From: Planctomycetales bacterium
GTDB taxonomy: Bacteria > Planctomycetota > Phycisphaerae > SM23-33
Reading direction: 5' to 3'
DNA length: 64,000 nucleotides
NCBI GenBank assembly: GCA_030612725.1
Contig: JAUWNJ010000005.1
Location: 62,001-126,000 of the forward strand
Made by a program: the position numbers and the translations under genes. The notes below the pieces were generated by a model. The model was given only the letters and a program-made list of their open reading frames with translations. It ran no database searches and was not told the DNA's origin. Below are positions 1 through 64,000 of the stretch, in pieces. Within the stretch, counting starts at the first letter, position 1. Every line of letters starts with the position of its first letter.

Positions 1-381
1 GCAGCAGAAGCCGCCGGTGTTCCTGCCGCGGCAATGACATTTCTGCCGGTGCTGCTGCTTTCTGGACGAGGACAATTCGCCCTGGCCGGCGAAACAAAAG
101 TCTATCCCGAACAGGTCAAGGAGGGGCTGTACCACGATTTTGCACTTACCGAACTGACCACAGCCAATTTCCGCCTGATTTCCGGACCAGAACACGCAAA
201 CCTGCGCATCCAGTTATCGCCCGGAGTAACCGCCGAAGAAGATTTGGCCGAAAGATTCGCCGAAGCACTATCCCGATACATTCAGGCTCCCCTGGAAATA
301 ACCTGCCTGACATACGAATCTTTCAGCAGCGGAATGAGCCTGGACTACGAACGAAAATTCGCCTACCTCAAAAGCGCCTGA
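1..381 (+). CDS. C-terminal end of an adenylate-forming (phenylacetate-CoA ligase/CapK-like) enzyme, partial
   Basis: The reading frame is open from base 1, so the start lies outside the window; the ATG at 34 is internal. About 126 residues are visible. The pattern GETKVYPEQV, a NFRL strand, an LRIQL strand and a terminal YERKFAYL resembles the C-terminal domain of phenylacetate-CoA ligase, CapK and F390-synthetase-type proteins, which adenylate a carboxylic acid and pass it to CoA or another acceptor. That assignment rests on general pattern only. It faces the FeeM-like acyltransferase on the other strand, with a GGTGGCAC palindrome between the two stop codons. Confidence 0.45.
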   Translation, partial: AAEAAGVPAAAMTFLPVLLLSGRGQFALAGETKVYPEQVKEGLYHDFALTELTTANFRLISGPEHANLRIQLSPGVTAEEDLAERFAEALSRYIQAPLEITCLTYESFSSGMSLDYERKFAYLKSA

Positions 382-433
382 CAGGCAATCTGCCAATCGA
401 GTTCACTGCTCTGTAACACCCAATTTGACAAGT

Positions 434-472
434 TGGGTGGCACGGTCAAGCGAAGCTTGGCCGTGCCACCCA
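434..472. repeat. GGTGGCAC-ended palindromic element (copy 1)
   Basis: A perfect 12-bp stem (434-445 with 461-472) encloses a second small stem, CAAG/CTTG. It lies between two convergent stop codons, so it could act as a bidirectional terminator, but no T-run follows. The first 16 bases of the core, GGGTGGCACGGTCAAG, recur exactly at 57649-57664. Confidence 0.75.
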
Positions 473-494
473 TCAAAATATCTGTTACAGAGTA

Positions 495-1421
495 CTACAC
501 CGATATTGCCGATTGGGGGCTGTGGGACATTACTTCCGCGAACAGTTCCTCGCCCCATTGCCCGCGAATTGCACCAAGTTCAACCTCGCTGCATCGCTCC
601 AACAGGCCGCTACCGTGTACGAAAAGCTCCGTAAGCAGCATAGGGTCGGAAAAAAACCTGTCCGACATTATCTGCCAGGTACTGACATACTGGTAATAGG
701 GGTTGTCGTCAACATAGTATCTCTTGAGAAACAACTCTGCTTCGTCTTGACCATCTGTGATGTCCTGCAATACATTGCTCAGACCAGACAGATCGAACCG
801 AACAACCACAACCGGATCCTCGATTTCCTTAGAGTAACTCCGGACCTCACCGATTTGGTCAAAACCGAGCAGTTTATAGAATCTAGCATGCCCTGGGCTT
901 ACAGTGCCCAGGAAATCCGTGCAGCCGACCGCCAGCGCATGGGCAAACGAGCATCGCATCAGTTCAGTCATAACGGCGCTGTTGCGGTGAGAATCCGCAA
1001 CAATCCAATTGGTACCTTCACATATCTTTCGCCCTTGGGTCCGAAGTCCATCCACCTCGGTCTTGAAGGCTTTATCTGTAGGCAAGCCGAGTTCGGGGCT
1101 GTCCACTACAACGCTGGTTACACCCACAACTTCGTTACCAACCTTGGCGATGAACGTGGCGGTTTCCGGCAATGCCTCGAAAGATCGGATGCGAATACCG
1201 GTTTCATCCGGCTGAATGTATCCCTGTGCTACGAAAATGTCATGAACCAGTCTATAGGCCCCAGCAATATCCTCAAGCGTCGTCGCTCTTGTGATCTCCG
1301 CTCCCTGCATATCATTACTGAAAAGCCCGGAACGCTTCAGCAAGGCCATTCTGCGGCTTGTCGTCCTATGATCTGTTGCTGATTTCCCCCACTTTTTGGT
1401 AACCGTGGCTATTTCCGCCAT
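495..1421 (-). CDS. FeeM-like / GNAT-fold N-acyltransferase
   Basis: A 308-residue cytoplasmic protein. Residues ~40-215 look like the FeeM/PEP-CTERM-associated acyltransferase branch of the GNAT and autoinducer-synthase fold: an N-terminal YRLVHDIFVAQGY segment, a central V(V)GVTSVV strand, EGTNWIVADSHRN leading into a helix, and the typical GTVSPGHARFYKLLGFD near the end of the fold. Known FeeM joins a fatty acyl group from acyl carrier protein to an amino acid; relatives co-occur with exosortase/PEP-CTERM systems. The substrate here is unknown. The ATG is preceded by AGGAGGA at 7 nt, so the start is firm. It is read away from the PEP-CTERM cluster and separated from it by two terminator hairpins, so it probably has its own promoter. 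Confidence 0.7.
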   Translation of the reverse strand: MAEIATVTKKWGKSATDHRTTSRRMALLKRSGLFSNDMQGAEITRATTLEDIAGAYRLVHDIFVAQGYIQPDETGIRIRSFEALPETATFIAKVGNEVVGVTSVVVDSPELGLPTDKAFKTEVDGLRTQGRKICEGTNWIVADSHRNSAVMTELMRCSFAHALAVGCTDFLGTVSPGHARFYKLLGFDQIGEVRSYSKEIEDPVVVVRFDLSGLSNVLQDITDGQDEAELFLKRYYVDDNPYYQYVSTWQIMSDRFFSDPMLLTELFVHGSGLLERCSEVELGAIRGQWGEELFAEVMSHSPQSAISV

Positions 1422-1561
1422 GACAAATCCTCCTGCAAAAACGCCCTCACTCGCCCCTTCATAGGAACAGTACGATTCACTTTCATCAGGAGCAAAACGA
1501 ATAAGCGAAAATAGACAGACTGGGGGAAATAGGAAAAATAGAAGTGGGTGCTACAAAATGT

Positions 1562-1593
1562 AAAAAACGCGGCGTGTATCCTTACACACCGCG
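1562..1593 (-). terminator. Rho-independent terminator
   Basis: The stem 1568-1578/1583-1593 (11 bp, one mismatch) with loop TCCT is followed on the minus strand by a run of six T (1567 to 1562). It would stop transcripts arriving from the PEP-CTERM gene at 1713 before they reach the acyltransferase gene. Confidence 0.75.
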
Positions 1594-1633
1594 CACTACC
1601 CCCCAACAATACCGAAATATACCGGTTAGAGAC

Positions 1634-1663
1634 AAAGCCGATGGATAGCTATCCGTCGGCTTT
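1634..1663 (-). terminator. Second hairpin downstream of the PEP-CTERM gene
   Basis: AAAGCCGA (1634-1641) pairs with TCGGCTTT (1656-1663) around the self-complementary GGATAGCTATCC. It lies 50 bp past the stop codon of the gene ending at 1713. The T content afterwards is moderate (TTTGTCTCT on the minus strand). It probably forms a tandem terminator with the hairpin at 1562. Confidence 0.55.
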
Positions 1664-1712
1664 AGAGTAAAGAACGCCCCTCCGTCTAATTATATCGATC
1701 GGAGCCTCATCC

Positions 1713-2600
1713 CTAATGGACGTTCCTTCTGCGGCGGATATAACCGAACAAGCCTGCTCCCCCAAGGGAAATGGTCAGTATCGTTATCGGCTCGGGGATC
1801 GGCGGCTCGTTAGAAACGGGGGGGGTGGGCGTCCGGCTCGTACCGTACCAGAAATCGACGTTATCGAGGTGTTCGGTAACGTCGAAATTGCTGGGCAACC
1901 CGCTCAAGGTAAAAACCACCGAATGCTTTATAAGTGGATCGGGATTGTCCGTCGGGGCGTTCCACGCCACTTTACTGTTTCCCGTGTAGGGGTCATCGTT
2001 GATGCTGGTCAGGCCGTACTGTAGCCCGTCGGGGCATAGCGGCTCGGCAAGGTCGGCGCCTGGAAATAGGTCGTGGGGTCCGACAAGATCAATACCGGTG
2101 GAACTGATCCCCTGATCGGGCCTCGGCGGGGGCAGTTCGTCGTCTCGTTGCCAGTAGGCCCACTCTCCGCCCACAACGCCGCCGGCCGGTTGACTGTCAA
2201 ACAAAACGATGCTGCCGGAGGCCAGTACGGCGCTTTCCGGAGTCAACGTCGGATCGCTTTCCAGGTCGAAAAATACCGCTGTGAGGACTTCCTCAGGCAC
2301 AAGAACGTCAGCGCCCATGTTGGACAGTATTACTTCCAGGTAATCCTTTCCATCGCTAGTAAAACTGCGAAACGCAGCACTCGCTGCCCGTTGGTCTTCA
2401 CCGAAAGAGAAGGTAACAGAATCACCCGCCATGGTTTGAGTATCATAACGGAAAACGATATTTGTGGTGGTCGCCCGGGCCGGCAAAGCCACAATCAGAA
2501 ACCACCCCGCTGCCACCAATAGCGCCAAATAGCCCCGCGATGCACCACGCCGGATGCCTCGTGCTTGCCTATTGGGCAGAATTTGGACTACGGTAATCAT
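1713..2600 (-). CDS. PEP-CTERM sorting domain protein, secreted
   Basis: 295 residues. The N-terminus (RRGASRGYLALLVAAGWFLIVALPARA) is a signal peptide ending near residue 43. The body is a beta-rich, acidic extracellular sequence with no domain I recognise. The C-terminus has IPEPITILTISLGGAG, a short hydrophobic stretch and RRRR, which is the PEP-CTERM signal recognised by exosortase in Gram-negative envelopes. The start ATG has AAGGAA about 8 nt upstream. It is the last of a minus-strand series of PEP-CTERM genes and is followed by two hairpins. Confidence 0.85.
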   Translation of the reverse strand: MITVVQILPNRQARGIRRGASRGYLALLVAAGWFLIVALPARATTTNIVFRYDTQTMAGDSVTFSFGEDQRAASAAFRSFTSDGKDYLEVILSNMGADVLVPEEVLTAVFFDLESDPTLTPESAVLASGSIVLFDSQPAGGVVGGEWAYWQRDDELPPPRPDQGISSTGIDLVGPHDLFPGADLAEPLCPDGLQYGLTSINDDPYTGNSKVAWNAPTDNPDPLIKHSVVFTLSGLPSNFDVTEHLDNVDFWYGTSRTPTPPVSNEPPIPEPITILTISLGGAGLFGYIRRRRNVH

Positions 2601-2662
2601 TGCTGCTTTCCTTGGCCTCGCGGGTACGGGGCAACAAATACCCTTGCTTCCGATACGTCGTC

Positions 2663-2702
2663 CGGTGCGGCCGGGACATTTGTTTGCATCCCGGCCACAC
2701 CG
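2663..2702 (-). other. Strong stem-loop in the leader of the PEP-CTERM gene at 1713
   Basis: A 14-bp stem (2663-2676 with 2689-2702, one G-T type pair) closes a 12-nt loop, between the stop of the upstream PEP-CTERM gene (2781) and the next start (2600). It has no T-tract, so an mRNA-stabilising or processing hairpin is more likely than a terminator. Confidence 0.5.
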
Positions 2703-2780
2703 AACAAACGCTCAAACTACATGCTGCGCTGCAATATACGTCTTCATTCCAACGCCCCGAAGGACGTCCTGGTTTTTTAC

Positions 2781-3608
2781 TTACGCCTGTCGGCGTTTGC
2801 GGATGTAACCGGCCAGACCACCAACGCTCAGGAACAGTAACGTCATTGTCATCGGCTCGGGAACAGCATATCCCCTGGCAGGATCCGAAGACAAATACTG
2901 CCAATTTCCATTTCCAGTTGGATCCGAGTTTGGTTGTAGATCCCCGGAAAGGTAGGTGTCGGTACCTCCCAGCATCATGTTCGTGTCGAAATCCAACATC
3001 TGGGTTCCGCCAGTTATATCCATCCAGGTTCTGAAGTCGCCTGAACCAATCGCATTCACAATAGCCTCGTATTCAGGTAGACCAAGACCGGGACCACCAA
3101 GACGGCTCCGCTCAGTGATAATATTCGTGCCGCCTGCATTTGTTATACCATTGTAGCCGGCAGTTCCCATTCGACCACCGGAACCTTGCACCACGCCGCC
3201 AACCAAGTCTAATGAGCCAACGGGATTCTCCCAGAGATCAAGATGCATATTCGAACCGACAATGGTCCATTCCGGAAGGAGGGGATTAGTAAGATCACAA
3301 GTCACAGCGGTATCGACAATACCGTAGAACATACCAGTCAGTTCCTTGCCACCCCACCCGTCAGCCCAAATAGTTTGCGCTTGGTCGTTGGTGATTGTGG
3401 TAACCTTAAAGATTCCCCAACCGTCTTCACCAGCCACGCCACCAGTCGGGCCAGCGATTTTATTACCTTGGGTATCATACATGGACCCCATGTCGTAATT
3501 CCTGATGTTCATGTTGAAGTAACCCTCGGGCAAACTTAAGGCCCCGGCCGTGGCGTTCACGACCAGTATAAGGCCTACTGTTACTGCTATTAACTTTAGA
3601 TGTTTCAT
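2781..3608 (-). CDS. PEP-CTERM sorting domain protein, secreted
   Basis: 275 residues from the ATG at 3608, which has GGAG 7 nt upstream; a longer frame to 3647 lacks a ribosome site. The signal peptide MKHLKLIAVTVGLILVVNATAGA is followed by a glycine/asparagine/tryptophan-rich body of unknown fold. The tail is VPEPMTMTLLFLSVGGLAGYI then RKRRQA, a standard PEP-CTERM. Its leader resembles that of the gene at 3903 (see the shared leader motif). No catalytic motif is visible; a surface or matrix role is inferred. Confidence 0.85.
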   Translation of the reverse strand: MKHLKLIAVTVGLILVVNATAGALSLPEGYFNMNIRNYDMGSMYDTQGNKIAGPTGGVAGEDGWGIFKVTTITNDQAQTIWADGWGGKELTGMFYGIVDTAVTCDLTNPLLPEWTIVGSNMHLDLWENPVGSLDLVGGVVQGSGGRMGTAGYNGITNAGGTNIITERSRLGGPGLGLPEYEAIVNAIGSGDFRTWMDITGGTQMLDFDTNMMLGGTDTYLSGDLQPNSDPTGNGNWQYLSSDPARGYAVPEPMTMTLLFLSVGGLAGYIRKRRQA

Positions 3609-3614
3609 ACTTTT

Positions 3615-3672
3615 ACTCCTTTTCTGCTTCGTCCGTAATGTTTGCATTACGGAATTCCTTTGGCTGCCATTT
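3615..3672 (-). promoter_or_regulatory. Shared leader motif of PEP-CTERM genes, copy A
   Basis: On the minus strand the order is AGCCAAAGGA, a hairpin (TCCGTAATG/CATTACGGA), then GAAG and the AAAGGAG ribosome site. The same order, with a different but also paired hairpin, occurs in front of the gene starting at 4697. Covarying stems with fixed flanks suggest a structured RNA or leader regulatory element rather than chance. Confidence 0.45.
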
Positions 3673-3761
3673 TCTTTGCCCCTGCGTCATCACCGGTCTG
3701 TTATCCGGTCGGCCGACGCCGTCGCAACACCCCAAACCTCGCCAGTCAGGCAGCAGCCTGC

Positions 3762-3890
3762 CCTGCCCGGCGATTCATTCAATTACCGCGCGTTTCTGGC
3801 CGATACCGCCTCCTTTCCTGGTTTTGCCAGTTGAATTTTTCATTTTCATACTGCCTTTAATGTCTTTCAATCACAGGCTACAAGCCTGTG
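3762..3890. repeat. Duplicated intergenic cassette, copy A (with 4845-4971)
   Basis: About 128 bp that is nearly identical to 4845-4971, including the ten-plus-base blocks CCGCCTCCTTTCCTGGTTTT and ATGTCTTTCAATCACAGGCT. Each copy lies directly 3' of one PEP-CTERM gene and 5' of the next, and homology continues into the coding sequence of the PEP-CTERM tails. Confidence 0.85.
3873..3889 (-). terminator. Hairpin after the PEP-CTERM gene at 3903
   Basis: ACAGGCT/AGCCTGT with a three-base loop lies 14 bp past the stop codon. The same hairpin follows the next PEP-CTERM gene at about 4954-4970. There is no T-run, so termination strength is uncertain. Confidence 0.4.
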
Positions 3891-3902
3891 CTGTATTCCA
3901 AA

Positions 3903-4697
3903 TCACGCCAGTTTCCGCTTGCGGATATAACCGGCCAGTCCGGCAATACCCATACCAACAGCAAACATCGTCAACGGCTCGGGAACAGCGGTGAGATTCA
4001 GGGTGCCTTCCCAGCCGCCGGTATCTAGCCAGCCTGAGTAAGCGGAATCGTCATTGTACATGTCGTGCCAACTGCCAAACCATATATCCCACTCTGTACC
4101 CAAAGCGACATCCGTACCATCAGCATACGTCTGTCCGGCAGCGGTTATCTCGCGTACATCCACCGTAAAACTGAATAGGTCCAGGTCGTTGGCCAGATTG
4201 ATCAGATTATCTGTTTCGTCTGTCCACCACTCTGCAAGCCACCCTGAACCCCAGGGATTTGCATTGACTTCCACCTGCCAACCCGAAGCCGCTGTGGCTG
4301 TGGGCTTAACATCCGGATTCGACACAAGACGCTCACCCCAGTTCCATGCATTCGTATTGTCGCGAAGCCAAATATTGAAACTTGCAATTCCCTCATTCGA
4401 TGCATCCAGAGAGTTCCGCCATGCGATATACGCATCCTGACTCTCTTGGTCGGTTTCACCAACGTTAGTGCTGCCAAAGGTGTTGTACATGATACCGCAC
4501 CAAGTCTCATGGACACGGCGAGGAGAGTCCTGCTCATACTTCAAATGGCTAGTACCCGTGGGATTATCGACCGGCAATGGAGTCGTGCTGTACAACTGGA
4601 TAAAATCGTCCGGGTCAAAATTGAACGTTACGGCCCCGGCCGTCGCGGTGACGGTCAGTATCAGGCCTGCTACTGCAAGTAATGCTACGTATCTCAT
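3903..4697 (-). CDS. PEP-CTERM sorting domain protein, secreted
   Basis: 264 residues with signal peptide MRYVALLAVAGLILTVTATAGA, a tryptophan-rich acidic body (WWTDETDN, DIWFGSWHDMYND) without a family I can name, and the tail VPEPLTMFAVGMGIAGLAGY followed by IRKRKLA. The last 17 residues are identical to those of the dockerin protein at 5030, consistent with recent copying of this tail. AAAGGAG precedes the ATG. No enzymatic motif is seen. Confidence 0.85.
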   Translation of the reverse strand: MRYVALLAVAGLILTVTATAGAVTFNFDPDDFIQLYSTTPLPVDNPTGTSHLKYEQDSPRRVHETWCGIMYNTFGSTNVGETDQESQDAYIAWRNSLDASNEGIASFNIWLRDNTNAWNWGERLVSNPDVKPTATAASGWQVEVNANPWGSGWLAEWWTDETDNLINLANDLDLFSFTVDVREITAAGQTYADGTDVALGTEWDIWFGSWHDMYNDDSAYSGWLDTGGWEGTLNLTAVPEPLTMFAVGMGIAGLAGYIRKRKLA

Positions 4698-4703
4698 AAT
4701 TCT

Positions 4704-4766
4704 ACTCCTTTACTTCATTTCCTCCGCTTTTTACGGAGCGTTCTTTGGCTACTGTTTTTCCCTCGG
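4704..4766 (-). promoter_or_regulatory. Shared leader motif of PEP-CTERM genes, copy B
   Basis: The minus strand reads GTAGCCAAAGAAC, then a CTCCG/CGGAG hairpin, then GAAATGAAGTAAAGGAG and the ATG at 4697. It is the counterpart of the motif at 3615-3672. Confidence 0.45.
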
Positions 4767-4844
4767 CTTTGTCGGTTACAGGCTATGAGCCTGAGGCCGA
4801 AGCCGGGGGCGTCTCCAATCTTCGCCGGGACAGCAGCAGTCTCA

Positions 4845-4971
4845 CCTGCCCGGCGATTCGTTAATCACAGCGAGTTTCTGGCCGACACCGCCTCCTTTCC
4901 TGGTTTTGCCAGATGAATTTTTCATTTTCATTCTGCCTTTATGTCTTTCAATCACAGGCTACAAGCCTGTG
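4845..4971. repeat. Duplicated intergenic cassette, copy B
   Basis: Partner of 3762-3890. In this copy a GGTGGCAC element (4971-5024) sits exactly at the end of the shared hairpin, between the cassette and the downstream PEP-CTERM coding end. This looks like an insertion into one of two once-identical units. Confidence 0.85.
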
Positions 4972-5024
4972 GTGGCACAGCCTTTCAGGCTGTGCCTTGC
5001 ACAGGCAGGAATGCCTGTGCCACC
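4971..5024. repeat. GGTGGCAC-ended palindromic element (copy 2)
   Basis: Begins GGTGGCAC and ends GTGCCACC. The interior holds two nested palindromes, CACAGCCTTTCAGGCTGTG and CACAGGCAGGAATGCCTGTG. It lies 5 bp past the stop of the dockerin gene. Confidence 0.75.
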
Positions 5025-5029
5025 AAGAA

Positions 5030-5920
5030 TCACGCCAGTTTCCGTTTGCGGATATATCCGGCCAGTCCGGCGATACCCATCCCGACGGCCAGCACCGTCA
5101 GGGGTTCGGGCGTGTGCTTGGTCAGCGGGTCATTATTCAGTATCTTGGTGTTTTCGTCGAATATGTCGTAGAGGCATCCCTCTGGGGCCTGGTAGCCATA
5201 GTGACTGGCGAGGATACCCAAGTCGCCTACGCCCACACAGGCGTCAAGGTTGAAATCTCCGGTGGCCCATTGGGCTTCGCCGACGGTTCCGTAATTGCTC
5301 GCCAGGATGCCCAGGTCGCCTACGCCAACAGCACCATCCGCATTGGCGTCACCGGGAGCAACGTTGTACAGGAAAAACAGATTTTGCACCGCGATGGAAG
5401 GGCCGGCGATCAATTCGGGCGGGAGCGTGGACCAGGGGATGGCGACCTCAACGGCCTCGTCAATGGCAAAATCGACCTCGCCGAGGTCCTTCCAACCGTT
5501 GTCGTACTGGATCAGGTGCATCTTGTCGGATCCCAGACCGTACCCGTCGTTGTACGTCAGGCCGAAGCGATGGGCCGGCCCGCCGCCGGAATAAAGGTTG
5601 AAGTAAAAATTCAGGTACGGGTTATCGGCTCCAGCGGCGGCCAGGCCAATCTTGTCGCCATAGACAGTAACGACCACGTAGAGGCTATTGTTGCCGTCGT
5701 CCATCATTATATGCTTGACGTCATAGTTGTCCGGCAGGTCCGGTTCATTCTGGTCAGAAATGACGACGTTTGCGCCGCTCCATTCGTCATAGGGGGTGAT
5801 CTTTCCGTCAACGGTGATGCCACCGGCCTGTGTCGGCCAGGTCAGCCCGGTCATCAAAATTGCGCCCAGCACCCACCACGTCGCCCTTGCCCGCTTTAGT
5901 TGTAAGGTTCTGTACATCAT
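5030..5920 (-). CDS. Dockerin type I and PEP-CTERM protein
   Basis: 296 residues from the ATG at 5920 (AAGGAG 8 nt upstream). The signal peptide region is MMYRTLQLKRARATWWVLGA onward. Residues ~30-165 form a beta-rich domain of unknown family. Two calcium-binding dockerin repeats follow (GDANADGAVGVGDLGILASN and GDFNLDACVGVGDLGILASH), then a PEP-CTERM tail (TPEPLTVLAVGMGIAGLAGY, RKRKLA). Dockerins normally bind cohesins, so this protein may be both sorted and docked on the surface. The start codon overlaps the stop of the sugar transferase as TGATG, so the two are translationally coupled in one operon. Confidence 0.88.
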   Translation of the reverse strand: MMYRTLQLKRARATWWVLGAILMTGLTWPTQAGGITVDGKITPYDEWSGANVVISDQNEPDLPDNYDVKHIMMDDGNNSLYVVVTVYGDKIGLAAAGADNPYLNFYFNLYSGGGPAHRFGLTYNDGYGLGSDKMHLIQYDNGWKDLGEVDFAIDEAVEVAIPWSTLPPELIAGPSIAVQNLFFLYNVAPGDANADGAVGVGDLGILASNYGTVGEAQWATGDFNLDACVGVGDLGILASHYGYQAPEGCLYDIFDENTKILNNDPLTKHTPEPLTVLAVGMGIAGLAGYIRKRKLA

Positions 5921-6576
5921 CAGTGACTCTCCTTGTCGTGAAATTTGGCCATCGTGACCGCCATGATTCGTAATTCCTTGCTCCACTTGCGGTGTTCGAT
6001 ATATTCCAGGTCCGCTTCGAGTTTGCGTTTGAATGCCTTGACACTTGTGTCATAACCGTTCCGGATCTGTGCCAGCCCGGTGATCCCGGGCCGGACGGAA
6101 AGCCTTTTCCTGACGTCAGGATAGACCTTTTCGAGTTCGTCCAGAATTTCGGGGCGCTCCGGGCGGGGACCGACCAGAGACATCTCCCCCTTGACCACGT
6201 TGACGAGTTGTGGGAACTCATCTATATGACTGTGACGCATCCACCGACACCAGCGAATCACCCGGGGATCATTATCCTGGGCCCAAATGGCCTTGGCGTC
6301 CGATTCGGCATTGATGCGCATCGTCCGCATCTTGTACATCCAGAACGGCTTGCCGTCCTTACCGAGACGAATCTGCGTGTAGAAGACGGACCCTTTGCTC
6401 GATACCTTGATGATGACCGCGCAAATCATCAGAATCGGTAGTGAGAGCACCAGAGCGACAGTCCCGAGGATAATGTCCACAACCTCTTTGGCCATTTCGA
6501 AATATCGGCGCGCCAGATGTGTCGATAAAGCGGCAATGCCTCCCCCAACCGCAACGAGTGTTATCGGTTCAGGCAT
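5920..6576 (-). CDS. Bacterial sugar transferase with an N-terminal PEP-CTERM-like segment
   Basis: 218 residues. From about residue 27 it matches the polyprenyl-phosphate sugar-1-phosphate transferase family (WcaJ/PssY core): a membrane re-entrant segment (DIILGTVALVLSLPILMICA), FYTQIRLGKDGKPFWMYKMRTM, then DEFPQLVNVVKGEMSLVGPRPE and RPGITGLAQI. Such enzymes load the first sugar phosphate onto undecaprenyl phosphate for exopolysaccharide or glycan assembly. It is a short, core-only member. Unusually, residues 1-24 read MPEPITLVAVGGGIAALSTH then LARR, which has the PEP, hydrophobic stretch and basic pair of a PEP-CTERM signal, but at the N-terminus. The start is firm: AAAGGAGG lies 6 nt upstream. 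It is coupled to the dockerin gene. Confidence 0.92.
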   Translation of the reverse strand: MPEPITLVAVGGGIAALSTHLARRYFEMAKEVVDIILGTVALVLSLPILMICAVIIKVSSKGSVFYTQIRLGKDGKPFWMYKMRTMRINAESDAKAIWAQDNDPRVIRWCRWMRHSHIDEFPQLVNVVKGEMSLVGPRPERPEILDELEKVYPDVRKRLSVRPGITGLAQIRNGYDTSVKAFKRKLEADLEYIEHRKWSKELRIMAVTMAKFHDKESH

Positions 6577-7024
6577 GATATTCCTCCTTTGAATACCAAT
6601 CAGAATTCCGGATAAATCCGAAAGAATTCGCTTGAACCCAACTCGGTCTTTTACGTATAATTAACATAGGTTCACCGGAACGGGCATGTGAACGCCCGCC
6701 CCGGTCTCCGCGGTGGATCAGCACAGGCGGTCAAGGCATGTTGCTGGTTCGCCGCTTTTTTACATTTCCTATTGCTGCAAAGACTGCTCCTCTAGCACAA
6801 CGGAAATAACCGTTATTTTGATTTGCTTGCCCTTGTCAAAATCGCAAAGCCGCAAATAAAACGTAACACCGCTTTCAATAAGCGAACCTTCCTGACAATC
6901 CAGACAAACGCAACCAACGGCTTCTTTCTTTTCGGAACTTCCCTGCTCACGAAATGAAACATCTCTCTGCTGCTCGCTACATTAAACCACAAATCTCGAT
7001 TTTTGCAAGACAAAAATCTTAAAA
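6577..7024 (-). other. Long untranslated leader of the sugar transferase operon
   Basis: About 440 bp without a convincing gene. If the promoter at 7025-7072 is used, this is the 5' leader. It contains a hairpin with arms GGGCATG and its near-complement around 6683-6705, and the short palindrome TTCGGATTTATCCGGAA near 6611. A possible 66-codon frame at 6813-7013 has no ribosome site and no recognisable content. Confidence 0.4.
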
Positions 7025-7072
7025 ATTATAGCGGCGTTATCGCGTACGCAGTGCGTATGCGTAATACGCACT
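7025..7072 (-). promoter_or_regulatory. LuxR-type operator and promoter
   Basis: A perfect 9-bp inverted repeat AGTGCGTAT-N5-ATACGCACT lies at 7050-7072. After 19 bp comes a consensus -10, TATAAT (7030 to 7025 on the minus strand). The predicted start site is near 7018, which puts the operator centre at about -43, the position used by LuxR-type activators. No good -35 is present, as expected for an activated promoter. It reads toward the sugar transferase. A related site with the same geometry precedes the luxR gene (8902-8922). Confidence 0.6.
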
Positions 7073-7192
7073 ACGGGCGTTTTCCTGCTTCACACCTAAT
7101 GACCACTTATACTGTCCAGATAGACCATATATTCGTTCTTTCTCGAGCCTTGCCAACCGGCAGTGCTGCCAGTTCCACCCATAAAAAGTCTA

Positions 7193-7236
7193 TTGGACCG
7201 GCCGCCCCGTGAGGGAAAAGAGGGCGACCGGACCAA
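7193..7236 (-). terminator. Strong terminator-like hairpin
   Basis: A 15-bp GC-rich stem (7193-7207 with 7222-7236, one mismatch) is followed on the minus strand by TAGACTTTTT. It would end transcripts of the PEP-CTERM gene at 7592 and shield the operator at 7050 from read-through. Confidence 0.6.
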
Positions 7237-7591
7237 AAGATCCCCAAAATGAGGCTTTTGCTGCCTGTCTGGCGATCCGGCATTTCGCCGGATTCTCAAG
7301 CACCCCGACCCTTAAGTCGGCTTTTATCAGGCACCGTCGGGCGGACTGTAACGTCCGCCCCGGCACCTTGCATCGCCGGCTTCCTTTCGAGGACCAAAGG
7401 GGCCGGCAGACAAAGGGGCGGGCTTTGACCTTCGCCCCTGCCAGCACCCCTAAGTCCCGCGTCAGGACAACCTGCGCCTAATCTCTTCACTTTTCTCACG
7501 GGCAATCCAAGCCGGTGCAGGCTCGCTGATGTGAACGAGCCTGCGTACGGCCTTGGAGAGCGCCTCACCAAGAGAGGTAACCACTTGGCTA
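7237..7591 (-). other. Hairpin-rich untranslated region after a PEP-CTERM gene
   Basis: No gene is seen. On the minus strand several strong stems follow one another: 7517-7525/7536-7544 (9 bp), 7339-7346/7353-7360 (8 bp), 7305-7309/7316-7320, and 7275-7281/7287-7293 (7 bp), before the terminator at 7193. This could be a structured RNA or simply a chain of palindromic repeats. I do not match it to a known RNA family. Confidence 0.4.
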
Positions 7592-8242
7592 TCACATCCG
7601 TTTGCGACGCCGCCGCAATAAGACCAGACCACCCACCGCCAGCAGACTCATTGTCACCGGCTCCGGGACAGGGCCAACCACATCGCCGGAACTGATCACA
7701 CCATTGATCACGTTGCCTGCAATCATTCCCGGCACGCCATCGCTCAGGATATACAATGTTACACTGTCTTCGGGCGGGTCTATCGCATAACTCGGTATCG
7801 TCCATGCCGGGAATCCGAACGAGATCGTCATCTCGGCGGCAGTGTCCACGCTTGCCCCGGCGGGCGACTGAGTTCCCAGTGTAAATCCTGTCGGCGCATT
7901 GTCGGTCAGATACCCCAGCGTTGTTGACGCAGAAGCGTCGAAGAACGGGCTGCACGTGAAAACCTCTATGACGCTGTTGCCCGTTGTGCCGGTGTTCCTG
8001 ATCTGATAGAGATACATGTAGTTGTCCGCCCCATCGGTGAATGCCTGGCTGATAACCTCGGCCTGCATATTGCCGACGGACATGTCGGTGGTCATCGGCG
8101 AACCGATGGCGCCGGCCGAACCGCTGAGCAAATTGTTGAAATCCTCAGGCACCGGCGCTGCCGACACAGGCGATGCCAAGGCCGCTGCGGACATTCCCGA
8201 TACAATCACCACTACTACTGCTGCTTTCAGTACGCACTTCAC
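7592..8242 (-). CDS. PEP-CTERM sorting domain protein, secreted
   Basis: 216 residues if the GTG at 8242 is used: it has AGAAGGGAGAGGA just upstream, whereas an upstream TTG at 8266 would place that ribosome site inside the gene. The signal peptide is KCVLKAAVVVVIVSGMSAAA onward. The body is beta-rich and contains DGADNYMYLYQIRNTG, resembling surface beta-sandwich modules. The tail is VPEPVTMSLLAVGGLVLL then RRRRKRM. It lies downstream of the single-domain LuxR gene, 258 bp away, in the same direction. Confidence 0.83.
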   Translation of the reverse strand: MKCVLKAAVVVVIVSGMSAAALASPVSAAPVPEDFNNLLSGSAGAIGSPMTTDMSVGNMQAEVISQAFTDGADNYMYLYQIRNTGTTGNSVIEVFTCSPFFDASASTTLGYLTDNAPTGFTLGTQSPAGASVDTAAEMTISFGFPAWTIPSYAIDPPEDSVTLYILSDGVPGMIAGNVINGVISSGDVVGPVPEPVTMSLLAVGGLVLLRRRRKRM

Positions 8243-8305
8243 AATTCCTCTCCCTTCTGAAATCAAGGCTCAATTGCCTACCCGTTCCAATCTTTCTGAC
8301 GTGCC

Positions 8306-8322
8306 TGTCCTCCATGAGGACA
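8306..8322 (-). other. Stem-loop between luxR gene and PEP-CTERM gene
   Basis: TGTCCTC/GAGGACA with a three-base loop, within the 258-bp space 8243-8500. No T-run follows on the minus strand. It may mark an RNA-processing or leader structure. Confidence 0.35.
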
Positions 8323-8500
8323 GAAACACTCTTACCAAACGGGAACTCGGCCAGTGCGGCCTCAGGCAGAATACGCTAGAGCGAATGACGCTCCTACCCT
8401 CACTATCTGAATCGCTCCACCGCTCCCAAAACGGGCGAGAGCAACTATTCAACTATAGGTTACTGCAAATCCGATATCTCACAAGCCGGTAATTATACTG

Positions 8501-8785
8501 TCATTGCCAGCGGGGGCAGCCTTTGCAACCGGCGCGAAACTGGCGAAAGATATTCACGATCAGTTCATTTCGATCCTGGACATCCAGTTTTACAAACATC
8601 CTGCTCATGTATGTGCGAACCGTGGAAACAGCGATACCAAGTTCTTGGGCAATCTGCTTATCACTCGAACCGCCGAAAAGTTGACGAGCAATTTCTGCCT
8701 GCTTTGGCGACAATCCAAGGTGGTCGGACAGATTGACCCATTCAGTCTTTGTGAAAACTTCGCTTATCGGCATCACCATCGGCAT
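8501..8785 (-). CDS. Single-domain LuxR-type transcription regulator
   Basis: 94 residues, nearly all a LuxR/GerE helix-turn-helix: LSPKQAEIARQLFGGSSDKQ, then IAQELGIAVSTVRTYMSRMF and VKLDVQDRNELIVNIFRQF. No receiver, PAS or autoinducer-binding domain is present, so activity is probably set by expression level or partners. The C-terminus CKGCPRW contains a CxxC that might bind metal or sense redox. A 21-bp inverted repeat 117 bp upstream (8902-8922) resembles the operator at 7050, suggesting self-regulation and control of the sugar-transferase/dockerin operon. The ribosome site is weak (GGGGA). Confidence 0.85.
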   Translation of the reverse strand: MPMVMPISEVFTKTEWVNLSDHLGLSPKQAEIARQLFGGSSDKQIAQELGIAVSTVRTYMSRMFVKLDVQDRNELIVNIFRQFRAGCKGCPRWQ

Positions 8786-8876
8786 CGCGTTTTCCCCACG
8801 AGTGCATGGTCATCTACTACAACACGGCTGTATGATAACACATATTCCATTTTTTTGCGCCCCAAAAATCACAAAA

Positions 8877-8922
8877 TGGCTACGGTGTTTTAGCGTACAG
8901 GATGCGTATAATACATACGTAT
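8877..8922 (-). promoter_or_regulatory. LuxR-type operator upstream of the luxR gene
   Basis: ATGCGTAT-N5-ATACGTAT (8902-8922; 7 of 8 positions complementary). The hexamer 19 bp further on the minus strand, at the place equivalent to the -10 of the 7025 promoter, is the poor TAGCCA. GTACGC is conserved in the spacer of both sites at the same offset. Confidence 0.5.
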
Positions 8923-9134
8923 CGTGGGCTGGTGCCATCCACGTTCCCTCGGTTTTCTACTGGCATTAACCCACTACAGCGATCTACGAGGGTAATGGTT
9001 GGTAACGAGTGATGGAATATTCGTATCTCTCGCTCATGCAGGATGTTAGAGTGCCAGAAGGCCTGCGGCCATTTCGCCTCTGGAGTTCCATTCCCAACCC
9101 TGAATGTCTCTGTCGGGGCTAACCGTAACGCGCA
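8923..9134. other. Spacer between two luxR-type genes
   Basis: No gene. A hairpin with arms CCAGA and TCTGG enclosing GGCCGCAGGCC lies near 9055-9085, downstream of the PAS/LuxR gene, and may end its transcript. Confidence 0.4.
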
Positions 9135-11177
9135 TTAGTTTTCTGCGTGACTGGACATATAATTTTCAAGGTAGGTAGAGAGATTCACATCCGTATTTGT
9201 GATTTGCAGTTTGCGGCGGATGTGTTCGCGGTGCTTATTAACAGTGGCAGATGAGATATGGTACAGATCGGCAATCTGTTTGGTTGACATATCCTTCCTT
9301 ATCAGGTTGCAGATACGTATCTCGGTCGGGGTAAGAGATGTAAATTCTTTCGAGAGACTGTCGGCGAAAGGAAGAGTGATATCCTTGATAGTTTCCTTCA
9401 GCAAGTCCAGATATTTTCTTTGGCCTTTGGGAAGTTCATGTTCAAGGGTGTGCAGCAGCGGCATGACGATCTTCTCGATATTACCGACAATCCGCCGGCC
9501 AAATTCCTTCTTCTCATCCTGAATCCCGGCCATAATCTCCCGCAAGGCGATGTTCTTCTGCTCCAGGGCAGACTGCTCTGCAAGCAACTGCCGCCGGGCC
9601 TGAATACGTTCGATGTTTCTTCCGATTCGTGCTGCAATTGTATCTATCAAGTATTTCTCTTCTTTCAGGAACGGATTTTTATCGACAGACAAGTTTGCCT
9701 TGAGGCAAAAGATCTCCACGACGCCGATCTTCTCTCCGGCGACCAGGATGTCGGTGGCCAATTTCGTTTGTGATTTCCTGAAATTAGATGTTCGATACTC
9801 CTTGTCACTAACTGTGATTCTTGCGCATGCGGTTTTCGGGCGTTGGCATGCATGGGGCAGAACATTTACGATTCCCTGAAGCAAGGACTCAAGAGAATCG
9901 TTGTATTTGTTCACAACCTCGGTAATGTCATAGAGGCAATTGAGTTCCCTTACACGCATGCGCAAATCATACTCGCTCTCCCGCAGCGTCTCTTCGGCCT
10001 TCTTGCGTTCCGTGATGTCTATCGCAAAAGCAAGCATTCCGACAGGTTCGCCCTCTTCGTCTTTAAACAGAGTTATTGCCATCTCCGAGGGAAACGTGGT
10101 TCCGTCCTTTCGCATCTGTTCACTTTCACCCATGTACCGACCGTTGCGTTTGACCTTCTCGTTGAACTGGTTTACGTAAGTTTTTATCTGCTCGGAGGTG
10201 TGGAACACACTGATATGTTCACCGACCAGTTCTTCCCCGGTTTCGTACCCGTGCATCCTTGCCCATGACGGATTGACGAACTGAAGGATTCCGTCAAGGT
10301 CGGCCATACCGATTCCCTCGACCGCCTGTTCGGCGATCATCGCCAGACGCCGGAGCCTGTCCTCCGATTTCTTACGCTCAGTGATGTTTCGGAGAATAGT
10401 GACTATCTGCACGACCTTACCCTTCTCGATTATCGGTATCTTTCGCGTCTCTGTGTCGAATGCCTCGTCGTCAAGTGTTGTGGTCTCCTCGCGAACAAGT
10501 GTCTCACCGGTTTGAAATACGTTGTGATACTCATCACGCACTTCTTCCGGCAGGAATGGAAAGGCCTCAAAGACGGTTAGTCCTACCAGGTCGCTTTCCA
10601 GACCCAATTGCCTGCACCACTGCACCAAAGCCGGATTACACAGGACGATCCGCAGGTCTTTATCGACGACGTGAATCGCATCACTAATTGAATTGAGCGT
10701 GGTCTGATATTGGAGTTCCGATGCTCGCAATGCATCTTCAACCCGCCTTTGCTCGGTAATGTCGTGGTCGATACCGATGATGTGATATTTCTCGCCGATC
10801 TTGAGATGGGTCGCGGTCCATTCGTAGCAGTTATCCTTGCCGTCCGGACGGAGCCAGGAGGCAGTGCCTTCCAACCGCACGCCATCCGGAAGCGCACCAT
10901 CCAGAAAGTGATCACGTAACAATCCGTCGGGGGCTGCTTTCCAACGGAGGAACTCGTTAAGGTCTTCCGACCTCATCAGTTCCTCCCTGCTGCGCCCCGA
11001 CATTTCGACGTACCGGTCGTTGCACAGCACCAGCCGACGATTGTCCGTCTTCGGATCGTACTCAGTAATGACGATGCCGTTAGAGGTGTTTTCCATTATC
11101 AGCCGCAACCAGGCCTCGCTCTCCTGCAACGGCTTTAACTCTTTTTCTTTCCGGTTGGATGCCCGCTTTTTTCGCAT
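9135..11177 (-). CDS. Multi-PAS, GAF-like sensor with C-terminal LuxR helix-turn-helix
   Basis: 680 residues, cytoplasmic with no membrane segment. Order: PAS 1 (~20-143, ending IGIDHDITEQRR), PAS 2 (~150-270, ending ILRNITERKK), PAS 3 (~275-397, LAFAIDITERKK), a GAF-like region (~405-525), a coiled-coil linker (~525-605) and a LuxR HTH (~612-675: LTPTEIRICNLIRKDMSTKQ, IADLYHISSATVNKHREHI). There is no histidine kinase domain, so ligand or redox sensing is likely coupled straight to DNA binding. The start ATG has AAGGGAGA upstream. It stands alone between the luxR region and tRNA-Arg. Its signal and targets are unknown. Confidence 0.88.
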   Translation of the reverse strand: MRKKRASNRKEKELKPLQESEAWLRLIMENTSNGIVITEYDPKTDNRRLVLCNDRYVEMSGRSREELMRSEDLNEFLRWKAAPDGLLRDHFLDGALPDGVRLEGTASWLRPDGKDNCYEWTATHLKIGEKYHIIGIDHDITEQRRVEDALRASELQYQTTLNSISDAIHVVDKDLRIVLCNPALVQWCRQLGLESDLVGLTVFEAFPFLPEEVRDEYHNVFQTGETLVREETTTLDDEAFDTETRKIPIIEKGKVVQIVTILRNITERKKSEDRLRRLAMIAEQAVEGIGMADLDGILQFVNPSWARMHGYETGEELVGEHISVFHTSEQIKTYVNQFNEKVKRNGRYMGESEQMRKDGTTFPSEMAITLFKDEEGEPVGMLAFAIDITERKKAEETLRESEYDLRMRVRELNCLYDITEVVNKYNDSLESLLQGIVNVLPHACQRPKTACARITVSDKEYRTSNFRKSQTKLATDILVAGEKIGVVEIFCLKANLSVDKNPFLKEEKYLIDTIAARIGRNIERIQARRQLLAEQSALEQKNIALREIMAGIQDEKKEFGRRIVGNIEKIVMPLLHTLEHELPKGQRKYLDLLKETIKDITLPFADSLSKEFTSLTPTEIRICNLIRKDMSTKQIADLYHISSATVNKHREHIRRKLQITNTDVNLSTYLENYMSSHAEN

Positions 11178-11329
11178 GGTGCATCTCCCTTGGTTTGGCT
11201 TCGAAGGCGAATGTCCCTTCGTGCCGTTGGGACCTGATTACCACCAGGTATTATCTCATATCTGACATGAAGTTGGAAATAGACTTTGGGGGCGGTTAAA
11301 ACGATAATGTAAAGTATTGTAATTACTAA

Positions 11330-11403
11330 CACGCCCGACAGGACTCGAACCTGTAACCCTCGGTTCCGAAGACCGATGCTCTGTCCAATTGAGCTACGGG
11401 CGC
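11330..11403 (-). tRNA. tRNA-Arg (anticodon TCG)
   Basis: Cloverleaf on the minus strand: acceptor GCGCCCG with CGGGCGT, D-arm GCTC/GAGC, anticodon stem TCGGT/ACCGA with loop CTTCGGA (anticodon TCG, reads CGA), T-arm ACAGG-TTCGAGT-CCTGT. CCA is not encoded. Confidence 0.95.
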
Positions 11404-11608
11404 TTGAGTGAGAAGTCAGCACGTTACCGGCCTTATGCAGTCTCTGTCAAGTGTGCTACTCCGGGAATGCAAAAGGATACACGGCGTGCCTTCATCTCGC
11501 CCAGACGAGCAAACCCCCCACCGACGCGGCCCGACCAATTAAAGTGGCAAACCCGACGAGGTTTATACCGTCAAGACACTTATTTCGAGTTTATCAACCG
11601 ATATGGCT
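11404..11608. other. Spacer upstream of tRNA-Arg
   Basis: I see no gene or recognised repeat here. It should contain the tRNA-Arg promoter, but no clear -35/-10 pair stands out. Confidence 0.3.
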
Positions 11609-11806
11609 TCAAAGACCGGACTTATTCCCGCTGGCAACGGGGATGTCCTTGGTATTCCTGAAGATAGGCAACCCTGCTCTGACCCGCCTGGCATATATCT
11701 CTATGTTCGCCAGCCGGTGTATCTGAGCCTCTTCGCTTGCCTCTTCAGGTAGTCCATACCTACCTGGCCGATAACCTCTAAGCGACATGTCCTCTCTTAC
11801 AAACAC
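11609..11806 (-). CDS. Possible small hypothetical protein
   Basis: 65 codons from a GTG with GGAGG 8 nt upstream. The central sequence LPEEASEEAQIHRLANIEIY then ARRVRAGLPIF reads like a real amphipathic helix ending in the GLPLF-type motif seen at the end of many planctomycete small proteins, but I cannot name a family. The ribosome site lies within a CGGTCC/GGACCG hairpin, which could control translation or mean the start is wrong. Confidence 0.35.
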   Translation of the reverse strand: MFVREDMSLRGYRPGRYGLPEEASEEAQIHRLANIEIYARRVRAGLPIFRNTKDIPVASGNKSGL

Positions 11807-11996
11807 TCTCGGTCCCTCCGGACCGACCTTCCGTGTACCATACCTGTGACTAACCTCCGTGTTCAGTCAGTGAGAGATATGAAATCCTACTACAATTATA
11901 TTACCAATGTTCATGTTTGTGGCAAGAAAGATTTTAAAGATTTTTTCCTGTTTCCAATTCGGCTTTTCGCGGTAAAAATCGTTCCGGACGGCGGCA

Positions 11997-12025
11997 TTGC
12001 CGTAGCCGACCGATACGCCTATAAT
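11997..12025 (+). promoter_or_regulatory. Sigma70-type promoter of the dnaJ-like gene
   Basis: TTGCCG, 17 bp, TATAAT. The predicted transcription start (about 12032) is within 5 bases of the ATG at 12037, so the mRNA would have almost no leader. Confidence 0.6.
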
Positions 12026-12036
12026 TAGTGGTTAAT

Positions 12037-13002
12037 ATGGCTCAACGAGATTACTACGAAATCCTGGGCGTGGAACGTTCGGCGTCGGCCAGACAGATAA
12101 AATCGGCCTACCGTCAATTGGCGCGCAAATATCACCCTGACGTGAATAAGTCTTCCGGTGCGGACGGGAAGTTCAAGGAGGCCACCGCTGCATACGAGGT
12201 ACTGTCGGATCCGAAAAAGCGGAAGGCGTACGATCAGTTCGGACATGCCGGTCCCGGACAGTTTGGTTTCGGCGGCGGCGGCGCGCCCGGATGGACGAAA
12301 GTCTATACACAAAACCGCCCCAAAGGCGGTGGAGCGCCAGGTTTCGAAGACCCTTTCTCCTCCAGCCCATTCAGCGGGATGAGCCTGAACGATCTGCTGG
12401 CGGCACTGGGCGGAAGGATGCGACGCAAACCTAAACGATCGTCCGGGAAGGACGAACCTGCCACCCCGGTTGCAGAATCCCATATCACGCTGGAGTTCAT
12501 GCAGGCGGCCAGGGGGTGTTCGCAAATGTTCCAGATTCGCAGGCCTGACGGTCGGAACGAGCGGGTCGAGGTCAAAATCCCGCCCGGCGTCCGCACCGGC
12601 AGCAAAATACGCCTTCGCGGAAAGGGAATGGCGACCCCCAGCGGAAGAGGCGACCTGTACATCATCACCAAGGTCCGTGACCATCAGTTCTTCCGACGGG
12701 ACGGGAACGATATATACCTCGACCTCCCGGTCAGCATCATCGAGGCCGCAATGGGAGCGACGGTTGCTGTCCCGACCATTGACGGACAGACCAATTTGAA
12801 AATCCCGCCGGGAACCACAGGAAGGACGCGCCTGCGCCTCGGCGGTAAAGGCATCGCCGACCCGAAAACCGGAAAACGAGGCGACCAGTACGCAGTTGTC
12901 AAAATCGTCCTGCCGAAGAAAATCTCCGAAAAAGGGCGGAAACTTCTGAAAGACTTCAGCCAATCCGACCCGTACAACCCGCGAGAAAAACTCAACTGGT
13001 GA
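12037..13002 (+). CDS. DnaJ-class co-chaperone, CbpA type
   Basis: 321 residues from the ATG at 12037. The J domain ([28 protein letters not shown] with the HPD triad) is followed by a glycine/phenylalanine linker (~70-100) and the two-part client-binding domain ([56 protein letters not shown]). The CxxCxGxG zinc modules of DnaJ are absent, so it is the CbpA/DnaJ2 form that stimulates DnaK. The next gene starts 4 bp later and is probably co-transcribed. Confidence 0.92.
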
Positions 13003-13006
13003 AATT

Positions 13007-13357
13007 ATGTCCCAATACACGCGAGCGACAAATTTTGCGATCCTGGTAATCGCGATGGTGGTCTGGATTCTGGTGTTGAGCAGTGTGCTGTACCTTGTCC
13101 TGGCGGCGGTTCCGCATGAACCCGAGCAACGTGATTACCTGCTGAGGCTGGCGTATCTGACGACGGGAGTTCTTGGAGTTTCGTTGATACTGCTGATTGG
13201 TATTATCGCCCACTATGCCGCCTCGCGTCTCAAGCACCCGACGGAGCAGTCGGCCCATGCCGAGTACGAAGACGCCTGGACCGAAGCAGGCCGGCGTCTC
13301 AAACCCGAAGACGCCCCGCCGATTGACGGGTTCGAAGAGGAAAATGACGAACACTGA
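13007..13357 (+). CDS. Small membrane protein, hypothetical
   Basis: 116 residues with two predicted membrane helices (FAILVIAMVVWILVLSSVLY and TTGVLGVSLILLIGIIAHYA) and a charged C-terminal tail. No family is recognised. It sits 4 bp after the dnaJ-like gene, so it is expressed with it. Confidence 0.7.
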   Translation: MSQYTRATNFAILVIAMVVWILVLSSVLYLVLAAVPHEPEQRDYLLRLAYLTTGVLGVSLILLIGIIAHYAASRLKHPTEQSAHAEYEDAWTEAGRRLKPEDAPPIDGFEEENDEH

Positions 13358-13379
13358 CCGCAGAGCGATATGATTTCTT

Positions 13380-13602
13380 CCCTTGCCCTGAAAGGGCGAA
13401 GGACAGTAGTCGTGGGCGAAAGCCCACGGTTACGCGGTTAGATAATTTCAAGCTCCAACGGGGCGCCGGAAACGCTTTGACGCAAGTCTTTCCGCCGCCC
13501 CGTTGGGGCTGAATTCGTTGGGGGACTTTTTCCGGTGGCTCACGCCACCGGCTACCATCCTCCGGCCCTTCGGGCCTATAATCGCTTGCCGTCTCTTTTT
13601 TA
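13380..13602. repeat. Cluster of palindromic word repeats
   Basis: Successive short palindromes: GCCCTGAAAGGGC, GTGGGCGAAAGCCCAC, a GCCCCGTTGGGGC core, CCGGTGGCTCACGCCACCGG and GGCCCTTCGGGCC, with GGCTACCATCC between. The same word types recur at 28655-28850. They separate the convergent membrane-protein and lpxI genes and could end both transcripts. Confidence 0.7.
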
Positions 13603-13632
13603 CCTCTGCGTCCTCTGTGTCTCTGTGGCCCT
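13590..13632. repeat. TCTGCGTCCTCTGTGTCTCT-type repeat
   Basis: A CT/GT-rich sentence-like repeat directly at the lpxI stop codon, similar in build to the CACAAAGAGCACAAAGGACA element at 18257-18353. Confidence 0.45.
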
Positions 13633-14499
13633 TTATTCCGCTCGTTTTCCCATTACGGCGATGCCGAGGTTGTCGGCGAGGGCGAGTGTTTCGGGTTTGT
13701 CGAGGATGATGGTGCGTCCGGCTTCGAGGACCAGGCAGGCGGCACGGGCGGATTTGAGGGCGCGGAGCGTTTCAACCCCTACAGTGGGCACGTCGAATCG
13801 CATGTCCTGAGCCGGGCGAGCGACCTTGACAAGCGTCCAGCCGCCGGTTTTACAAAGCCGACCCGCGCGGGCGATCATCTCGTCGGTGCCCTCCATGGCT
13901 TCGACGGCGATTATGTCGCGCTCCTTGACGGCCACCGATTGTCCCACGTCCAGTTCGGCGCTTCTACGGGCGATATCGAAACCGAAGGCAGCATCGGCTT
14001 CGACGCCGCGAGGTAGCGGGGTTCGAGTCATCAGGCCTTCATCGGCCAAGTGTTCGGCGCAATATTCGACGCTTGACATCAGTTCAATCCCCTCGGCGGC
14101 GAGTTCGTCGGCGACGGCCAGCAGGACGGCGTTGTCGCGTTTGTCGTGTCGGAGTTTTCCATACCAAAGCCGGGCTGTGCGCAAGTCTGGCAAGTACCGC
14201 AGCAGCCGAAGCGGCGAATACATATTCGCCTTCCGCACGCCGCCGGCCAGCACCGCCTGTCGCACGCCATTGCGTCGCAGCAGGCGAATCCATCGCCCCA
14301 GGCGGGTAACCCCAGCCCAGGCGAAGGTATCGGACATATCGCGCAGACCCGGATCGGCCTGTCCTCGAATACCGACCACCACCAACCGGCGACCCGATCG
14401 GCGGATTCCGCCGGCGATCAGTATCGGAAGCCGACCGGCCCCGGCAATAAGACCCACTGGTTCGACGTTGCTCACCACAGGTGGTTCGACCGTGCTCAC
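13633..14499 (-). CDS. lpxI: UDP-2,3-diacylglucosamine pyrophosphatase (LpxI)
   Basis: 288 residues matching the LpxI (DUF1009) family, which hydrolyses UDP-2,3-diacylglucosamine to lipid X in lipid A synthesis, replacing LpxH. Visible marks: GLIAGAGRLPILIA at the N-terminus, HDKRDNAVLLAVADELAAEG in the middle, the C-terminal domain motif VKVARPAQDMRFDVPTVG and VLEAGRTIILDK. The GTG start overlaps the lpxD stop by 4 nt (GTGA), so the two are coupled. Confidence 0.92.
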   Translation of the reverse strand: MSTVEPPVVSNVEPVGLIAGAGRLPILIAGGIRRSGRRLVVVGIRGQADPGLRDMSDTFAWAGVTRLGRWIRLLRRNGVRQAVLAGGVRKANMYSPLRLLRYLPDLRTARLWYGKLRHDKRDNAVLLAVADELAAEGIELMSSVEYCAEHLADEGLMTRTPLPRGVEADAAFGFDIARRSAELDVGQSVAVKERDIIAVEAMEGTDEMIARAGRLCKTGGWTLVKVARPAQDMRFDVPTVGVETLRALKSARAACLVLEAGRTIILDKPETLALADNLGIAVMGKRAE

Positions 14500-15557
14500 T
14501 TTTGCTTATCCTGGTGCGTGCTTTTGAGTTTTGCGACATCGGCTGCGAGTTTTTTGAGTGTCTCGCGCAGGCGAGGTAGTTGGTTCAGCACCGAATAGGC
14601 CCGTCGGGCCTGAGACCGCGGAACAGCCGGAGCGCCGAGGACTTCCTGACCGTCGGCTACGTCGTTGATTACGCCGGCCTTTGCACCGACGCGGACGTTG
14701 TTACCGATTTTTATGTGTCCGACGATGCCGGCCTGTCCGGCAAGGGCGCAGTAATCGCCTATCGTCGTCGAACCGGCTACGCCGACCTGGGCGACGAACA
14801 GGCAGTGCTTCCCGACTTTCGTTCCGTGCCCTATCGCTACGAGGTTGGAGAACTTCGTCCCTGCCGCGATGACGGTCGCGCCCATCGTAGCCCGGTCGAT
14901 CGCGCAGCAAGCGCCGATCTCCACGTCGTCGCCGATTTCGACCCAACCGGCCTGGGGAATCTTCTCATGCTTCCCGGCGTGCGTGGCGTATCCGAAGCCG
15001 TCCTGGCCTATGACGGTCCCGGCGTGAATTGTTACCCGCTCGCCAAGGATCGTCCCGTCGTACAGCACGACGTTGGGGTACAAGATGCAGCCGCATCCGA
15101 TTTTCACGTCAGGGCCGACAAATACCCCCGGATAAAGCACCGCACCGTCGCCGACTTCTGCCCCCGGGCCGACAGTAACAAACTGTGCGACGGCGGCGCT
15201 ATCGGAAACTTTCGCAGCCGGGTCGATTCGGGCGGATGCGTCGATACCGCTGAACGGGTGCCGGCGGAAGCCGTAGAGTTCTACCATCGTCTGTTGGTAT
15301 GCGAAATAAGGGTCTTCGCAGCGGATAAGGTTTTCGCCCGCCCCGGCGTAGTCTTTAGCCACAATCACAGCAGCGGCTTTGGTCGCGGACATGAACCGCT
15401 CATATTTGGCGTTGGCCAGGAAGGCGATTTCGTCGCCCCCGGCTTCGGAAAGGCTTGCAACGCCGCGAATCACCTTCTCCGGCCCGAAAGTCAAAACCCC
15501 GCCAAGCCTCTCAGCAAGTTCGCCAAGCGTGATTTCATGTTTATTGCAATCGGTCAT
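14496..15557 (-). CDS. lpxD: UDP-3-O-acylglucosamine N-acyltransferase (LpxD)
   Basis: 353 residues from the ATG at 15557; an in-frame ATG at 15587 adds ten residues and neither has a clear ribosome site. An N-terminal uridine-binding domain (EITLGELAERLGGVLTFGPE) precedes a long left-handed beta-helix of hexapeptide repeats (KIGCGCILYPNVVLYDGTIL, VTIHAGTVIGQDGFGYATHA with the catalytic His region) and a C-terminal helix. It transfers the second hydroxyacyl chain in lipid A synthesis in the cytoplasm. The next gene is lpxI; lpxA and lpxB are not here. Confidence 0.93.
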   Translation of the reverse strand: MTDCNKHEITLGELAERLGGVLTFGPEKVIRGVASLSEAGGDEIAFLANAKYERFMSATKAAAVIVAKDYAGAGENLIRCEDPYFAYQQTMVELYGFRRHPFSGIDASARIDPAAKVSDSAAVAQFVTVGPGAEVGDGAVLYPGVFVGPDVKIGCGCILYPNVVLYDGTILGERVTIHAGTVIGQDGFGYATHAGKHEKIPQAGWVEIGDDVEIGACCAIDRATMGATVIAAGTKFSNLVAIGHGTKVGKHCLFVAQVGVAGSTTIGDYCALAGQAGIVGHIKIGNNVRVGAKAGVINDVADGQEVLGAPAVPRSQARRAYSVLNQLPRLRETLKKLAADVAKLKSTHQDKQK

Positions 15558-15690
15558 AACGAAGTGAGGGTAGTGTTTCGGCGCCATTCAGTCAAGCGGG
15601 CTTTTGATAACGGAGGCATACCGACCAGGCAGGCGTGGAGTGTGCAGGTTTTGTTTCCTGCACACGAAATTCCCCATCCACCAATCGCGT

Positions 15691-15723
15691 ACCTGCCATG
15701 CCGTAGCCTTAGCGAAGGCAGGT
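15691..15723. repeat. GCCGTAGCCTTAGCGAAGGC-type hairpin repeat
   Basis: ACCTGCC (15691-15697) pairs with GGCAGGT (15717-15723). The interior word is found again, inverted and slightly changed, near 63170-63195. Confidence 0.5.
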
Positions 15724-15755
15724 GCAGGGGACAGAACCTTACGTATCCTACGAAC

Positions 15756-17210
15756 TTACTTGCCCAGAAAGTTGTCCAGCAGGCCGGGTTTTTTCTTTTT
15801 TTCGTCGGACTTTTTGTCTTTTTTGCCACCCAGGATTCCCTCAAGCAGTCCGCCCATTTTATCCTTTTGTCCGACAGATTTGAGAAGAAAATCCTTCAGC
15901 GCTTCTTCGTCGGGTTTGGCTGACAATGCCATCTTTTCAGGAAGCAGCAGCGACGGGTGGCTGGAGATGTTTTTCCCCTCGACCACGAATGTCGGCAATG
16001 TCGGCGTCAGTTCGATGTGGCTGATTTTGATATTGCTGATAACCCACGTCGGTTTTTTGGTCAGATAATCCTTCGCCGACATTTTCAGATATCCCAATGC
16101 CCTGGCCCGCTTGGCAATGGCGTCGGTATCGGGTTCGGAGGCTTCGGCTTCATCACTCTTGAGATATTCCCTCAGTTTCTGGAGCCGCTTGTTGAACTTT
16201 TTAATTTCCTCGTAGTATTCGGCGCTCTTGCCCAGTTTCCCAGCCAGATAGTCCGGGACCGACGGAGTCTTTTCCTTCGCTTCGATTTTTTCGCGATAGA
16301 CCTTCCCCGGCGTCTTACGTTCGACATCCATTCGCATCGCATCGCACTCGATAAGGTCTATCACGAACCGCCGGGTCAGGAGGTCTTTGATACTGACATC
16401 CGCAACGATTTTTTCTGCTTGAAACCGATTGTGCGTGGGCCGACTGGCGTCTGTAACTTCCAAACCCTCGATAACGAGTCGCCCGCTGCGCAGCGACAGG
16501 TCGGCCCTGGCGATATTGACCTCAGCGCCGTTGGCGGCGGCGATGGATTTCTCCAGGCCTTGTTTTACCAGCGAATCGAGAAATATCATCCCAGCCACAG
16601 CCAGAAGCGCCGTCAGCACCACTGCGGCAATGACCCTTCCTTTGCGAATCAGCGGCGATTTCGCCTCATCCATATCCGCTAATTTGCCCTTCTGCTTGCC
16701 GAAGACGATCCGCATGAGGAACCTTACAAACCAGTTCCCGGCTACTTTCCGGGCCTTTTCGCTCTTACCGGCTGCTGACGCTATGGCCGCACGGGTCTTG
16801 ACGACAGACCTCGCCACAAACCACGCCATCAGCCCGCCAATTACGATAATCAGCGGTATCGCGCCGATGAGGCAGTACACGTGCAGGTCCATCATGGCTA
16901 CGACGGGAGTATCGCTCGCGGAGCGAACAAGCCCGATCAGGCCCATGTCGTGAATCATCGTATAACCGAGCCAAAACGTAACCGGCGCCAAGACCAGGCA
17001 GAGTATCTTACCCAGCATGAACGACAGGACCGCCAGCGCACCGGTGGCGTTAAGGAACAACAACAGGAGAATCAGAAATACCAGCGTCAGATTTACGCCG
17101 GGAATCATCCCGACAGCAAATCCGAGAAAAATCCCCAGGAACATATCGCGGAACGTCGCGCCGCCACGCAGCGCCTTGCCGAGTTTGCGGATGAGTTTAA
17201 TCGGATTCAT
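15756..17210 (-). CDS. Fused TIGR03546/TIGR03545-like membrane protein
   Basis: 484 residues. Residues 1-165 contain an IFLGFAVGMIPGVNLTLVFL segment and further membrane helices, resembling the DUF2062/TIGR03546 family. Residues ~205-484 have one membrane anchor (VIAAVVLTALLAVAGMIFL) followed by an AsmA-like region (ADLSLRSGRLVIEGLEVTDA, KIVADVSIKDLLTRRFVIDL) and a lysine-rich tail, as in TIGR03545. These are usually two adjacent genes; here they are one protein. The function is unknown; an envelope assembly role is inferred from the AsmA-like part. Confidence 0.65.
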   Translation of the reverse strand: MNPIKLIRKLGKALRGGATFRDMFLGIFLGFAVGMIPGVNLTLVFLILLLLFLNATGALAVLSFMLGKILCLVLAPVTFWLGYTMIHDMGLIGLVRSASDTPVVAMMDLHVYCLIGAIPLIIVIGGLMAWFVARSVVKTRAAIASAAGKSEKARKVAGNWFVRFLMRIVFGKQKGKLADMDEAKSPLIRKGRVIAAVVLTALLAVAGMIFLDSLVKQGLEKSIAAANGAEVNIARADLSLRSGRLVIEGLEVTDASRPTHNRFQAEKIVADVSIKDLLTRRFVIDLIECDAMRMDVERKTPGKVYREKIEAKEKTPSVPDYLAGKLGKSAEYYEEIKKFNKRLQKLREYLKSDEAEASEPDTDAIAKRARALGYLKMSAKDYLTKKPTWVISNIKISHIELTPTLPTFVVEGKNISSHPSLLLPEKMALSAKPDEEALKDFLLKSVGQKDKMGGLLEGILGGKKDKKSDEKKKKPGLLDNFLGK

Positions 17211-17313
17211 AACGGTTCTCCCATAGAGGTGTCTCTGTCAGAAACACTACCGAGGCAAAGCGGAAAAATCAAGCAGACATGCGATAGTACACACGAAAAG
17301 TTAATGCGCGAGC

Positions 17314-17407
17314 GGGAGATAAACGAGCCGCGACCGTAAGGGAGCGGTCATTAAGACTTCCGCAATGGTTAGACCGCTCCCTTACGGTCGCGGCTCGTTT
17401 ATCCCTC
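17314..17407. repeat. Large inverted repeat, GAGCCGCGACCGTAAGGGAG type
   Basis: Arms of about 35 bp (roughly 17314-17349 and 17372-17407, one or two mismatches) with a 22-nt loop. It lies between two minus-strand genes and its right arm covers the stop of the kinase-like gene. The word matches a repeat I associate with planctomycete genomes. Confidence 0.75.
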
Positions 17408-18241
17408 ACGCCAGGTTTGTTTTTCCGGTTGGTGGTGGTCTTCGAGTTCGGCCGACGGGCTTACGAGCCTGCCGTTCTGATATTGTCGTCGGAGGAAGCG
17501 TCGGCGGACGGCGCGATATGGCTTGGTGATTTTGCGGTGCAGGCGATGCCACAGACCTTGATGACGGGAGATTTTTTCTTCTTCGTCGGTCAGTTCATCC
17601 GGGGCGAGGCGGCGCTTGTGCTTGCAGAGATGATAAATGTCTTTGCCTTGCAGATATTGGACGATTCGCGCGGCGATTGCCCGCATAGGCCAAGGCCAAT
17701 CGTCGCGATTGCCAACGGCAATCTGAAAATCGATCAGATATGGCGAGCCGTCGTCAGCCACCAGCATATTCGAGAGTTTATTGGCATCGACGTACGCCAG
17801 GCCACGGGCGTGAACGGTATCGAGTATCTGCCACATCTGGTCGAAATAACCGGTCGGCGGCTTATCGAGATGATCCAGCGGGACAGCGTCAATATACTCA
17901 ATGGCCAAACCCGTCGGCCCAACGCAGCCGACCCATCGCGGCACGCCGGCGACGCCTTCCAAGGCTGCATAAATCCCCTTTTCATGCTCCCGACTGAATC
18001 GTCCCAGCCACTCCATCCCCAATCCGCAAAACGCCTGCGTGCGATAGGTCTTCACGACAATTTCAGGGGGTAGCACGAGCGAGACGCCCGTACCACGAAC
18101 CGCCTCGTACAACGCTGTGGCTGCAAAGAAATCATGTTTGAAGACACGGACGAGTCTGTACGTCGCGCCGGCGATGCAAACCTCATCGGCCGGAGGAGCG
18201 GGCAATGCGAACAATTGCGTATTGGCTTTTCTTCGGCTCAC
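17399..18241 (-). CDS. RIO/Kdo-kinase-like protein kinase fold protein
   Basis: About 280 residues from a GTG at 18241. The frame runs on to 18292, but that part is made of a CACAAAGAGC repeat. The catalytic-loop analogue AYVDANKLSNMLVADDGSPY and the metal-loop analogue LIDFQ match the lipopolysaccharide Kdo/heptose kinase and RIO branch of the kinase fold (D and N of the loop kept, DFG changed to DFQ). The C-terminal 60 residues are very basic, suggesting binding to membrane or nucleic acid. No ribosome site is clear. The substrate is unknown; lipid A/core sugar phosphorylation is plausible with lpx genes nearby. Confidence 0.6.
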   Translation of the reverse strand: MSRRKANTQLFALPAPPADEVCIAGATYRLVRVFKHDFFAATALYEAVRGTGVSLVLPPEIVVKTYRTQAFCGLGMEWLGRFSREHEKGIYAALEGVAGVPRWVGCVGPTGLAIEYIDAVPLDHLDKPPTGYFDQMWQILDTVHARGLAYVDANKLSNMLVADDGSPYLIDFQIAVGNRDDWPWPMRAIAARIVQYLQGKDIYHLCKHKRRLAPDELTDEEEKISRHQGLWHRLHRKITKPYRAVRRRFLRRQYQNGRLVSPSAELEDHHQPEKQTWREG

Positions 18242-18256
18242 GGTATCGTAAAAAAT

Positions 18257-18353
18257 GAACCACAAAGAGCACAAAGGACACAAAGAAAACAACTTTTTTC
18301 AATTAAATTGCTTCTTCCTTTTTTCTTTGTGCTCTTTGTGTCCTTTGTAGTTC
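18257..18353. repeat. Inverted CACAAAGAGCACAAAGGACA repeat
   Basis: Two copies of a 32-bp sentence-like repeat face each other (18257-18290 and 18320-18353) with an AT-rich centre. Its ends touch the start region of the kinase-like gene and the stop of pyrF. Confidence 0.7.
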
Positions 18354-19239
18354 ATCTGTTTTCCTCGACAGATTGACGAATATCGTCGGCGAATTTTTTC
18401 GCGGCGGTCTCGATTGTTTTTTTCCAGTCCATACCGGCGTATTCCGGGTTCTGGAAGGCGTAGATTACGCTCCGGCTGGCGTTGACGATTGCTCCTGTTC
18501 CATCGGCCTTGAAGGAAGCGGCGCAGTCGTCCGCCGATGCGCCTTGTGCGCCGTATCCGGGAACGAGAAATATCTGCTGCGGCATTATTTCTCGCAAGCG
18601 ACGGGCCTCGTCGGGATACGTCGCGCCGACGACGGCACCGACGCAACTGTATCCGCTGCCGCCGATAAGTCTTTCGTCGCTACCAATCTTTGCGACCTGC
18701 TCGGCTATGTGTTCGTAGAATTTCTTGCCGACGGCGTCTGCAAAATCCTGAATCGCCGCAGCCGACGGGTTCGACGTCCGCACCAGCACGAATATACCTT
18801 TGCCGGTGTCTGCGGCTGTATCCACAAACGGTTTCAACCCATCGGCCCCGAAGTATCCGTTGACTGTTATTGCGTCGGGCGCGTTTTCGCCCAGCAGATG
18901 CCCGTCTGCATACGCCGATGCCGTCGAGCCGATGTCGCCGCGCTTCACGTCGCCAATGACAATCAGGCCTGCTTTTTGAGCGGCAGTTACAACTTTTTCG
19001 TATGCCGCCACGCCCGCAGAGCCGTACCGCTCGAAGTACGCGATTTGAGGCTTGACGGCGGGGACGCGCCCGGCCACTGCCTCGACGATACCCAAACCGA
19101 AGGCTTCGATGGCAGCGACCTCGTCACCGTTTTTTAATTCATCCGGCAGGCGGTCGTATGCGGGATCAATCCCCACGCACACCGGCGAACCGACCCGCCC
19201 AATCGCCGCCAGCAATCTATCTGCAAAATGTTCCGCCAC
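18352..19239 (-). CDS. pyrF: Orotidine 5'-phosphate decarboxylase
   Basis: 295 residues, the longer type-2 PyrF. N-terminal VCVGIDPAYDRLPDEL, PAVKPQIAYFERYGSAG (substrate lysine) and the catalytic motif DVKRGDIGSTASAYA are seen, followed by NGYFGADGLKPF and VPGYGAQGA phosphate-binding segments. It performs the last step of UMP synthesis. Its stop codon lies at the edge of the inverted repeat. It is divergent from the STAS/ATPase gene. Confidence 0.95.
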   Translation of the reverse strand: MAEHFADRLLAAIGRVGSPVCVGIDPAYDRLPDELKNGDEVAAIEAFGLGIVEAVAGRVPAVKPQIAYFERYGSAGVAAYEKVVTAAQKAGLIVIGDVKRGDIGSTASAYADGHLLGENAPDAITVNGYFGADGLKPFVDTAADTGKGIFVLVRTSNPSAAAIQDFADAVGKKFYEHIAEQVAKIGSDERLIGGSGYSCVGAVVGATYPDEARRLREIMPQQIFLVPGYGAQGASADDCAASFKADGTGAIVNASRSVIYAFQNPEYAGMDWKKTIETAAKKFADDIRQSVEENR

Positions 19240-19374
19240 CTTATGCTCCTTCCGATCACTTTATACCGCCAACGCCGCAAAGAGAAAAGTATATCCCCTT
19301 GGTCAATCTACCGCTCGGCCCTAAATATAAATTCAGATAGCGGAAATTGTGCCTGTTATGATAGACTCGGAAAC

Positions 19375-20295
19375 ATGTGTAGGATAACCTTACCGCCCAC
19401 GCTCGAACTCGGCAGTCTGATGTCTGCCATGATGGGGATAGAAATCGCTCCCGAGCAGAAAGTAACACTGGATTTTCAGAAATTGGATTTTGTTACTCCG
19501 CAAGGTATGGGAGCCCTGGCAGCCCTGATAGACCACTGGATTCACAACGACTACCGCGTTCTTCTGCTAAACGCTCCATTGTGTAGGCCTTTTGAATACC
19601 TTCAAAGGATGAATTTTTTCAAGATATTCGGCGTTTTTGTGGATGAGAAATTTTCTCGCCATAGCCAGGCAGGGCGTTTCGCCGCACTTGAACATATCCG
19701 ATTTGACAGCAATTCCAAGAAGATTGCAGACAATCTGGTCAATAGCATAAGTGGAGGAGAAGCATTCAATATCGTAAGGTCAGACTTGAATAGCCCCCTT
19801 TATGAAAGCATCAACAATATTATCGATCATGCACGGCTGGGAAGCGACAAATCCGGTTATGCTGTTGCTCAATCTTATCGTCTTGGCATTAGGGATCGAA
19901 GATATGTTTTCGCAATTGTGGATTCCGGGCGTGGCGTTGCTGTTTCTCTTCGCGATAACCAGCGACTTTGTGTGCCGGATGACTTGGCCGCTTTAGAGTT
20001 AGCATGCAAACGCGACGTTACGGGTTCCGAAGGGGTAAAAGATGAATTTGGAGATCCAAGGAACGTTGGCCAAGGCCTTTTTGAGATTGACCAGATTGCT
20101 AAATCAACAAAAGGAACGTTTTCGCTGTGTTCCGGTAATGCGATTCGCAGGCGAACAGGGGAAAAAGTCGAGACGGTTCGTTCTGGATGGTATTGGCAAG
20201 GGACTATTGTTATTGTTACACTAACATATAGCAGGATGAGAGAGTATATTGATTCGATCACACCCACGGGAAAGATACGTCTTGGTCGCGCCTAA
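19375..20295 (+). CDS. STAS-like domain fused to a GHKL-type ATPase
   Basis: 306 residues from the ATG at 19375; upstream codons to 19228 run through pyrF on the other strand and are not convincing. Residues ~1-105 resemble a STAS or anti-sigma-antagonist fold (KVTLDFQKLDFVTPQGMGAL). Residues ~130-300 carry the GHKL ATP-binding boxes: an N box around ESINNIIDHA, DSGRGV (G1) and NVGQGLFEI (G2). No histidine phosphorylation site is seen, so it resembles an anti-sigma serine kinase rather than a sensor kinase. The sequence is AT-richer than its neighbours. A TATGAT lies at 19358, very near the start. It overlaps the next gene by about 47 bp. Confidence 0.7.
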   Translation: MCRITLPPTLELGSLMSAMMGIEIAPEQKVTLDFQKLDFVTPQGMGALAALIDHWIHNDYRVLLLNAPLCRPFEYLQRMNFFKIFGVFVDEKFSRHSQAGRFAALEHIRFDSNSKKIADNLVNSISGGEAFNIVRSDLNSPLYESINNIIDHARLGSDKSGYAVAQSYRLGIRDRRYVFAIVDSGRGVAVSLRDNQRLCVPDDLAALELACKRDVTGSEGVKDEFGDPRNVGQGLFEIDQIAKSTKGTFSLCSGNAIRRRTGEKVETVRSGWYWQGTIVIVTLTYSRMREYIDSITPTGKIRLGRA

Positions 20296-20617
20296 AATAA
20301 TTCGAGTCTTCGATGTGATGGACAGCACGGAGTCTGTTTCCGGAACACCGGACGGAAATGCCTTGGCGCGGGTCGTCGCACAAGAGGTACGGGATGTATG
20401 TGCGCATGCTGTAGTTGACTTCGATCGAATTACAAGCATTTCAAACTCCGCTTCTTGTGCTTTTTGGGCGAATATAATGCGCACTGTTGGAGAGTCCGCT
20501 TTTGAGAGGATTGAATTCATAAACATCAATAATCCGCCAGTCCTCCGAAACCTGGAGTATGGAGTCGGTTACGTATCTCGGCAAAAAAAGAAATCGTCCG
20601 AACCAAGTCATTTATAA
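20249..20617 (+). CDS. DUF4325/STAS-like small protein
   Basis: Up to 122 residues; the start is uncertain (TTG at 20249, TTG at 20282 or ATG at 20315). The core VVAQEVRDVCAHAVVDFDRI followed by SISNSASCAFWANI and FERIEFININNPPVLRN matches the STAS-like DUF4325 pattern, a family often placed next to GHKL ATPases. Together with the preceding gene it resembles a partner-switching pair (kinase and antagonist). The target is not visible here. Function unknown. Confidence 0.6.
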   Translation: MIRSHPRERYVLVAPKIIRVFDVMDSTESVSGTPDGNALARVVAQEVRDVCAHAVVDFDRITSISNSASCAFWANIMRTVGESAFERIEFININNPPVLRNLEYGVGYVSRQKKKSSEPSHL

Positions 20618-20685
20618 GAAAATAGCGACGCCTTCTGTCCCAGAAGGCCAAGGCATCCGACTGCTTACAGTGTCAGGAAACATAA

Positions 20686-21805
20686 ATGATTGAAACAGCG
20701 TCTTTACCGGAAGTAATTTCAACCCTCAGCGCCCGGATCGTAGCAATCCGGGACTCTCTTTGACTTGCCTACACGACGTGAGGAAATGGCCGCTATCGAG
20801 CAGCGGATGTCTGCGCCGAATTTCTGGGATAACGCCGAATCGGCCCAAAAGGTCGTCGCGCAACTCAAAACACTCAAAGCCATCATCACGCCCATTACGG
20901 AACTGTCGGCGCGGGTCGAAGACCTCCAGACACTGCACGAACTCGGCTCCGAAGCCGGAGACGACGAAACGCTCTCCGAAGCGGCTACCGAGGCTGAAAA
21001 ACTCGTCGCCGACCTCGACCGACTCGAATTGCGGACGATGCTCGCAGGCCCGCACGACGCGGGAAACTGCTATATCTCCATCCACGCCGGAGCCGGCGGG
21101 ACCGAAAGTTGCGACTGGGCGGAAATGCTCCTGCGAATGTACCTGCGATACTTCGAGCGGAACAGATACAAGGTCGAGCAGATCGACAGGCTGGACGGCG
21201 AAGAAGCCGGCGTCCGCTCGTCCACGCTGCACGTATCGGGGCCTTACGCCTACGGATACCTCTCCTGCGAGCGGGGCGTGCATCGCCTGGTGCGGATCAG
21301 CCCGTTCGATTCAGCCAAGCGGCGGCATACGTCGTTCGCCTCCGTGGACGTCCTGCCCGAACTGGACGAGATCGAAATCGAGATAGACTGGGCAAAGGAT
21401 ATCCGCGAAGACACCTATCGCGCAAGCGGAGCCGGAGGCCAGCACGTCAACAAGACGTCGTCGGCCGTTCGCCTGACGCACCTGGAGACGGGGATCGTTA
21501 CGCAGTGCCAAAACGAGCGATCCCAGCACCAGAACCGCGCACAAGCACGCAAAATGCTGATGGCCAAACTCTATCAGCACACCCAGTCCAAGCGCGACGC
21601 GGAACTGGCGAAAATGTACGGCGACAAAGGCGAGATAGCCTTCGGGCACCAGATCCGCTCGTATGTGCTGTACCCATACCAACTTGTCCGCGATGAACGG
21701 ACTGAGCTGAAGCTTACCAATACCGACGCCATTCTCGACGGCGACATCCAGGCATTCGTAGACGCAGCCCTGCGCGACAAACTACGAAAACGGCAGATTG
21801 GTTGA
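20686..21805 (+). CDS. prfB: Peptide chain release factor 2, with programmed +1 frameshift
   Basis: Translation starts at the ATG at 20686 (AGGA about 8 nt upstream), runs 25 codons to CTT TGA at 20758-20763, then shifts +1 to GAC and continues to 21805, giving about 372 residues. RF2 marks: SPF tripeptide (RLVRISPFDSAKRRHTSF) that reads UGA/UAA stop codons, and the GGQ loop (ASGAGGQHVNKTSSAVR) that triggers peptide release. The short first frame reads MIETASLPEVISTLSARIVA then IRDSL. The last codons and stop lie inside a GATTGGTT tandem repeat. Confidence 0.97.
20752..20764 (+). promoter_or_regulatory. Programmed +1 frameshift site of prfB
   Basis: CTTTGAC is the slippery CUU before in-frame UGA and C, as in most bacterial prfB genes. 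GGGA lies 6 nt upstream, resembling the internal Shine-Dalgarno element. When RF2 is scarce the ribosome slips and makes more RF2. Confidence 0.95.
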
Positions 21806-21826
21806 TTGGTTGATTGGTTGATTGGT
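21796..21826. repeat. GATTGGTT tandem repeat
   Basis: Four copies of an 8-bp unit beginning inside the last codons of prfB. The complementary word (AATCAACC) recurs near 29878-29893. Confidence 0.8.
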
Positions 21827-21859
21827 AAATCAGCTCCGGGGTCCGTTTTTCTGTTCGCC

Positions 21860-23227
21860 TTACGACTTCTTAACGGGCGTTTTCTTCTTCCACTCTTTGC
21901 GTTTGTTCTCAAGCCGCTTGAGCAGTTTATCCATCGCCTTGGCTGCATCGCCGTCGAGAACTTTTCGCAGGCCGTCCAGGCGTTTGAGCATCTTCAAATC
22001 CCAGCCGAGGTATTCGTTCAGGCGCGTTTTACCGCTGTTAACTTGCATTGAATAAAGCGGACCGCCCGGCGGGTCGATCAAGACATTGGTTATGTCAAAC
22101 GCACGGCAGAGGAACCCGTCATCGACCAAGTGGGCAATGACCTTCTCCGCCTGTTCCCCGGAAATGTGTATGTGAGCAAACCCTGGTGCCGCTTTAACAT
22201 CGGCTGAAATCCTGCCCAAAACAAGACTTCGATAAAGAAGTTCATTTTGTGGGCCGCGGTAACGCAGCACGAGTTGAAATGAATTAATATTGGCTTTGAG
22301 TTTCTTGACGCGTTCTGCCGTTGGGTCTGCCTTTATGGTTACGTTCAGCGTGAAGGTCTTTGCGGGCGGCTTGTTCTTCTCCCAGCCTCTCTTGTATTCC
22401 AGCGACAACTTGGCCTTTCCCGCTTTTTTGGCGGTGAATGTGAATACGTACTTCCCCCCGCCGCCGACGCGGTGACGCATAATCTTCCTGCCTCTGCCGC
22501 CCACAGGCATGGGAGGCTGGTCCGAAACATATTTCACCTTGCCGACCTGCCCAAGCACATCGCCTTCGTTTTTCCCAACCACCCACGAATATCCGGTTGT
22601 CGCATTACCCTTCAGGCGGATGATGATATTCTGCCCAACGGTGGCAGAGACCGTCTTGCCGTTGGCCGACTCGTCCAGTTCCAGCGCGCGGAGATAGGCC
22701 GGGGTGGATTTTTCCGGCGACGGCAGCATCCGGCCTGCAAGCGCGTGCACGCTATCAATCGGCACCCATCCGGCAACATTGGTGGGGCCAGGTGCATATA
22801 CCATCGTCCCCCACGGCGTCTTGATTCGGTCCCAATTCTTAATGTTGTCGGCGACGGGCTTCCCGTCATATGTCAACCCGCCACAAGAACAACCGAGGCC
22901 GGTGGCATATCTCTTAATAATACACTTGTACTCCCACTTCCCGGAAGTGTACATGCCGGGCTTGTTTATGTCGATCTTCGCCGGTTGCGTGGTGGGTTTC
23001 CCCGCCTTCTTCAGCGGCGCGCGGCAGTGCTCGCACTGTCCGAGTTTGGCCGAGCATTTCGGGCACAACTTATGCGCCCCGCTCCTTGTAGGCCCGCCGC
23101 AAACGACACACTTGCCGACGGACATTATGTACATCCCGCCCTTGCACTTTTCGCACAGTTCAGCCCCGGCCGGGGCCGCCAGAACCAGCACAGTCAATAC
23201 ACTCAACGCAACTGCAATTCGTTTCAT
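21860..23227 (-). CDS. Secreted zinc-ribbon protein with chagasin-type (I42) inhibitor domain
   Basis: 455 residues from the ATG at 23227 (AAGGAG 7 nt upstream). Signal peptide MKRIAVALSVLTVLVLAAPA, then two CxxC zinc-ribbon-like pairs (CEKCKGG, CVVCGG, CPKCSAK, CEHC). Residues ~185-290 match the inhibitor I42/chagasin fold: GNATTGYSWVV (NPTTGxxW loop), VGGGGKYVFTF (GxGG loop) and YKRGWE (RPW-like loop). Chagasins block papain-family proteases. The C-terminal ~150 residues are unrecognised and end in a lysine-rich tail. In a periplasm or surface it may guard against cysteine proteases; that is inferred. Confidence 0.75.
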   Translation of the reverse strand: MKRIAVALSVLTVLVLAAPAGAELCEKCKGGMYIMSVGKCVVCGGPTRSGAHKLCPKCSAKLGQCEHCRAPLKKAGKPTTQPAKIDINKPGMYTSGKWEYKCIIKRYATGLGCSCGGLTYDGKPVADNIKNWDRIKTPWGTMVYAPGPTNVAGWVPIDSVHALAGRMLPSPEKSTPAYLRALELDESANGKTVSATVGQNIIIRLKGNATTGYSWVVGKNEGDVLGQVGKVKYVSDQPPMPVGGRGRKIMRHRVGGGGKYVFTFTAKKAGKAKLSLEYKRGWEKNKPPAKTFTLNVTIKADPTAERVKKLKANINSFQLVLRYRGPQNELLYRSLVLGRISADVKAAPGFAHIHISGEQAEKVIAHLVDDGFLCRAFDITNVLIDPPGGPLYSMQVNSGKTRLNEYLGWDLKMLKRLDGLRKVLDGDAAKAMDKLLKRLENKRKEWKKKTPVKKS

Positions 23228-23325
23228 CGCCCTGCTCCTTACTGTTTTTGCGTACAAAATCGCCCATATTCCCTGCAACACCCTGTTAGACGCCATGTTT
23301 ATAAAATAGTTTCAAGGTTTTTAAT

Positions 23326-23364
23326 AATTCGTGTAATTTGTTTCGATTCGTGTAATTCGTGGTT
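23326..23364. repeat. ATTCGTGTAATTCGTGG repeat
   Basis: Two tandem variants of the word (AATTCGTGTAATTTGTTTCG and ATTCGTGTAATTCGTGGTTC). The same family forms the 38930-39062 insertion between rplF and rpsH. Confidence 0.7.
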
Positions 23365-23449
23365 CATTTTTGCCCGGCAGCGAAACATATCGTAGTTTTA
23401 AGGAAGAGGGAAGTTCTGTGCCTACGGAGGCTAATTGGAGGATGCTCAA

Positions 23450-23635
23450 ATGCGTTATTGGCTCGGAAGACCGTTGTTGATGCTGGCAGGGATTATACTC
23501 GTGCTCGGAGGGATTTCCGCTTACTGGCTCCGCAGCGGCCCGTCGGTCGCAGAGGCGAACGATAATCAATCAGCCCGCACCGCCTATCACAGGCAAGTCG
23601 ATAAGATCATAGACGACATGGAAAACGGGCGATAG
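23450..23635 (+). CDS. Small membrane protein, hypothetical
   Basis: 61 residues from the ATG at 23450 with GGAGG 8 nt upstream. One membrane helix (LLMLAGIILVLGGISAYWL) precedes a polar tail ending DKIIDDMENGR. Family unknown. Confidence 0.55.
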   Translation: MRYWLGRPLLMLAGIILVLGGISAYWLRSGPSVAEANDNQSARTAYHRQVDKIIDDMENGR

Positions 23636-23644
23636 AAGCGAATA

Positions 23645-23718
23645 AATTGCGGATTGCGGATTGCGGATTTTCTTCAAAGAACAACTAATGTTGTCTTTGG
23701 GCTGGAAATCCGCAATCG
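23645..23718. repeat. ATTGCGGATT inverted repeat
   Basis: Three tandem TTGCGGA units, an inner hairpin CAAAGAACAAC/GTTGTCTTTG, and the inverted word GAAATCCGCAATC. It directly follows the small membrane gene and may terminate it. A second copy is at 59640-59702. Confidence 0.7.
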
Positions 23719-23837
23719 AATGGTCTGCCGAAATGACCGATTAAGGGGTAAATGCAGAGTAACCCGCCGCTGGCCTATCCTGTAACTCGCTCCAACCAAA
23801 GCACTTACGCTTCTGGCCCGCCCTTTGCACACTCTTT

Positions 23838-23948
23838 TAAAGAGCAATCAGCGTTCAGATGTCAGCAATCAGCAAAAAATAAAACAACAAAATCCGCGTC
23901 TGATTGTTTATTGTTTCTTCATCTTTTGCTGAACGCTGATTGCTGAAT
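23838..23948. repeat. AGCAATCAGCGTTCAG inverted repeat
   Basis: AGCAATCAGCGTTCAG on the left pairs with CTGAACGCTGATTGCT on the right about 90 bp later, just before the clpB ribosome site. Confidence 0.65.
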
Positions 23949-23969
23949 GCTTTTTTTCAGGAGTACGCA

Positions 23970-26561
<2,592 letters not shown>

Positions 26562-26563
26562 GC

Positions 26564-26587
26564 TGGGACGGAGTCCCACCTTTTTTT
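26564..26587 (+). terminator. Rho-independent terminator of clpB
   Basis: TGGGAC (26564-26569), loop GGA, GTCCCA (26573-26578), then CC and seven T. Confidence 0.9.
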
Positions 26588-26656
26588 GAATTGCCGGGAC
26601 TGCGTGCATAGTGAGTATTCCGCGGGTCAGCATACTCGCCTTTTAGGAGAACAGAA

Positions 26657-26947
26657 ATGGTAACAACGTTCATAAACGATAATGCTGGGTACTTACATTG
26701 GGTCGAAAACAACCCAGACGGATTTGTTCTGAATTGCCACAATCCGCCTACCGCAAGCTGCTTGGTCCTTCACAGTGCACGATGCCATACGATTACGGGG
26801 ACACCAGCCAGAGGTCTGTATTGGACAATAAATTACATGAAAGTATGTGCACCGAAAAAACGTGGAATAGAACTTGTGAATTGGATAATAGAAAACGTCG
26901 GTAACGTTCCTTATGACAATTGCAGAATCTGCAACCCTGTAATCTGA
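26657..26947 (+). CDS. Conserved hypothetical small protein
   Basis: 96 residues; AGGAG precedes the ATG. Pattern: GYLHWVENNPDGFVLNCHNP, LVLHSARCHTITG, WTINYMKVCA and a final CRICNPVI. It resembles a family of ~100-residue proteins with the core NPDGFVLN-HxxxCxxI-YxKVC, known mainly from accessory regions; no function is known to me. Paired cysteines may bind metal. Confidence 0.6.
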   Translation: MVTTFINDNAGYLHWVENNPDGFVLNCHNPPTASCLVLHSARCHTITGTPARGLYWTINYMKVCAPKKRGIELVNWIIENVGNVPYDNCRICNPVI

Positions 26948-26951
26948 AGCG

Positions 26952-26988
26952 CATTCACGTGACCGCTGTGCTTGCGGCCACGTGAATG
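26952..26988. terminator. Hairpin after the small hypothetical gene
   Basis: CATTCACGTG pairs with CACGTGAATG, with an inner CCGC/GCGG stem. It is 5 bp past the stop codon. A related stem (CACGTGGCCGC/GCGGCCACG) lies at about 28901-28927, on the other side of this gene group. Confidence 0.55.
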
Positions 26989-27064
26989 GGGGCCTCTACG
27001 AGAGTTACGAAATCGCGGCCTACACACCCGCCGACAACTGGCCCTACTATTCATTGTGGTCGGG

Positions 27065-27292
27065 TTATTCAGCGGCGCCCGATAGCTCTGCATCTTCATC
27101 ATCGCAGAACGCTGACGCTACCAAGACGCCAGCCAGCAGCACCCCGGCTATAGCCCAGCCGAGCCAACCTCCCAATAGAAGCTTGGGGATGATTGGGCCA
27201 AGGTAGTAGGGCCGAAGATCTCCCTTTGGTCCGATTTTAAGAACGTACTTGTGTCCGTTGCTGACGAATGTTTCTCCAGGATAGTTTGACAT
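27065..27292 (-). CDS. Small membrane protein, hypothetical
   Basis: 75 residues from the ATG at 27292 (AAGGAG 7 nt upstream). A soluble start (SNYPGETFVSNGHKYVLKIG) leads to a membrane segment (IIPKLLLGGWLGWAIAGVLL) and an acidic end CDDEDAELSGAAE. Same strand as, and downstream of, the YaaW-like gene. Family unknown. Confidence 0.55.
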   Translation of the reverse strand: MSNYPGETFVSNGHKYVLKIGPKGDLRPYYLGPIIPKLLLGGWLGWAIAGVLLAGVLVASAFCDDEDAELSGAAE

Positions 27293-27369
27293 TGTAAGTC
27301 TCCTTGTACACGTCGGTGCCGGTTCAGGCTTCACTCGACGCATTAGCCTGCGACTATTTTCAATTGTCC

Positions 27370-28194
27370 TTACAGGACTTGTGCAACAACACTTCTACCC
27401 CCTATTTCTTGACCACATTTAGGACAAAACTTGAAATTCTCTGATGCCAACTCCGCATCACAATCAGGATTAGGACAGTAGGCAGCACTATATTTTTTCC
27501 GAAGCATTGCAATGTGAATAACAGCGGGAATGGTTACTCTATAGGAAGGGCCCGCTATGTCAATTGCGGTCCAAATTCCCATAACGGCAAGTCCTATCGG
27601 GCCACACAGAATGCTAGCCCCTTTTGACAGTGCACTATTTGTTGTAAACAATAGTCCGCGACCAATGACTTTTCTAGCCACCGCATTAGCCACAATTAGC
27701 ATAGTTGTGTACGAAGCAAATCCTCCTGCCCGAAAGAGCATCTGCGCGGTTAAGGCGGTTCCGCCCTTTACAAAAGCTTTATTTGAAACACCCAACTCAT
27801 TACAAAGATCCTTTTTTTCCTCTTCCGACATCTTCTCCAAGGCTTTACTGAGAATCGTCGTCAAAATGGACTCTTCAATGGCTTCGATATCCTGGCTTTT
27901 GTTGTAAGGAGCTTTCATTACCTTCGCAACATCACAAACGATTTCACGGTAAGAGGGACCTTTCCCTCGAAAAATATTCACGAATGAATTTCCACCAAAG
28001 TCCCGGATTTCTTTGGCAATCAAGTCAGCATATCGAGTGTGGTCAGGTTCATATTTTTTGAATACATCAGAAGAGGTTAGAAATTCGGACATCTTTTTCT
28101 TGAGATATTCAACCAAAGGGTCCAAATCTTCTTTGCTGGCGATCTCAAGAACTGGATTCAGGTCTTCATCAAAAATTTCTGTATTTCTGTTCAT
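27370..28194 (-). CDS. YaaW-like (DUF3944-type) protein with C-terminal zinc ribbon
   Basis: 274 residues. The middle part has the YaaW-family run: LIAKEIRDFGGNSFVNIFRG, ADVAKVMK-type helix, EKMSEEEKKDLCNELG, FRAGGFASYTTMLIVANAVA and GIWTAIDIAGPSYRVTIPAV. At the C-terminus a CPNPDCDAELASENFKFCPK CGQ zinc ribbon is added, which standard YaaW lacks as far as I know. Function unproven; the family is sometimes listed with ubiquinol-cytochrome c chaperones. Its start overlaps the stop of the upstream gene by 4 bp. AT-rich, suggesting transfer. Confidence 0.75.
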   Translation of the reverse strand: MNRNTEIFDEDLNPVLEIASKEDLDPLVEYLKKKMSEFLTSSDVFKKYEPDHTRYADLIAKEIRDFGGNSFVNIFRGKGPSYREIVCDVAKVMKAPYNKSQDIEAIEESILTTILSKALEKMSEEEKKDLCNELGVSNKAFVKGGTALTAQMLFRAGGFASYTTMLIVANAVARKVIGRGLLFTTNSALSKGASILCGPIGLAVMGIWTAIDIAGPSYRVTIPAVIHIAMLRKKYSAAYCPNPDCDAELASENFKFCPKCGQEIGGRSVVAQVL

Positions 28195-28505
28195 AGGTCT
28201 TCTCCTTCTGATTTTTGGTTCAGGAAATTTGCAATTCGTTTCTTGATGTACAGTCTGTCAACCCGTCTTTTTACGGAGGGGGTATTCACTGCCTCCTCAA
28301 TGATTAAACTCAGTACTTCATCTGGGAGGCGCTCATCTTTCGCTAGTTGTTTGACAGCGGAGGCAATTCTTACCCGTTCATCGAAAAAACCATTTTTCCC
28401 AAGGACGTAAAAAGGAAACAAATTTTTTTGCTTTAGGGTTTCACGTCGCTTACGTTGCCTTTCGGCTTCCGTCATCGGTTTGTCATCGATTGGTTTTCTA
28501 CCCAT
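28191..28505 (-). CDS. Small basic hypothetical protein, possible DNA-binding
   Basis: 104 residues from the ATG at 28505 (AAGGAAAGGG upstream). A very basic N-terminus (MTEAERQRKRRETLKQKNLF) like the basic segments of plasmid and phage regulators, then helical sequence. It is first in a two-gene operon with the YaaW-like gene. A TGTGATT/AATCACA inverted repeat lies between its promoter and start, a possible operator. Confidence 0.55.
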   Translation of the reverse strand: MGRKPIDDKPMTEAERQRKRRETLKQKNLFPFYVLGKNGFFDERVRIASAVKQLAKDERLPDEVLSLIIEEAVNTPSVKRRVDRLYIKKRIANFLNQKSEGEDL

Positions 28506-28553
28506 TGCCCTTTCCTTTATTTTGTGATTCCTTTTTATTAGCGTTACAATCAC

Positions 28554-28581
28554 ATAATAACACGGGCATCACATTAGTCAA
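28554..28581 (-). promoter_or_regulatory. Sigma70 promoter of the YaaW-like operon
   Basis: TTGACT (28581 to 28576), 16 bp, TATTAT (28559 to 28554). A near-consensus housekeeping promoter. Confidence 0.7.
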
Positions 28582-28612
28582 GTGACAAAATAAGTATTTT
28601 TGACTTTTTTTT

Positions 28613-28860
28613 AGACGGTGGGTGGCCGGGGGAAGGATTGTTGATTGTGGGTGCGTAGCGGTCCGAAGGACCGACGGACAGTAGCCGGGGCGGTTAGCCC
28701 CCGGAAAATGCGACTGGTGGGAACCAGCCCCGAAGGGGCGGCGGAGAAAAACGAATGATTTTCCGACGCCCCTTCGGGGCTGAGTCTATCGGGTCGCCAA
28801 TTACCGTGGGCTATCGCCCACGGCTACCATCCCAAGCCCCTTCGGGGCGGCCAGCGGTTG
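28613..28860. repeat. Cluster of palindromic word repeats
   Basis: CGGTCCGAAGGACCG, GCCGGGGCGGTTAGCCCCCGG, CCCCGAAGGGG, CCCCTTCGGGG (twice) and GTGGGCTATCGCCCAC follow one another with GGCTACCATCC and GACAGTAGCC between. Same family as 13380-13602. The left edge, CGGTGGGTGGCCGGGG plus GATTGTTGAT, recurs at 29283. Confidence 0.75.
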
Positions 28861-28934
28861 GTCGGAGCAGGGATTGTTGCTCGTTTGGCGTACGCGTATC
28901 CACGTGGCCGCAAACACCGCGGCCACGGCACCCG

Positions 28935-29231
28935 CTATCGTAGCAGACCCAGACGAGTCACAAGCCAAGTCAGTGGCAGCACCACGGTGAAGAACAACAA
29001 GATGAACCCGCCGCCAAGGAAAAACTTGTCCAATCGGCTAGGAGCCTGCGGGCGGCGGAGCGCGATTATGAAAACGCCGACCCAGTACCCGAACATGGCA
29101 AAGACGACCAATCTGGCAATAAACCCGCCGTCAAGAATCAGCGAAGCAAAGAAAACAGCGATCACCTGTGCGGCGATGTTCAGCTTGATCGGTCCCCAGT
29201 ATTGCGGCGACAGGCTTCGCATGAGCATATT
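28935..29231 (-). CDS. Small membrane protein, hypothetical
   Basis: About 98 residues if it starts at the ATG at 29231 (or 29225). Three membrane helices: IAAQVIAVFFASLILDGGFI, LVVFAMFGYWVGVFIIALRR and FFLGGGFILLFFTVVLPLTW. The opening LSPQYWGPIKLN looks conserved in style. The ribosome site is poor. Upstream codons to 29393 run into repeats and are not believed. Confidence 0.5.
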   Translation of the reverse strand, partial: NMLMRSLSPQYWGPIKLNIAAQVIAVFFASLILDGGFIARLVVFAMFGYWVGVFIIALRRPQAPSRLDKFFLGGGFILLFFTVVLPLTWLVTRLGLLR

Positions 29232-29314
29232 GTACCGGAAGAAACACACAAAGTGAATCAAGTTGTCGGCCTTCGTATTCAACGGCGGGTGGCCGGGGCA
29301 ATGATTGTTGATGG

Positions 29315-29455
29315 TGGGTGGCACCTTCAACCGTAGTGAAACGTAGGAAAGTGGGTGCTTGCTGCGGAAACAAATAACGTCTTCAGGAAGCACAATTGGC
29401 CGGTATCAGGACACCCACAAGTTTCCGCTCCGCTCCAACTTGAAGGTGCCACCCA
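29315..29455. repeat. GGTGGCAC-ended element with long interior (copy 3)
   Basis: Perfect 16-bp ends TGGGTGGCACCTTCAA (29315-29330) and TTGAAGGTGCCACCCA (29440-29455) enclose 109 bp with no coding content. Confidence 0.75.
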
Positions 29456-29562
29456 ACGTATGGGGCGGTCGTGAAAATTCCAAATTCCCCATACGGGGAA
29501 GCCCCCGGCATCGCGTAGCGATACTACGTATTGCCGGGGGATATGTGTGCTCCCGCGTTTCA

Positions 29563-29645
29563 ACATTATCCCCCCGCATTGACATTATCCCCCCGCATTG
29601 ACATTATCCCCCCGCATTGACATTATCCCCCCGCATTGCGGGGGG
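29563..29645. repeat. Tandem 19-bp repeat, four copies
   Basis: ACATTATCCCCCCGCATTG repeats exactly four times (29563-29638); the last copy runs into GCGGGGGG, making a CCCCCC/GGGGGG hairpin. Confidence 0.92.
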
Positions 29646-29669
29646 CTTATGAAAAAATCCATGTGTTGA

Positions 29670-29687
29670 CGTTTGCGCGCGCAAACG
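29670..29687. repeat. 18-bp perfect palindrome
   Basis: CGTTTGCGCGCGCAAACG followed by CGAACG. The same core is at 29774-29801. Confidence 0.85.
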
Positions 29688-29773
29688 CGAACGTAAAAAT
29701 CGGGGTAACGAAAAATTCCAAAAAAACTTTTCCCAAGGCCACCAAGGACTTATGGCGTCGCTATCCGTTTTGT

Positions 29774-29801
29774 GTTCGCGTTTGCGCGCGCAAACGCGAA
29801 C
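29774..29801. repeat. 28-bp perfect palindrome
   Basis: Both strands read the same over 28 bp around the centre GCGCGC; arms begin GTTCGCGTTTGC. It extends the core found 104 bp earlier. No gene is close enough to identify it as an operator. Confidence 0.88.
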
Positions 29802-29826
29802 GGAAAAGTTAATGTAGAGGACAGAT

Positions 29827-29854
29827 AGGGACTTGGGACTAGGGACTTGGGACT
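29827..29854. repeat. Tandem 14-bp duplication
   Basis: AGGGACTTGGGACT occurs twice in a row. Confidence 0.85.
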
Positions 29855-30054
29855 AGGAAAAAAGAAACAGATGAACCAATCAACCAATCAACCAGTCAAC
29901 GGATTAACCGGAATACCGGAATACCGAGGAATCCGCAATGGTGCTCTGGGCCGTTTAGGCAAGATAGGCAATGGCGGATTTTTTAAAATGGGCGAAAAAA
30001 TGACCTCAAAATACGCAAAACCATGCACGCCAAGGAGTTATGGATTTTGCAATT

Positions 30055-30209
30055 TTTCCCAATCGTTCCCAATTGTTCCGAATCGTTCCCAATCGTTCCC
30101 ATTTGTTCCCAATCGTTCCGAATCGTTCCGAATTGTTCCGTTTCGTTCCGTTTCGTTCCGTTTCGTTCCGGTTCGATTCCGGTTCGATTCCGGTTCGATT
30201 CCGGTTCGG
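30055..30209. repeat. Minisatellite-like array, 10-bp then 11-bp units
   Basis: Eleven or more 10-bp units of AATCGTTCCC/AATCGTTCCG/TTTCGTTCCG (exactly in phase from 30061) change into three 11-bp units GGTTCGATTCC. The array stops 8 bp before the stop codon of the HIT gene. Confidence 0.92.
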
Positions 30210-30216
30210 CCCGCCG

Positions 30217-30636
30217 CTACTTGAGGTGTTTGCGAATGTCTTCGGCAAGTTGCTCGATCCGGCCTGGGGGGTACGAACCTGCGGGCCAGTTGAAGCCGAA
30301 CTCGTCGTCGGGATTACGCGGGATAACGTGGAAATGAACATGCGGCACAACCTGATGAGCAACAGAACCATTGTTCTGAAGGATGTTGAATCCCTCGCAT
30401 CCGACGGCGGCCTGCACGGCCCGACCCAGGGCGGGAAGGTGCTTCAACACGTCGGCTGCGACGTCGGCAGGCATCTGATCGACAGTAACGTAATGTTCCC
30501 TGGGGATCAGCAGTGCGTGGCCTGGGGCCAACGGGCCTATGTCGAGGAAGGCGATGGCGGAATCGTCTTCGAGCAGTTTGGTGCAGGGGATTTCGCCGGC
30601 AGCGATTTTGCAGAAGATGCAGTCCGAATCCTTCAT
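30217..30636 (-). CDS. HIT-family nucleotide hydrolase (HinT-like)
   Basis: 139 residues. CIFCKIAAGEIP at the N-terminus, LLIPREHYVT in the middle and the histidine triad HVHFHVIPR, the active site that hydrolyses purine phosphoramidates and adenylates. Last gene of the alpha-operon series, 27 bp after rplQ. No terminator hairpin follows, only the minisatellite. Confidence 0.93.
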   Translation of the reverse strand: MKDSDCIFCKIAAGEIPCTKLLEDDSAIAFLDIGPLAPGHALLIPREHYVTVDQMPADVAADVLKHLPALGRAVQAAVGCEGFNILQNNGSVAHQVVPHVHFHVIPRNPDDEFGFNWPAGSYPPGRIEQLAEDIRKHLK

Positions 30637-30663
30637 GGCGTTTCCTCCCGAAAATCCGAGGAT

Positions 30664-31110
30664 CTACTTCTTCTTTTTCTTTTTGGATTTTTTCTCGTCG
30701 GTGTCCGATGTGTCTCCGACGAGTTGCATCAGTACCTGCTTTCCGGCATCTCCGATGCGTCGTTCGGGCAGGCGGATGATTCGAGTGTATCCGCCGGGGC
30801 GGTCGATGTATCGCGGCGCTACTTCGTCGAAGAGCCTGCTGACGATTCCCTGGCCTGTGAGTTCGCCGGGGTTGTCTTTGCTGGCTATCGCCCGATCGCC
30901 GAGGAGAGCAATGACTCGTCGGCGTGCGTGAAGCGTGCCTTCGCGTGCGGTGGTAATGAGTTTCTCGATGAAGGGTCGCAGTTCCTTGGCCTTGGCCGGC
31001 GTGGTTCTAATCGCGCCGTGCTCGATAAGGGACGCAGCGAGGTTCCGTCGCATGGCTTTGCGATGGGACGTCGAACGGGACAATTGTTTTCCTGCAATAC
31101 GGTGACGCAT
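30664..31110 (-). CDS. rplQ: Ribosomal protein L17
   Basis: 148 residues: MRHRIAGKQLSRSTSHRKAM, LIEHGAIRTTPAKAKELRPF and YTRIIRLPERRIGDAGK are family signatures. The C-terminal tail is a lysine run. It follows rpoA, the usual order, and binds 23S rRNA near the exit tunnel. Confidence 0.97.
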   Translation of the reverse strand: MRHRIAGKQLSRSTSHRKAMRRNLAASLIEHGAIRTTPAKAKELRPFIEKLITTAREGTLHARRRVIALLGDRAIASKDNPGELTGQGIVSRLFDEVAPRYIDRPGGYTRIIRLPERRIGDAGKQVLMQLVGDTSDTDEKKSKKKKKK

Positions 31111-31149
31111 GATTGTTACCTTTGTTTTCTACCGGATTTCACAATGAAT

Positions 31150-32172
31150 TTACTCGGCGGATTCAGTTTCGGCCTTTTCGGGAACGGGCGCTTCGACATT
31201 CATACCGAGCGTCAATTTCATATCCGCGAGTTTTCGCTTCACTTCGCGGAGGGAGGTTTTACCGAAGGATCGCACCTTCAACAGCTCGGCTTCGGTTTTG
31301 GTCGCCAGGTCCATGACTGTATGTATTTTCGCGGCATCGAGGCAATTATTCGACCGGACGGACAATTCGAGTTCGTGGATTGTCATGTTAAGTTTCTTTT
31401 GCAGTTCGGCGTCGAGTTCCGCCTCGGCCGCGGTCGTTCCGGTATCGATGATTGTCTCGCCGACCTCGAAATACTGCACGAACGGGTTGAGGTGTTTCCG
31501 CATGATTTTAGCGGCCTCGACCATCGCCATCTCGGGCGTAACGGTTCCGTTTGTCCAGATTTCCATGATCAGGCGGTCGTAGTTTGTCCGCTGTCCGACA
31601 CGGGTGTCTTCGGTCGAATAACGCACCCTCGTAACCGGCGAGAAGGCGGCATCGACGTTGATAATCCCGATTTCCTGGTCGGTATCGGGGTCGATCAGTT
31701 CTTCTGCCGGTACGAATCCGCGTCCGCTCCGAACGACCATTTCCATGTCGAACTCGACGTTGTCGGTCAGGGTCGCCAGCACGAGATCGGGATTGATGAT
31801 CTCGATGGACGGATCGGCTTCAATCATCCCTGCGGTGATGGGTTCTGCTACAGCGCCGTGCACCGTCATGACCTTCGGTTCGGGAGAATGGGATTTGACA
31901 ATCAGACTCTTTACGTTGAGTATGATGTCGGTGGTATCCTCCATTACGCCTTTTATCGAGGAAAATTCGTGCTCTACGCCGGCAATTTTAACGCTGACAA
32001 CCGCCGCTCCTTCAAGCGAAGAGAGCAGTATTCTCCGGAGGGAGTTCCCCACAGTCGTACCGAAACCCCTTTCAAACGGTTCAATGACGAACCGTCCGTA
32101 GGTGGGTGTAGAAACGTCCTGATCCGGAACAACGCGTGTCGGTAATTCCAAGCCTCGCCATCTTGCTCGCAT
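31150..32172 (-). CDS. rpoA: RNA polymerase alpha subunit
   Basis: 340 residues from the ATG at 32172. N-terminal dimerisation domain (EPFERGFGTTVGNSLRRILL) and C-terminal DNA/activator-binding domain (LELSVRSNNCLDAAKIHTVM, VRSFGKTSLREVKRKL). It assembles the core enzyme with RpoB and RpoC, both encoded upstream in this window. Confidence 0.97.
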   Translation of the reverse strand: MRARWRGLELPTRVVPDQDVSTPTYGRFVIEPFERGFGTTVGNSLRRILLSSLEGAAVVSVKIAGVEHEFSSIKGVMEDTTDIILNVKSLIVKSHSPEPKVMTVHGAVAEPITAGMIEADPSIEIINPDLVLATLTDNVEFDMEMVVRSGRGFVPAEELIDPDTDQEIGIINVDAAFSPVTRVRYSTEDTRVGQRTNYDRLIMEIWTNGTVTPEMAMVEAAKIMRKHLNPFVQYFEVGETIIDTGTTAAEAELDAELQKKLNMTIHELELSVRSNNCLDAAKIHTVMDLATKTEAELLKVRSFGKTSLREVKRKLADMKLTLGMNVEAPVPEKAETESAE

Positions 32173-32230
32173 CGACTTTAGTCTCCGCAATAATTAGTTC
32201 AAAAGTTCGACCGGTTCAACGCCGGTATGG

Positions 32231-32863
32231 TTATTTGCTGCACAACTCGACTATAAGGTTCTCTTCCACCGGGATTGTTACGTCATCCCGACTTGGCATC
32301 GCCAGAACAAGCCCTTCGAGTTTGGTTATATCCAGGCTGAGCCAGTTCTGCACATGCGGCTCGCCGAGTTCTTCCATTTGCTGCTTGATCAGGTTCTTCG
32401 ATTTGTCTGACGGTTTTACGGTGATTTTGTTCCCGACTTTTACAAGTGCGGACGGGACGTTCACCTTTCGACCGTTGACGTACACATGCCCGTGTGAGAC
32501 GGCCTGTCTTGCCGCTGCACGTGAGGGCGCAAAGCCCAGTTTATAGATGACATTATCGAGTCGGCGTTCGAGCAGGCCCAGCAGGGCAGCGCCCGTGTTG
32601 GTTTTCTGCCTTTCGGCCATGCTGAAATACCGCATGAACTGACGCTCGAAGATGCCGTAGTACCGTTTGACTTTCTGCTTTTCACGCAGTCTTATGCCGT
32701 ACTCGCTGCTTCGTCTGCGACGCCAACTGTGCATACCCGGCGGGTTGTTGCGCCATTGTCGCTCGAGCGGGCACTTGGCGGTTTCGCACCGCGCGCCCTT
32801 AAGCATCAGTTTGACGCCTTCGCGCCGGCAAAGCCTGCATGATGGTCCTGTATAACGCCCCAT
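32231..32863 (-). CDS. rpsD: Ribosomal protein S4
   Basis: 210 residues with S4 RNA-binding domain (RLDNVIYKLGFAPSRAAARQ, VNGRKVNVPS). The N-terminus carries four cysteines (CRLCRREG, CETAKC), the zinc-binding C+ form. S4 nucleates the 30S body. It lies 132 bp after rpsK, the widest gap in the alpha group. Confidence 0.97.
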   Translation of the reverse strand: MGRYTGPSCRLCRREGVKLMLKGARCETAKCPLERQWRNNPPGMHSWRRRRSSEYGIRLREKQKVKRYYGIFERQFMRYFSMAERQKTNTGAALLGLLERRLDNVIYKLGFAPSRAAARQAVSHGHVYVNGRKVNVPSALVKVGNKITVKPSDKSKNLIKQQMEELGEPHVQNWLSLDITKLEGLVLAMPSRDDVTIPVEENLIVELCSK

Positions 32864-32994
32864 CGTTTGTATTTCACTCCTTCTATTTCTGAAACGACAA
32901 CTTCACTTCAGACCGCGAGGCCTTCGGCGGATTGCCACCGTCAATATTAAAATCCTTCTGTTACTGAAACGTATCGCATCTCTGTTCTTATTGG

Positions 32995-33372
32995 TTATAC
33001 TCTTCGTCTTTTTCTGGGTCGGCAACCGTTGTGCGGGATAGGGGTAACATCTTCTATTGTCGTAATTTTCAATCCTGCGCCCTGCAATGCTGTAACAGCG
33101 CCTTCGCGTCCGGAACCTGGTCCTTTGATCTGCACTTCGACTTCCGTTACTCCCATTTTCTTGGCACGGTAAGCGGCGTTTTCTGCTGCTCGCTGGGCGG
33201 CAAACGGCGTGCTCTTACGAGCGCCTTTGAATCCGACGTTCCCGGCGGAGCATGAACAAAGCACATCGCCGTTCTGATCGGTAATCGTTACAATCGTATT
33301 GTTGAACGTCGCCCTGACATGCACGATCGCCCGAGCGCCGACTCGTTTCGCCTTTTTCCGAACAGCGGACAT
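32995..33372 (-). CDS. rpsK: Ribosomal protein S11
   Basis: 125 residues: [40 protein letters not shown] and the C-terminal [13 protein letters not shown]. It forms part of the 30S platform. It begins directly after the rpsM stop. Confidence 0.97.
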
Positions 33373-33756
33373 TTATCTCATCTCCTTGACGGATTTCTTT
33401 CCAGCAACGGTCTTTTTAGGTCCCTTGCGTGTCCGGGCGTTTGTCTTGGTTCTCTGACCACGCACCGGAAGACCCCGGCGATGGCGTAGCCCGCGATAAC
33501 AGCGAATGTCGCGCAGGCGAGCGATATGCTGCTGGACCTGGCGGCGAAGCTGGCCTTCAACGACGAAATCGCTCTCCAGCACCGACGCTATGGCGCTGAG
33601 TTGCTGCTCGGTCAACTCGCTCGCTTTGACTTCAGGGTCGAGGTCCGCCTTACGGCAGATTTCCATCGCCCGTGTAGGCCCGACACCAAAAATGTACCGT
33701 AGCGCAATTCTGGTGGGCTTGTCGTTAGGAATGTCTATACCAACAATTCGCGGCAT
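33373..33756 (-). CDS. rpsM: Ribosomal protein S13
   Basis: 127 residues: MPRIVGIDIPNDKPTRIALR, YIFGVGPTRA, CYRGLRHRRGLPVRGQRTKT and a basic tail. It sits in the 30S head and contacts the P-site tRNA. It follows rpmJ by 13 bp. Confidence 0.97.
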   Translation of the reverse strand: MPRIVGIDIPNDKPTRIALRYIFGVGPTRAMEICRKADLDPEVKASELTEQQLSAIASVLESDFVVEGQLRRQVQQHIARLRDIRCYRGLRHRRGLPVRGQRTKTNARTRKGPKKTVAGKKSVKEMR

Positions 33757-33769
33757 TATTTACGCCCTC

Positions 33770-33883
33770 TTATCCTTGCTTTTGTTTGTGCTTCGGATTG
33801 GTGCAGATTACACGCACCACACCCTTACGCCGGACTATCCGGCAGTGTTCGCAACGACGCTTTACTGAACTTCTGACTTTCAT
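33770..33883 (-). CDS. rpmJ: Ribosomal protein L36
   Basis: 37 residues read directly from the minus strand: [20 protein letters not shown] then [17 protein letters not shown]. The C-C-C-H zinc site (CEHC, C, H) is complete. It lies between map and rpsM, the standard place. Confidence 0.96.
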
Positions 33884-33931
33884 GATTTCACCAAACTAAA
33901 AAACTTTCCGCCACTTCAGGCCTATTCTGTT

Positions 33932-34705
33932 TCAACTTCCGTCGGTCAATATCCGCACTCCGTCGGCGGTTACCGCCACGGTGTGCTCAAAATGGGCCGA
34001 TGGCTTTGAGTCTTTCGTAACGACCGTCCACCCGTCCTTTTCGACGAGGACTTCCGGCCTGCCCATGGCCACCATCGGTTCGATCGCGATGACCAGTCCT
34101 TCTTCCAGCAGGATGTCCCGGTTCAGCAGGTCCCGGCTGACGAAATTAGGGACCTTTGGATCCTCGTGCATTTCGCGTCCGATCCCGTGCCCGACAAACT
34201 CCCGCACGACGGAAAAGCCTTCGCTCTCAACATATTTCTGCATTTCGCGGGCAACTTGAGACCATCGCCCGCCAACCGTTGCGGACTCGATAGCTATTTG
34301 CAGCGCCCGCTGCGTAACCGACACAAGGCGATCTGTGTCCTGATCAACCTCGCCGGCAATAAACGTTTTTGCCGCATCGCCACAATACCCGCCAAGCCGA
34401 CAACCATAGTCAACACTGACTATATCGCCGTTGCTAATTACCCGCTTCGACGGTATTCCGTGAACTACCTGCTCGTTAATCGACACACAGACGGTTCCGG
34501 GAAACGGTCCACCTCTGCCCGGAACGCCTTTGAAAAGTCCATCAGCGCCCAGTTCCCGTGTCAGACGCTCTGCTTCAGCGTCCAGATCGCCCGTCGTTAC
34601 GCCTGGGGCGACCATTTTGCCCAAGCGAGAGAGAACCTGATGAACGACGTTTCCTGCCTGCCGCATCAGTTCAATCTCACGTGAAGATTTCAGTTTGACC
34701 GCCAC
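33932..34705 (-). CDS. map: Methionine aminopeptidase type I
   Basis: 257 residues from a GTG at 34705 with AAGGAAAAG upstream; a longer frame overlaps adk and is not believed. Metal ligands are seen in VSVDYGCRLGGYCGDAAKTF, GHGIGREMHEDPKVPN, IAIEPM and EHTVAV. It removes initiator methionine. Placed after adk as usual; infA, which often follows, is absent. Confidence 0.96.
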   Translation of the reverse strand: MAVKLKSSREIELMRQAGNVVHQVLSRLGKMVAPGVTTGDLDAEAERLTRELGADGLFKGVPGRGGPFPGTVCVSINEQVVHGIPSKRVISNGDIVSVDYGCRLGGYCGDAAKTFIAGEVDQDTDRLVSVTQRALQIAIESATVGGRWSQVAREMQKYVESEGFSVVREFVGHGIGREMHEDPKVPNFVSRDLLNRDILLEEGLVIAIEPMVAMGRPEVLVEKDGWTVVTKDSKPSAHFEHTVAVTADGVRILTDGS

Positions 34706-34721
34706 GAATAATACTTTTCCT

Positions 34722-35369
34722 TTACGATGCCAGGGCTTCTGCTGCCTGTTGGGCAACTTCTTCCAACGGCGCCCCGCCGTCAAGTCTTATCATTTTCCGC
34801 CCATCGGCGGCGTAATATTCAATCACCGGTTCGGTCTGCTTGCGATAAGCCGCCAATCGCTGACGAACCACTTCTTCGGTATCGTCTTCGCGCTGAACCA
34901 ATTCGGCCCCGCAGGCGTCGCAAATGCCTTCTTTTACCGGCGGGATGTTCTTTACATGATACACTCTTCCGCATTTCGGGCAACTCCGCCGACCTGTGAT
35001 TCTATCAACCAGCAGCGATTCGTCAGCCTCAATAACTAAAACCGCTTCGAGCGGAAGACCCAATTGTTCCAACTGTTTATCCAGCGCCCCAGCCTGTGTG
35101 ACAGTTCGCGGGAAGCCGTCCAGTAGCAGACCTTTGTCGGCATCCTGTTTTGCGATTGCCTTTGCCATAATTTCAACGACGATATCGTCGGGGACCAATT
35201 CGCCGGCGTCCATATAACTTTTCAATTTCTCGCCGAGTTCGCTTCCGTCGGCGCGTTCGGCGCGAAGGATGTCGCCGCTCGACAGATGTACCATGCCGAA
35301 CTTCTCGACCAGGTATTTCGCCTGTGTTCCTTTACCTGCGCCCGGGGGTCCCATCAGAACGACTCTCAT
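34722..35369 (-). CDS. adk: Adenylate kinase
   Basis: 215 residues. P-loop GPPGAGKGTQAKYL, NMP-binding LLDGFPRTVTQA, and a lid with a four-cysteine zinc site (CPKCGRVYHV, CDACGAEL). It interconverts ATP + AMP and 2 ADP. Its ATG overlaps the secY stop by one base (TAATG). Confidence 0.97.
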   Translation of the reverse strand: MRVVLMGPPGAGKGTQAKYLVEKFGMVHLSSGDILRAERADGSELGEKLKSYMDAGELVPDDIVVEIMAKAIAKQDADKGLLLDGFPRTVTQAGALDKQLEQLGLPLEAVLVIEADESLLVDRITGRRSCPKCGRVYHVKNIPPVKEGICDACGAELVQREDDTEEVVRQRLAAYRKQTEPVIEYYAADGRKMIRLDGGAPLEEVAQQAAEALAS

Positions 35370-36937
35370 TATCCTCGTGCCCCCTTGATTCGTCCGCCGC
35401 CGCTGAGGAATCCGCCGTAGTTACGCATAATAAGTTCGGCCTCGATTCGCTGAACCATATCCAGCGCCACGGAGACCATAATCAGCAATCCCGTTCCGCC
35501 TAAGTACCCGGCAATGCTGAAGGGGATGTCCATACTGAACGCCACAACTTGGGGGACAACTGCAATTACCGCAAGGAACGCGGCTCCGCAGTAGGTTATC
35601 CGCTCCATGACGCGTTCAAGGTAATCGGCGGTGCGCTTTCCGGGTCTAAGCCCCGGAATAAACGAACCGTAATCCCGCAACTGGTCGGACATATCCTTGG
35701 GACGAAACTGCACCGTCGTCCAGAAATAAGCGAAGAAGAATATCATAGCGACATAAACCAGTTGATAGACGAGGTCGCTCATATTGAATGCCTGACCGAA
35801 GAATACCGCCACGCTGCTGCCAGGCCATCGTTGTGCAAACCATCGTGCCATGGCGTTGGGGAACATCATCAGCGAGGATGCGAAGATAATCGGCATGACG
35901 CCGCCGTGATTTACACGCAGGGGCAAATACTGCCTCTGTCCGCCATACACCCGCCGGCCTCGAGTGTGCTTTGCCTGCTGGATCGGGATTCTTCGCTGCG
36001 CCTGGGTGATAAGGATGGAACCTGCCACGACGAATATGAAGGCTGCGATCAGGAAGGCTATCTTTACCAGGCCGATCTCACCCCCACCGGAACCGGTAAC
36101 TTTCAGCGACGTCCGCGCCACCAGTTCGCGGACTGCCCAGGGCATGCGAGCGACGATACCGGCCATGATTATCAGGCTGATACCATTACCGATACCGTAT
36201 TCGTCTATCTGCTCGCCCAACCACATCAGGAAAACGGTCCCTGCCGTCAGGCCAAGAATCGCCATCAGGAAAACACTCGTCGAATCGGCGTACCGGGGAT
36301 ACAGGTTCGGACGCATTATGTACGACCATATAGCAATTGCCTGCACGATGCACAGCCCGACCGTTGCGTAACGGGTGTATTCCTGTATCTTCTTTTGACC
36401 GGATTGCCCTTCCTTCTGGAGTTTTTCCAAGGCAGGGACAACCGTTACGAGAAGTTGGAAGATGATGGATGCCGAAATATACGGCATGATACCAAGTCCG
36501 AACAACGTGCATTTCTGGAGGTTTCCGCCGGTGAACATGGCGAAGTATTCCATCGCCTGACCTAGTGGTCCTTCGGCTTGACCTTCCATAAACTTACTGA
36601 GCATCCCTTGATCCAGACCGGGGAGGGGAATGTGAAAACCAATCCGATAGATGCACAGCAACGACAATGTAAAGGCTATTTTCTTCAGCAGGTCCGGGAC
36701 TGAGAAGATGTTTTCCAGCACTCTTTTGATGGAGGTCTTCGCCATGAAGACAAAATAGAATACCGCCATTACAGCAATCGCGGCAAATACATGGGTCATC
36801 GGTGTGGTCAGAGCGTCAGCGCTGTAAGATGTGGCTGTCAGCGCACCATAAACGCCCTTTCCGCCTTCAGCCAGAAAGTACGCAGCCGCCAGAGCGGCAA
36901 CGAGACCAAGAATCAATCTGAATGTTCTATAAGCCAT
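35369..36937 (-). CDS. secY: Protein translocase subunit SecY, N-terminally extended
   Basis: 522 residues against about 440 usual. The normal SecY start pattern (VPDLLKKIAFTLSLLCIYRI, GFHIPLPGLD) begins only near residue 80. The first 75 residues add two hydrophobic segments (FRLILGLVAALAAAYFLAEG and HVFAAIAVMAVFYFVFMAKT). The rest is standard: plug region, QAKHTRGRRVYGGQRQYLPL, NHGGVMPIIFASS and a short cytoplasmic tail. Forms the export channel with SecE (60807). Confidence 0.95.
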   Translation of the reverse strand: MAYRTFRLILGLVAALAAAYFLAEGGKGVYGALTATSYSADALTTPMTHVFAAIAVMAVFYFVFMAKTSIKRVLENIFSVPDLLKKIAFTLSLLCIYRIGFHIPLPGLDQGMLSKFMEGQAEGPLGQAMEYFAMFTGGNLQKCTLFGLGIMPYISASIIFQLLVTVVPALEKLQKEGQSGQKKIQEYTRYATVGLCIVQAIAIWSYIMRPNLYPRYADSTSVFLMAILGLTAGTVFLMWLGEQIDEYGIGNGISLIIMAGIVARMPWAVRELVARTSLKVTGSGGGEIGLVKIAFLIAAFIFVVAGSILITQAQRRIPIQQAKHTRGRRVYGGQRQYLPLRVNHGGVMPIIFASSLMMFPNAMARWFAQRWPGSSVAVFFGQAFNMSDLVYQLVYVAMIFFFAYFWTTVQFRPKDMSDQLRDYGSFIPGLRPGKRTADYLERVMERITYCGAAFLAVIAVVPQVVAFSMDIPFSIAGYLGGTGLLIMVSVALDMVQRIEAELIMRNYGGFLSGGGRIKGARG

Positions 36938-36965
36938 TGTTGTTACAAACTCGTGAATTTACATT

Positions 36966-37409
36966 TTACTGAAGTTTTTCGACGCTTCCGCCGGCCTGTA
37001 TGATTTTTTCCTGTGCCGAAGCCGAAAACGCCTGTGCCGCGACTGTCAGTTTCTTTTTCAGGTCGCCTTTTGCGAGGATTTTTACCGGTTCGCCGCTGGG
37101 ACGAATCAGATGTTTGGCAGCGAGTGTTTCAGCGTCTGCTCGGTCGCCGTCGTTGAAAACGTCCAGGTCGGCAACGTTGACAATCTGATACGGCTTGGTT
37201 TCGAAGTCCGCGTTATTGAATCCCCGTTTGGGTATCCTTGACAGGACGGACGTTTGTCCACCCTCGTATCCGAACATGGACGTTCTTCCGGCGCGCTGTC
37301 CTGCGCCCTTATGTCCGCGTCCGGAGGTTTTACCCCGCCGAACACCGCGTCCGAGTCGTCTTGACGTCTTGTTATGACCGGCTTTGTTTAGTATCTCGTC
37401 TAATTTCAT
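36966..37409 (-). CDS. rplO: Ribosomal protein L15
   Basis: 147 residues: RRLGRGVRRGKTSGRGHKGA, GYEGGQTSVLSRIPKRGFNN and a C-terminal AFSASAQEKIIQAGGSVE. Its start overlaps the rpsE stop by 4 bp. No rpmD (L30) gene lies between them. Confidence 0.96.
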   Translation of the reverse strand: MKLDEILNKAGHNKTSRRLGRGVRRGKTSGRGHKGAGQRAGRTSMFGYEGGQTSVLSRIPKRGFNNADFETKPYQIVNVADLDVFNDGDRADAETLAAKHLIRPSGEPVKILAKGDLKKKLTVAAQAFSASAQEKIIQAGGSVEKLQ

Positions 37410-37939
37410 GACAACACAACTCCTCGCATTTCAGCGATCTGTTCGGCATTTCGAAGCCGTTTCAGTGCTGACATACCGGCCCGGAGGAGGTTTTTCGGGT
37501 TGGTTGATCCGTAGGACTTTGTCAGTACGTCCCTGATACCGGCCAGTTCCAGTAGCGGTCTCAGGTTCACCCCTGCGATAATACCCGTACCTTCGGCAGC
37601 GGGGATCAGCACGACCTGTGAGGCTCCGTATTTCGCCTTTATCTGATGCGGGATCGTGCTACCCTTTCGCTGTATGGTTACCAAGGCTTTTTTGGCGGCT
37701 TTCACGCCCTTTTCCACAGCGGTCGGTACTTCGTTTGCTTTTCCGTAACCGATTCCGACCTGTCCATCGCGGTTGCCCACGACAACCAGTGCCGCGAAAC
37801 GGAACCGGCGACCACCCTTTACGACCTTCGCGCAACGATAAATCTTCACGACCCGATCTTCGACGGGGCTGCCGTCAGAAAAAGTTTCCCGCTTGTCCTT
37901 TTGTCTTTGCGCCTGCGTCAAGACATCTGCTCCCTGCAC
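37406..37939 (-). CDS. rpsE: Ribosomal protein S5
   Basis: 177 residues with the S5 RNA-binding domain (DRVVKIYRCAKVVKGGRRFR, FAALVVVGNRDGQVGIGYGK) and C-terminal domain (LIPAAEGTGIIAGVNLRPLL). The GTG at 37939 has no ribosome site; AGGGAG lies 8 nt before a TTG at 37921, which may be the true start. Confidence 0.95.
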   Translation of the reverse strand: MQGADVLTQAQRQKDKRETFSDGSPVEDRVVKIYRCAKVVKGGRRFRFAALVVVGNRDGQVGIGYGKANEVPTAVEKGVKAAKKALVTIQRKGSTIPHQIKAKYGASQVVLIPAAEGTGIIAGVNLRPLLELAGIRDVLTKSYGSTNPKNLLRAGMSALKRLRNAEQIAEMRGVVLS

Positions 37940-37956
37940 ACGAACATTTTATAAGT

Positions 37957-38325
37957 CTAAAATTCCAGTCCGCCCTTCTTGGCGGCTTCAGCAAGTTCTT
38001 TAACTCGACCGTGATAGGTGTACCCACTGCGATCGAACACGACCTTTTTAATCCCTGCGCCAACGGCCTTTGTCGCCAGCGCCTCGCCGACGGCCAAAGC
38101 GGCGGCTTTGTTTCCACCGTAACCGACCTTCGCGAGTATGTCTTTCTCCGCGCTGGAAGCCGACGCCAGCGTCTTACCGACGGTGTCGTCAACGATTTGC
38201 GCGTAGATATTCTTGTGGCTTCGAAAGACCGTCAACCTTGGTCGATCCGGTTCGCCGGTAACCCGACGACGAATGTGTTTCTTTCGTCGTTGTCGGCGGA
38301 TATTTTTTCTAATCAGATGCTTCAT
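37957..38325 (-). CDS. rplR: Ribosomal protein L18
   Basis: 122 residues: [31 protein letters not shown] and [20 protein letters not shown]. It binds 5S rRNA. 17 bp after rplF. Confidence 0.96.
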
Positions 38326-38342
38326 AAGTGTCGTGGTCCTAC

Positions 38343-38921
38343 TTACTCGCCGGTACCGGCAAATGCCTTACCTGCTTTCCTGCGAATGTACTCACCAGCA
38401 TAACGCATTCCCTTTCCCTTGTAGGGTTCCGGTGGGCGTGCTTTTCGCAAACGGGCGGCGAACTGCCCCACCGCCTGCTTATCAGGCCCGGAAACGGAAA
38501 ATTTCGCCGGGTCGGTGTCGCCACGGGCCTGGGGAGTCTGAACTGTTATCGTCAAACCGTCCGGTATGTCAAAAACACACTGATGGGCATACCCAACAGA
38601 CAGCGAAACCTTCTGACCCTGAACCTGAATCCCGTATCCGACGCCATATATCTCCAAGCCTCTCTCGTAACCGTTGAGACACCCTTCGAGCATATTGGCA
38701 ATCAGCGCCCGCGTCGTTCCGTGCAGCATCCGCGACAAGCGGTCGTTACTTTTTCTCTGAACGGTAATCACCTTCGCGTCCTGGTCGTAGTCCAGGCCAA
38801 TCTCGGGACGATGCGTCCACGAAAGTTTACCTTTAGGCCCATCGGTGCTCACGTTGCGTCCTTCAATGACGACTTTGACGCCGTTGGGCACTGATATCGG
38901 TTGATTTCCTATACGCGACAT
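38343..38921 (-). CDS. rplF: Ribosomal protein L6
   Basis: 192 residues, slightly long for L6 (~178). [20 protein letters not shown] at the start, two repeats of the L6 fold, and the signature [21 protein letters not shown] near the end. The distance to the upstream gene rpsH (142 bp) is filled by an ATTCGTG repeat. Confidence 0.96.
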
Positions 38922-38929
38922 ATCTTTTC

Positions 38930-39062
38930 CACGAATTACACAAATTGAAACAAATTACACGAATTTCAAAAACAGATACATTTGTGTAATTCATTCTTAT
39001 TCGTGCAAATTCGTTCCTATTCGTCTTTATTCGTGCAATTCGCTATAATTCGTGTAATTCGT
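38930..39062. repeat. ATTCGTG repeat array inside the spc operon
   Basis: Several variants of ATTCGTGTAATTCGTG in both orientations fill the space between rpsH and rplF and reach the rpsH stop codon. Same family as 23326-23364. Confidence 0.75.
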
Positions 39063-39063
39063 G

Positions 39064-39474
39064 TTAACAGACGGTGCAGATGACTTCTCCGCCGACATTT
39101 TCTTCACGGCATCGGCGGTCCGACAGAACGCCTTTACTGGTAGAGACGATCGCCACTCCAAGCCCATCCATCGGCTGCGGAACATCTGCCGCTGCGCTAT
39201 AGATTCTCTGGCCCGGTCTGGAGGTTCGCTTCAATTCCGTTATTATTTGCTCGCCGTTCGGTCCGTAACGCAGGTACACCCTCATCAACTTATCTTTCGG
39301 GTTACCGCTATCGTCTCCGATTGCAGCGTAATCTTCGATATAACCTTCTTCTTTCAGTACTTTCGCGACACCCTCGCAGATTTTGCTTGGGCGGACATTG
39401 ACTGCTTCATGCCCTGAACGAGCGGCATTACGGATTCGCGTCAGCATGTCGGCAATGGGATCGGATAGACTCAT
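39064..39474 (-). CDS. rpsH: Ribosomal protein S8
   Basis: 136 residues: MSLSDPIADMLTRIRNAARS, RVYLRYG, RPGQRIY and STSKGVLSDRRCREENVGGE. The C-terminus ends ICTVC, with the stop at the very edge of the ATTCGTG repeat. In other bacteria S8 represses the spc operon. Confidence 0.96.
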   Translation of the reverse strand: MSLSDPIADMLTRIRNAARSGHEAVNVRPSKICEGVAKVLKEEGYIEDYAAIGDDSGNPKDKLMRVYLRYGPNGEQIITELKRTSRPGQRIYSAAADVPQPMDGLGVAIVSTSKGVLSDRRCREENVGGEVICTVC

Positions 39475-39477
39475 AAT

Positions 39478-39663
39478 TCACCAACTCGCCTTTCTCATCC
39501 CCGGAACCTTTCCTTCGTTGGCAAGTTTGCGAAGGCAGATTCGGCAGATTCTGAATTTCCTGTACACGCCTCTCGGACGCCCGCATATCTGGCAACGACG
39601 CTGAATACGCGTCGAAAACTTCGGCGGTCTCTTGCTCTTTGCTATCTGTGCCTGTGTTGCCAT
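39478..39663 (-). CDS. rpsN: Ribosomal protein S14, zinc-binding short form
   Basis: 61 residues, the type Z form with two CxxC pairs ([20 protein letters not shown]). Three bases separate it from rpsH. Confidence 0.96.
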
Positions 39664-39672
39664 TAGTTCCTC

Positions 39673-40218
39673 TTATGTTCTGAACGGCATGCCAAGGAGC
39701 AACAATAACCTGCGGGCCTGTTCGTCAGTACCAGCAGTGGTTACAATCGCAATGTTCATGCCTTGAGTGGCCTGTACCTTATCCGGGTTAATCTCCGGAA
39801 AAACGGTCTGTTCGGTCAGACCCATATTATAATTACCCTTCCCGTCGAACCCGCCTGCCGGTAGGCCTCGAAAGTCCTTCACTCGCGGTATGGCTATGCT
39901 TATCAGTCGATCGAGAAATTCGTACATCTGACGTCCACGAAGCGTAACCTTCACTCCTATCTTCATGCCCCGACGGAGCTTGAAGTTGGAAACACTCCTG
40001 CGAGCCTGTGTTATGACCGGTTTCTGACCGGCGATTAACGCCAGTTCCGCCGCAGCCGGTTCAAGACAGGCTTCGCTCTCAACTGCCTTTTTACCAAGAC
40101 CCATCGAAATGACGATCTTCTCCAGTTTGGGAACCGCCATGCGATTCTTAAGACTGAACTCCTTCGCCAAAACTGGAGCCACTTCGGTTTTATATTGTTC
40201 AAGAAGACGCACAACCAT
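39673..40218 (-). CDS. rplE: Ribosomal protein L5
   Basis: 181 residues: MAVPKLEKIVISMGLGKKAV, GQKPVITQARRSVSNFKLRR, RVKDFRGLPAGGFDGKGNYN and GMNIAIVTTA. It binds 5S rRNA in the central protuberance. Confidence 0.97.
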   Translation of the reverse strand: MVVRLLEQYKTEVAPVLAKEFSLKNRMAVPKLEKIVISMGLGKKAVESEACLEPAAAELALIAGQKPVITQARRSVSNFKLRRGMKIGVKVTLRGRQMYEFLDRLISIAIPRVKDFRGLPAGGFDGKGNYNMGLTEQTVFPEINPDKVQATQGMNIAIVTTAGTDEQARRLLLLLGMPFRT

Positions 40219-40232
40219 CGTTCAACGCACCT

Positions 40233-40571
40233 TTAAGACTTCTTCTTTCCGATTGCACCAAGCGATTGGCCCGACTTTTTGGCGAACCGCTCCTTAATAC
40301 CGTTAGAATCGACCCGAAACCCCACCCGCGTCGGCTGGGATGTCTTCGGGTCCACCGGCAGGACGTTTGAGATGTCTATTGGCATCTCTTTCTGTATTCT
40401 TCCGCCCTGCGGATGCTGCTTCGAGGGGCGAAGGTGACGATAGACGCGATTGACGCCGGCCACGAGGACTTTTCCCCTTTGGGGATAAATCACCAGCACC
40501 TCGCCGGTCTTTCCCTTATCGTCTCCGGCAATGACTGCCACCGTATCACCTTTTTTCACATGCCTGGCCAT
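40233..40571 (-). CDS. rplX: Ribosomal protein L24
   Basis: 112 residues with an N-terminal KOW motif (HVKKGDTVAVIAGDDKGKTG) and VAGVNRVYRHLRPSKQHPQG. An early 50S assembly protein. Confidence 0.96.
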   Translation of the reverse strand: MARHVKKGDTVAVIAGDDKGKTGEVLVIYPQRGKVLVAGVNRVYRHLRPSKQHPQGGRIQKEMPIDISNVLPVDPKTSQPTRVGFRVDSNGIKERFAKKSGQSLGAIGKKKS

Positions 40572-40575
40572 TCTT

Positions 40576-40962
40576 TTAGACCACCTCGCTTGCCAGTGAA
40601 ATTATCTTCATGAAATTCTTTTCCCGCAGTTCTCTCGCGACAGCGCCGAATATTCTCGTTCCCCTGGGGTTCCCCTGTTCGTCGATAATAACGGCGGCGT
40701 TTCGGTCGAAACGGACGTAAGAACCGTCGCGTCTGCGAATCGGGAAAGCCGTTCGCACAATCACGCATCGTACAATGTCGCTTTTTTTGACCACTCCACC
40801 AGCGGCCGCTTTCTTGACGGTGCAGACGATTACGTCGCCTACTCCCGCCTTACGACGGGTGTACTGCCCGCGTGCGGTCGAACCGCCAAGCACCTTGATA
40901 CAAAGGGCTCGTTTTGCGCCGGTGTTGTCGGCTATATCGATTTTTGTTTCCTGTTGAATCAC
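40576..40962 (-). CDS. rplN: Ribosomal protein L14
   Basis: 128 residues, a few more than the usual 122: [54 protein letters not shown] and [15 protein letters not shown]. Overlaps rpsQ by 4 bp. Confidence 0.97.
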
Positions 40963-41276
40963 TTCTCAGTCACTTCCTCGGTAACGGCGGCGTCGCCAAT
41001 GACGTTTCTTCTGGTAACCCGAACAAGCCGCCATGACTTGCTCTTGCTGATCGGGCGCGTTTGGGACAGTTCAACCGTATCACCCACGCGGGCCTCTTCG
41101 CGAGCATCGTGAACAAGCATCCTCCGCCGATGGCGAACATATTTACCGTACAGCGGGTGCTTCGTAAGCCTGTTGACTACGACGCGAACCGTTTTTCGCC
41201 CGGAAATCGAATCGACCACTCCGGTCAATGTAACCTTCTGTGGTTCCGATGATTTTTGGGCATCTTTTACAACCAT
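40959..41276 (-). CDS. rpsQ: Ribosomal protein S17
   Basis: 105 residues with short extensions at both ends; the core is [40 protein letters not shown] and [17 protein letters not shown]. The C-terminal tail is acidic. Confidence 0.96.
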
Positions 41277-41293
41277 TTGCTTCTCTTTCCGTG

Positions 41294-41506
41294 TTATGAT
41301 TTCCTGCCCGCATCCCCGGACAACTGACGTTCACGCCGGATTGTCATAACCCGCGCGATGTCACGCTTGGCCTTGACGAGCATCGAAGGATCTTCCAGCT
41401 TCTCCGTTACCGCTTGTGCACGCAGGTCGAACAGATGCCTGTGCAAGCGGTCCAGTTCGGACTGGACTTCCTCGTCCGAAAAATGTCTTATCTCTTCAAC
41501 TTTCAT
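41294..41506 (-). CDS. rpmC: Ribosomal protein L29
   Basis: 70 residues from the ATG at 41506 (an upstream extension to 41557 would overlap rplP). MKVEEIRHFSDEEVQSELDR, HRHLFDLRAQAVTEKLEDPS and ARVMTIRRER are typical. It docks trigger factor at the tunnel exit. Confidence 0.95.
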   Translation of the reverse strand: MKVEEIRHFSDEEVQSELDRLHRHLFDLRAQAVTEKLEDPSMLVKAKRDIARVMTIRRERQLSGDAGRKS

Positions 41507-41526
41507 GTAACCGTAAAACCCGTCTT

Positions 41527-41943
41527 TTATCCGTGCATTCTCTTGGCCAACCGGCACCGCACCGGCATCTTGCAGGCAATTCTGCGAAGAGCGGCCTTGG
41601 CGGTATCGGCTTCCGTACCGGAAATTTCAAAAAGCATCGTTCCGGGCTTGACCGGAGCGACCCACATTTCAGGTTCGCCTTTTCCTTTACCCATTCGTGT
41701 CTCCAGAGGCTTGGACGAAACAGGCTTATCGGGGAAGATTCGGATATATACCCGACCTTCACGATGCAGAAAGTGCGTCGCCGCTACTCGACCGGCTTCA
41801 ATCTGCTTGGCGGTAATCCACCCCGCCTCCAGAGTCTGCAAGCCGAAATCACCGTAGGACACCCTGTTTCCGCGTGTGGCGCTACCGCGAACACGCCCAC
41901 GCTGCATCTTGCGATGCTTCACTCTTTTGGGCATCAGGGCCAT
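41527..41943 (-). CDS. rplP: Ribosomal protein L16
   Basis: 138 residues: MALMPKRVKHRKMQRGRVRG, GWITAKQIEAGRVAATHFLH and RMGKGKGEPEMWVAPVKPGT. Starts exactly where rpsC ends. Confidence 0.97.
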   Translation of the reverse strand: MALMPKRVKHRKMQRGRVRGSATRGNRVSYGDFGLQTLEAGWITAKQIEAGRVAATHFLHREGRVYIRIFPDKPVSSKPLETRMGKGKGEPEMWVAPVKPGTMLFEISGTEADTAKAALRRIACKMPVRCRLAKRMHG

Positions 41944-42783
41944 TTACTTGCCTTCCTCTGTAGTTCCAGCAGGGGCGTCCTGCTTTGGCGTTTGGGTTTC
42001 GGGCGGTTTTTGTTCCGTTACGGGCGATGCTGTCGCCTGCGGCCTGGGACCACCCCGGGGCCTGCCGCCGCCGGACTGAGGACGACGTGGCGGACGACTG
42101 TGTTGCGACGGGCCCGGGCGAGAAATCTTCTCTGAATGATCATCTGCGCCGAATTTTCCGCGATAAATCCAAACCTTCACGCCAAGCGCGCCGTAGGTGG
42201 CAAAACACTCGGCGAAACCATAATCAACATCTGCGTCCAGCGTGTGCAGCGGGATGGATCCCAAAAGCGTCTTGACGGTCCGGCTCATTTCCGCTCCACC
42301 AAGACGACCGCTGATCTGTATCTTCACGCCCTTGGCGCCGGACTGCATAATCGTCTCGCATCGCTGCTTGATTGCTCGTCTGAAACTGGCGCGTCGCTTG
42401 AGTTGCTCAGCCACAGCTCCTGCTGCCAGTTGGGCGTCCAGGTCCGGGTGAGTAATCTCCAGAACATTGACGTTAACTCGCCGGTCCGACAAGTCTTCCA
42501 GTGCTTCTTTGAGTTTTTCAACCTCGGCGCCGCGGGGACCGATAACCAGTCCGGGTCTGGCGGTTTTGAGGGTAACCTTGACCTCTTCGCGGGTGCGCTC
42601 GATTTCAATACTGCTTATTCCGGCGTAGGGAGGCTGACGGTTCAGGCGGTTCTCGACGAACTCCCTGATTTTCCAGTCCTCGACCAGAAACTCACCGTAA
42701 TTACTTTTAGGCGCAAACCATCGGCTTGCCCACCCTCGGGTGATCCCGGTTCGAAAACCAATTGGCGAAACTTTCTGGCCCAT
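41944..42783 (-). CDS. rpsC: Ribosomal protein S3 with a proline-rich C-terminal extension
   Basis: 279 residues. Standard KH-domain core (GQKVSPIGFRTGITRGWASR, GLVIGPRGAEVEKLKEALED, ISGRLGGAEMSR, VKVWIYRG) to about residue 215, then a low-complexity tail rich in P, R, G and Q ending EEGK. Extended tails on S3 occur in several phyla; this one is about 60 residues. Confidence 0.96.
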   Translation of the reverse strand: MGQKVSPIGFRTGITRGWASRWFAPKSNYGEFLVEDWKIREFVENRLNRQPPYAGISSIEIERTREEVKVTLKTARPGLVIGPRGAEVEKLKEALEDLSDRRVNVNVLEITHPDLDAQLAAGAVAEQLKRRASFRRAIKQRCETIMQSGAKGVKIQISGRLGGAEMSRTVKTLLGSIPLHTLDADVDYGFAECFATYGALGVKVWIYRGKFGADDHSEKISRPGPSQHSRPPRRPQSGGGRPRGGPRPQATASPVTEQKPPETQTPKQDAPAGTTEEGK

Positions 42784-42801
42784 AATTCCTTATTCCTGAC
42801 G

Positions 42802-43149
42802 CTATCTCGACTCAACCACAACGGTTATATGACTATTACGCTTCATAATCGGAAAAGCACGTCCACGGTCTTTCGGGCGCCAACGTTTCATTGTCGGGGC
42901 CTGATTCACAAACGCCTGCTCGACGTAGAGTGATTCGGTATTGGCCTCGGCTTCGTCGGCGTTCGCTACGGCGCTGGCGAGTATCTTCCGAACGAACACC
43001 GCTCCGCGATGCGGCGTGAACTTCAACATATTCAGCGCCTCTTCCACGTCTCGACCACGAATCAAATTCACTATCGGTTGAATTTTCGTCGGACTGATCC
43101 GGGCAAACCTATGTGTCGCTTTCCAAGACATATCAATAATATCTTTCAT
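42802..43149 (-). CDS. rplV: Ribosomal protein L22
   Basis: 115 residues: ATHRFARISPTKIQPIVNLI, FTPHRGAVFVRKILASAVAN and FVNQAPTMKRWRPKDRGRAF (the tunnel loop region). A start at the inner ATG, MSWKATH, is also possible. Confidence 0.96.
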   Translation of the reverse strand: MKDIIDMSWKATHRFARISPTKIQPIVNLIRGRDVEEALNMLKFTPHRGAVFVRKILASAVANADEAEANTESLYVEQAFVNQAPTMKRWRPKDRGRAFPIMKRNSHITVVVESR

Positions 43150-43168
43150 CGGGGTCTTCGCGTTTTAC

Positions 43169-43438
43169 TTATCTGCGTTTCGCCGCCGTGTGTCCACGGA
43201 ACATTCGCGTCGGAGAAAACTCTCCTAACTTATGTCCCACCATATCTTCTGTAACAAAGACGGAATGGAAAATCTTTCCGTTATGCACGTTGAACGTGTG
43301 CCCGACGAATTCCGGTACGATCGTACAGGCCCGCGCCCACGTTTTGATCGGTTCGCGAGAACCGCTCTGCTTCTGCCGCTGAATCTTGCGGAAGAGTTTC
43401 TCATCCACATACGGCCCTTTTTTAAGACTTCTAGGCAT
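43169..43438 (-). CDS. rpsS: Ribosomal protein S19
   Basis: 89 residues: [40 protein letters not shown] and [16 protein letters not shown]. 30S head protein next to S13. Confidence 0.97.
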
Positions 43439-43463
43439 TATTTATTCCAGACGTATCGGCTCT

Positions 43464-44315
43464 TTATAGTTTCACCAATCCGTAGCGTCTGCTACGTCGG
43501 CGACGAATAATCAGTTTGTTCGACGCTTTCTTTTTATGTCGTGTTCTTCCGCCTTTTGCCAGTTTTCCGGTCGGGCTGCACGGATGTCGCCCACCACCGC
43601 TTCTGCCTTCGCCACCGCCCATCGGGTGGGCTACGGGGTTCATTGCGACGCCGCGAACGTGAGGTCTGCGCCCCATATGGCGCTTCCTGCCTGCCTTTCC
43701 AAGCTTGACATTTTGATGGTCAAGATTGCCCAATTGACCTACCGTTGCCCGGCAGCGTGCATCGACCATTCGCGTCTCGCCGCTCGGAAGGAGCAAATGT
43801 GCCCACTTTCCTTCCTTGGCCATAAGTTTGGCCGATCCGCCGGCGGTTCGTACCAACTTCCCGCCCTGGCCGGGTGTCATCTCGATATTGTGTATGGTCA
43901 GTCCGGTGGGGATATTCGTCAGAGGCAGACAGTTTCCAAGTCTCGGTTCAGCCTCGTCCCCGGAATAAACTTTCTGCCCCGCCTTCAGCCCTACCGGGGC
44001 AAGGATGTAGCGTTTTTCGCCGTCGGCGTAGTTTATCAAGGCGATGTTACAGGTGCGGTTCGGGTCATATTCGATGGTCGCTACTGTTCCTTCGACCCCG
44101 TCCTTGTTGCGTTTGAAGTCGATAACGCGGTACATCCGCTTGGCTCCACCGCCACGGCACCGACTGGTGATTACACCATGGTGATTACGTCCGCCGGTCT
44201 TCTTAATCGGACGCAAAAGCGACTTGGTAGGCGCGTGGCCGGTCAACTCCTCGCGGATATTGACGCTGGCGTTACGCCTGCCTGCCGATGTCGGTTTGTA
44301 CACCTTAATTGCCAT
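43464..44315 (-). CDS. rplB: Ribosomal protein L2
   Basis: 283 residues: [40 protein letters not shown] and the peptidyl-transferase region [20 protein letters not shown]. Confidence 0.97.
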
Positions 44316-44323
44316 TATTAGTC

Positions 44324-44608
44324 CTAAAACAGATCAATGTGATGGTCCGGATGCAGAACAACCACAGCCTTTTTCCAGTGGCTGGTCGTTCCCCGCTTGT
44401 ACCCGACCCGTCGCGGTTTACCGCGACGATTGGCCGAACGAACCGTCAGAACCTTCACGTTGTAAATTTTCTCAATAGCCTGCTTTATCTGCGCCTTGTT
44501 CGCTTCAGGGTGAACCTGAAAGGCATAAGTGTTCCGCGTTTCGGACTGGAACGTGCCCTTCTCGGTTACCAGCGGGCGAACTATCGTATTGTAAATATCG
44601 TTTTTCAT
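44324..44608 (-). CDS. rplW: Ribosomal protein L23
   Basis: 94 residues: [40 protein letters not shown] and [14 protein letters not shown]. Forms the SRP and trigger-factor docking site at the tunnel exit. Confidence 0.96.
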
Positions 44609-44618
44609 CTTTAATTAC

Positions 44619-45242
44619 TTATGCCGACTTGTTGATTAACATCTCCATCGCCTCGCGAGTCAGCAGCATCTTCTGACGAGTGGCTACATCGAACGCATTC
44701 AAATCATCCACCGGGCAAACGGTAATATCCGGGATATTACGAGCGCTCTTGAAGAGGGTCTCGTCGCTCCCCGCCGGTGTCAGCAGGCAGGAACGATTTA
44801 TCTTCAAGTTTGCCAGTACGTCAACGATGGTTCTTGTTTTAGGTTCCGTCAGCGCCAACTCTTCGATTACTACAAGATCGTTTCCGAGGATTTTGGCGAG
44901 GATGGCGGAATTCAGCGCGCCTCGTCGCATTTTCTTCGGCAAGGTTTTTCGGTAACTGTGGGGGGTCTTGGCAAAGGTCATTCCACCACCACGGACTTTT
45001 CCGGTCCGGATCGGACCCCGACGTGCATTGCCGGTACCCTTCTGACGGAAGAGTTTACGGGTGGAACCCGAAACCTGCCCGCGACCTTTGGTTGAGGCGC
45101 TGCCCTGACGACGGTTGGCATGATAGGCTACGACCGCCTGCTTCAGCAGGGCGACGTTGACGGCCTTACCGAAACGCTCATCGTCAATCTTCAGCGTTTC
45201 CGTCTGCTCGCCGGCCATATTGTACACTGGAACTTCCAACAT
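44619..45242 (-). CDS. rplD: Ribosomal protein L4
   Basis: 207 residues: ALLKQAVVAYHANRRQGSAS, TKGRGQVSGSTRKLFRQKGT, GNARRGPIRTGKVRGGGMTF (the long tunnel loop). In many bacteria L4 represses the S10 operon. Confidence 0.97.
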   Translation of the reverse strand: MLEVPVYNMAGEQTETLKIDDERFGKAVNVALLKQAVVAYHANRRQGSASTKGRGQVSGSTRKLFRQKGTGNARRGPIRTGKVRGGGMTFAKTPHSYRKTLPKKMRRGALNSAILAKILGNDLVVIEELALTEPKTRTIVDVLANLKINRSCLLTPAGSDETLFKSARNIPDITVCPVDDLNAFDVATRQKMLLTREAMEMLINKSA

Positions 45243-45259
45243 CTTTTTCTTCCGATACC

Positions 45260-45919
45260 TTATTTATCCCTTGCAGTTCGGGATTTTTTGATAAACAAGT
45301 ACCCGCCGTTAGGGCCCGGCAAGGCCCCTTTAATCAGCAGGAGGTTATTTTCAGCGTCTATGCTCACCAGTCGATGATTCCTGCTGGTGTTTTGAGCGGC
45401 ACCCATGTGTCCCGCCATCTTCTTGCCTTTTTTGATGTTTCCGCCATGCCCCAGGTCGGTACCGTGCCCGCCGATTGAACCGGGGCTACGGTGTTTGCGT
45501 TCGACGCCGTGACTGGCGAGTTGACCCTTGAATCCGTGACGTTTCACCCCGCCGGCAAAACCTTTACCTTTGGTTGTGCCCGAAACATCCACAAAGTTCA
45601 CGCCATCGAAAAGATCGACCGTCAACGTCGCTCCGACATCGGCATCGGCCTGCACGTCGGGCATACGAACCTCGCGGATGATTTTCTTCGGTGCGGTTTT
45701 GGCCTGTCCGGCGTGTCCGATTGCGGGTTTGGTGGCACGTCGGGTCTTGACGTCCTCGAACCCGATCTGAACGGCATCGTATCCGTCCTTTTCGTCGGTT
45801 TTTTTTATCTGCATGACAACACACGGGCCGGCGAGAACGACGGTTACGGGGCAGACGACGCCGTCATCGGCGAATACCTGCGTCATACCAATTTTTTTAC
45901 CAATCAATGCCGGATACAT
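45260..45919 (-). CDS. rplC: Ribosomal protein L3
   Basis: 219 residues: [40 protein letters not shown] and [26 protein letters not shown]. Second gene of the S10 group. Confidence 0.97.
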
Positions 45920-46003
45920 TTTATTCCGTGCTTTCCATCTGAAAGGGTTTTGACTTTCTGACCGTGAGGCACAGGCCCAAACCCAAATAATCGTTTCAAG
46001 AAC

Positions 46004-46312
46004 CTACGCCTTTATCTTCACAAACACCCCTGCCGGTACCACCAACCTGTTCAACGCTTCAATTGTGCGGACTGTCGGTTCGTATATGTCGATAATCCGC
46101 TTATGCGTTCGCATCTCGAATTGCTCGCGAGACTTCTTATTCACATGCGGGCTACGAAGCACCGTGTATCGCTCGATTCGCGTCGGTAGCGGAACGGGTC
46201 CGCATACCCGCGCCCCGGTCCTGCGGGCATGGTCAACGATCTCGGCGGCCGAACCATCCAACGCCCGATGATCGTAGGCTTCCATTCTAATGCGAATCTT
46301 GTCCTGAACCAT
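46004..46312 (-). CDS. rpsJ: Ribosomal protein S10
   Basis: 102 residues: [40 protein letters not shown] and [20 protein letters not shown]. It also serves as NusE in transcription antitermination. First gene after the promoter at 46381. Confidence 0.97.
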
Positions 46313-46380
46313 ATCTACTTAGTGTCTCCATCTCACCGCTTTGTAACTAATTTCATGCAGACAAGTTGCAAAGCCCTACT

Positions 46381-46408
46381 ACTATACCTAATCATTTCCC
46401 GGTGTCAA
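46381..46408 (-). promoter_or_regulatory. Strong sigma70 promoter of the S10 operon
   Basis: Consensus TTGACA (46408 to 46403), 16 bp, TATAGT (46386 to 46381), with an AT-rich upstream region. The predicted start is about 60 bp before the rpsJ ATG. No clear terminator for fusA precedes it. Confidence 0.85.
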
Positions 46409-46453
46409 TTATTGAGGTGGGTTTTTTTGAAAAAATTATTTCTCGCTCCCGTC

Positions 46454-48535
46454 TCATATCAACTTACCTGCTGCATCGGCCGGTACGATCTTATAAGAGA
46501 CAGGTTCCATTGCGTATGTTCCGCGTCCCTGGGTGAGGGATCGCAGGACGGTGGCATACCCGAACATTGCCGCTAAAGGCGCACGGGCAATGAGTTTACA
46601 GTAATTGTCTCGCCGTTCCATAGCCCCAATCTCGCTCCGTCGGGCATTCAGGTCTCCGGTAACAGCGCCGAGGTAAGTCTCCGGAGTCATGATTTCCAGC
46701 CTCATTATCGGTTCAAGGAAAACGGGCGAGGCATTTTTGACTGCCTCGGCAAATGCCATTGCACCGGCGCGATTGAAGGACATTTCAGATGAGTCCACCG
46801 GATGATGCTTACCGTCAAGAAGCGTAACGGTTATTCCCGTCATCGGATAACCGGCCAACGGTCCACCGGTCGCCGCGTCGATTATGCCTTCTCTGACGGA
46901 GGAAATATATTCCTTGGGGATCGTGCCGCCCTTGCTTTTATCGACGACGACGATGTTCCCTTCGTCTTCGGATTTATCCTCGGTATCGGTCGGTGTCGGT
47001 TCGACTCGCAGCACGACCACTCCGTACTGCCCCCTTCCACCGGTCTGGCGGATGAACCTGCCCTCGGCTTCGGCGGCGACGGTAATCGTTTCCCTGTAGG
47101 CCACTCTTGGTTTTCCCACACGGATCTGAACGCCCATGTCGCGGACCAACTTGTTGCGAATGATCTCAAGATGTAATTCACCCATTCCCGAAATCAGCAT
47201 CTGCCCGGTCTCGCGGTCAACCTTTGTCCGGAAGGTCGGATCCTCCCGGCGCAACGTAGCCAACGCCTCGCCGAGACGGTCTTTCCCGTCCGCTGATGTC
47301 GGTTCGATCGACATTGAAATCACCGGCTTGGGAAATTTTATCTTCTCAAGGATTATAGGTTCGCGCGAATCGCACAGGGTATCGCCGGTGAGGCTGGACT
47401 TGGGTCCGACAACTGCGACAATATCGCCGGCGATGGCATGGTCGCGACGGATACGCTGCTTGGCGTGCATCTCCCATATGCGCGAGATTATTTCTTTTTT
47501 CTGACGAATAGGGTTGAGTACTCGCGTACCGGCTTTGAGCGAACCGCTGTAAATGCGAATATAGTACAGGTCCCCATGCAGGTCGGAGGCGACCTTGAAC
47601 ACGAGGGCGGAAAACGGTTCGTCAGAATCGGGCTTACGCTCGATGACCTGCTCGGATTCGGGATTTTCATGTCCACGGACAGGAGGAACGTCCAGCGGAG
47701 ACGGAAGAAAATCGCAAATCGCATCCAGAAGGACGCGGACGCCCATGTGCTTCAATGCCGAGCCGCAAAGAACAGGATGAATCCTGTTGGAGATAACGGC
47801 TCTGCGAATTGCCGACTTGATGTCGGTTACGGAAATCGGTTCCTCGTGAACGTATTTTTCCATTAACTCGTCGTCGGCTTCGGCAACGGCCTCTATCATA
47901 TCGTGGCGTGCCTGCTCAACCGCATCGGCGTATTCGGCAGGGATTTCGCCGACCTTCAGGTCCATCGCTATATCGGCCTGCTCGTAGAAGAACGCCCGTT
48001 GCTCGATAAGGTCTATCTGTCCGGCGAATTCAGCAGCAGCGCCCATTGGGATTTGCAGCACTACCGGCGTCGCGCCGAGGCGGTCCTGAATCTCATGTAC
48101 GACGGTTTCGAAATCCGCGCCGGGGCGGTCCATCTTGTTAATGAAGCAGATTCTCGGTACGTTGTAACGCTGGGCCTGGTTCCAGACGGTTTCACTCTGG
48201 GCTTCTACGCCGCCGACGGCACAGAAGATTGCAACGGCTCCGTCGAGAACCCGCAACGAGCGTTCCACCTCGACGGTGAAATCGACGTGTCCGGGCGTGT
48301 CGATCAGATTGAGCGTATGGTCTTTCCATGAAAGGGTTGTCGCTGCCGACGTGATGGTGATACCACGGGCCTGTTCTTCGGCGAGGTAATCCATCACCGC
48401 GGTACCGTCGTGGACTTCGCCGATCTTGTAACTTTTTCCGGCGAAGTACAGAATCCGCTCCGTAACGGTGGTTTTTCCCGCGTCGATGTGCGCAGTTACG
48501 CCTATATTGCGAACTTGTTGCAGTTTCTTTGCCAT
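46454..48535 (-). CDS. fusA: Elongation factor G
   Basis: 693 residues from the ATG at 48535. G domain: NIGVTAHIDAGKTTVTERIL (P-loop), RGITITSAATTLSWKDHTLN (switch I/II), DTPGHVDF, NKMDRPGADF and SALK. Domains II-V follow, ending with ALTQGRGTYAMEPVSY-type sequence. GTP-driven translocase. A GACCGCAG/CTGCGGTC hairpin lies just upstream. tuf does not follow it. Confidence 0.97.
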   Translation of the reverse strand: MAKKLQQVRNIGVTAHIDAGKTTVTERILYFAGKSYKIGEVHDGTAVMDYLAEEQARGITITSAATTLSWKDHTLNLIDTPGHVDFTVEVERSLRVLDGAVAIFCAVGGVEAQSETVWNQAQRYNVPRICFINKMDRPGADFETVVHEIQDRLGATPVVLQIPMGAAAEFAGQIDLIEQRAFFYEQADIAMDLKVGEIPAEYADAVEQARHDMIEAVAEADDELMEKYVHEEPISVTDIKSAIRRAVISNRIHPVLCGSALKHMGVRVLLDAICDFLPSPLDVPPVRGHENPESEQVIERKPDSDEPFSALVFKVASDLHGDLYYIRIYSGSLKAGTRVLNPIRQKKEIISRIWEMHAKQRIRRDHAIAGDIVAVVGPKSSLTGDTLCDSREPIILEKIKFPKPVISMSIEPTSADGKDRLGEALATLRREDPTFRTKVDRETGQMLISGMGELHLEIIRNKLVRDMGVQIRVGKPRVAYRETITVAAEAEGRFIRQTGGRGQYGVVVLRVEPTPTDTEDKSEDEGNIVVVDKSKGGTIPKEYISSVREGIIDAATGGPLAGYPMTGITVTLLDGKHHPVDSSEMSFNRAGAMAFAEAVKNASPVFLEPIMRLEIMTPETYLGAVTGDLNARRSEIGAMERRDNYCKLIARAPLAAMFGYATVLRSLTQGRGTYAMEPVSYKIVPADAAGKLI

Positions 48536-48557
48536 ATCAGGATCCACTTATAAGCAA

Positions 48558-48583
48558 AGACCGCAGTGGTTTCTCTGCGGTCT
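48558..48583 (-). other. Stem-loop between rpsG and fusA
   Basis: AGACCGCAG pairs with CTGCGGTCT (9 bp, 8-nt loop), 23 bp before the fusA ATG. On the minus strand it is followed by TTTGCTTATAAG. Possibly an attenuator or processing site that sets fusA level apart from rpsL/rpsG. Confidence 0.5.
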
Positions 48584-48603
48584 CCGCTGTTTATGTCGAG
48601 ATT

Positions 48604-49080
48604 TTATCGTGCGAAGTGTGCGAAGGCTTTGTTCGCGTCGGCCATGCGGTGAACATTTTCCCGCGTGGTAATGGCCGATCCTTCCTTCTTGTATGCCGCC
48701 ATTAGTTCCGACGCCAGTCGTTGCGATGTCGGCGACCCTTTACCGGCGCGAACCGCCTGGAGCAACCATCGTATCGCAAGCGAAAGTCGTCGCTTGGCGT
48801 TGACCTGCATGGGGACCTGGTAGTTTGCGCCTCCGATGCGCTTGGAACGAACTTCCAGCATTGGTTTCAAGTTGTCGATTGCCTGCTCGAAAACTTCAAT
48901 CGCTTCGGCGTCTTTGATCTTCTCGGAGATGGTGTCCATCGCGTCGTAGAATATCCGCAGCGCGGTGCTCTTCTTACCGGCCAACATCATGCAATTGACG
49001 AATTTGCTGACCAGTTTGCTTTTATAACGCGGGTCGGGCGCCAATTGTGCCGCTGATGCTGTCCATTTCTTATACGCCAT
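48604..49080 (-). CDS. rpsG: Ribosomal protein S7
   Basis: 158 residues: [40 protein letters not shown]-type core and [20 protein letters not shown]. 30S head organiser; represses the str operon in E. coli. Confidence 0.97.
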
Positions 49081-49082
49081 TG

Positions 49083-49454
49083 TTATTTACCTCTCTTTGC
49101 ACCGTAGAGGCTTCGCCCCTGACGTCGGCCTTCAACGCCGGACGTATCCAGCGCGCCACGAACAATATGATACCTTACACCGGGTAAGTCCCTGACTCGC
49201 CCGCCACGCACCAGGACGATACTGTGTTCCTGGAGGTTGTGATCGACGCCCGGAATATAGGCGGTTATCTCTTTACCGTTGCTAAGCCGGACACGCGCAA
49301 CCTTCCGAAGGGCGGAGTTAGGCTTTTTGGGCGTCATGGTCTTGACCAATACGCACACGCCTCGCTTCTGCGGGCATTGCTCCAGTGCTACGTTTTTCTT
49401 CTTGGTCGATGGCTTACGCCTCGGCCTGCGAACCAGTTGATTAATTGTCGGCAT
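49083..49454 (-). CDS. rpsL: Ribosomal protein S12
   Basis: 123 residues: [40 protein letters not shown] and [20 protein letters not shown]. The lysines at the streptomycin-sensitive positions (PKKPNS, and R-V-x-D-L-P-G-V-R) are the wild-type kind. Confidence 0.97.
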
Positions 49455-49466
49455 CTTTGTACCTCG

Positions 49467-52400
49467 TTATTCCTGTCCTGTAAGTGCTCGTTGGACTGCC
49501 TGTTGAATCTGCGCTTCTGTAAGTTCCGTCGTGGCCTCTTCGGCAAACATTTCGGGAAGTTCCGCAACGGCCCGTTTTATTTTCATTTCCAGATACGGTT
49601 TGAAAGTCGTTCCCGCCGGTAGCAGGTGTCCGAGAATTACATTCTCCTTTAAACCGATGAGATTGTCCACCTTTCCTGCAAGGGACGCTTCGGTAAAGAC
49701 CTTTGTGGATTCCTGGAAACTCGCAGCCGAGAGGAAACTGTCGGACTGCAATGCCGCTTTGGTTATACCCAACAGAAGACTTTTCGCCATTGCCGGTTTG
49801 GTCTTGCGTGTTTTGGCAATGTCCCCGCCGGTGGCTTTCGCTTCGGCATTGGCCTGTTCGATCTTCTGTCGCGTAGCGACCTCGCCGACGACGAATCCCG
49901 TATCGCCGGGTGAGACAATTTTCAGGGATTTCGCCATTCTTTCGTTCTCGGCGCGGAATTTGAATTTATCGACCATTTCTCCGGGGAGCAGTTTGCTGTC
50001 ACCGACGGCCTCGACCACGACTTTTCGCAACATCTGCGAAACGATGACCTCAACGTGCTTGTCGTTGATGTTCTGCCCCTGACTGCGATAGACGTTCTGC
50101 ACCTCTTCCAGCAGGTAACGCTGAAGTTCTTCCTCGCCTCGAATATCGAGGATGTCGTGCGGTACCAGCGGCCCTTCGGTCAGTCTGTCGCCGGCTTCGA
50201 CATCATCGCCGGTGTGCACCAGCAGGTGCTGGTCGTGCCCGACGTGATGTTCCCGCTCCATACCCGATTCCGAGTGGACGATAATGGTCATCTTTCCTCG
50301 GCGTTTATCCGTCGATAGTTCGACTCGCCCGGAGATTTCCGCCATCGAGGCAGGTTCCTTGGGCTTTCGGGCCTCGAACAGTTCTGTAATACGTGGCAGA
50401 CCGCCGGTAATATCCTGCGTACCTGACATTTCGCGTGGCTGACGCGCCAGCAGGTCGCCTGGCTTGACGGTTTGCTCTTCTTTGACCTCAATTCGCGCTT
50501 TGGATGGCAGGTAATGGAAGTCGAGAATTTTTCCGCTCTTGTCCTCGATGACGACTCGCGGGTGTTTCTCGCCCTTGTGCTCGATAACGACGAATCGTGT
50601 ACCGGGTTTTCCCTTTTCGGATTCCGCCCTGACGGTTTCACCTTCCTCGATGTCCTGGAATCGAACGATACCAGCAACTTCGGCAAGAATTGGGACGCGG
50701 TGCGGGTCCCACTTAACCAGACGCTGGGACGGCTTCACATTAGCGCCGTCTGCTGCCAGTATCAGCGCACCGTAGGGAACTTTGAATTTTTCGATTTCCC
50801 GTCCCTTGGCGTCAAGAACGGCAATTTCACCGTTACGATTCAGTGCAATCCATGCCTTGCCTTTGGCGACCTTGGCCGGAGCGAACTTCAATTCGCGGTA
50901 CTTCAGTGTTCCAGCGGAACTGCAACGTAAATCCGATACAAGCACATCTCTTGTTGCTACTCCGCCGGTATGGAACGTCCGCATGGTCAACTGCGTTCCT
51001 GGTTCGCCGATGGACTGTGCCGCGACAATTCCGACCGTCAAACCTTCCTCGACCAATTGTCCGCTCGATAAGTCCAGGCCGTAGCACTTGGCGCAAATAC
51101 CCAGCGGCGAGTCGCACGTCAACGGGCTGCGAACGCGAATCGTCTCCAGGCCTAGTTCCTCAATCTTGTCCGCGACTTCCTTGATGATAATATCGCTTTC
51201 TTTGACGATCACCTCGTCGGTAATGGGATTGACGATATTCTCTCTGGCGACGCGGCCTATGATTAATTCCCGCAACGGAACATCTATCTGCTCGCCCTTG
51301 TATATGGCGCTCTTGGTAATGCCCTTGAGCGTACCGCAGTCCAGTTTTGTAACGATCACGTTTTGCGCGACGTCGGCAAGTTTTCGCGTCAGGTATCCCG
51401 AGTCGGCGGTTTTCAGTGCGGTGTCAGCCAGACCCTTACGAGCACCGTGAGTCGAACCGAAATACTCCAGCACCGTCAGACCTTCGCGGAAATTGGCCTT
51501 AATGGGCGCTTCGATAATCTCACCGGACGGTTTGGACATCAGTCCTCGCATACCAGCCAACTGGCGGATCTGGTCAATATTTCCACGAGCACCCGAATCG
51601 CTCATCAGCCAGACCGGATTGAGATACTTGGCGTCGTCTTCGCGCCTGTCATCACGCAAAGCATCCATCAGCGCCTTTGTAACTTCTTCGCGGGCGTGAA
51701 TCCACACGTCGATCGTCTGGTTATAACGCTCGCCCTCGGTAATAGCGTTGGAGTCGAAGTCGTGCTTAATACGGTCCACGCGTTTCTGTGCGTCGTCGAG
51801 AATCTGCGTCTTGGCATCGGGTATCCGAAGGTCGGTAACGCCGAAACTCAAGCCGGCAAGTGTCGCCCAATGGAAACCAAGTTTCTTGATGCCGTCCAGC
51901 AGGTTCAGCGTGGCGGCCCGTCCGGTCAGAGCGTAACAATCGCTGATAACCCTTCCTGAACCACGTCCGCCAAGTGGATAGTTGTAAAAAGGCATCTCTT
52001 CGGGAAGAACGTCGTTGAAGATGCACCGTCCGACGGTAGTGATAACCTTCCCATTTTCACTGGTATATTTACGGTCGTCCTCAATGACGTTTATGCTCGT
52101 CGACATTCGCACCATAATCGGCGCGTGCATACCAATAAGACCGAGATCGCGAGCCATCATCGCCTCGTACGGATTGGCGAAAATTGGCAGTTTACGCCCG
52201 TCGAACTCGCTGTTTTGAAGTCGATCGTCCGCGTAAGTGTTACCCTGACCGGCTGTGAGGTAATAGATGCCCAGCACCATGTCCTGACTGGGTGACATAA
52301 TTGGCATGCCGTTGGCGGGGCTGAAAATATTGTTTGTCGCGAGCATCAGCACGTGCGCTTCTGTCTGCGCTTCGATTGACAGAGGAAGGTGAACCGCCAT

Positions 52401-53780
52401 CTGGTCGCCGTCGAAGTCGGCATTGAAACCTTTGCAGACCAGCGGATGAATCTTGATGGCGTTACCTTCGACCAGTACCGGTTCGAACGCCTGGATACCC
52501 ATTCGGTGAAGCGTCGGGGCACGGTTCAGGAGAACCGGATGCTGGTATATGGCCTCTTCGAGAATGTCCCAGATTTCCTTGTCTTTCCGCTCAATCATCT
52601 TTTTGGCCGATTTAATCGTGTCGGCCAGACCTCGCTGGCGGAGTTTGCGGATAATGAAAGGCTGGAACAGTTCCAGAGCGATCTTTTTGGGCAAACCGCA
52701 CTGGTGCAGTTTCAGTTCCGGACCGACGACAATCACCGACCGTGCGGAGTAATCCACCCGCTTTCCCAGTAGGTTTTCGCGGAACCGACCCTGCTTTCCC
52801 TTAATCATATCGGTAAGGCTTTTCAGCGGCCTGGCCGATGAACCGAGCACCGCTCGTCGGCATCGTCCGTTGTCCAGCAGGGCATCGACCGCCTGCTGAA
52901 GCATCCGTTTTTCATTTCGGATAATCACCTCAGGGGCGTTCAGGTCGATCAGTTTTTTCAGACGGTTGTTGCGGTTAATGACCCGACGGTACAGGTCGTT
53001 CAGGTCGGAGGTTGCGAAATTTCCGCTTTCCAGAAGCACCAGCGGTCGAAGGTCCGGCGGGATGACGGGGATCACGTCCATAACCATCCATTCGGGTTTC
53101 CCGCCGCTACCGCGAATGGCTTCGACAAGTCTCAACCGCTTGGTCAGGTCTTTGGTCTTCTGCTTGGAACCGGTCTTGTCGAGAGCATCGCGGATTTCTC
53201 CTACCAGTTCGTCCAGGTCCATTTTCTCCAGCAGTACCCTGACGGCTTCAGCACCCATCATCGCCTCGAACTCTTTACCGTATTGTTCGCGAGCGACCTT
53301 GTATTCTTCCTCGGTAAGAACCTGTTGTAATTTCAGCGCTGTTTCGCCGGGGCGGACGACAATGTACTCCTGGAAAAGAATAATCTTCTCAAGATCGGAC
53401 GTCTTGACACCCAGCAGCGTCGCCAACCGGCTCGGAAGGGCCTTGAAATACCAGATATGGACGATTGGGGCGGCAAGGTTGATGTGCCCCATCCGCTTTC
53501 GCCGGACGCGCGAGTGCGTTACCTTCACGCCGCAACGGTCGCAGATAATTCCCTTGTGCTTGGTGCCCTTGTATTTACCGCAGGCACACTCCCAATCGCG
53601 TTCGGGTCCGAAGATACGCTCGCAGAACAACCCATCTCGCTCTGGGCGGTACGTACGGTAATTAATCGTCTCGGGTTTCTTGACTTCTCCGAACGACCAG
53701 CTACGGATGTCGTTGGCCGACGCCAGCGAAACCTTCACCGAACCGTAATCGTTAACCCTGTCGTATACGCTGTTGACCAT
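49467..53780 (-). CDS. rpoC: RNA polymerase beta' subunit
   Basis: 1437 residues. N-terminal zinc finger [20 protein letters not shown], rudder and clamp, the catalytic magnesium loop [20 protein letters not shown], bridge helix and trigger loop, and a second zinc site [13 protein letters not shown]. No large lineage insert stands out. Follows rpoB by 13 bp. Confidence 0.98.
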
Positions 53781-53793
53781 GATTATCAGCTCC

Positions 53794-56700
53794 TCAAATG
53801 AGGCTCTTCTTTTCCAGTTGGATGTTCAGGCCCAGACCTCGCAATTCGCTACACAGAACGTCGAACGACACCGGCGTACCGGCTTCGAGTGTATTGACGC
53901 CCTTGACCATTGATTCGTAAATTTTGGTTCGTCCTTCCACGTCGTCGCTCTTGACGGTAAGCATTTCCTGGAGCATGTAAGACGCTCCGTAACTCTCCAA
54001 TGCCCAGACTTCCATCTCTCCGAATCGCTGTCCGCCGGTCCGCGCTTTTCCGCCCAGCGGTTGCTGGGTAATCAGCGAGTAAGGGCCGGTCGAACGAGCG
54101 TGAATCTTGTCGTCCACCAGGTGGTGAAGTTTATTGACATACATATACCCGACGGTAACTTTCTGCTCGAACGGTTCGCCCGTCCGCCCGTCATAGATGA
54201 TCGTCTTTCCATCAGTCGGCATTTCCGCCAGAAGTTCGCCGGTCGCGCCGGCGGACTGAATGGCTTCGGTATCATTTTGCCGGGTGCGGACGTGCTCGTT
54301 GGCCTGTTCAATGGCCTGGGTAATCTCGGCTTCAGTCGCGCCGTCGAAAACGGGAGTAACGGCCTGGAACCCAAGCACCGCAGCGGCCCAACCGAGGTGC
54401 GTCTCGAGGATTTGCCCGACGTTCATTCGGGACGGGACGCCGAGGGGATTCAGGCATATTTCCACGGGAGTACCATCAGACAGGAACGGCATGTCTTCTT
54501 CGGGCATGATTCGAGCGATAACGCCCTTGTTACCGTGGCGCCCCGCCATCTTGTCGCCGACAGAGAGTTTCCGCTTGGTAACGACATAGACCTTTGCCAT
54601 TTCCAGCACGCCCGACGGTAATTCGTCGCCGCGCTTCATATGGGCGAGTTTCCGCTGCTTTTCGCTCTCGATCTTCTCAAGCGTAGGCCAGTACCGTTTG
54701 TAGATGGTCTCGCCACGCTCGCGATCGGCGGCTTTACCCTTAATCCACCTGCTCTTGAAACCTTCGATCTGTTCGAGAATAACGGCTGATATATCGCTGG
54801 CGCCTACCTTCTGGCGTGTGGACGGATCGACCATCTGCGAGCCGATGACTTCGTTAATCTCGTCGCACATCTGGCGGAAGACCACAATGGCCTTTTCGTC
54901 CATCTGGGCGCTGTAGGCCTTCATTTCCTTGGTCAGCGCCTTTTTTCGCTCGTCGGACATCTGGACTCGCCGACTGAACCGCTTGGCTGCGATAACCACG
55001 CCTTCTTCGCCGGCTGGAAGTTCCAGCGAATCGTTTTTGACGTCTTCGCCGGCCCTGCCGAAAATAGCGTGAAGCAACTTCTCTTCGGGCGTCAGTTCGC
55101 TCTTGGACTTCGGCGCGACCTTCCCGACAAGAATATCGCCCGGCTTGACGCGTGTACCGAGACTGACGATCCCGTTGGCGTCGAGATTTCGCAGCGCCCT
55201 TTCGGAAACGTTGGGGATGTCGCGGGTGAACTCTTCCTTGCCAAGTTTCGTCTCTCGCACCTCGACGTCGTACTCTTCGATGTGAATAGAAGTGAATACG
55301 TCTTCCTTGACGAGTTTCTGAGAGATAAGGATGGCGTCCTCGAAGTTGTATCCGTCGAACGGAACGAAGGCTACGAGTATGTTCTTGCCCAGTGCCAGTT
55401 CGCCGTTGCTGCAGGCCGGTCCGTCGGCGATTATCTCGTTTTTGCGGACACGCTGACCAATCTTGACGATAGGTTTCTGGTTGAGACAGGTTCGCTCGTT
55501 GAGTCGGGAGAATTTACGTAATTCGTACTCATCGACATTGTCAATGACGATCCTCTTGGCATCTGCGTATGTAACGGTACCGGCCTTTTGGGCACGGACC
55601 ACCATACCGGAATCGGCGGCAACAACTTTCTCCAGACCGGTCGAGATAATCGGGGCCTCGGTCCTTATCAACGGAACCGCCTGTCGCTGCATGTTCGAAC
55701 CCATCAGGGCACGGTTGGCATCGTCGTGCTCCAGGAACGGTATCAGCGCAGCCGATACTCCCACCGTCTGCTTCGGTGAGACATCGAGATATTCCACATC
55801 TTCGCCGGGGACCAGGGTAACGTCGCTTTTGGCGCGGACCAGGACGGCGTGATCGGGAATTTTTCTCCCCGACCGTCCGGAAGCCGGCGTCGGCTTGGAA
55901 CTATCCGACGCCTCGTCGTCTTTGAGCACGTCCGGCGGGGCCAGAATCGCTTCGGACTCCTCGTCGGCGCGAAGCCATTTAATGTCATCGGTCAGACACC
56001 TGTTGCGTACCTGCTGGTAAGGAGTAATCAGGAATCCGAACTCATCTACCGCTGCGAACAGGCTTAATGACGAGATCAGTCCGATGTTGTTACCTTCGGG
56101 CGTCTCGATGGGGCAGATTCGTCCGTAGTGGCTCAGGTGAACGTCGCGGACCTCAAAGCCCGCTCGCTTGCGGTTCAGGCCGCCCGGTCCCAACGCGCTG
56201 AGACGACGCTCGTGCGTCAACTGGCTGAGCGGATTGGTCTGATCGACCACCTGCGAAAGTTCGCTGCGTCCGAAGAAATAATCGATACTGGCCGAAACGC
56301 TTTTGGAGTTGACCAGTTCGGTAATTTTTTTCAGTTCTTCCGGTTCTTTGAGGCTTACCCGCTCCTGAACAGTTCGACGGAGTTTGAGGAAACCTTTGCG
56401 GATTTCATCACCGGCCAATTCGTCGATTGTTCGCAGACGACGGTTTCCGAGGTGGTCGATGTCGTCAATAACGCCTTCGCCGGAACGAAGATACAGGATG
56501 TACCCGATTATATTGACCATATCGGCCGGTTCGAGCGTCATGGTCGCCTCGACGGGGACCGACTTGGCGGACGAACCGTCTTTCTGGAATTTCCGGCTCA
56601 GGCGGAATCGCCCGACTTTTCCCAGGCGATAACGGTTTTCGTCGTAGAATTTTTCCTTGAAGAGCGTCTTTGCCCGCTCCAGTTGGGGCGGGTTGCCCGG

Positions 56701-57609
56701 ACGAAGACGGGCATAAATCATCAAAAGCGCCTTCTCGTGCGAATCGGCCTGGTCCTCAATAAGCGTGTTCAGGAGCAGTTCATCGGACGGCTTGTTGATG
56801 ACCTCGATCTTTTTGGTGCAGGCGGTCTGTATTGTGGTAGCGACGTCGCCAAACTGATGTCCCGCTTCGACGAGTATCTCACCGTCTTTGGGGTTGACGA
56901 TCGGTTCGACGGCGTACATATGCTCCCTGGCGTCGGCGGGCGAGATTTTTCCGGTCTCGTAGAACAGACGAAGTATGGCTTCGGTCGTACCGTAGTCCTC
57001 GTTCATCGCGCGGAGGAAAGTCGTAATCGGGAATTTGCTGGACTGGTCGATGCGAATGGCGAGGACTTCCTTTTTCGTAACGCCCATCTCGATCCAGGAA
57101 CCGCGTTCGGGGATGATCCTTGCCCCGTGCAGCGGGCGGTCGGATTCGGCGAACTCGACGGTGAAATCGACGCCCGGCGAACGGTGCAACTGCGAAACGA
57201 TAACTCGCTCCGCCCCGTTAATGATGAACTCGCCGCCGCCGATCATTATGGGCATGTCGCCCATGTAGATCGATTCTTCAAGAACGCCTTTGATGTCCTT
57301 GTGCTTAAGCCGGCAGCGAAGGCGGAAGGGTCGGCCATAGCTCAGTCGCAACTGTCGGCACTCTTCGGGCGTATATCTCGGTTCGCCCAATTCGTAGTGA
57401 ACGTAATCGAGGCTGGCCTTTCCGTCGTAACTGACGATGGGAAATATTTCGCGCAGAAGCGCTTCAAGACCCTGGTCTTTGCGCTTTTGCGGATTCACGT
57501 CGGTCTGAAGGAAACGGTCATAACTGGCGGTCTGAATCTGTACCAGTCCCGGCGGGTCGATTGCATCACCGACCTTGGAGAAATCCAGTGTTTTATCCAT
57601 TCGCAGCAT
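53794..57609 (-). CDS. rpoB: RNA polymerase beta subunit
   Basis: About 1271 residues from the ATG at 57609 (GAGG upstream). Upstream in-frame codons to 57699 run through a GGTGGCAC repeat and look non-native. Visible regions: rifampicin cluster ([40 protein letters not shown]), [24 protein letters not shown] and the C-terminal [20 protein letters not shown]. Wild-type rifampicin-pocket residues appear kept. Confidence 0.98.
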
Positions 57610-57648
57610 AATGTTATGCCCTCGATTAATACTCGCAGTTTCCATAGC

Positions 57649-57723
57649 GGGTGGCACGGTCAAGCAAAGTTTGCCCGTGTCATCGCCGACCATGGCCAAG
57701 TCTTCGACTTGACCGTGCCACCC
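57649..57723. repeat. GGTGGCAC-ended palindromic element (copy 4) before rpoB
   Basis: GGGTGGCACGGTCAAG (57649-57664) and its exact complement (57708-57723) enclose 43 bp. It lies between rplL and rpoB, where many bacteria have an RNase III or attenuation site. Confidence 0.8.
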
Positions 57724-57750
57724 ACCCGGAAAATCGTCTGTTACGGACCA

Positions 57751-58200
57751 CTATTCTATTGTCGCGGTAGCGCCGGCTTCGGTAAGATGTTTGACGGCTT
57801 CTTCTGCCTCTTCCTTGGGTACGCCTTCCTTGACCGCTTTAGGAGCGCTTTCGACCAGTTCCTTGGCCTCTTTGAGACCCAGGCTGGTCATGGCGCGAAC
57901 GGCTTTGATGACCTGAATCTTTTTGTCGCCAATGTCCTTGAGCATCACGTCGAAGGAGGTTTTTTCCTCTTCTTCTTCGGCGGCGGCTCCAGGCGCGGCG
58001 GCTACTACCGCTGCTCCGGCAGCAGGCTCGATCCCATGCTCGTCCTTGAGGTAATCACCAAGTTCCACTGCCTGCTTCAGCGTCAATTGCGCAATCTTAT
58101 CGCCCAATTCCTTGATGGCAGCGTCAAATTCCCTGCTCTCGGTGCTTTCGGTGCTTTCGGTGCTTTCGACGCTTTCGGTTGCTGTCTGTTCATCTGTCAT
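57751..58200 (-). CDS. rplL: Ribosomal protein L7/L12 with an acidic repeat extension
   Basis: 149 residues from the ATG at 58200 (GGAAGGAG upstream). Residues 1-24 carry a repeated [13 protein letters not shown] run absent from usual L7/L12; then the dimer domain ([20 protein letters not shown]), an alanine/glutamate hinge and the factor-binding domain ([40 protein letters not shown]). It recruits translation GTPases to the ribosome stalk. Confidence 0.96.
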
Positions 58201-58326
58201 TTCTTTACTACTCCTTCCGACCGGCCTGATAGGTGAAGTCAACGCGACGTCATTTAATCCCGACGAATCGGGCCCAATCCGCAACCGGTACTGTTTTTGT
58301 TTTTGTTTTAGTTCCTGTCATTGTTT

Positions 58327-58346
58327 AGCAGTCGTCGATACGACGA
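58327..58346 (-). other. Hairpin between rplJ and rplL
   Basis: AGTCGTCG/CGACGACT with a short loop, next to the rplJ stop codon. It may help set the four-to-one ratio of L12 to L10. Confidence 0.4.
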
Positions 58347-58349
58347 CTA

Positions 58350-58868
58350 TTAATTTTCATCTTGCTTTTCGATGCTTTTTATTGCACCTGCGAGTCTTCC
58401 TCCAGGCCCGATAAGGCAACCGGCGAGTCTCGAACCGGCGGATTTCGCCAGCATCACAACCGTCGCTATTGCCTCTTCGCGCGTGGGATACCTGCTTAAT
58501 TCTTCGATCCGGTCGGAGCCGAAGACCTCGCCCTCCAGCAGCGCGCCTTTGACGCTGATGGCGGGGATTTCTTTTGCCTCTTCCAGCAGTGTTCGCACTA
58601 CGGTAACGACCCCCTCGCCGCCCCATGCCAACGCGCACGGGCCGTCGAGCAGATCACCGGCCTGTGAAAGACCGATATGCTCCAGCGCATACTTCGCCAC
58701 CGAGTTCTTCACCACGGAGACACTGACGCCCCCAGCCCGAAGTTGCCGGCGAAGGCGATTCGTATCCTTTCCGCCGACGCCCGTCAGGCTAAGCACAGCC
58801 AATGATTCGACGCCTTCAAGACGCCCGATTAGATCCTTACGCAACAGTGTTTTTATGGGTTTGCTCAT
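58350..58868 (-). CDS. rplJ: Ribosomal protein L10
   Basis: 172 residues: LLRKDLIGRLEGVESLAVLS, RLRRQLRAGGVSVSVVKNSV, ALAWGGEGVVTVVR and a C-terminal helix for L12 binding. Stalk base protein. Confidence 0.95.
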   Translation of the reverse strand: MSKPIKTLLRKDLIGRLEGVESLAVLSLTGVGGKDTNRLRRQLRAGGVSVSVVKNSVAKYALEHIGLSQAGDLLDGPCALAWGGEGVVTVVRTLLEEAKEIPAISVKGALLEGEVFGSDRIEELSRYPTREEAIATVVMLAKSAGSRLAGCLIGPGGRLAGAIKSIEKQDEN

Positions 58869-58881
58869 AGTGGCACCTGCG

Positions 58882-59562
58882 TTATACGTTCACCTCAACG
58901 GACGGGCTCATCGTCGCCGACAAGCAGGTCCTTTTGATATAAGTTCCTTTGCTGGAGGCGGGTTTCATCGCCTTTATCTGTGCGAGAAACGCCTCGATAT
59001 TCTCGGTCAGTTTCTCCACCTCAAAACTGACTTTACCGACCGGGACATGAATATTTCCGCCGTCGTCGTTGCGGAATTTTATCTTACCGGCAGCGTATTC
59101 CTTCACCGCAGCGGCTACGTCATCGACGACCGTACCGGCTTTGGGCGAGGGCATCTTCCCGACGGGGCCGAGGACGCGACCCAGGCGAGAGACGCTTCGC
59201 ATCATCGCACCGGTGGAAATCGCCACATCGAAATCCATCCACCCCTTCTGAACCTTTGCGACCAGGTCGTCTCCGCCGGCTTCGACTGCTCCGGCGTCAA
59301 GGGCGGTCTGAACATCGTCGTCGGCGCAGAAGGCGATAACCTTCCTCGTCTTTCCGATTCCGTTAGGTAGCGACGTAGCGCCGCGAATTGCCTGGTCCGC
59401 CTGTTTCGGGTCAACACCAAGCCAGATCACCAACTCGACCGTCTGGTCGAACTTCGTGCTGTCGAACTGTTTCAACAGGACGACAGCCTCTCCCACAGAA
59501 ACCGGACCAGAAGGAACCTTTTCGTAATCTGACCTGTAACGCTTACCTTGTTTCTTACCCAT
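58882..59562 (-). CDS. rplA: Ribosomal protein L1
   Basis: 226 residues from the ATG at 59562 (AAGGGAT upstream). MGKKQGKRYRSDYEKVPSGP, FDQTVELVIWLGVDPKQADQ, GLGRVLGP-like SRLGRVLGPVGKMPSPKAGT and a final VNV. Controls E-site tRNA release. Confidence 0.96.
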   Translation of the reverse strand: MGKKQGKRYRSDYEKVPSGPVSVGEAVVLLKQFDSTKFDQTVELVIWLGVDPKQADQAIRGATSLPNGIGKTRKVIAFCADDDVQTALDAGAVEAGGDDLVAKVQKGWMDFDVAISTGAMMRSVSRLGRVLGPVGKMPSPKAGTVVDDVAAAVKEYAAGKIKFRNDDGGNIHVPVGKVSFEVEKLTENIEAFLAQIKAMKPASSKGTYIKRTCLSATMSPSVEVNV

Positions 59563-59639
59563 AAAACTATCCCTTTTGTAAGGTCCCACTGTTATTGACG
59601 CCTACCAACCGGCAGGCAGGCCCGTGGTCAGGCCCAATC

Positions 59640-59702
59640 TATTGCGGATTGTGGATTGAACAACACCGAATTATTCCGTGCGGAAATCCGCAATCCGCAA
59701 TT
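59640..59702. repeat. ATTGCGGATTG inverted repeat (second copy)
   Basis: ATTGCGGATTGTGGATTG on the left and AAATCCGCAATCCGCAATTG on the right. It sits between rplK and rplA and runs into the rplK stop codon. Same family as 23645-23718. Confidence 0.7.
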
Positions 59703-59703
59703 G

Positions 59704-60129
59704 TTATTTTTCTACTTCGACGCCCATGCTTCGGGCTGTACCTTCGATGATGCGGCAGGCCGCTTCGATATCGTTTGCGTTCAGGTCTTCCTTTTTGGTC
59801 TCGGCTATCTGGCGGACCTGTTCGGCTGTAACTTTTCCGACCTTTTCCTTGTTCGGAACGCCGGAACCCTTTACCAGACCGGCAGACTGCTTCAGAAGCA
59901 CCGCCGCCGGTGGGCTTTTTGTGATAAACGTGAAACTCTTGTCGGCATAGACGGTTATCTCAACCGGAATCGTCGTACCGTTGTATTCCTTCGTCCGCTC
60001 GTTGAACTGCGAGACGAATTGCCCGATGTTGACGTTGTGCTGACCCAGCGCCGGTCCAATCGGAGGCGCAGGGGTAGCCTGTCCGCCGGAAGCCTGTAAC
60101 TTGATCTTTGCCGCTATTTCTTTAGCCAT
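59704..60129 (-). CDS. rplK: Ribosomal protein L11
   Basis: 141 residues: [57 protein letters not shown] and [13 protein letters not shown]. GTPase-centre protein, next to L1 as usual. Confidence 0.97.
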
Positions 60130-60143
60130 AATTCTGCTCGTTT

Positions 60144-60220
60144 GGTGGCACAGGTTTTCAACCTGTGCTGTTCAATATCAGGCACAAGGCTCGCTTCACA
60201 GGTTACAAACCTGTGCCACC
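60144..60220. repeat. GGTGGCAC-ended palindromic element (copy 5)
   Basis: GGTGGCACAGGTTTTCAACC at the left and GGTTACAAACCTGTGCCACC at the right, with another CAGG/CCTG word inside each arm. It fills the space between nusG and rplK. Confidence 0.8.
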
Positions 60221-60780
60221 TACTCTTTCTCTACCTGCCAGTATTCCAGTTCCACGGGCGTCGCCCGCCCGAAAATCGTTACAATCACCCGGATCAAGCC
60301 CTTGTCGGCAAGGACTTCCTCCACGATGCCTTCGAAGTTCTCGAACGCACCTTCCTTAATCTTGACCGTCTCGCCCTTGGCGAACTCGACCGCCATGGTC
60401 GAGCCTTCTTCCGGACGCTCGACCTGCATGAGCATCTTGTCGGCGTCGGCATCGCTCATTGCCGCGGGCTTGTTCGCCGAACCGATGAAATCGCCCACGC
60501 CCATTGTGTCTTTAATCAGAAACCATGCGTCTTCGCCCATAGTCCCGTTTTCTTCCAACGCCATTTCGATGAAGACGTATCCGGGGTAGAGTTTTCGTTC
60601 GACGTATTTCTTCTCGCCCTTTTTACCTTTTACCGGAGGCCTGAGACGCCGGTCCATCGGGACCAGAACCCTTCCTATCTTGTCTTCCAGACCCTCGACT
60701 TTCACTTTCCGCTCGAGTGCCTGACGGACCTGCTCTTCCTTATTGGAAGCAACTCTCAAAACGTACCACTGCTTTTCCAT
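60220..60780 (-). CDS. nusG: Transcription antitermination factor NusG
   Basis: 186 residues from the ATG at 60780 (AGGTG 8 nt upstream). NGN domain: MEKQWYVLRVASNKEEQVRQ, ERKLYPGYVFIEMALEENG; KOW domain: FAKGETVKIKEGAFENFEGI. It links RNA polymerase to Rho or the ribosome. Confidence 0.96.
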   Translation of the reverse strand: MEKQWYVLRVASNKEEQVRQALERKVKVEGLEDKIGRVLVPMDRRLRPPVKGKKGEKKYVERKLYPGYVFIEMALEENGTMGEDAWFLIKDTMGVGDFIGSANKPAAMSDADADKMLMQVERPEEGSTMAVEFAKGETVKIKEGAFENFEGIVEEVLADKGLIRVIVTIFGRATPVELEYWQVEKE

Positions 60781-60806
60781 AAAAGTCGCACCTGCCGGGA
60801 TACTCA

Positions 60807-61241
60807 TCAGCCACCGGACCCCACTTGCAAAACACCGATCCAAGTGAACAACATACCGAACGCCATGTCAACTATCCACAGCATCATCGCCAGAATAAAG
60901 GTCGTAGTGATAACAACTTTGGTTCCACCGACAATTTCCCGTCGACTCGACCAGGAGACCTTTTTCATTTCACCTTCGGTGGCAATCATAAAATCCGCGC
61001 TTCGTGGACGATTCACCACCATGTACATCACCGCTACGATACCGGCAAAGATCACCAGTGGGATACCGTACACCATGTACAGGCCCACAGACACGGACGA
61101 AGTCGTCCAATAACCTAAATCCGAACCGTTTAGACGCTTCCAAACGTAATGCCCCACAAGTACGCCGATAACCGCCCCGACCACAAAAGTGGTTGACCGG
61201 GTGTATTTACCCTGTCCCCGTTTGTAGATACTCGACGTCAT
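60807..61241 (-). CDS. secE: Protein translocase subunit SecE
   Basis: 144 residues from the ATG at 61241. Two extra N-terminal membrane helices (TTFVVGAVIGVLVGHYVW, VGLYMVYGIPLVIFAGIVAV) precede the conserved part (FMIATEGEMKKVSWSSRREI, GGTKVVITTTFILAMMLWIV). This is the long, E. coli-like form. Located between tRNA-Trp and nusG. Confidence 0.93.
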   Translation of the reverse strand: MTSSIYKRGQGKYTRSTTFVVGAVIGVLVGHYVWKRLNGSDLGYWTTSSVSVGLYMVYGIPLVIFAGIVAVMYMVVNRPRSADFMIATEGEMKKVSWSSRREIVGGTKVVITTTFILAMMLWIVDMAFGMLFTWIGVLQVGSGG

Positions 61242-61277
61242 ATTAAGTCTCACAGACCTTTCTTTACCTGCATTTAC

Positions 61278-61350
61278 CACGGCAGGAGGGATTTGAACCC
61301 CCAACCTGCGGTTTTGGAAACCGCTGCTCTGCCAATTGAGCTACTGCCGT
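61278..61350 (-). tRNA. tRNA-Trp (anticodon CCA)
   Basis: Acceptor ACGGCAG/CTGCCGT, D-arm GCTC/GAGC, anticodon stem GCGGT/ACCGC with loop TTCCAAA (anticodon CCA), T-arm with GGTTCAAATCCC. It lies between rpmG and secE, a widely conserved place for tRNA-Trp. Confidence 0.96.
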
Positions 61351-61451
61351 AGGCTTCCCGAAAATATTTGCTTTGCATCGGCAATTCAATTGAAGCAAAC
61401 CGCAGGGAGATCTCGAAAAAGGTTCTCGTACGCCCGACAGGGCTGATACCG

Positions 61452-61619
61452 TTACTTACGCTTAAGTTTATGTTCGGTATGCTTTCGCTCCACACGGCAG
61501 AATTTTTTCAGGGATAGTTTGGGCGTACCGCCGGACACACGCACTTCCGTGCGGTAATTCAGCGCCTTACATTCGGTACACTGCAACCAGACGTATTCCC
61601 TGGCCTTCGATTTGGCCAT
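61452..61619 (-). CDS. rpmG: Ribosomal protein L33
   Basis: 55 residues read on the minus strand: MAKSKAREYVWLQCTECKAL, NYRTEVRVSGGTPKLSLKKF and CRVERKHTEHKLKRK. One CxxC pair is present (CTEC); the second pair is reduced to a single C, so zinc binding is doubtful. It starts 5 bp after tuf. Confidence 0.95.
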   Translation of the reverse strand: MAKSKAREYVWLQCTECKALNYRTEVRVSGGTPKLSLKKFCRVERKHTEHKLKRK

Positions 61620-61624
61620 TAGTC

Positions 61625-62833
61625 TTACTCCAGAATCTTCGTAACAACACCGGCGCCGACGGTCCTTCCGCCTTCGCGAATAGCGAACCGCAACTGCTCC
61701 TGCATTGCGATCTTGGTGTTCAGCAGTTCCACGGTTATGGTAATGTTATCGCCGGGCATGCACATTTCCGCGCCGCCGAGCAGATTAATCGTTCCAGTAA
61801 CGTCCGTCGTACGGAAATAGAACTGCGGGCGATAACCGTTGAAGAACGGGCTGTGGCGTCCGCCTTCCTCTTTCGTCAGGACGTACACCTCCGCCTCGAA
61901 CTTGTGATGCGGCGTAATCGAACTCGGGGCAGCCAGTACCTGACCACGTTCCAGGTCGTCCTTCTCGATACCACGAAGCAGGCATCCGACGTTGTCGCCG
62001 GCTTCGCCTTCTTCCATAGTCTTGTTGAACATTTCAACGCCGGTAACCGTCGTAGTGCGTGTATCGCCCAGCCCGACGATCTCGATCTTGTCGCCGATAT
62101 GGACCCTGCCCTGCTCGATTCGCCCGGTCCCGACCGTGCCTCTGCCCTTAATCGAGAATACGTCCTCGACAGGCATAAGGAAGGGCTTATCGACCTCGCG
62201 GGCCGGTTCGGGAATGGCTGTATCCAATGCTTCGATAAGGTCCTGGATGGGCTTGGCGGCAGCGGGGTCTTCCGGGTTCGCCAGTGCGGCGGTAGCCGAA
62301 CCAACAATAACCGGAATATCGTCGCCGGGGAAATCGTACTTGCTCAGCAAGTCGCGGACTTCCATCTCAACCAGTTCGATCAGTTCGGGATCGTCAACCA
62401 TGTCGGCCTTGTTAAGGAATACCACCAACGCCGGAACATTGACCTGCCTCGCCAGCAAAACGTGCTCGCGGGTCTGAGGCATCGGGCCGTCAGCCGCTGA
62501 AACCACCAGGATCGCGCCGTCCATCTGGGCGGCTCCGGTGATCATGTTCTTCACGTAGTCGGCGTGTCCGGGGCAGTCCACGTGGGCATAGTGGCGATTG
62601 GCCGACTCGTACTCCACGTGCGCCGTCGAGATAGTCAGAATCTTCGTCGCGTCGCGCCGGCCCTGGGATTCGGACGCCTTGGCGATTTCGTCGTAACTCT
62701 TGTACTTCGCCAGACCCTGCTTCTCCAGCACCATCGTAATCGCCGCAGTCAGCGTAGTCTTACCGTGGTCAACGTGTCCGATCGTTCCGACGTTCACATG
62801 CGGCTTGGTTCGTTTGAATACTTCCTTAGCCAT
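61625..62833 (-). CDS. tuf: Elongation factor Tu
   Basis: 402 residues. [20 protein letters not shown] (P-loop), RGITI-equivalent region altered to [41 protein letters not shown] and SATAAL, then domains II and III ([25 protein letters not shown]). Delivers aminoacyl-tRNA. Only one tuf copy is in this window. Confidence 0.97.
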
Positions 62834-62923
62834 TATTCCATACTCCTACTTGCAATCAGTTCTGAAATCGTTTCTTTATTCTCTTGTATCACCGGGGCCT
62901 TGCGACACCGACTTTTTAGCATC

Positions 62924-62995
<72 letters not shown>

Positions 62996-63108
62996 ACTCA
63001 TAGAGTCCTACGGACCGCGCGAAAAACCCGAAAACTCAAACACAGAACGCTCCACCGTACCTCTTTACAGACACACCCCAACTGTCGTCCTTGGGCGAAT
63101 TGTCAAAT

Positions 63109-63136
63109 ATACTACAAAATCATCGGGCTGTGTCAA
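63109..63136 (-). promoter_or_regulatory. Sigma70 promoter of tRNA-Thr/tuf operon
   Basis: TTGACA (63136 to 63131), 16 bp, TAGTAT (63114 to 63109). The predicted start is about 105 bp before tRNA-Thr. Confidence 0.75.
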
Positions 63137-63167
63137 ACTATTTTTTTATAACTGGTTAAACTTTTTT

Positions 63168-63196
63168 CCGGCTTCGCTGAGGCTACGCCGTGGCAA
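63168..63196. repeat. GCCGTAGCCTTAGCGAAGGC-type repeat (inverted copy)
   Basis: CCGGCTTCGCTGAGGCTACG followed by CCGTGG, the reverse-strand relative of the hairpin at 15691-15723. Confidence 0.45.
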
Positions 63197-63290
63197 GCCC
63201 GCCCCCGGAGTATCCCGCGACACCAAAGCAATCTGTCTTCTTTTTCTTCTTTCCCCGGCGACTGACTACCGAATACCGACTACGAAACAC

Positions 63291-63361
63291 AGCGGGCGAT
63301 GGGAATCGAACCCACATAGTCGGCTTGGAAGGCCGATGCTCTGCCCTTGAGCTACGCCCGC
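63291..63361 (-). tRNA. tRNA-Gly (anticodon TCC)
   Basis: Acceptor GCGGGCG/CGCCCGC, anticodon stem TCGGC/GCCGA with loop CTTCCAA (anticodon TCC), T-arm GTGGG-TTCGATT-CCCAT. The order tRNA-Gly, tRNA-Thr, tuf matches the E. coli glyT-thrT-tufB layout. Confidence 0.96.
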
Positions 63362-63436
63362 GTATAATTCGCCGGGGATTCTACGCGAACCACACCCATC
63401 ACGCAACCCCCTATACGGCACCCGGTTTTAAGTACT

Positions 63437-63464
63437 TGACAAGTATAGCCGATAGGCTATATTG
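63437..63464 (+). promoter_or_regulatory. Promoter with operator of the toxin-antitoxin locus
   Basis: TTGACA (63437-63442), 16 bp, TATATT (63459-63464). The spacer and start of the -10 hold a perfect inverted repeat TATAGCC-GATA-GGCTATA (63445-63462), the expected place for antitoxin self-repression. The predicted transcription start coincides with the toxin ATG at 63471. Confidence 0.8.
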
Positions 63465-63470
63465 TTGATA

Positions 63471-63545
63471 TGTGGGAAGTGGAATTCACGGATGAGTTTG
63501 ACCAGTGGTGGAACACGCTGGTCGAAGATGAGGGTTTAATCTGAT
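63471..63545 (+). pseudogene. Remnant of a RelE/HigB-type toxin gene
   Basis: 24 codons: MWEVEFTDEFDQWWNTLVED then EGLI and stop. The first 17 residues match the start of HigB/Gp49-type toxins (usually ~110 residues); the catalytic middle is missing, and the end EGLI resembles the normal C-terminus of this family. The TGA overlaps the antitoxin ATG (TGATG), so coupling is kept. An internal in-frame deletion is the simplest explanation. Confidence 0.65.
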
Positions 63546-63849
63546 GGCACGTAACTTTAGAGAACTTGAAGCGAAAATGAAGCCGCAGCAACTTGCACAC
63601 GCCAAGACACGTGCAAAGGAAATGATGGCCGAGATGCTCCTCGCGGAAATTCGCAAGGAAGCAGGCCTGACACAGGACGAGTTGGCTGAATCCCTGAAAA
63701 TCAAGCAGCCAAGCCTGTCGAAACTGGAGTCCCGCAACGACATGCAGATCAGCACGCTCCAGCGAATCGTCGAGGCATTGGGCGGAAAACTTGAATTGGT
63801 CGCCCACCTACCGGGCAGCGACGTCCGCCTTACGCAATTCGAAAAGTAG
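63544..63849 (+). CDS. XRE-family antitoxin (HigA-like)
   Basis: 101 residues. An N-terminal helical region (RNFRELEAKMKPQQLAHAKT) and a Cro/CI helix-turn-helix (AGLTQDELAESLKIKQPSLS, KLESRNDMQISTLQRIVEAL). C-terminal LELVAHLPGSDVRL is typical of HigA antitoxins. It should bind the operator at 63445. The paired toxin is only a remnant. Confidence 0.88.
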   Translation: MARNFRELEAKMKPQQLAHAKTRAKEMMAEMLLAEIRKEAGLTQDELAESLKIKQPSLSKLESRNDMQISTLQRIVEALGGKLELVAHLPGSDVRLTQFEK

Positions 63850-63926
63850 AGACAGGAAACATGAGGAAACATCGGCAACCTCCTTATGTTTCCAGAATGG
63901 CTTGAGGCAGTGCAGCAGGATCACTT

Positions 63927-64000
63927 ATGACAGAGTACGCAATTGATCCGGCCGAAGTGCGATGTGGCTCCCAAGCATTTCGGAGCCACGAAAGACGCGA
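63927..64000 (+). CDS. Possible start of a further gene, cut by the window end
   Basis: An open frame MTEYAIDPAEVRCGSQAFRS then HERR begins at an ATG with AGGA 6-8 nt upstream. A GTGGCTCC/GGAGCCAC hairpin (63964-63971 with 63982-63989) lies inside it, which argues for a noncoding terminator instead. Undecided. Confidence 0.25.
   Translation, partial: MTEYAIDPAEVRCGSQAFRSHERR

Follow-up and report, generated by a model that had tools for sequence, protein, structure and literature searches.

The cis-antisense RNAs CopA/CopT of R1 and RNAI of pT181 control leaders. Control of PEP-CTERM genes has been described in Proteobacteria, where it involves PrsK, PrsR and PrsT together with sigma-54 (PMC1569441), and an RpoN-dependent PEP-CTERM gene has been reported (PMC9850573). 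PEP-CTERM and exosortase proteins occur in planctomycetes too (PMC1569441). The locus described here lies in a 64,000-nucleotide stretch of a Planctomycetales genome of the class Phycisphaerae (contig JAUWNJ010000005.1, positions 62,001 to 126,000; hereafter, the window). It resembles the proteobacterial system in that a common cis-regulatory site precedes PEP-CTERM genes with large intergenic regions upstream. Unlike that system, it has sigma70-like promoters, a LuxR-type dyad and a small RNA (sRNA), and no sigma-54 -24/-12 motif was found between 5022 and 11534 (19 in the whole window, against 25.8 expected). We consider it reasonably likely that two layers of control, a LuxR-type operator and the sRNA, act on a PEP-CTERM surface and glycan cluster.

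Results

The cluster is encoded on the minus strand. It includes a 224-aa PEP-CTERM protein (7592–8266), a bacterial sugar transferase (PF02397; 5920–6576) and a predicted surface protein (5030–5986) with dockerin-like repeats and, by eye, a PEP-CTERM-like tail, which has no Pfam or NCBIfam match. Sugar transferases of the 5920–6576 ortholog group begin MPEPxT...ARRYF, and in six of eight this N-terminal segment matches positions 3–24 of the 24-position PEP-CTERM profile with E-values of 8.5e-4 to 0.15, below the curated cut-off. In this group a glycosyl-phosphotransferase would carry its PEP-CTERM-like signal N-terminally. The same cluster encodes an XDD4-family exosortase-dependent surface protein (1713–2600, minus strand; NF045504, E-value 2e-50), and at its end stands a FeeM-like N-acyl amino acid synthase (495–1421, minus strand), as in stieleriacine-type loci. 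A passage in PMC7293339, citing Craig et al. 2011, records the linkage of such synthases with PEP-CTERM genes.

The earlier note proposed that the sugar-transferase operon is expressed through a long leader, and this is supported: transcription from the promoter that we call promoter P2 (see below) would produce a leader of ~400 nt (6577–6974, minus strand). Complementary to this leader, on the opposite strand, there is almost certainly a genuine sRNA gene, as judged from its sequence features. A block kept in six genomes first emerged when PEP-N sugar-transferase leaders were compared; two covariance models (R1 and R2) traced the element across the class, and 33 copies were then aligned. In this alignment the A-run is the terminal U-run, and the 3' ATTATA the -10 TATAAT, of a gene on the opposite strand. 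In the window that gene spans ~94 nt (6668–6761, plus strand), forms two hairpins and would be antisense to the operon leader. Its sigma70-like promoter, TTGAAC-N18-TATAAT (6632–6661, plus strand), ranks joint first among promoter-like sites in the region, and its intrinsic terminator (6710–6761, plus strand) consists of a 13-bp stem (6710–6722/6743–6755) followed by UUUUUU. The terminator loop reads GUCAAGG here and GCCAAAG in many other copies, and the fold of the window sRNA has a z of -4.5.

These features recur among the copies. Most have a TTGACN-like -35 hexamer 16–18 bp beyond the -10, a promoter score of at least 9 is reached on the sRNA's own strand in 27 of 36 copies (gene strand, 2/36), and 30 of the 33 end in a T-run. 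The plus strand of the window combines its own promoter, an intrinsic terminator and a conserved structure. The 13-bp stem (hairpin P1) is 99.1% paired over 31 sequences and covaries in nine of 11 pairs, and the two hairpins together contain 85 double-change cells, compared with 32.7 after shuffling and no more than 27 after sliding. Read on the sRNA strand, the wobbles of hairpin P1 are 44 G.U versus 8 A.C (n = 52, 33 copies; binomial p 4e-7, the sequences being related), and those of hairpin P2 have no strand bias (28:21). Covariation and the 44:8 bias together indicate which strand is the RNA. A pattern scan of the genome contigs for the sRNA gave mostly chance matches.

Model R3 at E ≤ 1e-4 finds 50 copies in 22 of the 397 class genomes, and when one family was surveyed with greater sensitivity, further copies appeared in three of the carrier genomes and in one additional genome, which brings the total to ~60 copies in 23 Phycisphaerae genomes, with one to 16 in each. 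The largest number, 16, is in G362 after the family census; a complete genome (G087, a single 4.25-Mb contig) has three. The distribution is patchy, one family having carriers among 4 of its 39 genomes, and in a phylum sample of 392 genomes, whose share outside the class is not given, the three carriers are all Phycisphaerae.

The copies have a characteristic genomic setting. Among those found at E ≤ 1e-6, 42 of 46 lie divergently to a gene whose product is exported or located at the surface, a count that has no genome-wide background for comparison and in which neighbour classes were assigned partly by signal sequence and motif; L146, L148, L154 and L268 are exceptional or unclear. Exported or surface neighbours likewise accompany each of the nine copies that the family census yielded last. 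As a rough background, 5 of the 41 large ORFs in the window have a PEP-CTERM-like tail and none encodes a prepilin. The neighbours comprise prepilins (NCBIfam GspG/ComGC/TIGR02532), PEP-CTERM, dockerin/LamG, Kelch, cadherin, PQQ and fimbrial-like proteins, and PEP-N sugar transferases. At prepilin genes the distance between the sRNA start and the start codon of the neighbour is often 20–95 nt, and this gap already contains the sRNA promoter, so the neighbour's mRNA probably begins further upstream and crosses the sRNA gene, which would make the sRNA antisense to its leader. The divergent orientation suits such complementarity in nearly all copies, with the mRNA start placed by inference. The sigma70 consensus reveals no gene-sense promoter ahead of the sRNA gene in most copies, and such promoters are not enriched there, so the overlap of leader and sRNA is argued mainly from the short gap. 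Separately, in several Sedimentisphaerales copies (L131, L133, L137, L138 and similar) hairpin P2 read in the gene sense is followed by a U-run, so the leader may have a terminator-like hairpin of its own.

Judged from this arrangement, the chances that the sRNA would control its neighbour in cis appear evenly balanced. The family is patchy and reaches 16 copies per genome, so some of the adjacency may stem from duplication of cassettes. A rival reading is an sRNA that acts mainly in trans, or by protein titration, and stands beside surface genes through inheritance of sRNA-prepilin-PEP-CTERM cassettes. The similar loops of up to 16 copies in one genome, and the predominance of prepilin neighbours in multi-copy genomes, speak for this reading, but the same divergent orientation recurs beside many unrelated kinds of neighbour in many families, and we regard mainly trans action as rather unlikely.

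The second layer concerns two dyads, which the earlier note had described as matching LuxR-type operators flanking a single-domain LuxR gene. Both are present on the minus strand with 5-bp spacers, and GTACGC stands at a matching offset at the two sites, as claimed. Upstream of the sugar-transferase operon, dyad 1 of site A (7050–7072) is a perfect 9-5-9 inverted repeat, AGTGCGTAT-TACGC-ATACGCACT. At site B (8901–8923), between the gene for a PAS-LuxR regulator and that for a 94-residue LuxR protein, it reads GATACGTAT-GTATT-ATACGCATC, with eight of nine pairs matching. Dyad 1 is thus an odd, 23-bp element rather than the even 20-bp palindrome of the classical lux box. The window has four strand-matches to the dyad against 0.31 expected (0/100 shuffles), and in the whole 3.16-Mb genome RTRCGTATN5ATACGYAY occurs without mismatch only at sites A and B, with no match at one mismatch and three at two; the reversed-pattern control has none at up to one mismatch. 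The further dyads that had been predicted before other PEP-CTERM or glycan genes were absent from the motif scan of this genome. Near-matches at two to three mismatches (58 forward, 33 in the reversed control) are mostly noise, and exact matches in genome G050 lie within coding DNA and are taken as chance. Another palindrome, GCGTAG-Y-GAT-N-CTACGC, is unrelated to dyad 1 and has three or more occurrences in the genome (C58:27232, C10:48999 and C20:60020 of G000).

Sites A and B are alike across ~125 bp, beyond the dyads themselves. Aligned on their own, the 90 bp that follow the dyads score 61.5, compared with 25.3 ± 4.5 for dinucleotide-shuffled sequences (0/4000), and the blocks have in common dyad 1, GTACGC, a second dyad and an extended -10, at matching offsets. 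The second dyad is GATTTTTG-N5-CAAAAATC at site A (6998–7018, minus strand), where it overlaps the -35 region of promoter P2, and TTTTTG-N5-CAAAAA at site B (8852–8868, minus strand). The extended -10 of promoter P2 is TGGTTTAAT at site A (6981–6989, minus strand; TTGCAA 16 bp upstream) and TGTTATCAT at site B (8832–8840, minus strand), the latter giving the luxR gene a leader of ~40 nt. Promoter P1, the one proposed in the earlier note, has its TATAAT at 7025–7030 (minus strand). The centre of dyad 1 lies at approximately -43 counted from promoter P1 and approximately -87 from promoter P2.

Comparison with relatives bears on the function of the dyad. In a genome of another genus of the same family (G012), a one-mismatch dyad is found in the intergenic region between the orthologs of the PAS-LuxR gene (54% identical over the C-terminal 146 aa, the HTH region) and of the PEP-CTERM gene (57%), the place syntenic with site B, and the gene for the 94-residue LuxR is absent between them; the cross-genus evidence consists of this one site. 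The layout there is dyad-18-TATAAT-39-TATAAT, to be compared with dyad-19-hexamer-38-hexamer at sites A and B (dyad-19-TATAAT-38-TTTAAT at A). The -10 of promoter P2 is thus present at all three dyad sites, and also in a same-genus ortholog, and promoter P1 at two of the three, luxR being the one without it; together these layouts suggest that tandem promoters behind the dyad are a conserved arrangement. The same-genus ortholog (G003) encodes a sugar transferase 84% identical to that of the window, keeps the second dyad and the extended -10 (TGGTATAAG), and lacks upstream of the gene dyad 1, GTACGC and a TATAAT at the position of promoter P1. This genome carries the sRNA even though it is without dyad 1. 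The claim that operator-like dyads precede both luxR and the sugar-transferase operon is supported, and the third dyad, lying between PAS-LuxR and PEP-CTERM orthologs that have no gene for a 94-residue LuxR between them, argues that dyad 1 is probably an operator.

Two proteins are candidates to read it. The nearer is the 94-residue protein (8501–8785, minus strand), which is a single-domain LuxR protein as the note had it: Pfam matches the GerE HTH alone (PF00196, E-value 1.9e-13), and no receiver or autoinducer domain was found. The other is the 680-aa PAS-PAS-PAS-GerE regulator (PAS-LuxR; 9135–11177, minus strand; E-value 2e-11 for the same HTH). Homologs of the 94-residue protein, 41–57% identical, were found in 10 of the 60 genomes searched, the genome itself counted. 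At five of ten other loci they immediately precede a PEP-CTERM gene in the same orientation, and at a sixth they lie upstream of the gene for a 1981-aa surface protein, which makes the 94-residue LuxR a plausible regulator of surface genes. Its family (8501–8785 and L005–L017) has a C-terminal Cys pair after the last helix, ranging from CxxC to CxxxxC and then P; this pair, FRAGCKGCP in the window protein and FRxxCxxxxCP in general, is kept in most of the family and could serve metal binding or redox sensing.

The constant neighbour of dyad 1 is nevertheless the PAS-LuxR gene, set against a 94-residue gene that is missing beside the G012 dyad. We therefore favour the PAS-LuxR as the ligand, a candidate whose chances we place a little short of even; the 94-residue protein is a credible though unlikely alternative. 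The full model of the earlier note is distinctly unlikely. It held that the 94-residue LuxR binds both dyads and, in the manner of a class II activator, acts from around -42 on its own gene and on the operon, the latter having a ~440-nt leader. In keeping with it, the dyads lie on both sides of the luxR gene, a TATAAT follows by 19 bp at site A and by 18 bp in G012, the homologs stand before PEP-CTERM genes, and G003 lacks both a close homolog and dyad 1 at its sugar-transferase operon. The hexamer claimed at 19 bp after each dyad holds for site A, but at site B, the luxR site itself, the letters are AGCCAT and form no -10; none of the homologs has a similar dyad upstream at the loci inspected; and G003 retains promoter P2 without the dyad.

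It is more improbable still that sites A and B are alike merely through duplication of a promoter segment and that no LuxR protein reads them. Likeness over ~125 bp, more than the dyad, is what duplication would leave, but two outer pairs of dyad 1 differ between A and B by compensatory changes (A-T/G-C and G-C/A-T) that preserve the symmetry, and dyad and spacing are kept at the syntenic place in another genus.

Discussion

In the two-layer arrangement that we prefer, dyad 1 would serve as the operator in two promoter blocks, one before the luxR-PEP-CTERM genes and one before the sugar transferase-dockerin genes. The adjacent PAS-LuxR would bind it and probably activate both, and the 94-residue LuxR may act lower in the same cascade. 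As the second layer, the ~94-nt sRNA would be made from the strand opposite the sugar-transferase leader, using its own sigma70-like promoter and terminator, and would pair with the leader of the neighbouring mRNA, hairpin loops first. The outcome, we infer, would be less translation or premature termination. The element was first read as a riboswitch or attenuator acting in cis on the mRNA strand without a separate sRNA, and it does sit in a gene leader, folds on both strands and in several Sedimentisphaerales copies has the U-run after hairpin P2; this was dropped after the strand test as very improbable, since on that strand hairpin P1 has 8 G.U versus 44 A.C wobbles and so no sign of selection for structure, its pairing is 99.1% on the sRNA strand versus 84.3% for the comparable gene-strand helix in a smaller set, and the divergent promoter and terminator are conserved.

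More broadly, and tentatively, the sRNAs may form a lineage-specific antisense family that works as a post-transcriptional switch of Phycisphaerae surface proteins (prepilins, PEP-CTERM and dockerin/LamG proteins), with cross-talk among the copies through loops that they have in common, atop the LuxR-type operator circuit. The family offers a testable handle on the control of surface display in Phycisphaerae. The dyads illustrate that an operator pair spotted by eye can be tested through synteny, and that the regulator closest to a site is not always its likeliest reader.

None of the sources searched describes this sRNA family, although small and antisense RNAs are themselves of a known kind. 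No Rfam family matches the sRNA at its gathering score, the match to ncS035 (RF02870; 19.6 bits, well short of the 79-bit gathering score) being taken as chance, and no publication on RNAs of this sort turned up in the literature searches. On the protein side, the 94-residue LuxR resembles EpsA (TIGR03020, XrtB/PEP-CTERM-associated) in being a LuxR-type HTH protein tied to exosortase systems, but the model of EpsA spans 247 positions with a 170-bit cut-off, and the 94-residue protein matches its HTH alone, with 27 bits. By profile search its HTH is homologous to those of GerE/NarL-type proteins (PDB 1fse, 1je8 and VraR 7ve4), and GerE, too, is small and consists of a single domain (a 74-residue chain); the C-terminal Cys pair in most of the family, and the gene neighbours, set it apart from these. 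The sRNA in turn is most like CopA/CopT and RNAI, with two hairpins, a terminator and a divergent gene that would lie antisense within a leader, but the Phycisphaerae sRNAs are chromosomal, are present in many copies per genome, and have loops that are conserved rather than diverged.
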